27,767 nucleotides of DNA, taken from IMG/VR virus record IMGVR_UViG_3300042691_028905, positions 1 through 27,767 of that record. One strand, given 5' to 3'. Positions 1-27,767 of this stretch are shown here, in pieces. A program made the translations under genes and the position numbers. This DNA is from a virus. Under the pieces are notes generated by a model. The model searched no databases. It was not told the DNA's origin and saw nothing but the letters and a program-made list of their open reading frames with translations. Position 1 is the stretch's first letter, and each line of letters begins with the position of its first letter.

Positions 1-2
1 GG

Positions 3-494
3 ATTCTGACTTATGCTTCCGGCACGAACCTTGGCCTCTCACAAATCGAGCAGGTGAACTCAGGTTCTTCGGGCGCGTTCACCTATGACGGCATCGCAGC
101 GCTGCAAGCATCGCTGAAAGAGCCATATCAGGCGAATGCAACGTGGCTCACCAAGCGTTCTTCATTCGGTGCAATCATGCGCTTGAAATCAGGCATTGCT
201 TCTGACAATACGCCGATTTTCAACATGATGTATGACAAGAACAACGGCGTTGAGACCACGATTCTCACCCGCCCGCTGCGCTTTGCGGACGATATGCCTG
301 TTGCCGGTGCGAACTCTCTGTCGCTCGCTTACGGTGATTTCCGCACTGCGTATGTGATTGTTGACCGCCTTGGCTTCAACACGCTGCGCGATCCGTACAC
401 CAGCAAGCCCTTCGTGCAGTTCTACACCACGAAGCGCACTGGCGGCGCGGTTGTCAACTTTGAAGCTATCAAGCTGCAAAGGCTGGCTAACTAA
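3..494 (+). CDS. Major capsid protein, HK97 fold (C-terminal part)
   Basis: The reading frame is open from the left edge to the TAA at 492-494, giving 163 visible residues; the start lies outside the window. The visible part begins ILTYASGTN..GLSQIEQV and continues through a G-rich loop and the pattern LKEPYQANATWLTKRSS..AIMRLK. This pattern is characteristic of the P-domain and A-domain of HK97-type major capsid proteins of siphoviruses. It forms the icosahedral shell. A GTG at 54 is internal, because conserved sequence lies upstream of it. Connector and adaptor genes follow, as expected for a head module. The family is well supported; the exact subfamily is not. Confidence 0.85.
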   Translation: MLTYASGTNLGLSQIEQVNSGSSGAFTYDGIAALQASLKEPYQANATWLTKRSSFGAIMRLKSGIASDNTPIFNMMYDKNNGVETTILTRPLRFADDMPVAGANSLSLAYGDFRTAYVIVDRLGFNTLRDPYTSKPFVQFYTTKRTGGAVVNFEAIKLQRLAN

Positions 495-502
495 CCCTAC
501 CG

Positions 503-534
503 GGGGCGGCGGATATTCTGTCGCCCCTTCATTT
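503..534 (+). terminator. Possible weak terminator after the capsid gene
   Basis: A 6-bp GGGGCG/CGCCCC stem (503-508 with 522-527) encloses a 13-base loop and is followed by TTCATTT. The T tract is broken, so termination would be partial at best. It sits between the capsid stop and the RBS of the next gene. It could instead be an mRNA-stabilising hairpin. Confidence 0.35.
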
Positions 535-552
535 ATATAAGGAGTTTTTATT

Positions 553-972
553 ATGGCTAATCGTGACCTTGCGAATAACTTGAAATTCGCTCGCGGAATC
601 AGCCCCGCGACTGTGACGAACGCGAACACCCCGTTCGTATCGCAGATTTTTGATACCGCTGATTATGATGCCGTAGCATTCGTTATCGGCACCGCTTCGC
701 TTACCGATGCCAACGCCACTTTCGCGGTGACGGTTGATCACGGCAACGCATCCAACCTCTCCGATGCCGTGGCCGTACCTGCGGCGCAGCTTACGAACAC
801 CACCGCTTCGGCCAGCTTTACCTTCGCCGATGATGATAGCGTTCGTTTTATCGGCTATGTGGGTGACCGTCGCTATGTTCGCGTGACCGTGACCCCATCG
901 GGCAACGATTCTGGATCGGCTACGCTTGCCGGCGTTTGGGTTGCTGCTCCCAAATTCCTGCCTGCTGTATAG
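553..972 (+). CDS. Small virion-type protein next to the capsid gene
   Basis: This is a 139-residue protein of unknown function. It starts at an ATG with a good RBS (TAAGGAG, 538-544). It is rich in Ala, Thr, Val and Asp, has alternating hydrophobic residues typical of a beta-sandwich, and has no membrane segment or catalytic motif. Small beta-rich proteins encoded directly downstream of the major capsid gene are often head decoration or minor head proteins, and that is my inference here. A strong terminator follows it, so this gene and the capsid gene may be expressed at a different level from the rest of the operon. Confidence 0.75.
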   Translation: MANRDLANNLKFARGISPATVTNANTPFVSQIFDTADYDAVAFVIGTASLTDANATFAVTVDHGNASNLSDAVAVPAAQLTNTTASASFTFADDDSVRFIGYVGDRRYVRVTVTPSGNDSGSATLAGVWVAAPKFLPAV

Positions 973-992
973 TTTTACGTGGTTAGACTATT

Positions 993-1022
993 GCGGGGAG
1001 CCTTGAAACTCCCCGCTTTTTT
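993..1022 (+). terminator. Strong intrinsic (Rho-independent) terminator
   Basis: A perfect 8-bp stem, GCGGGGAG (993-1000) with CTCCCCGC (1009-1016), encloses an 8-base loop and is followed directly by six T residues (1017-1022). It lies inside the head operon, just before the next RBS. It would therefore reduce transcription of downstream genes relative to the capsid gene unless an antiterminator acts. Confidence 0.85.
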
Positions 1023-1030
1023 AGGTGCTT

Positions 1031-1255
1031 ATGAAAAACAAAGTGACATTTTTACGCGATACACTGGCCGTGGATGACGGCAAGATATACCCCAAATGGT
1101 ACTATGCTGGCGATGTGGTGGAGATAGGCGCGGATTTAACCGCGACGCTTTTATCAGATGGAGCCATTGAACTGGTTATTGAAGAAAAGGCGGTTGACGA
1201 AGCGCCGCAAAACAAGGCGCTACACCATGCGCCCCGAAACAAGAAAAGGCGATAG
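1031..1255 (+). CDS. Small conserved-type phage protein, unknown function
   Basis: This is a 74-residue protein. I chose the ATG at 1031 because AGG at 1023-1025 gives normal spacing; an in-frame GTG at 1025 overlaps that RBS. The core reads FLRDTLAVDDGKIYPKWYYA followed by GDVVEIGADLTATLLSDGAIE, and the last 20 residues are highly basic (KALHHAPRNKKRR). The middle resembles short proteins often found between capsid and connector genes that have a 'built with a gap, then Gly-Asp-Val-Val' beta motif. No function can be assigned. It ends 3 bases before the connector gene, so the two are probably co-translated. Confidence 0.65.
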   Translation: MKNKVTFLRDTLAVDDGKIYPKWYYAGDVVEIGADLTATLLSDGAIELVIEEKAVDEAPQNKALHHAPRNKKRR

Positions 1256-1258
1256 GCA

Positions 1259-1885
1259 ATGCGGTTATCTTCGGTCGAGCTTATCACCCCAGCCATTGCC
1301 GAACCTGTCACGCTTGGTGAGGCAAAACTGTGGGCAAAGATTGACACCACCGATGAAGATGCGCTCTGCGCTTCCCTTTTAACGGCGGCTATCGAAGCGG
1401 CGGAGCAATACACGCGCCGCGCTTTAATCAATCGCACAATCAAATACACCATTGATGCGCCGGGCAGCTACTGGGCTGAAAACCTGCCGGACGGGGTTTA
1501 TAACCTGCCTATCAGCGTGCTATCAGGCCAGCTCCCAGAATCCATCAAGCTGCCAGTCGAGCCTGCCAGATCAATCACCAGCGTGGTGACGTATGGCACG
1601 GCGAACGCGGCTAGCGTTTATGCATCTGATAATTATTTCCTCGACACCGGAAGCAGCCGCCTAGTGCTAAATGAGACCGCTTTCTGGCCTTCAGATATTC
1701 GGCGCAGGGCTGCGTGCGAGATTACTTACGTCGCAGGGTATGGCGCGACATCGGCCAGCGTTCCTGCCCCCATCAAAACCGCAATCCTCATGCATTTTGC
1801 AAAGATGTATGACAGCCGCACTGCGTGCAGTATGCCGGAATCGTGCGAGAAACTTTTAATGCAGTACCGCGTCTATGGCATGTAA
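1259..1885 (+). CDS. Head-tail connector, gp6-like / phiE125 gp8 family
   Basis: This 208-residue protein has the N-terminal pattern VTLGEAKLWAKIDTTDEDAL followed by LLTAAIEAAEQYTRRALINRTI, the hallmark of the phiE125 gp8 / HK97 gp6-like DNA packaging and connector family. In known members this helical protein forms a ring under the portal and joins head to tail. The length fits the family (about 190-210 residues). The C-terminus (LMHFAKMYDSR) also fits, since a helix that docks to the ring is usual there. Its stop overlaps the region that carries the RBS of the next gene. Confidence 0.8.
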   Translation: MRLSSVELITPAIAEPVTLGEAKLWAKIDTTDEDALCASLLTAAIEAAEQYTRRALINRTIKYTIDAPGSYWAENLPDGVYNLPISVLSGQLPESIKLPVEPARSITSVVTYGTANAASVYASDNYFLDTGSSRLVLNETAFWPSDIRRRAACEITYVAGYGATSASVPAPIKTAILMHFAKMYDSRTACSMPESCEKLLMQYRVYGM

Positions 1886-1895
1886 GGATTACAAC

Positions 1896-2207
1896 GTGGC
1901 GGGCTTAAAAAAGCGCGTGACGATACAGCGCTCTACGCGCGTTTCGGATGGTCAGGGCGGATATACGGAAACGTGGGCGGCCATTGCTTCCGTCTGGGCG
2001 GCCATAGAGCCGGTGAGTGGCTTTGAGAAATTGCAGGCAATGCAGCTTGCTGCGCCTGTAACTCATAAAATAACCATGCGCTTCCGCTCTGATTTTGTTG
2101 CAAGTGACCGTATTGCATACGGAAGCCGGATATTTTCGGTAAAAGAAATTATTAACCTTAATGAAGCGGATGCGTTTTTGCAAATCCGCTGCATCGAACA
2201 AACGTAA
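1896..2207 (+). CDS. Head-tail adaptor / head closure protein (SPP1 gp16-like)
   Basis: This is a protein of about 103 residues with the pattern LKKRVTIQRSTRVSDGQGGY, then TWAAIASVWAAIEPVSG and a C-terminal IFSVKEIINLNEAD. It matches the phage head-tail joining family (PF05521), a beta-barrel ring that closes the head after packaging. I prefer the GTG at 1896: AAGGA (1884-1888) lies 7 bases upstream and family members begin close to the R-V-T-I-Q motif. An ATG at 1875 in the same frame would add seven residues, overlap the connector gene and lack a clear RBS. Confidence 0.8.
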   Translation: MAGLKKRVTIQRSTRVSDGQGGYTETWAAIASVWAAIEPVSGFEKLQAMQLAAPVTHKITMRFRSDFVASDRIAYGSRIFSVKEIINLNEADAFLQIRCIEQT

Positions 2208-2219
2208 GGAGTTATATTT

Positions 2220-2627
2220 ATGGCATTTCAATTTTCTACTGCAACCCGTAACGCGGCGCTTGACCAAATCGAAACGACGATTGGAACTTCCGCTGTATTG
2301 CGTATTCGTAGCGGCGCCGTACCCGCCACTTGCGCCACTGCTGACAGCGGCACCGTACTTGCCACGGCGAACCTGCCTTCAGATTGGCTTGCTGCTGCGT
2401 CTGGCGGCAGCAAATCGCTATCTGGCACATGGCAAGATACAAGCGCAGATGCAACTGGAACCGCTGGCCACTTCCGAATTTATGATAGCACTGGTGCCAC
2501 CTGTCATATTCAAGGCACCATTACTGCCACAGGCGGCGGCGGCGATATGACGGTGGACAACCCCAGCATTACATCCGGGCAAAGCGTAAGCATCACGGCG
2601 TTCACGATCAATGCTGGCGGTGCATAA
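2220..2627 (+). CDS. Probable virion structural protein
   Basis: This is a 135-residue protein with RBS AAGGAG (2206-2211). It starts FSTATRNAALDQIETTIG, followed by SAVLRIRSGAVPATCATADSGTVLATANLPSDW and a beta-rich, Gly/Thr-rich C-terminus. This pattern is familiar from siphovirus structural regions, where it is annotated only as hypothetical. No enzymatic motif is visible. It opens a block of six genes inserted between adaptor and neck genes, so a surface decoration or fibre-associated role is inferred from position alone. Confidence 0.7.
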   Translation: MAFQFSTATRNAALDQIETTIGTSAVLRIRSGAVPATCATADSGTVLATANLPSDWLAAASGGSKSLSGTWQDTSADATGTAGHFRIYDSTGATCHIQGTITATGGGGDMTVDNPSITSGQSVSITAFTINAGGA

Positions 2628-3076
2628 TGACCGCCCTTGCAACTAAGGTCGCCGAGGCTGCCTATAGCGGCTTACCCGACTGGCAGGTGGCGGACTTGCT
2701 TAACACCCCAGATGTCAACTTACCTTTCATTTATTGTGACGTTGCTACGTCTGATGCGCGAGAGGTTATGCTTACTACTGGCGGCTGGGCGGCAATCATC
2801 ACAGCTTCCACAAACGCAAACATCCAAACCGAACTACGCGACACATGTATTTTGGCAAGGGACACGCTCACGCTTACCAACAATATACGCACTTCTGATG
2901 CCGCTATCCGCATGGCAGTTAATATAGCACTGGGAGGGCTTGCGCTGGCAGGAATCATACCGCAAGGCACGCTTGATGCGGTCAGTAGTTTGATGAAGCG
3001 CCGCCCGTCATGGGCTGAGGCAAACGGAGTTACGGTAGACGCACGGGCAGTAGGCTTGGCGCGAGGGGGTATATAA
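2627..3076 (+). CDS. Predicted helical phage protein of the decoration module
   Basis: This is a 149-residue protein whose ATG overlaps the TAA of the previous gene (TAATG), which suggests translational coupling. It is mostly helical: an N-terminal ALATKVAEAAYSGLPDWQVADLLN segment, then repeated short helices, and a C-terminal RRPSWAEANGV..ARAVGLARGG. Similar helical proteins ending in a 'S-x-A-x-x-x-G-...-V' segment occur in siphovirus structural modules with unknown roles. No membrane span or catalytic motif is seen. It probably acts with its neighbours. Confidence 0.7.
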   Translation: MTALATKVAEAAYSGLPDWQVADLLNTPDVNLPFIYCDVATSDAREVMLTTGGWAAIITASTNANIQTELRDTCILARDTLTLTNNIRTSDAAIRMAVNIALGGLALAGIIPQGTLDAVSSLMKRRPSWAEANGVTVDARAVGLARGGI

Positions 3077-3495
3077 TGGCAATAGCAAAATGGGCAACAC
3101 CTAGCACGAGGTCAAGCAACCTTGCGGGCACGACACTAAACAGCCTTGCGAATGGTAGCGCAACCACGCTTATCACCTATGATAACAGCACGGCGCTTGA
3201 CTTATACAGCATTGTGACGGTGAAGCTGGGGTCAATCACCCCGACGACTGGCGGTTCGATTTCTCTGCGCGTATATAGCACTGACGGAACCGACACGCCG
3301 GATTCTGCTGGCTCCGCTTTCGATACCTACGTTGCACCGCTGACGACGACCGCAAGCGCGAAGGTTGTGACGTTCCCGCTGGTCAGGCAGTATCCATTCT
3401 CGCAGCGCCTTCAGATAGTGAATAATGCCGGTGTGACGCTGGCAGCAAGCGGCAACGAGCTTTATGTAAGGCCGTACAACGAAGATGTGAGTTAG
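3076..3495 (+). CDS. Beta-rich virion-type protein, unknown function
   Basis: This is a 139-residue protein coupled to the previous gene by a TAATG overlap. It is rich in Thr, Ser and Val with alternating hydrophobic residues (LYSIVTVKLGSITPTTGGSI, then LQIVNNAGVTLAASGNELYV), typical of a jelly-roll or Ig-like sandwich. There are no cysteines and no signal peptide. I do not recognise the family. Its place between two probable surface proteins suggests that it is a virion component. Confidence 0.7.
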   Translation: MAIAKWATPSTRSSNLAGTTLNSLANGSATTLITYDNSTALDLYSIVTVKLGSITPTTGGSISLRVYSTDGTDTPDSAGSAFDTYVAPLTTTASAKVVTFPLVRQYPFSQRLQIVNNAGVTLAASGNELYVRPYNEDVS

Positions 3496-3498
3496 GTC

Positions 3499-4281
3499 AT
3501 GCCTCGCGGTACTTCGCCAGTAGACGAGGCGCGGTTGCAAGGGCGGCTACTGACGCCTAGATTGCTGGCGCGACGGCTGCGTTCAAAGTTGCATTTTTGG
3601 TGGTCTGCTGATTTTTTAACATTGGACACTAATAGCTTGGTGGAGGGTGCCGAGGACTTAACTGGACAAGGCAGAAATGGAGCGCAGGGTACGGCAAATG
3701 CACGTCTGACCTATTTTCCGTCAGACCAAATGTTTGGCGGCAGGCCAGCTTACGGCATGACGGCGAACCCTTCCGTGCTGTCGTTCCTTGGAGATACCGC
3801 TACCCGCACAGTTTTTCATTACTTTGTATCATGCTATTATAAAGATGGTATTGACACCACCTTTGACCAAAACAGCTACGCGATTTCTGGCGCAGGCAGC
3901 TTTGGCGCATTTCGCCTGGAAGGCCTATCCGCCACGGCGGGATGGAGGGCTCTCATCACTGGTCGAACGTTCTACAACACGGGCGACCCGTTCCCGAGCA
4001 AAAACGGTTTTGAAGCCAGTCAAACCGTTCTGCCGCTGCCAGCTTCGGTGATTCAAACCCGCGCTGCGCTCGGCAGGTCGCAAGCCACACGCGTGGGTGG
4101 CGGCGACACCAATGTTCAGGCGTGGATAGGTGGATTCCGCCATGTCGTCGCCTGCAATCAGGTACTGACAGATTTTGAGTCCGCGTTGGTGGAAGGCGTT
4201 ATTGCTTGGGATGATGGTACGCAAAGCCGCTTGATTGGCACGCATCCATTTGCAAACCGCCCACCGCTCATAGGAGATTAA
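3499..4281 (+). CDS. ConA/LamG-like lectin-domain virion protein
   Basis: This is a 260-residue protein starting 3 bases after the previous stop. After a basic N-terminus (about 1-30) comes LHFWWSADFLTLD...LTGQGRNG. The C-terminus has FRHVVACNQVLTDFESALVEGVIAWDDG followed by HPFANRPP. The 'E-G-x-x-A-W-x-x-G-x-Q-x-x-L-x-x-x-H-P-F/Y-x-x-x-P-P' ending is the classic signature of concanavalin A-like / LamG domains in phage surface proteins, which bind sugars or other surface ligands. It is probably exposed on the virion. Its exact partner is unknown. Confidence 0.7.
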   Translation: MPRGTSPVDEARLQGRLLTPRLLARRLRSKLHFWWSADFLTLDTNSLVEGAEDLTGQGRNGAQGTANARLTYFPSDQMFGGRPAYGMTANPSVLSFLGDTATRTVFHYFVSCYYKDGIDTTFDQNSYAISGAGSFGAFRLEGLSATAGWRALITGRTFYNTGDPFPSKNGFEASQTVLPLPASVIQTRAALGRSQATRVGGGDTNVQAWIGGFRHVVACNQVLTDFESALVEGVIAWDDGTQSRLIGTHPFANRPPLIGD

Positions 4282-4284
4282 ACC

Positions 4285-5118
4285 ATGCCATTGCGCGTAA
4301 GAGTGCCGCGCATCGCGGGTGTGAGTGGTGGCGGTGGCATAACCGGCACCGGCTCTGGCACGCTCCCGCTTTCCGGCTCGGGTACTGCGACCGTATTAGT
4401 GACGGGAACAGGTACGGGCACGCTTCCGCTAACGGGAAGCGCGACTGCCACAGTGCTGGTTTCTGGTAGCGCAACTGGCGACCTGCCGCTCACTGGAAGC
4501 TCAACAGCAACAGTAAGCAGCGCCGGTGATTATGCTGCATCTGGCAACTTACCGCTCACCGGAAGTGCAACCGCAACGGTGCTTGTCGCTGGAGCGGCAT
4601 CCGGAAGCCTGCCATTGACGGGCAGTGCGACTGCTGCGGTATTGGTTAAGGGTAACGCCAGCGGCGAATTGCCGCTAACGGGCACGGCTACCGCAACCGT
4701 GCTTGTGCGTGGCACGGCCACCGGTGACTTACCTCTTACCGGAAGCGCGACTGGAACCGTAAGCAGTGCGGGCGGATTTAATGCGTCTGGCAGCCTGCCA
4801 CTGACCGGAAGCGCCACGGCAACCGTGCTTGTGCGCGGCGCGGGAAGCGGAGAATTGTCGCTCACTGGAAGCGCCAGCGCGACAATATCAATACGCGGCA
4901 CTGCAAGCGGAACGTTACCCCTCACGGGCAGCGCAACCGCCACGGTGCTTGTGCGCGGTAGCGCCATTGGTGAAATTTCACTAACTGGCAGCGGCACGAT
5001 GCTTGTGGTTTCGCCAGAGTCTAATATCGCGCCTGCTTTCCGTCGCTCCGGCATTGCTTCCGAAGGCCGCAGGGCTTCTGCTGGCGCTAATGATAGAATT
5101 TATAGGGCAAGGGGTTAA
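4285..5118 (+). CDS. Tandem-repeat protein built of 20-residue beta repeats
   Basis: This is a 277-residue protein. Residues 25-228 are ten head-to-tail repeats with the consensus G-x-L-P-L-T-G-S-A-T-A-T-V-L-V-R-G-x-x-S, and a partial eleventh copy follows. Most units are 20 residues; repeats 3 and 7 are 22 residues and carry TVSSAG in place of TVLVRG. The C-terminus (from about 240) is basic and non-repetitive (FRRSGIASEGRRAS). There are no cysteines, no signal peptide and no aromatic core. The alternating pattern suggests a beta-solenoid or repeated beta-hairpin stalk. An extended fibre or spacer on the virion is inferred. I recognise no named family. Confidence 0.75.
   Translation: MPLRVRVPRIAGVSGGGGITGTGSGTLPLSGSGTATVLVTGTGTGTLPLTGSATATVLVSGSATGDLPLTGSSTATVSSAGDYAASGNLPLTGSATATVLVAGAASGSLPLTGSATAAVLVKGNASGELPLTGTATATVLVRGTATGDLPLTGSATGTVSSAGGFNASGSLPLTGSATATVLVRGAGSGELSLTGSASATISIRGTASGTLPLTGSATATVLVRGSAIGEISLTGSGTMLVVSPESNIAPAFRRSGIASEGRRASAGANDRIYRARG
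4357..4968 (+). repeat. 60-bp imperfect tandem repeats (10 units) coding for the beta repeats
   Basis: Ten in-frame DNA units of 60 bp (two of them 66 bp) encode the protein repeats; a degraded eleventh copy continues to about 5007. The sequence has diverged between copies mainly at third codon positions, so the array is old rather than freshly amplified. Units 3-6 and 7-10 form two copies of a 246-bp block, each opened by a 66-bp unit. Confidence 0.85.
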
Positions 5119-5119
5119 T

Positions 5120-5401
5120 ATGTCCGATGCATTTATCAAAGACCCCGGCGAGCGCCTCGATTATACAATCGACTGGCAGCTTGACGGCTACCTGGAAACC
5201 GGGGAAACCATAAGCACTTCCACATGGACTGTTGCCGGCGGAATCACGCAATTCGGCTCGGCAACTGCAACCGGCACTACCGCAACCATTTGGCTTGAGG
5301 GCGGCACGCACGGGCAAGAATATCTGGCAACCAATCAGATCGTCACCAGTGAGGGGCGTAGGGCGGAGCGCAGCATAAAAATCATCTGCCGGAATCGCTA
5401 A
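5120..5401 (+). CDS. Probable fibre/tail adaptor-type protein (Ig-like fold)
   Basis: This is a 93-residue protein. The pattern DPGERLDYTIDWQLDGYLET, then ISTSTWTVAGG and later GTTATIWLEGGTHGQEYLATNQI, ending in SEGRRAERSIKI, matches a small beta-sandwich family common in siphovirus head-to-tail regions. NCBI annotates similar proteins as phage fibre-tail adaptors, as far as I recall. The ATG at 5120 has AAGGGG (5109-5114) in front. The same frame is open further upstream but overlaps the repeat gene, so the longer version is not used. It closes the six-gene inserted block and may anchor the repeat and lectin proteins to the virion. Confidence 0.7.
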   Translation: MSDAFIKDPGERLDYTIDWQLDGYLETGETISTSTWTVAGGITQFGSATATGTTATIWLEGGTHGQEYLATNQIVTSEGRRAERSIKIICRNR

Positions 5402-5403
5402 CA

Positions 5404-5865
5404 GTGGCGGCGTTTGAATTCAGAGTGACTGGGCTTGATAGGCTGCAGCGGGCAACGCAAAACGCGGCTGTATATTTTAACAGTGAACTGGAAAAGGCAT
5501 TGGTTGCCAGCGCCGAAAAGATACGCGGCGACGCAATCAAAAGCATTGCCAGAGGCAAGAAAACCGGCAAGCTGTATCGCGTAGGAAGCGTATTGCGCCG
5601 CGCATCCGCACCGGGAGAAGCGCCCGCAAATCAAACTGGAACGCTTATCGGCAGATTCAGGGTGCGATACGATAGATTTCGCACGCAAGCAACGCTGGCG
5701 GTTGAAGAAGAGGGCAGCGTGAAATACGCAAAACTGCTTGAAGTCGGCACCCGCTTTATGGAGCCGCGCCCGTTTTTCTTCCCCGCCGTTCGCCAGAATA
5801 TCACGTGGATAGAAAAGCGAATGATAGAGGCTGTAAGGCGAGCCATAAAAAGACTTGAGAGGTAG
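5404..5865 (+). CDS. HK97 gp10-like neck / tail completion protein
   Basis: This is a 153-residue protein with a GTG start two bases after the previous stop. The N-terminal FEFRVTGLDRLQRATQNAA, the central basic segment and the hallmark C-terminal YAKLLEVGTRFMEPRPFFFP identify the HK97 gp10-like family (PF04883). These proteins form or complete the top of the tail tube in siphoviruses. The DUF3168 tail terminator gene that follows is the usual neighbour, which supports the call. Confidence 0.85.
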   Translation: MAAFEFRVTGLDRLQRATQNAAVYFNSELEKALVASAEKIRGDAIKSIARGKKTGKLYRVGSVLRRASAPGEAPANQTGTLIGRFRVRYDRFRTQATLAVEEEGSVKYAKLLEVGTRFMEPRPFFFPAVRQNITWIEKRMIEAVRRAIKRLER

Positions 5866-5868
5866 GAT

Positions 5869-6297
5869 ATGCCAGCGCCATTCAATGCATTTCAGGCTGG
5901 CATTTATAGCCGCCTGACAGGTTACGCGCCCCTGACTGCCGTGATAGGCAGCAACAAGGTGTTCGATTTTGTACCGCAAAAAACCACGCCGCCATATATC
6001 ATGATTGGTGACGATGCGGTAAGCTATGACGATACGAAAAGCAATAACGGATGGGAGCTGACGTTTACCCTGCATTGCTGGGATTATGAAGTGGCCGGGC
6101 GTAAATCGGTAAAAGCCATTATGTCGCATATTTATGATGCGCTGCATAACCAGCAGGCAGCCATAACTGTCACTGGCTTTCAGCTTGTAATGATTCAATT
6201 CGATTCGGCGGAGACGTTTCAAGAGGCGGCGAATGAGGGAGCCTCAGATCATTATTATCACGGCGTGATGCGGTTTCGCGCAGTGGTTAGGAATTAA
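5869..6297 (+). CDS. Tail terminator / completion protein, DUF3168 family
   Basis: This is a 142-residue protein with RBS GAGAGG/TAGGA just upstream. The pattern FQAGIYSRLTGYAPLTAVIG, then VFDFVPQKTTPPYIMIGDD, WELTFTLHCWDYEVAGRKS and a final HGVMRFRAVV matches the DUF3168 (PF11367, gp17-like) family. Members cap the tail tube at the head-proximal end and stop its growth. The order gp10-like, DUF3168, tail tube is standard for lambda-like tails. Confidence 0.85.
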   Translation: MPAPFNAFQAGIYSRLTGYAPLTAVIGSNKVFDFVPQKTTPPYIMIGDDAVSYDDTKSNNGWELTFTLHCWDYEVAGRKSVKAIMSHIYDALHNQQAAITVTGFQLVMIQFDSAETFQEAANEGASDHYYHGVMRFRAVVRN

Positions 6298-6320
6298 CTT
6301 TTTTTAACGGAGTATGAATT

Positions 6321-6722
6321 ATGACTGCTTATGCTGGCAGAAGCCTTCTGCTTAAATCCGGCACTTGGGCTGGCGGTACGATTATCAGCCAAACCCGCAA
6401 CCATCAAGCAACGCTTGACCATGAAATCGTGGATATTACAAATAAGGATTCCAACGGCTTCCGCACGATTTTGGAAGGCGCTGGCACCAAATCGCTTACC
6501 ATCACCTTTGATGGGATTGCCGATAACAGCGCATCCTATGAGGCGCTTTATGCTGCCGTTGGCACCATCGCCCCATACGCTCTTGGCGGTATTGCCGATG
6601 GTGATTACATTGAAGGCAACTTCCATGTGAGCAATTTCCAAACGGGCGGCGCGCATAACGGCGAGCAGACTTTCAGCGTGACGCTCAACTCGAGCGGCGC
6701 GTGGACTTCCACAAACGTATAA
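6321..6722 (+). CDS. Major tail tube protein (TP901-1 / lambda V-like)
   Basis: This is a 133-residue protein with RBS ACGGAG (6307-6312). The sequence GRSLLLKSGT..GGTIISQTRN is followed by LDHEIVDITNKDSNGFRTILEGAGTKSLTITFDG and ends YIEGNFHVSNFQTGGAHNGEQTFSVTLNSSG. This order is characteristic of the TP901-1 major tail tube family (PF06199). The protein stacks in rings to make the tail tube. The good RBS and the position between tail terminator and chaperone genes agree with high expression. Confidence 0.88.
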   Translation: MTAYAGRSLLLKSGTWAGGTIISQTRNHQATLDHEIVDITNKDSNGFRTILEGAGTKSLTITFDGIADNSASYEALYAAVGTIAPYALGGIADGDYIEGNFHVSNFQTGGAHNGEQTFSVTLNSSGAWTSTNV

Positions 6723-6734
6723 CGGGGGCATAAA

Positions 6735-7097
6735 ATGGCGACTTTAACTGTACAGGATATTGACCTCGGCACCGGGCTTGCGCCATCGTATGTATCGGCT
6801 GACGCCGCTGGCGACCAATATGCGAATGATGGCCGGACATACCTGCACATCAAAAGCACGCATGGCAGCGCCCACACCGTGACCGTAACACCAGTGGCAA
6901 CCGCGATTGACGACCCGCAATTTGGGCGCATCGTACCAGCCGCGCGGACGTTTACCGTTGCCGGTGGCGCGGAGCGCATCCTGCCGTTTTTTGGGCAGGC
7001 TGGATACAATAACGCAAACAACCGCGTGGCTGTAACCTATAGCGCGGTTTCAGGATTAACCGTTGCCGCTATCCGCACCCCTATGGCGCAGGCATAG
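6735..7097 (+). CDS. Small beta-rich virion protein next to the tail tube gene
   Basis: This is a 120-residue protein with RBS GGGGGC upstream. The pattern MATLTVQDIDLGTGLAPSY, then DAAGDQYANDGRTYLHIKST, resembles a small phage family found near capsid or tail tube genes and generally annotated as hypothetical. It has an all-beta look with no motif for catalysis. It could decorate the tail or the head; the position favours the tail. The family resemblance is from memory. Confidence 0.7.
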   Translation: MATLTVQDIDLGTGLAPSYVSADAAGDQYANDGRTYLHIKSTHGSAHTVTVTPVATAIDDPQFGRIVPAARTFTVAGGAERILPFFGQAGYNNANNRVAVTYSAVSGLTVAAIRTPMAQA

Positions 7098-7098
7098 C

Positions 7099-7515
7099 AT
7101 GAGCAATACGCTTGTAACTCCCGAATGCATCCTGAAGGTAGCAGGCAGGGAGTATCTGTTTGAGGGCAACTTCGCCACGTTCAAGGCGCTGCAACACGCG
7201 CTCAAGAAGGACGTGGCTGAGATACAGGCAAGCGTATTCACCATGCCGCTATGCGATTTTGTGACGCTGCTGCATACGCTTGTAAAAAGCGCTGGCGGCA
7301 TTGCCACAGAGGATGAAATCGGCAACTGGCTGATAAATGACGTTGGCATTGATTCGCCTGAATACGTCATGCTGCGCGGTGAAATCGTGGTGTTCCTGAC
7401 CGTGGCAATGTCGCCACGGCGTGATCGTGAGAAAAAAAAAGCGGAAATGACGGAGTTTCTGCAAAGCGTGAAGAGCGCCGCTTTCCGTGGGGAGAATACC
7501 AGCGCCTCTGCTTAG
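7099..7515 (+). CDS. Tail assembly chaperone, upstream (gpG-like) part
   Basis: This is a 138-residue protein. The ATG at 7099 follows the previous stop closely; an upstream in-frame ATG at 7063 lies inside that gene. It has the pattern CILKVAGREYLFEGNFATFKAL and a long helical C-terminus, like GTA gp10 / lambda gpG-type chaperones that coat the tape measure before the tube assembles. Position between the tail tube and tape measure genes supports this. Near the 3' end lies a run of nine A residues (7432-7440) in the zero frame as three AAA codons. The -1 frame, open directly after it, encodes the second chaperone part. Confidence 0.8.
   Translation: MSNTLVTPECILKVAGREYLFEGNFATFKALQHALKKDVAEIQASVFTMPLCDFVTLLHTLVKSAGGIATEDEIGNWLINDVGIDSPEYVMLRGEIVVFLTVAMSPRRDREKKKAEMTEFLQSVKSAAFRGENTSASA
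7432..7440 (+). promoter_or_regulatory. Predicted programmed -1 ribosomal frameshift site (A9)
   Basis: Nine A residues are read as AAA AAA AAA in the upstream chaperone frame, which creates the slippery heptamer A AAA AAA. The -1 frame has a TGA at 7428-7430, so it opens exactly at this run. It then stays open to 7706 and has no start codon before the GTG at 7518, although conserved chaperone sequence (FPWGEYQRLCLGVLRW) begins well before that GTG. A -1 slip is therefore the simplest way to make the downstream part. Confidence 0.75.
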
Positions 7516-7706
7516 GAGTGCTGCGCTGGACGCCTTCTGCTTTCTGGGCAAGCAATGTCTGGGAAGTGGACGAAGCATGGGAAGGCTACGCAATGAGCAA
7601 GGGCATAAAGAAGCCCGGCAAGTTATCTGAAGATGACGTTATTGAAATGCGCCGCGAGCTAGAAGCGGCGAAGAAATTACATAGGGCGAAGTATGGCCAC
7701 GCTTGA
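7440..7706 (+). CDS. Tail assembly chaperone, frameshift extension (gpT-like, TIGR02216-like)
   Basis: This 88-residue extension is reached by a -1 frameshift at the A9 run; the full fusion from 7099 would be 202 residues. The sequence FPWGEYQRLCLGVLRWTPSA, then FWASNVWEV..AWEGY, matches the small tail chaperone family (TIGR02216-like). In that family an aromatic start, G-L-G-V-L-R-W-x-P and F-W are conserved. The C-terminus is a charged helix (VIEMRRELEAAKKLHRAKYG). It overlaps the tape measure start by 14 bases. Alternative: initiation at GTG 7518, which would drop the conserved N-terminus. Confidence 0.75.
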   Translation, partial: SGNDGVSAKREERRFPWGEYQRLCLGVLRWTPSAFWASNVWEVDEAWEGYAMSKGIKKPGKLSEDDVIEMRRELEAAKKLHRAKYGHA

Positions 7707-9273
7707 GGAACTTCAGGTTAAAATATCAGCCGATACAAGCGCATTGCGTGCGGATTTGCAGCGCCTGAATTCAACCGTCTCAAACTCCACGAATAAGATG
7801 CAGGGCGCATTTAACGGCGTGGCGGCAAGCCTGCGTAGTCTGGTGCCAGCGTTATCGGCTGCTGCTTTTGTGTCATTTGGCAGAAGCGTGATTGATTCTG
7901 CCGGTAAACTGCAGGATTTATCCGACCGCATCGGCTTTGCGGCAAGCACGCTTTCTGCGCTACAGCCTGCCCTTAATGGCAGCGGCAGCAGCGTGGAGGC
8001 GCTTGCGGCAAGTGTGGCGCGCCTGAATAATATCCTTGGTGAGGCCGCCAACGGCAATGAAACTGCGCGGCAAGCATTTACCAGCCTTGGCCTATCGGTT
8101 GAAGGATTGCTTGCCCTCACGCCGGAGCAACGTTTCCTCGCGGTTGCCGATGCGCTTGGCAAAATAAGCGACCAATCAGCACTTGCTGAAGCCGGCACCA
8201 ATTTATTCGGGCGCGGATTCTCGCAGCTTATCCCGCTTCTGAAAGAGGTGAACGGCAATCTTTCTGATTATGTGGAAACGCAAAAGCAACTAGGCGAGGC
8301 GCTTTCCGATGAAACGATTGCAACGCTCGATAGGTTCGGCGACGCGGCGGAAACATCATGGCTTCGTGTTCGCAATGCGGCGGCGGAAGCGCTGGCCGCA
8401 AGCATCCAATACATTGAATATATCGGCACCACAACGCTGCAAGAGCGTGTGGCAGATGTAATCCGCAAGGAATCGGCGGAGCAATATGTTCAAAAAGCAA
8501 AGGCGGAAGGATTCGCCACATCAGTAACAACTGGCAATTTGGGCATTGATCTGCGCGCGGAATATGAGGCAAAATTCGGGAAAATCCAGACAAGGCCTGC
8601 ACCCGCGGCAACTCCCTTACGAACAAGAACGGCCGCCGCCGCATCGAGCAACGAGATAGAGCGCGGCGCGAAGAAAGTCACCAAGGCCGTAGAAGAGCAG
8701 GCGGACGCATACCAGCGGCTCGAAGACCAGCGCAAAGCGCAGGCAGACGCGGAGCGCGAGCGGCAGGATATGATGCGGCAATATGCCTATTCGTTTGAAT
8801 CTGCTTTTGAGGATGCGATTGTTCAAGGAAAGAAGCTCTCCGATGTGCTTGATGAACTTGGGAAGGATGTTCTTCGCAGCGTTCTACGCGCACAGATAAC
8901 CGCGCCGCTTACTGAATCAATATCTGGCGGCATTGGCAGCATGTTCGGCGGCGGCAACTTTTTCAGCAGCCTGATAAGCGCCCTGCCTTCGTTTGATGTA
9001 GGCACGCCATACGTTCCGCGCGATATGCTGGCAATGGTGCATAAGGGCGAGGCCATTATTCCCGCGAACCAGAACAAGCCGGGCGGCGGCGTGGCAATCA
9101 ATATCATTAATAACAGCAGCGCACAGGTGAGCGCCAGCCAGCAGCAAAGCGGAAACGGTATGGATATTCGCGTCATGATTGACGAAGCTGTGGCGGCGAA
9201 CATTGCCCGCTCAGGAAGCCGCACCTCGCAGGCAATCAATAGCTATAATAACCGCGCACTGGTGAGGCGATAA
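7693..9273 (+). CDS. Tape measure protein
   Basis: This is a 526-residue protein. The N-terminal LQVKISADTSALRADLQRLN is the usual tape measure start, followed by a hydrophobic stretch (about 47-64). Long Ala-rich helices and a charged coiled coil (about 320-365, EEQADAYQRLEDQRKAQADA) come next. The Gly-rich C-terminus ends in PSFDVGTPYVPRDMLAMVHKG and EAIIPANQN, a signature of lambda-like tape measures. At about 0.15 nm per residue the tail would be roughly 75-80 nm long, short for a siphovirus. It overlaps the chaperone and the next gene by a few bases (operon). Confidence 0.9.
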   Translation: MATLEELQVKISADTSALRADLQRLNSTVSNSTNKMQGAFNGVAASLRSLVPALSAAAFVSFGRSVIDSAGKLQDLSDRIGFAASTLSALQPALNGSGSSVEALAASVARLNNILGEAANGNETARQAFTSLGLSVEGLLALTPEQRFLAVADALGKISDQSALAEAGTNLFGRGFSQLIPLLKEVNGNLSDYVETQKQLGEALSDETIATLDRFGDAAETSWLRVRNAAAEALAASIQYIEYIGTTTLQERVADVIRKESAEQYVQKAKAEGFATSVTTGNLGIDLRAEYEAKFGKIQTRPAPAATPLRTRTAAAASSNEIERGAKKVTKAVEEQADAYQRLEDQRKAQADAERERQDMMRQYAYSFESAFEDAIVQGKKLSDVLDELGKDVLRSVLRAQITAPLTESISGGIGSMFGGGNFFSSLISALPSFDVGTPYVPRDMLAMVHKGEAIIPANQNKPGGGVAINIINNSSAQVSASQQQSGNGMDIRVMIDEAVAANIARSGSRTSQAINSYNNRALVRR

Positions 9274-9611
9274 TGGCTAGCTGGCCTGCAACCCTTCCCG
9301 CCTATCTGATAGGCAGCTATAGCGAAACCTCGCCCGATAACGTTATCCGCTCGACGGTGGATAAAGGCGCAGCAAAACTACGGCGGCGCACCACGGCGAA
9401 CATCCGCCGCGCCAGCTTTTCCATGTTCCTAACCCCCGCACAGGTAGCAACGCTCGATGCGTTTTATCTGACAAACGCCGCGCTTGAATTTGATTTCACA
9501 AACCCGCGCACAGGCGCAGCGGTAAAGGCAAGGTTTACAGCGCCGCCTGAATTTGGCGACGTGACCGGCAAGAACTTCAACTGCGCCGTAGAGCTGGAGA
9601 TAATGCCTTGA
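9273..9611 (+). CDS. Minor tail protein, distal-tail type
   Basis: This is a 112-residue protein whose ATG overlaps the tape measure stop. The pattern WPATLPAYLIGSYSETSPDN, KLRRRTTANIRRASFSMFLT, FYLTNAALEFDFTNPRTGA and a final ELEIMP matches a small minor tail family found directly after tape measure genes, in the lambda gpM position. It probably sits at the tail tip and helps attach the tape measure complex. The role is inferred from the order tape measure, this gene, DUF1833, NlpC/P60, TipJ. Confidence 0.75.
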   Translation: MASWPATLPAYLIGSYSETSPDNVIRSTVDKGAAKLRRRTTANIRRASFSMFLTPAQVATLDAFYLTNAALEFDFTNPRTGAAVKARFTAPPEFGDVTGKNFNCAVELEIMP

Positions 9612-10111
9612 GCCGTAACGTTAGCAATGCCCTGAAAGCTGCCAGCTTCGCGCAGCAGACGGACGCGGCATTTATCACGCTGCTGACAATAACCAACGCG
9701 AATCTGGTCACTCCTATCCGCGTATGTGACGATCCAAATCAGGTGCTTCCCCTTGCCGGGGTGCGCGGGGTTGTATCGCGCGGCGAGGAGTTTATATTCC
9801 TGCCATTCCTTATCAGCCTGCCCGCTGAAGACGACACCGGCATAGGCAAGGCGACGCTCACCATTGACAACGTAAGCCGCGAGATTGTGCTGGCGGTACG
9901 CAATGCGGCCAGCAGCAAGATATACGTTAAAATCGAAGTGGTGCTTTCAAGCGATTTGAACGCGCCGGAAGTTTCAATGGACAACTTCATCCTTGAGCGC
10001 ACCAGATATGATGCGTTTACGGTGACGGGGGATTTGTCAGTTGAGTATTACGACCTCGAACCATTCCCCGCCAGACGTTTCACCCCCAGCGATTTTCCGG
10101 GGGTGTTCTAA
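9608..10111 (+). CDS. Minor tail protein, DUF1833 family (lambda gpL position)
   Basis: This is a 167-residue protein with a TTG start overlapping the previous stop; GGAG (9596-9599) lies 8 bases upstream, which decides the start. The sequence ITLLTITNANLVTPIRVCDD, a central LPFLISLPAEDDTGIGKATL and the end EPFPARRFTPSDFPGVF are typical of DUF1833 (PF08875). Members are tail-tip components encoded just before the NlpC/P60 tail peptidase. It probably forms part of the hub at the distal end of the tube. Confidence 0.85.
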   Translation: MSRNVSNALKAASFAQQTDAAFITLLTITNANLVTPIRVCDDPNQVLPLAGVRGVVSRGEEFIFLPFLISLPAEDDTGIGKATLTIDNVSREIVLAVRNAASSKIYVKIEVVLSSDLNAPEVSMDNFILERTRYDAFTVTGDLSVEYYDLEPFPARRFTPSDFPGVF

Positions 10112-10515
10112 TGTGGGCGCATAAATATGCGGGCGTACCCTTCGCGGATAAAGGGCGCGGGCTTGACGGTATGGATTGCTGGGGGTTGGTGCAGCATGTT
10201 TACCGGGGCGAGCGCGGCATAGAGCTGCCCGGATATGAATGGTGCTACCATACCACCAGCGACAGCATGGAGCGCATCGGCGAAACGGTGCTGCAGCAAA
10301 GCTCGGCGCACTGGAAACGTATAGAGCGTGGGCAGGAAAAAGAATATGATGTGGTAATCATGCGTATGCAGGGCTTGCCTATGCATGTGGGGATCGTAAC
10401 GCAACCCGGATATATGCTGCATTGCCTGCGCGGCGTAGGGGTTTCACACGAAAACATGAGCAGCGCCCGCTGGCGCAATAGAATTCTGGGGATTGTACGA
10501 CATGGCACAGATTGA
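10111..10515 (+). CDS. Tail-tip NlpC/P60 peptidoglycan peptidase
   Basis: This is a 134-residue protein coupled to DUF1833 (ATG follows its TAA by overlap). It has a full NlpC/P60 (C40) core: the catalytic Cys in GMDCWGLV (C23), the His in LPMHVGIVT (H92) and the third polar residue in YMLHCLRGVG (H104). Such proteins cut peptide stems of the cell wall during DNA entry or act in tail assembly (lambda gpK position). It carries no lambda gpK N-terminal metal peptidase domain, as in GTA-type tails. Confidence 0.9.
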   Translation: MWAHKYAGVPFADKGRGLDGMDCWGLVQHVYRGERGIELPGYEWCYHTTSDSMERIGETVLQQSSAHWKRIERGQEKEYDVVIMRMQGLPMHVGIVTQPGYMLHCLRGVGVSHENMSSARWRNRILGIVRHGTD

Positions 10516-13500
10516 CGTGGTAGCTGCGCCGTTGCCGTTTAGCAACCTTCGCACGCATCACGCCCTGCCATACGGCCACACAATCACCGATATTATCCAA
10601 ACGCTCACGCATGGCCATACGCACCTTGACGCGATTGTGACGGTAGGCGGTTGCGATATACCGCGCGAATGCTGGCAATATACGCGCCCGAAAGAGGGCA
10701 CGCTGGTCAATATCCGCATCGTGCCGCAAGGTGGCGGAGGCGGGGGCAAGAATCCGCTGGCAACCATCCTATCTCTGGCGGTACTGATTGCCGCGCCTTA
10801 CGCTGGCGCGTTTGCTGGCCTTGGCGCTTTGAATGCTGGCATAGGGCTTACGGCTGGCCAAGGCATTTTGCTTGGCAATGTGGCCGCCGGTGCCTTCGCG
10901 CTGGTTGGCACCATGCTGGTGAACGCGATTGCGCCACCGCCACGGCCAAGCAATGCGGGCTTTATTGATAGCCCGGCAGAAAGCCCGACGCAATTTATCG
11001 ATGGCGCGAGGAATGACTTGTCGCCATTCGGCGTGGTGCCTATATGCTTAGGCACGAACCGCATGTTCCCATTGCAGGCGGCGCGGCCATTTACGGAATC
11101 GCAAAACAATAACCAATACTCCCGCCAGCTTTTCACCTATGGCTATGGGGCGCAGCTGGAAATCAGCGATCTACGCATCGGCGATACGGCGATAACAGAA
11201 TTTGATGGTGTAGAATTGAATCACCGGCTGAATGGCGACTTGCATCTGGGCACGGCGCTTTACAGCAACGATATTTTTCAGGATGATTTCTCCGTTTTAT
11301 TGCGCCAGGTTGATGGGTTTACCCTTCGCACCACGCAAGCAGATGCGGATGAAATCATTGTGGATGTGACATTCCCCGCCGGGCTGGTGCTGATAGGCTC
11401 CGATACAGGCGCAAAAAACGCAACCACGGTCGAGCTTGAATTGCAATTCGCCCCCGCTGGCACAAGCAACTGGTCGCCGGGCGCGGTGACATATACCTCC
11501 TACGGCGCGGCAACCCTCACGCTTCCTTCCACGGGGGGCGGGACATATTACAACACAACGCGCACTATCCGCTATCTGGTGAAAATCAATAAATACACCG
11601 GCGCAGTTGCTTATGATAACGTGGATGCGACGCTGAATGATAACGAAATAAGAATCGCCAGCTTCAATCTGGTGAGCGTGTATAATCAAACGGGGAGCCT
11701 CATAAGCCGCACGATTACGGGGCTGGTGGATGAGCGGCAACCTTCGCTTATAGGCACCACGTTTCAGAGTGCGGGCAACTTCCTTGTCACTCATAGCGGC
11801 GGGCTAACGCTCGATATTGCAGCAGGCGGGTTGCGGGTAAATGACTTGCGGATTACCGCCGCGCAAACAGAGGCGCTGCGTAAATCGGTGAACATAAAAA
11901 CCCCGACGCGCGGTAGGTATGATGTAAGAATAAAGCGTCTAACGGCTGATTCAAGCAGCCAGTATATACAAGACGAAGCATACTTAACCGCGCTTCGCAC
12001 CGTAACTTATATCCAGCCGGTAAACCTGCAGGGAATCAATGGCACGGCGCTCAGGATTTTAGGGACAGACCAGCTCAATGGCTTGGTTGATAGCTTCAAC
12101 GCCATTGTTTCAAACGTAATCCCGGACTATAACGCCGCGAATAATGTATGGACACCGGCGGTAACGAGCAACCCGGCCAGCATCTATCGCTATGTGTTGC
12201 AGGGCGGCGCGAATGCAAGGCCGCTTACTGATAGTCAAATAGATCTGGCGGCGCTGCAATCGTGGCATACTTACTGCGCGGAGCGCGGCTATACCTATAA
12301 CCGCGTGATTGATTATGATGCAAGCGTGGATGGCATTCTGCGCGATGTAGCGGCGGCGGGCGCGGCCTCCCCCACCATTATAGACGGCAAGCGAAGCGTG
12401 GTGGTGGATAAGGAAAAAGACGCCATTGTGCAGATGGTCACGCCCCGCAATAGCTGGGATTATGGCGCGGAGATTGTTTATACCGATTTACCCCATGCGT
12501 TCCGCGTTACCTTCCGCAATGCGGCCAAGGGCTATGTGACAGACGAACGCATCGTTTATGATGATGGTTACAGTGAATCAAACGCGACGAAGTTTGAGCA
12601 ACTGGAATATCTAAGCTGCACCAATAGCGATTTGGCATTCAAGCACGCGCGGCGGCATATTGCCAGCGCACGCTTGCGCCCTGAGATTCATACCTTCACC
12701 ATGGATGTGGAGCATCTGGTAGCAACGCGCGGTGACCGCATCAAGCTGGCGCATGACGTGCCTATCACGGGGGTGGGTGACGGGCGCATCAAAACCCTGA
12801 CGGATAACGGCATAAACCTTACGGGCTTTTCGGTAGATGACGGCGGGGATTTTATCGCCGGAAAAACCTACTATGCCCGCATCCGCAAAAGCGACGGCTC
12901 GCAGCTATATCTTGCCTTGAATAACCCGGGCACGGGAAGATTCTCTGCCTTTACGCTTGTAACCCCGCTTGTCTTGGCTTCTGCCCCTGCAATCGGGGAT
13001 TTATGCTATTTTGTGGAGGCAGGGGGTGAGCTTGATTTAATCATCACGAAAATCGAGCCACAGAATGATTTAAGCGCGAAGATAACCGCCGTGGATTATG
13101 CGCCCGCCGTGTTTACAGCGGAAAGCGCAACGATACCCACGTTTGAAAGCAAAATAACCACGCCTATTGAGTTTATCCGCCCTTCGCCACCCACACTTGT
13201 CGGTGAGCCGCAAAGTGACGAAAGCGTGATGACAATTAATAGCGATGGCACCTTTACCTCGCGCATGGTTATCACGCTTGAAAACAGCAACACGGGTGGC
13301 GTGGTTCCAGTGGTGCAGGTGCGGCAATCGGGAACGGATATTTTCAGCCCCGCCAGCTTGCAGGAAGCCACCCCTACGCGCGTGGTAATTACAGGGCTAC
13401 AAGACGGCTTCCGCTATGACGTGCATATCCGCTACCGGCGCGAGGGCGGGACAGTGTTTTCCCTGCCCCTGCAACTGAATAACACGCTCTATATTGGCGC

Positions 13501-14545
13501 ATCTGGCGTACCCGCAGACGTGCAGGGATTTAGTGCCGCTGTTGCTGGGGCTACGCTCACCCTCTCATGGGATGCAAACGACGATATAGATATCTCGCAC
13601 TATAGCTTGCGGTTTTCGGCGGCGACCAGCGGGGTGACGTGGGACACGGCGCAAGTTCTGGCACCAGTAGTAAATGAAACCCAGCGCACGCTTCCTTTCG
13701 TGGCGGGAACCTATCTTATCCGCGCAGTGGATTTGCTCGGCAATTTAAGTGCGAACGCTGCGGCGGTGGTAGCAAGCGGCACGGCAACAGCGAACGTGGT
13801 GGCATTGCTTGACGAAGCGCCAAGCTTTACGGGCGCAAAAACAAACGTGATAAATGTTAGCGGTGGAATACAGCTTGCCGATGTAGGGCTGCAAGGCACC
13901 TATAACTTCGCGAATAGCATTGATTTGGGCGCGGTGTTTACCTCGCAGCTATCGGCCAGCGTTATCGCGCAAGGTGCGTTCAGCAATAATATATTTGCAA
14001 TGGCGGATATATTTGCCGAAGCGGATATATTCGGAGGCGGCAACAATGACATCTTCGCCATGGATGACATCTTTGCCGTGGATGACATTTTCGGAATCGG
14101 CACGGGCGCATGGTCAACAACTTTGCAGATACGCACCACGAATGATGACCCGACGGGCAGCCCCGTTTGGAGTGCGTGGCGTGATTTTGTGGTTGGTGAA
14201 GCGACATTTAGAGCGGCTCAGTTTCGCCTGCTTATGACTTCGCTTGCCAATAAGGTCACCCCGCTAGTGACGGGGCTTTCGGTTACTATTGATATGCCCG
14301 ACCGCATCGAGCGCGGCGAGTCGCTCACCGTTCCAGTATCCGGCACCACCATCACTTATGCCCCCGCGTTTAAGGCAACCCCTTCGGTGGTTATCACATT
14401 GCAGGATGCGGCGGTGGATGACCGCATCGAGTTTATCAGCAACACGGCCAGCGGCTTCACGTTCAAGGTGTTTAACGCCACCGCCGCCGGGTACGTCGAG
14501 CGGATGTTTAACTTCATTTCATCAGGCTATGGGAGGCAAATTTGA
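10502..14545 (+). CDS. TipJ-like central tail hub / host specificity protein
   Basis: This is a 1347-residue protein. The ATG at 10502 lies inside the end of the peptidase gene; a TTG at 10493 lacks support. Residues 1-80 resemble the ubiquitin-like region of tail protein I/J (GHTITDIIQ, CDIPRECWQYTRPKEG, VRIVPQGGGGGG-type linker). A hydrophobic stretch follows (about 85-150), ending in AIAPPPRP. Then come the hub beta-domains (FGVVPICLGTNRMFPLQAAR, LFTYGYGAQLEISDLRIGD), a fibronectin III-like domain at about 1000-1095 and a C-terminal beta domain. It forms the tail tip and contacts the receptor. Residues 1161-1200 carry unusual DIF repeats. Confidence 0.88.
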   Translation: MAQIDVVAAPLPFSNLRTHHALPYGHTITDIIQTLTHGHTHLDAIVTVGGCDIPRECWQYTRPKEGTLVNIRIVPQGGGGGGKNPLATILSLAVLIAAPYAGAFAGLGALNAGIGLTAGQGILLGNVAAGAFALVGTMLVNAIAPPPRPSNAGFIDSPAESPTQFIDGARNDLSPFGVVPICLGTNRMFPLQAARPFTESQNNNQYSRQLFTYGYGAQLEISDLRIGDTAITEFDGVELNHRLNGDLHLGTALYSNDIFQDDFSVLLRQVDGFTLRTTQADADEIIVDVTFPAGLVLIGSDTGAKNATTVELELQFAPAGTSNWSPGAVTYTSYGAATLTLPSTGGGTYYNTTRTIRYLVKINKYTGAVAYDNVDATLNDNEIRIASFNLVSVYNQTGSLISRTITGLVDERQPSLIGTTFQSAGNFLVTHSGGLTLDIAAGGLRVNDLRITAAQTEALRKSVNIKTPTRGRYDVRIKRLTADSSSQYIQDEAYLTALRTVTYIQPVNLQGINGTALRILGTDQLNGLVDSFNAIVSNVIPDYNAANNVWTPAVTSNPASIYRYVLQGGANARPLTDSQIDLAALQSWHTYCAERGYTYNRVIDYDASVDGILRDVAAAGAASPTIIDGKRSVVVDKEKDAIVQMVTPRNSWDYGAEIVYTDLPHAFRVTFRNAAKGYVTDERIVYDDGYSESNATKFEQLEYLSCTNSDLAFKHARRHIASARLRPEIHTFTMDVEHLVATRGDRIKLAHDVPITGVGDGRIKTLTDNGINLTGFSVDDGGDFIAGKTYYARIRKSDGSQLYLALNNPGTGRFSAFTLVTPLVLASAPAIGDLCYFVEAGGELDLIITKIEPQNDLSAKITAVDYAPAVFTAESATIPTFESKITTPIEFIRPSPPTLVGEPQSDESVMTINSDGTFTSRMVITLENSNTGGVVPVVQVRQSGTDIFSPASLQEATPTRVVITGLQDGFRYDVHIRYRREGGTVFSLPLQLNNTLYIGASGVPADVQGFSAAVAGATLTLSWDANDDIDISHYSLRFSAATSGVTWDTAQVLAPVVNETQRTLPFVAGTYLIRAVDLLGNLSANAAAVVASGTATANVVALLDEAPSFTGAKTNVINVSGGIQLADVGLQGTYNFANSIDLGAVFTSQLSASVIAQGAFSNNIFAMADIFAEADIFGGGNNDIFAMDDIFAVDDIFGIGTGAWSTTLQIRTTNDDPTGSPVWSAWRDFVVGEATFRAAQFRLLMTSLANKVTPLVTGLSVTIDMPDRIERGESLTVPVSGTTITYAPAFKATPSVVITLQDAAVDDRIEFISNTASGFTFKVFNATAAGYVERMFNFISSGYGRQI
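13982..14101 (+). repeat. DIF hexapeptide repeats inside the tail hub gene
   Basis: Forty codons encode two blocks of I-F-A-x-x-D repeats separated by a Gly/Asn linker: NNIFAMADIFAEADIFGGG and NNDIFAMDDIFAVDDIFGIG. Six IFA/IFG units occur in total. Codons differ between units (ata ttt, atc ttc, att ttc), so selection has kept the peptide rather than the DNA. Confidence 0.8.
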
Positions 14546-15666
14546 GTCAATATAATTTCGGAAATTTAACTTCGCCGACACCCGGCACGGTGCTGGTTGA
14601 TACGCATTTAGAGCCGTGGCGCGATGCGCTGCACACCATGCATAGCGGGTCATCCCGCCCTTCTTATGCCGTGGCAGGTATGATGTGGCTTGATACCACC
14701 ACAACGCCGTGGGTGGTAAAGATGTTTGATGGTTCGGATGATATAAGCCTTGGCACTGTAAACGCGGCCACAAACCTGTTTGCCGCTGCGAATGCCGCAT
14801 CATCTGCTAACCCCACCCTCACCGGCACCATCACCGGAAGCGCCGCGCCCAAGATAAACAACTTCCGCCTGACGCTTACCCCGAACGTACCCGTCACCAC
14901 ATCGGACGTGACAGGCGCAAGCACGCTTTACCTGACGCCCTACAACGGCAATCAGATTGCGCTTTATAACGGCACCACATGGGAGCTATTGACTACGGCG
15001 CAGGTTTCACTCGCGCTTTCTGGCCTGACTTCTGGCCGCCCCTATGACGTGTTCGCATGGAATAACGCTGGCACGGTTACGCTTGAAACGCTTGTGTGGA
15101 CGAACGACACCACCCGCGCAACGGCGCTGGCCTATCAGGACGGCGTGCTGGTTCGCAGCGGCAGCACTACCCGGCGCTATCTGGGCACGTTTTACAGCAC
15201 CGGCACGACAACGACGGAGGATAGTGCCGCTAATCGCTATCTATGGAATTACTACCATCGTGCCAAACGCCCAATGACAGTTTTCGATGCCACGGCCTCA
15301 TGGACATATTCAACGCTCGCATGGCGTCAGGCGAATGGCAGCACTGCAAATCAGATGAATTTTGTCATCGGTGTGTCTGAAGATGCAGTTTTTGCATCGC
15401 TGATGACTTCTTTCTCCAACAGCACGGCGACGGTTCGAACGGTATTCAATACAATACAGCTTGATGGAACCAATGGAGCAACCGGCTTTACGTTTGCTGG
15501 TTCAGGTCAAACAGGCACAAGTTTGTATAACATCACCAATATCGGCGAAGGGATTGTTTCTGCGGGGAGGCATTTTCTTGCATGGCTTGAATATGGTGCA
15601 GGCGTTGACACGCAAACTTGGCACGGTGGCAATGCCCGAGGAATAATGGGAAGTTTATTTGCTTAG
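14542..15666 (+). CDS. Probable tail fibre / receptor-binding protein
   Basis: This is a 374-residue protein with a TTG start overlapping the hub stop; GGGAGG (14531-14536) gives a strong RBS and decides the start. The N-terminus (about 1-80) has GMMWLDTTTTPWVVKMFDGS, a common small N-terminal fibre module that attaches to the tail. The middle contains NFRLTLTPNVPVTTSDVTG, STLYLTPYNGNQIALYNGT and WELLTTAQVSLALSGL. These patterns recur in phage fibre proteins of unknown structure. The C-terminus is Gly/Thr-rich with no chaperone domain. The receptor is unknown. Confidence 0.75.
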   Translation: MSQYNFGNLTSPTPGTVLVDTHLEPWRDALHTMHSGSSRPSYAVAGMMWLDTTTTPWVVKMFDGSDDISLGTVNAATNLFAAANAASSANPTLTGTITGSAAPKINNFRLTLTPNVPVTTSDVTGASTLYLTPYNGNQIALYNGTTWELLTTAQVSLALSGLTSGRPYDVFAWNNAGTVTLETLVWTNDTTRATALAYQDGVLVRSGSTTRRYLGTFYSTGTTTTEDSAANRYLWNYYHRAKRPMTVFDATASWTYSTLAWRQANGSTANQMNFVIGVSEDAVFASLMTSFSNSTATVRTVFNTIQLDGTNGATGFTFAGSGQTGTSLYNITNIGEGIVSAGRHFLAWLEYGAGVDTQTWHGGNARGIMGSLFA

Positions 15667-15675
15667 GAGATAATG

Positions 15676-15843
15676 ATGAAACTTTGGGAACTCGACCAAC
15701 TCATTAAAGCCGTCTGCCCGATTGAAGGCGTCAATACGGAAGGCGTTATCTGGTTTCTGCCAGAAGCCACGCCGGAGCAACGCGCCGCCGCGCAGCAACT
15801 CATGGACGAACATCTAGGGAGTATTGAAACATGGCCTCTCTAG
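15676..15843 (+). CDS. Small phage protein after the fibre gene (55 aa)
   Basis: This short gene is easy to miss. RBS AGGAGA (15665-15670) lies 5 bases before the ATG at 15676; an adjacent ATG at 15673 is too close. The 55-residue product reads MKLWELDQLIKAVCPIEGVN, then a hydrophobic VIWFLPEATPEQRAAAQQLM and a short acidic tail. Small proteins with 'I-K-x-V-C-P-I-x-G-V ... F-x-P-E-A-T-x-x-Q-R-A-A-A' are frequent after tail fibre genes in siphoviruses; function is unknown. It overlaps the next gene by 13 bases. Confidence 0.7.
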   Translation: MKLWELDQLIKAVCPIEGVNTEGVIWFLPEATPEQRAAAQQLMDEHLGSIETWPL

Positions 15844-16373
15844 CATTCATTCTCACCATTGCTGCTCTCACCCGCCTTGCTGGGTGGGGCGTAGAAGCCG
15901 ATGCAAGCGAAATCACAAAGAAGCTCACTGAGTTTTTCAGCAAAGCAAGCTGCGCTATGCTGGTGGCCTTTGCATCACTGGCTTACACTGGCGACCTGTT
16001 TCTGGCGGTTATTATCGGCGCGGGCTGGCTGGTGTGGCGCTCGCCTGCGTATGGGGACTATTGGAATGAAACCCTGCCTAACCGCGAGAATAAGATAATC
16101 GACCTGCCCGTGTCATGGTTGAAGTTGTCGCCGCTGTGGGCAGATGCAGTTTCTATGGCGCTGCGTGGCAGCCTGTTTGCCTTGCCATTATTCGCTACGC
16201 TGGCGTTTTATCAGGGCAATGGCTGGCTGACCTTGCTTGCCGTACCGATGGTGCTACAGGCAGCCTTTTATCTGGGCAGCAAGCGTATCGTCCCGCAATG
16301 GTTCACCGTGGCAGGCGAAGTGTTAAGTGGTGCATTGCTCGGGCTTTTAATCGTGGGGGCGCTTTATGTCTGA
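15831..16373 (+). CDS. Multi-pass membrane protein of the lysis region
   Basis: This is a 180-residue protein starting inside the previous small gene. Hydrophobic segments at about 1-18, 38-68, 112-137, 138-152 and 160-180 suggest four or five membrane spans. A polar part (about 73-100) has the sequence YWNETLPNRENKIIDLPVSW. It is not a recognisable holin family. Position directly before two other small membrane proteins and the endolysin suggests a role in lysis or in the inner membrane, but this is inference only. Confidence 0.7.
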   Translation: MASLAFILTIAALTRLAGWGVEADASEITKKLTEFFSKASCAMLVAFASLAYTGDLFLAVIIGAGWLVWRSPAYGDYWNETLPNRENKIIDLPVSWLKLSPLWADAVSMALRGSLFALPLFATLAFYQGNGWLTLLAVPMVLQAAFYLGSKRIVPQWFTVAGEVLSGALLGLLIVGALYV

Positions 16374-16647
16374 CGAACGAATCGCAAAATTGGAAACCCG
16401 CGTTGACCATCATGACACCTTGCACGCGCAGCACAAGAAAGACCTTGCATTGAACGCTGCCAGCATTGCCGCGCTCGAGGAAAATACCCGCGTCACCACG
16501 CACCTGACCGAGGTTATGGGAAACCTGATAGAGGCGCTGGCTTGGGCGAGTAAAATTGCCAAGGGCATATTGTGGATTGTCGCTGCAATCAGCGCGGCAT
16601 GGGTTGCCGCTAAGTTTATATATATGAAACTGCTGGGGTATCTATGA
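16366..16647 (+). CDS. Coiled-coil protein with C-terminal membrane anchor (XhlA-like)
   Basis: This is a 93-residue protein overlapping the previous gene by 8 bases. Residues 1-60 form a charged coiled coil (ERIAKLETRVDHHDTLHAQH). Residues 66-85 form one membrane span (GILWIVAAISAAWVAAKFI). This architecture is that of hemolysin XhlA-like / holin-associated phage proteins. It is probably an accessory holin or a membrane-tethered partner of the next gene. The sequence does not prove membrane pore activity. Confidence 0.65.
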   Translation: MSDERIAKLETRVDHHDTLHAQHKKDLALNAASIAALEENTRVTTHLTEVMGNLIEALAWASKIAKGILWIVAAISAAWVAAKFIYMKLLGYL

Positions 16648-17144
16648 TTGCATTTCTTTCTGCGCTTTTGGGATTCGGCTCAAGCATTCTGCCTGAGTTT
16701 TTTAAGGGCTTTCAAGACAAGCGCGACAAGGCGCACGAGCTTGAGATGCTCAAAGTGCAGGCCGATATGGACGCCCGCAAGCAATCGAGCGATCTGGAGC
16801 GCGACTTGCAAGCAGCCATTGCCGCGCAGGCCGTGGCGGTGCAGGAAAGCTACCGGGGCGATGTGAAGGCGAATAAAGAGCGTAATAGCTGGGTGAATGC
16901 CTATAGCGCCACCGTGCGCCCGACCATCACTTATGCGTTCTTCCTGCTGTATGCGCTGGTAAAATTCGCGCAGTTTCATCTGCTGGTTAATCCATCTTTG
17001 CCTTGGCAGGAAGCGGCCAGCTATGCGGCGGCAATCGTAGCAATATGGGGCGAAGAAGATGTGGCGATATTCAGCGCCGTGATTGCGTTTTGGTTTTCTG
17101 AAAGAGCCCTAATTAAATCCCGGAAGTCAAGCTCTTCCATTTAG
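16644..17144 (+). CDS. Putative holin, 3-TM GTA-holin-like family
   Basis: This is a 166-residue protein with an ATGA overlap to the previous gene. It has an N-terminal hydrophobic helix (1-19, FLSALLGFGSSILPEFFKG), a charged helix (about 24-75) and two further hydrophobic segments (about 90-110 and 124-152). The C-terminal pattern SATVRPTITYAFFLLYALVK and AIFSAVIAFWFSERAL fits the 3-TM holin family found in gene transfer agents and phages (PF11351-like). The last 12 residues (SRKSSSSI) overlap a convergent HNH gene by 32 bases, so the original C-terminus could have been altered by that insertion. Confidence 0.65.
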   Translation: MIAFLSALLGFGSSILPEFFKGFQDKRDKAHELEMLKVQADMDARKQSSDLERDLQAAIAAQAVAVQESYRGDVKANKERNSWVNAYSATVRPTITYAFFLLYALVKFAQFHLLVNPSLPWQEAASYAAAIVAIWGEEDVAIFSAVIAFWFSERALIKSRKSSSSI

Positions 17145-17571
17145 CTCGACGCTTTATTGCCATTATGTTATTAATTCCAACATTATATTTTTTAGATAAG
17201 TTTTTGTTTGATTCAGCGCTTCTATAAATTTGAATAACCTGCTCAGGGGTTAGCTTTGCAAGACCCTTTCTCCCCTTCCTGATCATATCATCCATATTGT
17301 CTTGATTGGTTCCCATCATAAGATGGTGCGGATTAACGCAAGATGGATTATCGCATTTATGCATTATTTGCGTACCGCGCAACAGGCTACAGTTGTTTTC
17401 ATTTTCGTATATAAATCTGTGCGCCCTTATTTGTGCGCCATCCCTTCTCTTTATAAAGCCATATCCATCCAAATCTTTTGCGCCTAACCAAAGCCAACAA
17501 GATTCTGTCTTGTTTACTTTAGGCCAAAATCGCTCTATCATTGGCTTTGGTGGTCTTCCTGTCATAACCAT
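17113..17571 (-). CDS. HNH homing-type endonuclease with C-terminal HTH
   Basis: This is a 152-residue protein encoded opposite to the lysis genes. The N-terminus has RFWPKVNKTESCWLWLGAKD and RAHRFIYENENN. The HNH core has C73 and C78 in HKCDNPSC, then NPHHLMMGTNQDNM (HNH_3 type). Residues 106-145 look like a helix-turn-helix (LTPEQVIQIYRSAESNKNLS, KKYNVGINNIMAIKRR). Free-standing proteins of this kind are homing endonucleases that copy themselves between phages. The gene is AT-rich compared with its neighbours. It starts at ATG 17571 or 17565, with no clear RBS, and lies between holin and endolysin genes, a typical insertion pattern. Confidence 0.85.
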   Translation of the reverse strand: MVMTGRPPKPMIERFWPKVNKTESCWLWLGAKDLDGYGFIKRRDGAQIRAHRFIYENENNCSLLRGTQIMHKCDNPSCVNPHHLMMGTNQDNMDDMIRKGRKGLAKLTPEQVIQIYRSAESNKNLSKKYNVGINNIMAIKRRAKWKSLTSGI

Positions 17572-17602
17572 AACTGTAACAAATCATAACCATTAATCAA
17601 TA

Positions 17603-17642
17603 GCAAACTTTACAATAAATGGTCGCAAACTTTACAATAAAC
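17603..17642 (+). repeat. 22-bp tandem duplication across the endolysin start
   Basis: The 17-base unit GCAAACTTTACAATAAA occurs at 17603-17619 and again at 17625-17641 (period 22). The second copy encodes residues 3-8 of the endolysin; the first copy occupies the place where an RBS is expected. The array lies at the edge of the inserted HNH gene. Confidence 0.85.
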
Positions 17643-18077
17643 CCCGCCGGGGCGGCACTTATCAAGCGTTACGAAGGCTATTCCGCTATACCCTATATCT
17701 GCCCGGCTGGCCTTCCGACAATCGGCTGGGGGCATGTAATAAGCGCGGCGGATGCGGTGAAGTATGCGGGCGGCATAACGCTTGAGCAAGCCGAGGCGCT
17801 ATTCGCAGCCGATGTACGCATTGCGGCGGCGGGGGTGGCTTCCCTTATCCGCGTTCCCCTCACCAGCAACCAGCACGCGGCGCTTGTGTCATTCGTGTTC
17901 AATCTGGGGGCAGGGCGATTGCGCGCCAGTACATTGCGTGCCATGCTTAACCGCGGCGACTACTCCGGTGCGGCTGACCAATTCATGCGATGGGTATATG
18001 CCGGAAAGAAAAAGCTGCGCGGGCTTGAGCGGCGTAGAGCGGAAGAGCGTGCGTTGTTTCTGGCGAAGTTGCCATAA
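17619..18077 (+). CDS. Endolysin, GH24 lysozyme (T4/P21-like)
   Basis: This is a 152-residue muramidase that cuts the glycan backbone of peptidoglycan. The catalytic pattern E19-x8-C28-x5-T34 is visible in KRYEGYSAIPYICPAGLPTI followed by GWGH; the spacing matches T4 lysozyme E11-D20-T26, with Cys in place of Asp as in many phage CPAG-type members. The C-terminal domain has QHAALVSFVFNLGAGRLRAS, TLRAMLNRGDY, FMRWVYAGKKKLRGLERRRA and ERALF, all family hallmarks. There is no signal peptide or anchor, so a holin is needed for export. The ATG at 17619 lacks a recognisable RBS, because a duplicated sequence lies there. Confidence 0.9.
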   Translation: MVANFTINPAGAALIKRYEGYSAIPYICPAGLPTIGWGHVISAADAVKYAGGITLEQAEALFAADVRIAAAGVASLIRVPLTSNQHAALVSFVFNLGAGRLRASTLRAMLNRGDYSGAADQFMRWVYAGKKKLRGLERRRAEERALFLAKLP

Positions 18078-18084
18078 ATTCGCC

Positions 18085-18318
18085 CTACCATGCATCAGTA
18101 ATTTCTTGAAAAGTGCTTCTGCGCCTGCCCTTCAATTCATGTTCAAGCAGCGCAAAATGATTTACAATCGACATCATGTAGAAGTATTCCTTGCTGCGTT
18201 TCCCTTTTTTAAGCGTGGCAAGCACCTCTGGCAGAAGGTTCAGATCATATAAGCAGCTTGCCAACAAAGGCAATCTATTTACTATCTGTGCCACCGTTTC
18301 TGGTTTTTTCTTTGCCAT
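18085..18318 (-). CDS. Small hypothetical protein, last gene of the minus-strand operon
   Basis: This is a 77-residue protein with RBS GGGGGA upstream. The N-terminus is basic (MAKKKPETVAQIV), followed by a leucine-rich helical region (NRLPLLASCLYDLNLLPEVL) and a basic C-terminal part (LEHELKGRRRSTFQEITD). No family is recognised. It ends 7 bases from the endolysin stop in convergent orientation, and no terminator is visible in the gap. Confidence 0.6.
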   Translation of the reverse strand: MAKKKPETVAQIVNRLPLLASCLYDLNLLPEVLATLKKGKRSKEYFYMMSIVNHFALLEHELKGRRRSTFQEITDAW

Positions 18319-18377
18319 AAATTCCCCCTATAAACTCCGCCGCGACCTGCGCCCCGCTATCATTTTCTGCGCGCCGC

Positions 18378-18662
18378 TCACCCCGATTTGACGCGCTGCC
18401 ACTCGTTACCAGTAAAAATGCAATGTGATTGTTCATCCTTGACAAACAGAACCCGCCCGCGATTCGGCGCAATATAGCGCCAGATTTTATCGAAATAAGC
18501 TATCTGTCCAGCCTTGCCAGTCCACGGCCATGCGGGGTTATCCGGTATAATATAAACCGCGCCTGCCACAGGGTTTTCCGGTGGCGCAGCAATGCTTTTG
18601 CTGGTCGCGCCATGATTGATTATGGTATCGATGTGGAACAATGCCTCATTAACGATAGTCAT
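18378..18662 (-). CDS. Stand-alone DUF2793-like protein
   Basis: This is a 94-residue protein overlapping the previous minus-strand gene by 4 bases. It contains VNEALFHIDTIINHGATSKS, then APPENPVAGAVYIIPDNP, AWPWTGKAGQIAYFDKIWRY, IAPNRGRVLFVKDEQ and FTGNEW. This order (N-E-A-L..-I-D, P-P-x-x-P-x-x-G-x-Y-I-V/I, W-x-G..G-x-I-A, Y-x-x-P-x-x-G) is the DUF2793 pattern, normally the N-terminal part of alphaproteobacterial prophage tail fibres. Here it is a complete small gene in an early-type operon, away from the tail genes. It may be a fibre remnant or a separate accessory fibre protein. RBS GGGGGG is upstream. Confidence 0.75.
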   Translation of the reverse strand: MTIVNEALFHIDTIINHGATSKSIAAPPENPVAGAVYIIPDNPAWPWTGKAGQIAYFDKIWRYIAPNRGRVLFVKDEQSHCIFTGNEWQRVKSG

Positions 18663-19105
18663 CGCTTCCCCCCTGATTCATCGGGCGCAATGCCGAATGT
18701 TTCTGCCTCTGCAATAGCCACCTCGTCCACGTCACTAGCCTTTTTGGTTCGCAGAGAATCTGTAAAAAATTCTTTTATTTTGTGGTCAACAGGCGCAGAT
18801 AAATCAAGCCCCCTAAGCCAATCATAGTATTCTTCTTTTGGCTTCGTCCATGTTCTGAATATAGGCGAGTTTGGTGCGCGGAGTTCTCTATACCAAGCGA
18901 CAAGGTTATCAATTTTTTCATTCGCAAGTTTATAGCCTTCAATGCCAGGAACGATATGAGGAAGCATTGTGTCTGGGTTCGGCCACAATAAATACCCCCG
19001 CACTACCTCAAAGATATTAGCAACGATGCGCCATGTTCCTTGAGGATGCGTGCGCTCTGCCATTATTGCTTTGTTGATTATTTTGTACTCATAAAAATCA
19101 GTCAT
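18659..19105 (-). CDS. Hypothetical protein (148 aa) of the minus-strand operon
   Basis: This is a 148-residue acidic protein. ATG at 19105 is preferred over GTG at 19108 because AGGAAG lies at a better distance. It has an aromatic, Trp-rich middle (WRIVANIFEVVRGYLLWPNP, LVAWYRELRAPNSPIFRTWT) and an acidic C-terminus. No family is recognised. Overlaps of 1 base (TGATG) upstream and 4 bases downstream indicate operonic translation. Confidence 0.6.
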   Translation of the reverse strand: MTDFYEYKIINKAIMAERTHPQGTWRIVANIFEVVRGYLLWPNPDTMLPHIVPGIEGYKLANEKIDNLVAWYRELRAPNSPIFRTWTKPKEEYYDWLRGLDLSAPVDHKIKEFFTDSLRTKKASDVDEVAIAEAETFGIAPDESGGKR

Positions 19106-19425
19106 CACTTCCTGACCACTTTATAGCCGTTATCGGATAGGGCGCGGTAGGCTGCAAGTTGCTTTGCGTATTCTTCTGCCCCGGAACGTTTCCCGTGGAC
19201 GGCGATTGTCATAATTCTCACTACCTCATACTCTGGCACTTCCGCCGTGGGCAGGGTGGCGCGGGCTTGCCAATCGCCATAATCAAAAGCATATCCGCTA
19301 ATCGGGCAAGAGGCGTCGCCGCCGCAGTAAACAACCTTTTCACCGTAGTTACCGTCGTTTTCAAGAGCATCGCCCCCACAAAACGGGCATGGCAGCAACT
19401 CAGCGCGTTCATCAATGTTGGTCAT
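19105..19425 (-). CDS. Lar-type restriction alleviation protein (zinc ribbon)
   Basis: This is a 106-residue protein. The N-terminal ELLPCPFCGGDALENDGNYG and VVYCGGDASCP carries four cysteines (C13, C16, C34, C40) as in the Lar family (PF14354), followed by DYGDWQARATL. Lar of Rac prophage relieves type I restriction of incoming DNA. A similar anti-restriction role is inferred here. The C-terminal half (about 65-106) is a helical extension (EYAKQLAAYRALSDNGYKVV) common in phage members. RBS AAGGAGGG is clear. Confidence 0.8.
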   Translation of the reverse strand: MTNIDERAELLPCPFCGGDALENDGNYGEKVVYCGGDASCPISGYAFDYGDWQARATLPTAEVPEYEVVRIMTIAVHGKRSGAEEYAKQLAAYRALSDNGYKVVRK

Positions 19426-19428
19426 GAC

Positions 19429-19890
19429 CTAGCCCTCCTTCTTGGTGTTTGGCGCATCTGGCAGTGGCATCCAATGAGTTGGCCACCTGTAATCTGGTTC
19501 AAAGTTCCAGTCCGTGCCTCTATTAAAAAAATCACCATCGCCAGAAACAGCAAAAAACGGCTCATCATTCGCGCAATTACTTAGCCTATATCTTGCTGTA
19601 AAAACATCACGCCCGTCCGACACAATGACTTCCGTCCCATCCTTCGGCGCGGTTTCTATCGGCTGCCATTCAGTCACCCGTTTCAGCCGCTCAATCTCCG
19701 CATCCTTCTCAGCTATTTCCTTTGCTGATTCAGCGCGTGCTACATCTGCCCGGATATATTCAACAGAAAATCTGTCATCATAATCTGGCGAAGCGTCATC
19801 ACACCATACGGGCATATCTTCGCCCATATCGAGCAAGTAAATCTTCTCCGGGCATTGCTGCTCAAACGCCTCTCTGTCTTTATCTGTCAT
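19429..19890 (-). CDS. DUF551-domain phage protein
   Basis: This is a 153-residue protein. Residues 75-153 contain EWQPIETAPKDGTEVIVSDG and end with THWMPLPDAP, the diagnostic start and end of the DUF551 (PF04448) family. The N-terminal half has IYLLDMGEDMPVWCDDA and FSVEYIRADV, and a coiled-coil (about 50-70), frequent in phage accessory proteins. DUF551 function is not known. The RBS AAGGAGGAAGT cassette precedes the ATG, and the start overlaps the end of the next upstream gene. Confidence 0.8.
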   Translation of the reverse strand: MTDKDREAFEQQCPEKIYLLDMGEDMPVWCDDASPDYDDRFSVEYIRADVARAESAKEIAEKDAEIERLKRVTEWQPIETAPKDGTEVIVSDGRDVFTARYRLSNCANDEPFFAVSGDGDFFNRGTDWNFEPDYRWPTHWMPLPDAPNTKKEG

Positions 19891-20174
19891 ACTTCCTCCT
19901 TCACAAGCGGTGCGGATAGGGCGATTGCGTCAGCAATCTTCGGGCCGGGATATATGACCAAAACCTTCCCCTCGTTGCCATAACTTGCTTTCTTGCCGAG
20001 AGTTTCCAAAGCCTCATGCTGCACCCGCACAATATCGGTTAGCCGCCGGATGATGTCGGCTTGAAGACAAAGATGCCTTTCGGCATACCACTTCGAGTGT
20101 TCTTTTTTATGCCGCGCATCTAACTCCATCACACGCTTAATATCAGCGGCTAGTTTCTCAGTGTCTGTGGTCAT
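19887..20174 (-). CDS. Hypothetical coiled-coil protein (95 aa)
   Basis: This is a 95-residue protein with an excellent RBS (AAGGAGGAAGT before ATG). It is predicted helical throughout with heptad-like spacing (LAADIKRVMELDARHKKEHS, DIIRRLTDIVRVQHEALETL) and a hydrophobic C-terminal part (KVLVIYPGPKIADAIALSAP). No family is recognised. It overlaps its neighbours by 4 bases, so it is part of one translation unit. Confidence 0.65.
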   Translation of the reverse strand: MTTDTEKLAADIKRVMELDARHKKEHSKWYAERHLCLQADIIRRLTDIVRVQHEALETLGKKASYGNEGKVLVIYPGPKIADAIALSAPLVKEEV

Positions 20175-20299
20175 ACTTCCTCCTTAATTTTAATTTTCTT
20201 TGCTAGTTTTAGCGCGCGATTACGCATTTTTTTGTCAGCGCAATGAAGCGAAACAAATAATAGCGCAAAGCAAACCAGCTTGTTTTCTGTCCAGCGCAT
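20171..20299 (-). CDS. Tiny membrane or secreted peptide (42 aa)
   Basis: This small gene is easy to miss. The 42-residue product starts [20 protein letters not shown], a positively charged start followed by a hydrophobic helix, and ends in a very basic tail (KLAKKIKIKEEV). Its ATG overlaps the stop of the pentapeptide gene (TGATG) and its TGA overlaps the ATG of the coiled-coil gene (ATGA), as real coupled genes do. A single-span membrane protein or a signal peptide is likely. No family is recognised. Confidence 0.6.
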   Translation of the reverse strand: MRWTENKLVCFALLFVSLHCADKKMRNRALKLAKKIKIKEEV

Positions 20300-20769
20300 C
20301 ACTCACCCCCCTTCTTTTCTCTATGCGCTTTGCACATGGCAAGAAGCGCGTCTTTATGCACAAGCCAAAAATCCAATGCGTCGTCATCCATATCGTTAAT
20401 CACTTCGTCATCAAATGATTCCCAATCCGCGTGCGTATGACGCTGGCAACCAATAACCATAAATCCTTCGGTGATAATAATATTCCACAATAATCCCGTA
20501 AGCATTATTGGAGTGTCATTCAAAATTTCACCACGCAGATTGGCACCTTGCAGATTGGCACCTTGCAGATTGGCATCGACCAGATTGGCACAGTACAGAT
20601 TGGCACCTTGCAGATTGGCACCTTGCAGATTGGCACCTTGCAGATTGGCACCGTACAGATTGGCATCGACCAGATTGGCTTTGTTTGCCTCACACGCATG
20701 GCGCAAAGATTCATATTCACCATCTACCAATATATTTCCCGTAAATCTGTTTTTAATAACTACTCGCAT
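20299..20769 (-). CDS. Pentapeptide repeat protein
   Basis: This is a 156-residue protein. Residues 31-80 are ten perfect A-N-L-x-x pentapeptides ([25 protein letters not shown]), predicted to form about 2.5 turns of a right-handed quadrilateral beta-helix. The N-terminus has [20 protein letters not shown]. The C-terminal part (about 95-156) contains [15 protein letters not shown]-like sequence (here [14 protein letters not shown]) and an acidic segment, ending in [15 protein letters not shown]; a similar C-terminus occurs in phage pentapeptide proteins. DNA mimicry is known for some family members, but no function is proven here. RBS AGGAGG is strong. Confidence 0.88.
20536..20685. repeat. 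Ten 15-bp tandem repeats (pentapeptide-coding)
   Basis: Ten 15-base units, plus-strand CAGATTGGCACCTTG and close variants (CAGATTGGCATCGAC twice, CAGATTGGCACCGTA-type twice), are arranged without spacers. They encode the A-N-L-x-x repeats on the minus strand. Five identical or near-identical copies suggest recent expansion by slippage. Confidence 0.9.
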
Positions 20770-20945
20770 TGCTTCCTCCTATCTGCATGGTTAATCGGCT
20801 TGTCCGTTACGCGCCGCTCTGCCTTCGGGCGTGGATGCGTTAATGGTGCAAGCAGCATCCTGATTTCTTCCGGCGTGATGCGGCTCGCTGCAATGTTTTG
20901 TGCCTCGATGTACCCGCCAATCGCGTTATCTACTGTCTGGTGCAT
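20760..20945 (-). CDS. Hypothetical protein (61 aa)
   Basis: This is a 61-residue protein. ATG at 20945 follows the upstream TGA by two bases; a GTG at 20951 overlaps it and is less likely. The sequence starts [20 protein letters not shown], then [19 protein letters not shown] and a basic C-terminus. No family is recognised. It ends 10 bases inside the pentapeptide gene, whose strong RBS lies in its last codons. Confidence 0.55.
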
Positions 20946-20947
20946 GA

Positions 20948-21106
20948 TCACACGCCCCTTTCTTTAAGCGCCGCCTCAAGGGCGTTTAAGTGCTTTTCAA
21001 TCTCTTCAAAATGCAGACGGCTTCCGCGAAAAATACCAGCAAGCCGCCAGACAATAGCGCGAATTGCTTTGATGTGATTCTGTGGTGGCAGGCTGGCGAT
21101 TGTCAT
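20948..21106 (-). CDS. Small hypothetical protein (52 aa)
   Basis: This small gene has an ATG at 21106 and a TGA at 20950-20948. The 52-residue product starts MTIASLPPQNHIKAIRAIVW, then RLAGIFRGSRLHFEEIEKHL and a helical, charged C-terminus (NALEAALKERGV). It overlaps the tiny upstream ORF by 4 bases (ATGA). Codon use looks like its neighbours. No family is recognised. Confidence 0.55.
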   Translation of the reverse strand: MTIASLPPQNHIKAIRAIVWRLAGIFRGSRLHFEEIEKHLNALEAALKERGV

Positions 21107-21186
21107 AAGTTATACTCCAGTGGTGGCGGTGGCAGGGTTTCCCCCGATGCTCTCGAAGCTCGCAACAACAAAAGCGCCACCGCCAT
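21103..21186 (-). CDS. Possible tiny coding ORF (27 aa)
   Basis: This is a 27-codon ORF starting MAVALLLLRASRASGETLPP, with a hydrophobic N-terminus and a proline-rich tail. A possible RBS (GAGGAT) lies near the end of the previous gene, and its TGA overlaps the next ATG (ATGA). The ORF is short, so coding capacity is uncertain. The alternative is an 80-base leader for the 52-residue gene. Confidence 0.4.
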   Translation of the reverse strand: MAVALLLLRASRASGETLPPPPLEYNL

Positions 21187-21191
21187 AGTGG

Positions 21192-21560
21192 TTAATCCTC
21201 AGGGTTGTTTTCTGCGTCCAACCGCATAGCGAATGGTTTACGCAGGCGAACCAGCGCCCACGCCATGCAGAAGCGCGTAACAGCGTTTGCCAGCTCAAGC
21301 AAGTGCGGCGCTTCGCGCTCGCGCAGTTCGATGTCCTTGTATTGATGCACGTTGCATACATGCACCAAGCCCTTCGCCAAATGATAGTTGAGCGCGTCCT
21401 GATTCAGCCAAGTATTCATGCCATTGCTGGCCGCCCCGCTACGCATTGTCATCTCGATCAATGCGTGCGCCGCGTCATGCACCATGCGCTGCGAGGCAGG
21501 GAAGCTGTAGCTTACCGTGACAATCTGGTCAACGTTGGGTTCTATCTGTTGCGCTTGCAT
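21192..21560 (-). CDS. Hypothetical protein (122 aa)
   Basis: This is a 122-residue protein with RBS GAGG (21567-21570), 6 bases before the ATG. The sequence is MQAQQIEPNVDQIVTVSYSF, then AAHALIEMTMRSG, NYHLAKGLVHVCNVHQYKDI and a Leu-rich helical C-terminus (LLELANAVTRFCMAWALVRL). It is mostly helical. I do not recognise a family, but the neighbourhood (Gp157 gene) indicates an early or replication-type function. Confidence 0.6.
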   Translation of the reverse strand: MQAQQIEPNVDQIVTVSYSFPASQRMVHDAAHALIEMTMRSGAASNGMNTWLNQDALNYHLAKGLVHVCNVHQYKDIELREREAPHLLELANAVTRFCMAWALVRLRKPFAMRLDAENNPED

Positions 21561-21563
21561 GGC

Positions 21564-21752
21564 TTACCTCATTTCTGGCAGCTTGCCGGTTTTCACATAA
21601 CGCCGCGCAAGATACAGGCCGCGCAACAGCCCGGCCTTGAATGGCGGGCGCACGGGGCGAAGCAACTTGCGATGCGTGGTTATGCGGAAAAATTTTATCT
21701 CGCCGCTGTCAAATGACGCCATGCGGCTTGCATTGGAAAAGCTGATAGACAT
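21564..21752 (-). CDS. Small basic hypothetical protein (62 aa)
   Basis: This is a 62-residue protein. ATG at 21752 is preferred over GTG at 21758 because AAGGAGG (about 21761-21767) lies 8 bases from it. The product is strongly basic (FFRITTHRKLLRPVRPPFKA, ARRYVKTGKLPEMR), which suggests a nucleic acid or membrane surface contact. No family is recognised. It starts directly downstream of the Gp157 stop. Confidence 0.55.
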   Translation of the reverse strand: MSISFSNASRMASFDSGEIKFFRITTHRKLLRPVRPPFKAGLLRGLYLARRYVKTGKLPEMR

Positions 21753-21754
21753 GA

Positions 21755-22246
21755 TCACTTCCTCCTTATTGTTAGGGTTTCACCGCCGTTGCTTAGTGCC
21801 GCGCCGGTTATTTGCTCGCCGCGCTTGAGCGCCTCTTTAATGGCCGCCTTGTCCGGTTCTTTTTTGATTCGGATAAATTGCTCCGGTAGCGCGCTCTCGT
21901 CTGCAATCACAACTGATTGCGGCTTGGCAGATAGGGAAAGCGTGCATTCAGGAAGCACCAGCTTTCGCATGTTTGCCCGGCAAAGCAGGTCGCGCAATGC
22001 CTCACGCAGCTTTTCGCTGCGCGATTCAAACCGATCATGCCGCTCCCGCATTTCGCGCACACGAGATTCAATGCCAGCAAGCAACAGCTCATTTTCTGAA
22101 AGGGCGGTTACAATACTCTCTATCGCTTCCTCAAAGGTAGTTCCTTCGCGTATTGCAAAGGCGATTGCATCCTCCCCCTCTTCGCGGAGGGATTCTGCAA
22201 TCTGCGCCACAACCGCCGCCTCCATTTGAGCCTTCAATAAATTCAT
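21755..22246 (-). CDS. Siphovirus Gp157 family protein
   Basis: This is a 163-residue protein. The long N-terminal helical region (about 10-90: VTALSENELLLAGIESRVRE, MRERHDRFESRSEKLREALR) is followed by MRKLVLPECTLSLSAKPQSV, then LPEQFIRIKKEPDKAAIKEA, LKRGEQITGAALSNG and LTIR, the hallmark order of the Gp157 family (PF05565). This Streptococcus phage family was linked to phage resistance, but its mechanism is unclear; in phages it travels with recombination and ssDNA-binding genes. The start ATG at 22246 has a run of nine G residues 5 bases upstream. A longer frame from 22303 overlaps the upstream gene and is not used. Confidence 0.85.
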   Translation of the reverse strand: MNLLKAQMEAAVVAQIAESLREEGEDAIAFAIREGTTFEEAIESIVTALSENELLLAGIESRVREMRERHDRFESRSEKLREALRDLLCRANMRKLVLPECTLSLSAKPQSVVIADESALPEQFIRIKKEPDKAAIKEALKRGEQITGAALSNGGETLTIRRK

Positions 22247-22251
22247 GATCA

Positions 22252-22260
22252 CCCCCCCCC
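22252..22260 (-). promoter_or_regulatory. G9 homopolymer acting as ribosome binding site
   Basis: Nine consecutive G residues on the minus strand (C9 on plus) lie between the upstream stop codon and the Gp157 ATG, 5 bases from the start. Such a run can pair with anti-SD but is also prone to slippage in replication. Confidence 0.5.
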
Positions 22261-22874
22261 TATACCGATGCATATGGAGGCGCTTCATCCCACGGAATGT
22301 CATCGCCGGATGATGTCGGGACGTGATTCCCTATGGCGTGTAAATACTCAGGGGACTTGGCAATCTTTGCGCGGAGGGAATCAGACAGTTTTCCATAGGC
22401 TTCGGAATCAAACTTTTCTAAATCAAAATGCACCGGCGCATTTACCAGCGGCTCCGCAACCATGCCCTTCATAACGCGGCTCACGCTGGCAATATTGGTG
22501 TAAATGTTGCCGTCCTTTCCTTGCTGGTGTACTATAGAAATGAGGGCGGGCTTTCCAATCAATACCGCGATATTAAATGATCCAAGCTCCTCATCGGTAA
22601 ACTTTTGCCCGCGCCACGACTCAAGCGTCTTGCGTAAGGTTGCCTTTTCGCTGGATGAAAGGGTAAAGGTTTTGTGGATCGTGAACGGGCGACCGTCGCT
22701 CATTAATTCGTTGGGAAATTCCCAGCTAATCATGACTTGACGCTTGATGGATTTTTTCCCCTCGTAACTTGACTCCTGCCTGCCAAGGTCAACCACGCGA
22801 TAGCAGGTGGCAAGGTGGGTGCCTTCCGGCACCGTCTCAAACTCACCGCCCTCATTTTTTGGCATTGTAACCAT
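22260..22874 (-). CDS. Probable ssDNA-binding / replication protein (NGO0469-like)
   Basis: This is a 204-residue protein. The sequence FETVPEGTHLATCYRVVDLG, KSIKRQVMISWEFPNE, KTFTLSSSEKATLRKTLESW, RGQKFTDEELGSFNIAVLIG, KPALISIVHQQ and YTNIASVSRVMKGM is a recognisable phage family annotated, from memory, as NGO0469-type replication initiation protein. The OB-fold-like beta region and an acidic C-terminal tail containing DDIPWDE (like the DDIPF tail of SSB) suggest ssDNA binding and protein recruitment. RBS AGGAG decides the ATG at 22874. Function is inferred from the family. Confidence 0.75.
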   Translation of the reverse strand: MVTMPKNEGGEFETVPEGTHLATCYRVVDLGRQESSYEGKKSIKRQVMISWEFPNELMSDGRPFTIHKTFTLSSSEKATLRKTLESWRGQKFTDEELGSFNIAVLIGKPALISIVHQQGKDGNIYTNIASVSRVMKGMVAEPLVNAPVHFDLEKFDSEAYGKLSDSLRAKIAKSPEYLHAIGNHVPTSSGDDIPWDEAPPYASV

Positions 22875-22875
22875 A

Positions 22876-23013
22876 TCAATTCTCCTCTTTCTTGGTTGGT
22901 AAATTAATCAGCAAGTCAACAGCCCGCCTTCCAAATTGCCCCTCAACTTCCATAAGCAGAAATTCCCGGCGCATTTCAGAAAGGTCTCTTTCGGTGGGTT
23001 CGTATGGCTCCAT
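22876..23013 (-). CDS. Small hypothetical protein (45 aa)
   Basis: This small gene is easy to miss. ATG at 23013 follows the previous stop directly, with GGGGG nearby. The product is MEPYEPTERDLSEMRREFLL, then MEVEGQFGRRAVDLLINLPT and a short KKEEN end. It is helical and charged. The frame continues into the RBS of the NGO0469-like gene, and codon positions look coding. No family is recognised. Confidence 0.55.
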   Translation of the reverse strand: MEPYEPTERDLSEMRREFLLMEVEGQFGRRAVDLLINLPTKKEEN

Positions 23014-23014
23014 A

Positions 23015-23182
23015 TTAAACCCCCGTATTTTCGTTGCAGTATGCCTCAAACCCCTGCTCGCAGCGGTTCATAGCGATATTCGCTTTCCACATCTCCTCGC
23101 GCTTCTGGCCGTAACCGGCGGCGCATCCGACGATGGCCACAAGAAGCGCAAGAAGGATGAAGTTCAATGATATGTTAAGCAT
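23015..23182 (-). CDS. Small membrane protein or lipoprotein (55 aa)
   Basis: This is a 55-residue protein. ATG at 23182 is chosen because a G-rich RBS (AGGGGG) lies before it; the longer open frame overlaps the upstream gene. Residues 4-20 form a hydrophobic helix (ISLNFILLALLVAIVGC), ending in I-V-G-C, which resembles a lipobox. The following part has KREEMWKANIAMNRCEQGFE. It could be a lipoprotein or a single-span membrane protein. No family is recognised. Confidence 0.55.
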   Translation of the reverse strand: MLNISLNFILLALLVAIVGCAAGYGQKREEMWKANIAMNRCEQGFEAYCNENTGV

Positions 23183-23378
23183 GGTCGCCCCCTGTAATGT
23201 TGCGCTTGGCGCTGTGAAATTCGCACACGATACTGTTGATTGTGGCCAGCTCGTCATGCGATAGGATAAGCCAGCGCAGGCACCCGTCGCTGGTAAAATC
23301 GAGCGCGATTTCATCAGCGCTAACGGTTACGGTCAGCGGCTCCCCATCCTCACGATCTATTGAATGTTCTAGCTTCAT
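23175..23378 (-). CDS. Hypothetical protein (67 aa)
   Basis: This is a 67-residue protein with the RBS cassette GGAGGCATAGTC before ATG. The sequence MKLEHSIDREDGEPLTVTVS, then ADEIALDFTSDGCLRWLILS and HDELATINSIVCEFHSAKRN, looks like a small alpha-beta protein. No family is recognised. It overlaps the next gene by 8 bases. Confidence 0.6.
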   Translation of the reverse strand: MKLEHSIDREDGEPLTVTVSADEIALDFTSDGCLRWLILSHDELATINSIVCEFHSAKRNITGGDHA

Positions 23379-23380
23379 GA

Positions 23381-23683
23381 CTATGCCTCCCCACGTGCTT
23401 TGTCGATTAGATTGCCAATGCTTGCGCGCAGATTGTCATCGGCGATGTACGGATATGCATCCATAAGCCCGGCCACCAACTCATCATGCAGATTCACGCA
23501 CTTGACGATGTGAGCGGCGTTTGCAGCGATGTTGTCAGATAGCGTGCGCCGGTTTTCCTTTGCTCTGCACTTCGCCACAACTTCTTCATCGGAAGAAAAT
23601 ATGGGAATTTCGCCTATCGCAACACCAATGGTTTCCCAACCAGATGGTAAGTGCCAAGGTGTTGGTGTGTGTTTGCTGGTCAT
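23381..23683 (-). CDS. Conserved phage protein of the HTPTPW type (100 aa)
   Basis: This is a 100-residue protein. It starts SKHTPTPWHLPSGWETIGVA and later has NIAANAAHIVKCVNLHDELV, a common phage pattern ('H-T-P-x-P-W ... A-N-A-x-x-I-V-x-x-x-N-x-H-D-E-L-V') with no proven function. It is typical of early operons of temperate and lytic phages. RBS GGAGGCATAGCC precedes ATG. Confidence 0.7.
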   Translation of the reverse strand: MTSKHTPTPWHLPSGWETIGVAIGEIPIFSSDEEVVAKCRAKENRRTLSDNIAANAAHIVKCVNLHDELVAGLMDAYPYIADDNLRASIGNLIDKARGEA

Positions 23684-23685
23684 GG

Positions 23686-23982
23686 CTATGCCTCCTCTGT
23701 ATCTGAAATTTCAACGTCATCGCCCTGGTCGTCATCTTCGCGCAGGTCACGCTCTACACCCCAGCATTTACGCCCGCGCTCCGATGCGTAGCCGGTGCGG
23801 TATTCGGCGACCTCTGCTGCGGTCATTTCCTGCTCAATTAGGGTGACGCCATTGATGGTGAAGTTGGGTTCACATGCGCGGCCATACCATGCATCCGCGC
23901 CACCGGCTTCTCTAGGCCGCCGATGGCCTGCGTGCTGCGTGCCTGCAAAAATCTCATCAAGGTTTCTGTAAATATCAAGCAT
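23686..23982 (-). CDS. First gene of the minus-strand operon, acidic hypothetical protein (98 aa)
   Basis: This is a 98-residue protein. ATG at 23982 is preferred over an upstream longer frame because AGGAGG lies about 9 bases before it and the longer frame runs through the AT-rich control region. The middle has RACEPNFTINGVTLIEQEMT, then AAEVAEYRTGYASERGRKC, and the end is very acidic (REDDDQGDDVEISDTEE). No family is recognised. Acidic phage proteins may mimic DNA, but there is no direct evidence. Confidence 0.6.
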   Translation of the reverse strand: MLDIYRNLDEIFAGTQHAGHRRPREAGGADAWYGRACEPNFTINGVTLIEQEMTAAEVAEYRTGYASERGRKCWGVERDLREDDDQGDDVEISDTEEA

Positions 23983-24060
23983 ATCGGTACCCTCCTTTTG
24001 TTGTTGCGATGCCCCCCTTGTAATCGCCCCACAAAAAAACTCAAGAAAAAAATGCACGCA

Positions 24061-24066
24061 ATTATA
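24061..24066 (-). promoter_or_regulatory. Candidate -10 element for the minus-strand operon
   Basis: A perfect TATAAT on the minus strand is preceded by AT-rich sequence that could act as an UP element, but no good -35 hexamer is present. A second candidate is TTGAGT (24044-24039) with TACAAG (24022-24017), spacer 16. Either would place the start of transcription upstream of the operon's first RBS. Confidence 0.35.
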
Positions 24067-24077
24067 AAATAATTTTA

Positions 24078-24105
24078 TTGATTTTTTATTTTTCGGCTTT
24101 ATAAA
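24078..24105 (+). promoter_or_regulatory. Candidate sigma70-type promoter for the rightward operon
   Basis: TTGATT (24078-24083) and TATAAA (24100-24105) are separated by 16 bases. Transcription would start near 24112 and give a leader of about 98 bases before the ATG at 24210. Confidence 0.55.
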
Positions 24106-24209
24106 AAGCTGCGGATTCCCATTCCGCGAATATAGCCGCCAGTAAGAGCGGCTGCTCCTCGGCAAGTAACATCGGCGTCCGCCGGTGTGTCAAGTTTTAC
24201 GGAGGCCAC

Positions 24210-24413
24210 ATGGATAAACGCCCGCTACAGATCCGCGTTTATGAGGCCAGACGCCACCGCCTTGAACAAGCGCGGGATGAAGCGTTGCGCCATATCGAGC
24301 GCGCGGAATTAGAGCTGCGGGAATGGGGCGTCATTATGAATGCCATCCGCGCTGAAATGCACGACCTTGAAATCAACTTTATTGCGGAGCGCGAGCATGA
24401 AGAAAAAGCGTGA
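24210..24413 (+). CDS. Small coiled-coil protein (67 aa)
   Basis: This is a 67-residue highly charged helical protein (EARRHRLEQARDEALRHIER, AELELREWGVIMNAIRAEMH). RBS GGAGG (24201-24205) is well placed. It ends inside the nuclease gene (17-base overlap). It has no recognised family. Position before a VRR-NUC nuclease suggests an accessory DNA role, by inference only. Confidence 0.65.
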   Translation: MDKRPLQIRVYEARRHRLEQARDEALRHIERAELELREWGVIMNAIRAEMHDLEINFIAEREHEEKA

Positions 24414-24801
24414 CAACCCCGAGCAACGTTTACAGGTAGCGGCGATTCGCTGGCTGCGCGGCGCGCTTCCATTTACCTTTGCCTTCCATGTACCAAACGG
24501 CGGAAGCCGCCACCCGGCGGAAGCTGCAAAGCTGAAAGCAATGGGGGTTACAGCGGGCGTGCCTGACATCATTATTTTCTGGGCTGGCGGCGTAGGGGTT
24601 ATTGAACTGAAAGCATCCACCGGCAGCATGACGAAGCACCAGCTTAATACCATTGAACTGCTGAACTCTCTAGGCGTCCGCACTGCCGTTTGCCGCGGGC
24701 TGAATGAGGTTGAAAACGCCGTGCGCGAGTGGGGGTTAAAGCCATATTACTCCGTCAACAAGCTCGAAGATCTAGCCCTTGGGTATGGGGGGCGGAAGTG
24801 A
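24397..24801 (+). CDS. VRR-NUC domain nuclease
   Basis: This is a 134-residue protein. The ATG at 24397 is chosen because conserved sequence starts directly after it (NPEQRLQVAAIRWLRGALPF). The catalytic pattern HVPNGGSRHP, then KAMGVTAGVPDIIIF and VGVIELKASTGSMTKHQ, gives D57, E70 and K72 of the PD-(D/E)xK core. The final CRGLNEVENAVREWG also fits. These stand-alone VRR-NUC proteins (PF08774) are phage nucleases of structure-specific or Holliday-junction type. It probably acts in recombination or packaging DNA processing. Confidence 0.88.
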   Translation: MKKKRDNPEQRLQVAAIRWLRGALPFTFAFHVPNGGSRHPAEAAKLKAMGVTAGVPDIIIFWAGGVGVIELKASTGSMTKHQLNTIELLNSLGVRTAVCRGLNEVENAVREWGLKPYYSVNKLEDLALGYGGRK

Positions 24802-24998
24802 AAAACGATAAAGCGCAATGCGAAATAAAGGAAATTACTGTTCGGTACTGGCCAAATCACAAACCCATTCCTGAAGGATGGGAGCTTTCTAATTCAATGG
24901 ATGACACACATCATGGGCAATATGCGAGGCTGATACGCGAGAAAACGAATAATGTAATTGACGCAATATGTGAAACAAGTTGCGGGTTAATTAAGTAG
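24798..24998 (+). CDS. Small hypothetical protein (66 aa)
   Basis: This is a 66-residue protein with a GTG start overlapping the nuclease stop (GTGA) and a GGGGGGCGGAA RBS. It contains ITVRYWPNHKPIPEGWELSN, then DDTHHGQYARLIREK. The 'P-I-P-E-G-W-E' segment is common in small phage replication-region proteins of unknown function. The frame further upstream is a shadow of the nuclease gene. Confidence 0.65.
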   Translation: MKNDKAQCEIKEITVRYWPNHKPIPEGWELSNSMDDTHHGQYARLIREKTNNVIDAICETSCGLIK

Positions 24999-25026
24999 TT
25001 GCAAATGGCGATGATTGTGATATAGC
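24999..25026 (+). promoter_or_regulatory. Candidate promoter of the helicase leader
   Basis: TTGCAA (24999-25004), a 16-base spacer and TATAGC (25021-25026) preceded by TGA, which gives an extended -10 (TGnTATA). Transcription would start near 25033, just before the first hairpin of the leader. Confidence 0.5.
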
Positions 25027-25032
25027 AGGCAC

Positions 25033-25114
25033 CTTGCGCGATTGCACCGCGCTCAAAACCTCTTATCGTGTCAGCTGTAGTGCAATTACGGCTGCCACAT
25101 TAAGAGGTTTTTTT
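25033..25114 (+). ncRNA. Structured leader RNA with predicted kissing loops, terminator-like
   Basis: Hairpin 1 is GCGCG/CGCGC (25036-25040 with 25048-25052) with the loop ATTGCAC. Hairpin 2 is a 22-bp broken stem: AAAACCTCTTA (25055-25065) with TAAGAGGTTTT (25101-25111), then GTG/CAC-type pairs (68-70 with 96-98), then eight pairs (25072-25079 with 25087-25094). Its apical loop is GTGCAAT (25080-25086). The two 7-base loops are perfect reverse complements. The 3' arm holds the helicase RBS AAGAGG (25102-25107) and is followed by seven T residues in total (25108-25114). It can act as an intrinsic terminator, an RBS lock or a small RNA. Confidence 0.65.
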
Positions 25115-26488
25115 ATGTCTGATTATAACGCTTTTCTTGAATCCAAGCGACAGCGCTATGCAGATTTTGGCATTAAGCCAATTTATAATCACGATGGCGC
25201 TTTTGATTATCAAAACCACGTTTCGGACTATGCCGTGAGGAAGGGGCGCTGTGCAGTATTTTTAGATACTGGCCTTGGCAAAACCCTAATAGAGTTGATG
25301 GTGGCGCAAAACTACGTCCGGCAATTTAACAGGCCGGTTCTTATTATAGCCCCGCTTGCCGTTGCCTTCCAATTCCTTAAAGAGGCCGCGAAATTTGGCA
25401 TAGACGACATTGAATATAGCCGCGATGGGAAACACAATAAGAAAATTGTGATCTGCAATTACGAGCGGCTGGATAAATTTGATTCAGCCAATTTCTGCGC
25501 GTTCATTTTGGATGAATCCAGCATTTTGAAAAACTTTGACGGGGCGACAAAAAGCAAGGTTACGGCTTTTTTGCGGAAGGCCGATTATCGCTTCTTGTTC
25601 ACGGCCACGCCTAGCCCGAATGATTTTATAGAGCTTGGTACGTCAAGCGAAGCCCTCGGCCACATGGGGTATATGGACATGCTCTCGAAGTTCTTCACGA
25701 ATAACGAGGACACGGTTTCGCCGCAGAAGATAGGAACTAAGTGGCAACTGAAACCGCACGCGACGCGGGACTTTTTTGCATGGGTCTCGAGTTGGTCAAT
25801 ATCCATGCGGAAGCCGAGCGATTTAGGCTTTGATGATTCTCGGCACATTCTTCCCCGATTGGTGACGAATCAAAATATCGTCATCAATAAAAACCTGCTT
25901 TGCCTTAATGGGCAATTCGAGCTTATCGCCAAACCAAGTTCGCGGCTAACTGAAGTGAGGGACGAACAGCGCCAGACCATTCAGGAAAGATGCGAAAGGG
26001 CTGTGGAACTAACGCAGGGTAAGGATTATTCCGTGTACTGGGTAAATTTTAATGACGAGGCGCTGGCCATAAAAGAAATGGACAGAAACGCGCATGAAAT
26101 TAAGGGAAGCATGAGCATTGAGAAAAAGGAAGAGTTACTTCTAGCCTTTGCCGATGGGCAAGTCTCGCGGCTTATCACCAAGCCAAAAATCACATCTTTC
26201 GGCCTAAACTGGCAGCACTGCGCCCACACTGTTTATTTCCCGACCTTTAGCTATGAGCAGTATTACCAATCCATTAGGCGGTTTTGGAGGTTCGGCCAAA
26301 AGCGCGAGGTGGTGGTTGATATGGTACACAGCGAGGGGCAGGAAAAGGTTGTGCAGAGCCTTCTGGCCAAAGCAGAGAAGGCTAACCAGCTTTTTTCAAG
26401 CCTCAATGCATCAATCAATTCTAAATTTACCGACAACAAGAAAGAGTTCGACAAGCAAGTTAAACTTCCATCATTCATAGGAGCATAA
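25115..26488 (+). CDS. SF2 helicase (SNF2/DEAD-like) of the replication region
   Basis: This is a 457-residue helicase. Walker A is DTGLGKT (51-57), motif II is DESS (133-136), motif III is TATP (163-166), and motif VI is QSIRRFWRFGQ (385-395). The N-terminus DYQNHVSDYAVRKGRCAVFL fits SNF2/ERCC-type Q motif and motif I spacing. The methyltransferase gene that follows is a common neighbour in phages. The start ATG at 25115 has AAGAGG 7 bases upstream. The frame is also open upstream to a TTG at 25034, but that part is the structured leader. It probably unwinds or remodels DNA in replication or recombination. Confidence 0.88.
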   Translation: MSDYNAFLESKRQRYADFGIKPIYNHDGAFDYQNHVSDYAVRKGRCAVFLDTGLGKTLIELMVAQNYVRQFNRPVLIIAPLAVAFQFLKEAAKFGIDDIEYSRDGKHNKKIVICNYERLDKFDSANFCAFILDESSILKNFDGATKSKVTAFLRKADYRFLFTATPSPNDFIELGTSSEALGHMGYMDMLSKFFTNNEDTVSPQKIGTKWQLKPHATRDFFAWVSSWSISMRKPSDLGFDDSRHILPRLVTNQNIVINKNLLCLNGQFELIAKPSSRLTEVRDEQRQTIQERCERAVELTQGKDYSVYWVNFNDEALAIKEMDRNAHEIKGSMSIEKKEELLLAFADGQVSRLITKPKITSFGLNWQHCAHTVYFPTFSYEQYYQSIRRFWRFGQKREVVVDMVHSEGQEKVVQSLLAKAEKANQLFSSLNASINSKFTDNKKEFDKQVKLPSFIGA

Positions 26489-26489
26489 A

Positions 26490-27509
26490 ATGGAAACCGT
26501 TAAGCAGCAAGAAGTGACCGAAAACTACGCAATCTATAACAGCGATTGCATGTACGTTATGCCCACCTTACCCGACGCAAGCGTTGACCTGAGCATATAC
26601 TCACCGCCGTTTGCTGGCCTTTACAATTACAGCAGCTCAGAAAATGATTTTAGCAACTGCGATTCAAGAGAGTCGTTTCTGGATCAATACGATTTTTTGA
26701 TTAAGGAAATAGCGCGGGTGACAAAGCCGGGGAGAATTACAGCCGTACATTGCACGGATGTTATGAATAGCAAAACCGAAGAGCTTTGGGACTTCCCGCA
26801 CGAAATTATCCGTATGCATGAAAAATACGGGTTCAAGTATAAAAACCGCATCACCATTTGGAAGGGGCCGCTAAAGGTTCGCATGAGGACAATGGTGCGA
26901 AGTTTGATGCATAAGTTAATCGTGGAGGATTCAACACAATGCTTTACGGCAATGCCGGACTATGTTTTGGTTTTCAAAAAACAAGGCGAAAATTCCGTTC
27001 CGGTCACCCACCCGACCGGACTCACGCACTATGCGGGCGCTATTCCCATTCTGCCAAACATTTTAGAGGCATGGAACAACGCTAACGAGGACAGATTAAC
27101 GGCGGATGAGTTGTGGCAATACCTGAACAATAATTTCCATGACCACGCCGACCCGAAAACCAATAAATTGTCACATTACATATGGCAGCGTTACGCCTCA
27201 AGCGTTTGGGATGATATTAGAATTGATAACGTGCTGCCATTCCGCGACGCCAGAGAAGAAGACGATGAAAAGCACGTCCACCCCCTACAACTTGATGTAA
27301 TTGACCGATTGGTTGAGCTTTACAGCAACAAAGGCGAGGTTGTCCTAACCCCCTTTATGGGCGTTGGTAGCGAGGTTTATAGCCCCGTTAGCATGGGGCG
27401 CAAGGCAATCGGCATTGAGCTGAAAGATAGTTATTATAAACAAGCCGTGATTAATCTGTCGCTTGCTGGCGAAAGATTTACAGAAGCCAAGCAGGTAAGT
27501 TTATTTTAA
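26490..27509 (+). CDS. DNA methyltransferase, beta class (N4-cytosine or N6-adenine)
   Basis: This is a 339-residue protein starting one base after the helicase stop. Catalytic motif IV is SPPF (38-41) in DLSIYSPPFAGLYNYSS. The AdoMet motif I lies at the C-terminus, FMGVGSE (289-295), followed by GRKAIGIELKDSYY. The order IV before I is that of the beta class. SPP favours N4-cytosine, but N6-adenine is possible. The middle holds a target-recognition part (about 110-250). No cognate endonuclease is seen nearby, so an orphan, anti-restriction methylase is likely. The helicase next to it may be a partner. Confidence 0.9.
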   Translation: METVKQQEVTENYAIYNSDCMYVMPTLPDASVDLSIYSPPFAGLYNYSSSENDFSNCDSRESFLDQYDFLIKEIARVTKPGRITAVHCTDVMNSKTEELWDFPHEIIRMHEKYGFKYKNRITIWKGPLKVRMRTMVRSLMHKLIVEDSTQCFTAMPDYVLVFKKQGENSVPVTHPTGLTHYAGAIPILPNILEAWNNANEDRLTADELWQYLNNNFHDHADPKTNKLSHYIWQRYASSVWDDIRIDNVLPFRDAREEDDEKHVHPLQLDVIDRLVELYSNKGEVVLTPFMGVGSEVYSPVSMGRKAIGIELKDSYYKQAVINLSLAGERFTEAKQVSLF

Positions 27510-27553
27510 TGGCCGAAAATCCCGCCAACGCCGCAAGTGCAAGAGGCCTTACT

Positions 27554-27703
27554 ATGACGCGCGAAGAACTTATCTGTGGCAAGTGTTTCAGCACGTTCGC
27601 CGTGTATCACGGGGAGGATGAAAAGAGCGTGCGCGCGGCGGTTGAGAAGGCCGGCTCCTGCCCCTGCTGTGACTCCCGCAACATTTTAAGGGCGCATGCA
27701 TGA
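27554..27703 (+). CDS. Small zinc-ribbon-like protein
   Basis: This is a 49-residue protein. It has C-G-K-C (ELICGKCFSTFAVYHGEDEK) and C-P-C-C (GSCPCCDSRN), a likely zinc ribbon. ATG at 27554 has AAGAGG 7 bases before it. An alternative ATG at 27509 overlaps the methyltransferase stop (TAATG) and adds 15 low-complexity residues. It may bind nucleic acid or protein. No family name is certain. Confidence 0.65.
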   Translation: MTREELICGKCFSTFAVYHGEDEKSVRAAVEKAGSCPCCDSRNILRAHA

Positions 27704-27767
27704 TGTGCCATTTGTCATATATTTTACCGAATGCGCTGCACCAGTTGCAGCCAGAGGAAGACGGGGG
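27700..27767 (+). CDS. Start of a further gene (partial)
   Basis: The ATG at 27700 overlaps the previous TGA (ATGA) and the frame stays open to the right edge for 22 codons (MMCHLSYILPNALHQLQPEE). No family can be assigned from the fragment. Confidence 0.45.
   Translation, partial: MMCHLSYILPNALHQLQPEEDG

Follow-up and report, generated by a model that had tools for sequence, protein, structure and literature searches.

A likely kissing-terminator leader RNA before a viral helicase gene, with counterparts in many other phages

A helicase gene in the window (the whole stretch of DNA analysed here, 27,767 nucleotides, positions 1 to 27,767 of IMG/VR virus record IMGVR_UViG_3300042691_028905) is preceded at 25033-25117 by a region that can be drawn as two hairpins with complementary loops, which raises the question of whether this region is a regulatory leader RNA, a part of the helicase reading frame or a chance arrangement around an ordinary terminator. 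The gene encodes an SF2/SNF2-type helicase (ResIII/SNF2-rel/Helicase_C in Pfam; 25115..26488, + strand); a VRR-NUC gene lies upstream, and the next gene in the operon encodes an N6/N4 DNA methyltransferase (Pfam; 26490..27509, + strand). An earlier note, made from sequence alone, had allowed that the helicase might begin at TTG 25034, placing the hairpins inside the coding sequence, and the reading frame is indeed open from 25034. However, 13/13 homologues in the N-terminal alignment have their start at the motif that corresponds to ATG 25115, and none carries the extension. The true helicase start is ATG 25115; the extension was ruled out, and the coding alternative is all but excluded. Translation of 25034-25114, which the note had named as a refutation of an RNA element, was thus not borne out.

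A promoter-like sequence occupies 24999..25026 (+ strand), with TTGCAA at 24999-25004, a 16-nt spacer and an extended -10 element (TG-a-TATAGC, 25018-25026), from which an RNA start at about 25033 is predicted. The first hairpin (H1, 25036..25052, + strand, -7.1 kcal/mol) has a 5-bp GC stem (GCGCG 25036-25040 with CGCGC 25048-25052) and a 7-nt loop, AUUGCAC (25041-25047). A linker, UCAAAA (25053..25058, + strand), which shrinks to 2 nt if its A residues pair with the U tract, leads into an intrinsic-terminator-like hairpin (H2, 25055..25111, + strand, -30.3 kcal/mol). H2 consists of a basal stem of 11 bp (25055-25065 with 25101-25111), a 3-bp segment above it and an upper stem of 8 bp (CAGCTGTA 25072-25079 with TACGGCTG 25087-25094). 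Its loop, GUGCAAU (25080..25086, + strand), is the exact reverse complement of the H1 loop (7/7; duplex -7.2 kcal/mol), and the MFE structure places two weak pairs (G-U and U-A) within it. The Shine-Dalgarno sequence AAGAGG (25102..25107, + strand) lies in the 3' arm of H2, paired with CCUCUU (25059-25064) with a pairing probability of about 1, leaving P(unpaired) at about 0 in the predicted fold. A U7 tract (25108..25114, + strand) ends 0 nt before ATG 25115; H2 and this tract together meet the criteria for an intrinsic terminator (stable stem plus U tract), termination itself being inferred. The predicted fold of 25028-25125 (98 nt) reached -39.4 kcal/mol compared with a shuffled mean of -22.6 (z = -5.5), and 0/200 shuffles were as low.

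Several claims of the earlier note could be judged at this point. Two hairpins with exactly complementary 7-base loops were confirmed by sequence and fold, as were the burial of the ribosome-binding site AAGAGG by CCTCTT and the seven T residues before the ATG; the buried site is, however, a peculiarity of the window copy and not a general feature of its relatives. The promoter-like sequence is present as a weak consensus match (4/6 + 4/6), which failed the 9-of-12 cut-off of our scan. The assertion that complementary loops would rarely arise by chance was too strong for the window alone: dinucleotide-shuffled copies gave an expectation of 0.17 nearby hairpin pairs with complementary 7-nt loops per strand, and 13% of such copies held at least one. 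The loop match within the window is only marginally unusual and not decisive, and outside evidence is needed. Searches of viral contigs with the pattern CGATTGCACCG..GTGCAAT gave 29 stretches, none with the window architecture; the pattern CCTCTT..AAGAGGTTTTTTTATG retrieved two terminator-RBS overlaps. TTGCAC as a DNA-level repeat or operator was dropped, as the window showed no clustering of this sequence beyond the two loops.

The chance expectation lends some support to a plainer explanation, in which H2 is the terminator of the upstream operon, the loop match is accidental and the helicase is transcribed from elsewhere. Plain terminators do precede gene starts at window 993-1022 and in the relative loci L003, L007 and L110. 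Against this, the U tract runs up to ATG 25115 and leaves no space for a promoter; moreover, the arrangement recurs at the orthologous site far above swap expectation, with compensatory changes and an associated upstream promoter motif, as set out below, and we regard an ordinary terminator as unlikely.

Recurrence was assessed in a helicase-upstream set of about 190 distinct regions from viral contigs, prokaryote contigs and isolate phages. Roughly 164 of 187 helicase-homologue regions had no strong terminator at the site, and the helicase-site test comprised 23 distinct strong terminators, each preceding the helicase start by no more than 75 nt. In 16/23 cases the loop of an upstream hairpin was complementary to the terminator interior over at least 6 nt, against a mean of 4.9 and a maximum of 11 in 500 swaps, in which upstream regions were exchanged among loci; at a threshold of at least 7 nt the count was 13/23 (swap mean 1.4, maximum 5; 500 swaps), and a stricter hairpin filter gave 11/20 versus 0.8 expected. 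A lack of loop complementarity in homologues, the other refutation foreseen in the earlier note, was therefore not observed. Loop letters varied between loci and the self-match was retained, as in GUAGGAG/CUCCUAC (L101), GUUGCAG/CUGCAAC (L020 and L201), GUCGAAC/GUUCGAC (L289) and GCUUCGAC/GUCGAAGC (L145, phage hattifnatt9-1). Four loci (L003, L007, L009 and L110) had a terminator with non-matching loops. Upstream of the helicase in L003 and L009, two hairpins with near-identical arms (CCCGA...TCGGG) were seen, the second being the terminator; these arms could exchange, possibly forming a different attenuator at the same site.

Across all gene contexts, about 40 phage loci follow one plan with differing sequences: a promoter, H1, a linker, a terminator H2 with an internal match to the H1 loop, and a start codon no more than 50 nt further on. 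In nearly all members the T tract is found 5-30 nt ahead of the start codon, within an intergenic gap of 80-130 nt, and linkers in other members are commonly, though not universally, about 9-28 nt long and A-rich. Among unselected terminators in the first loci (n = 154), matches of at least 7 nt numbered 16, versus 1.1 in swaps. The genes that follow encode SNF2 helicase, DnaB helicase, DnaD/HTH_36 proteins, HNH/NUMOD4 endonucleases, DUF6291 proteins and, after element L305, an AntA/KilAC antirepressor. Relatives often carry a second element after the methylase gene, and the element also recurs ahead of early genes other than the helicase, in many cases the one that follows the methylase. HNH-type endonuclease genes, which are frequent mobile genes in phages, directly follow six elements (L008, L014, L018, L079, L145 and L302). 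The window copy has the orthologous position, the 7/7 loop match, the terminator and a promoter-like sequence in the expected place; it is atypical in its linker (2-6 nt, compared with 9-28 nt and A-rich in most others), its longer H2 and its weak promoter, and it lacks an AGUA/GAA loop present in part of the class.

Bacteroidota-type promoters are found in most relatives, where a promoter motif lies immediately before H1, the place that the promoter-like sequence takes in the window. Of 33 elements picked by hand, 21 had the Bacteroidota -7 motif TANNTTWG no more than 25 nt before H1 (0.6 expected). An unselected promoter test was based on 246 terminators located no more than 50 nt before a start, of which 39/47 with the motif upstream showed kissing complementarity versus 59/199 without it (Fisher p = 2e-11). 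Within the 47 motif-bearing terminators, decoys scored 9 (reverse), 14 (complement) and 8 (identical), and swaps gave a mean of 9.6 and a maximum of 18. The background of 6-nt matches is accordingly not negligible, at 30% of unpromotered terminators and 8-14/47 in decoys. Most often 3-7 nt separate the end of the motif from the H1 stem, and the RNA should therefore begin at H1, although this start is inferred. Detection thresholds were relaxed after examples had been seen, though each of the swap, decoy and promoter tests applied the same thresholds to real and control sets. Some related elements are present among the swaps and decoys. Some elements also share ancestry, which leaves the counts not fully independent. 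A permissive fold-based detector was dropped, being swamped by chance matches. In loci L087, L303 and L058, a longer stretch of 9-10 nt near the 5' end matches the terminator interior, in one case with a G-U pair, and H1 is weak or absent; such variants may pair without a clear hairpin.

Compensatory changes, which the earlier note had proposed to look for, were seen in relatives, between elements that are otherwise nearly identical. The loop pair CCACGAC/GUCGUGG of L101 and L141 becomes CCACCAC/GUGGUGG in L142 (C-G versus G-C), and UGACCCC/GGGGUCA of L015 becomes UGAUCCC/GGGAUCA in L018 (C-G versus U-A). A formal count was made on five sequences of one subtype (type B) with the drawn structure, including the kissing helix: 98.5% of pairs were standard, and 14/26 pairs had changed on both sides, compared with 5.2 in shuffled and 1-3 in slid structures. 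The kissing helix itself was 100% paired, one of its pairs occurring as CG, GC and AU. Neither the window copy nor one group of homologues could contribute. No relative of the window copy above about 66% helicase identity was present in the collections searched, so that covariation evidence comes from relatives only; L217-L223, whose helicases are 71-89% identical to that of L013, have no such element before the gene and were unusable for covariation.

Little sequence is shared across the class, and what is conserved is confined to subsets. Type A (L019, L020, L079, L080, L130 and L201) has a terminator with AGUA/GAA, which we take to be a loop-E/sarcin-ricin signature, below a 3-bp helix capped by a pairing loop of 6-8 nt. 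Type B has a conserved loop frame, with an 11-nt loop (U/A)GCGUNGUGGC and CCACNAC in H1. In L013, L014, L015, L018, L225 and L289 the pairing strand lies 3' of the inner hairpin. No conserved sequence is common to all members. Loops diverge rapidly even between phages with 98% identical helicases, self-complementarity being kept. About 2.5 kb after the helicase start, L014, L015 and L018 are nearly identical up to H1, after which the element and the following gene all differ; element and gene may thus behave as an exchangeable cassette.

This analysis shows the architecture and its position, the association with a promoter motif and the covariation seen in relatives. We consider it likely that the window element is a promoter-proximal leader RNA of an undescribed phage class, which we call the kissing-terminator leader, and the suggestion of a new phage regulatory RNA in the earlier note is supported; transcript, termination, regulation and trigger remain inferred. 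For the class as a whole, we infer early termination yielding a short RNA, and regulated readthrough into replication or early genes. A dedicated upstream promoter, its motif conserved in relatives and weak in the window, would start the RNA where the 5' arm of H1 begins, or close to that point. H1 would fold, and the emerging H2 loop would pair with the H1 loop to form a kissing pseudoknot, a step supported by comparison and compensatory changes in relatives and inferred for the window. H2 and its U tract would then stop most transcription before the start codon, leaving a putative RNA of about 80-110 nt. If H2 terminates, its placement between promoter and start codon means that expression requires readthrough, and the element would set or switch the helicase and methylase.

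In the window, AAGAGG lies inside H2, and a readthrough RNA would therefore also be translationally locked until H2 opens. Full pairing of this site in the predicted fold favours a purely translational lock, in which H2 sequesters AAGAGG, a phage factor opens it and transcription plays no role. This is very unlikely given the U7 tract immediately after the stem, and given that H2 in other members is terminator-like with a U tract, lacks comparable burial of the ribosome-binding site and mostly follows Bacteroidota-type promoters. For the kissing-terminator leader of the window, helix geometry suggests a switch. As long as the basal stem is closed, the 5-bp H1 on its short tether cannot span the roughly 22 bp to the H2 loop; opening of that stem would lengthen the tether to about 15 nt, enough for H1 to reach the loop. 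The window linker is too short for kissing with a closed basal stem, which makes alternative states probable, an inference restricted to this copy: kissing (basal stem open, ribosome-binding site and readthrough free) would be ON and full H2 (ribosome-binding site buried) OFF. Candidate triggers would be a phage antiterminator, time or a short RNA in trans.

The earlier note had listed an attenuator, a translational lock and a small RNA of about 82 nt; with the pure lock disfavoured, attenuator and independent small RNA remain unresolved, and the anatomy fits one RNA that would do both. As a possible alternative, the short terminated RNA would be the product and the downstream start codon incidental. 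The partners of its loops would be other RNAs, hypothetically including a copy of the leader carried by a superinfecting or sister genome, and the outcome would be P4/C4-like RNA immunity or copy control. An own promoter and own terminator speak for this, as do phage RNAs known to be of similar style (P4 CI and IsrK; PMC4825925). Rapid loop change with kept self-complementarity and loops that differ between elements of one genome are also as expected of a self-specificity determinant: the isolated phage hattifnatt9-1 of Flavobacterium sp. LMO9, accession MN812207, has three elements with mutually non-matching loops, their predicted 3' ends being at about 9459, 13388 and 14442, and cross-matches between elements of one genome do not exceed 4 nt. 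On the other hand, placement 5-30 nt from a start codon in nearly all members favours cis control, and linkers of 9-28 nt favour intramolecular pairing.

Membership in a named RNA family is unsupported; the element would behave like a promoter-proximal attenuator or a terminated-leader small RNA. Searching the window against Rfam 15 (E <= 10) returned nothing but miRNA and snoRNA models scoring far under the cut-off, without c4 (RF01695) or int-alpA (RF02996), and no element in 25 relative loci reached a gathering score. The earlier statement that no named riboswitch class is recognised therefore held. The requirement for a metabolite riboswitch was unmet, no class-wide conserved ligand-binding nucleotides being seen outside the helices. 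No description of such a class was found in the literature searched, which did not cover Weinberg 2017.

By analogy, the nearest systems in behaviour are IsrK and P4 CI (PMC4825925). IsrK, from the Salmonella prophage Gifsy-1, has its own promoter, its terminated form being a small RNA and its readthrough form the mRNA for an early regulator (PMC4825925). The leader resembles it in its predicted own promoter, in the inferred short and readthrough forms and in RNA pairing that would control a downstream gene, with the antirepressor gene after L305 as a parallel; trans action of the leader is hypothetical. Unlike the leader, IsrK base-pairs over a long segment of orf45, which lies downstream; a match to its terminator loop in another loop has not been described, and no sequence link with the window element is shown. 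P4 CI/seqA-seqC and P1/P7 c4 (RF01695) likewise combine short complementary stretches in one leader region with premature termination before early or replication genes. They act through a separate processed antisense RNA in trans, whereas the window element has neighbouring hairpins in one short RNA, and the Rfam c4 model matched neither window nor relatives. The int-alpA RNA (RF02996) is a phage-associated small RNA with a terminator-like 3' stem, but has a branched outer stem, two inner hairpins and no separate H1. The sole Rfam match among the relative loci was an int-alpA copy in L147 (37.0 bits, cut-off 35.8), a separate RNA that adjoins a kissing element. This copy, at L147 3090-3157 in virus ctsTn925, lies just before the start of a parB-like gene, and the sequence directly following its U tract, UUGGAC, is a match to its second loop, GUCCAA.

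Kissing hairpins of the ColE1 RNAI-RNAII and FinP type have fully complementary 7-nt loops, and a terminator hairpin can be one of the partners. There, however, the partners lie on two antisense RNAs, whereas both lie on one RNA in the leader class. Loop-loop pairing in replication-gene leaders controls ribosome-binding-site access or termination in the IncI/IncB repZ leader pseudoknot and pT181-type attenuators; these differ in their anatomy, in control by an opposite-strand antisense RNA and in belonging to plasmids rather than phages.

A bolder reading, which falls a little short of what we would favour, is that of a widespread undescribed phage RNA class, in which the hairpin next to the promoter reads the terminator loop of the same RNA and fast-diversifying self-complementary loops provide several orthogonal switches per genome before replication and early genes, possibly also serving as self-specific trans-acting immunity RNAs. 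If this is true, early and replication genes in many tailed phages, cultured Flavobacterium phages among them, are controlled by a small structured RNA, and single genomes offer natural sets of orthogonal leader switches. The absence of such an RNA from RNA libraries would then probably reflect conservation of only the two-loop self-match, not of sequence. Whether loop-loop pairing promotes or prevents termination is a question that this raises.

Three further features of the window were recorded. A strong terminator at 993-1022 (GCGGGGAG-CCTTGAAA-CTCCCCGC-T6), a few nucleotides before the next gene (start 1025 or 1031), has no complementary upstream loop and represents a plain counterpart of the element. 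A pentapeptide-repeat-like protein with NLQGA repeats, possibly a DNA mimic, is encoded at 20299-20769 (- strand), and a highly repetitive protein (LPLTGSATATVLV repeats) is encoded at 4285-5118 (+ strand) within the structural gene block.
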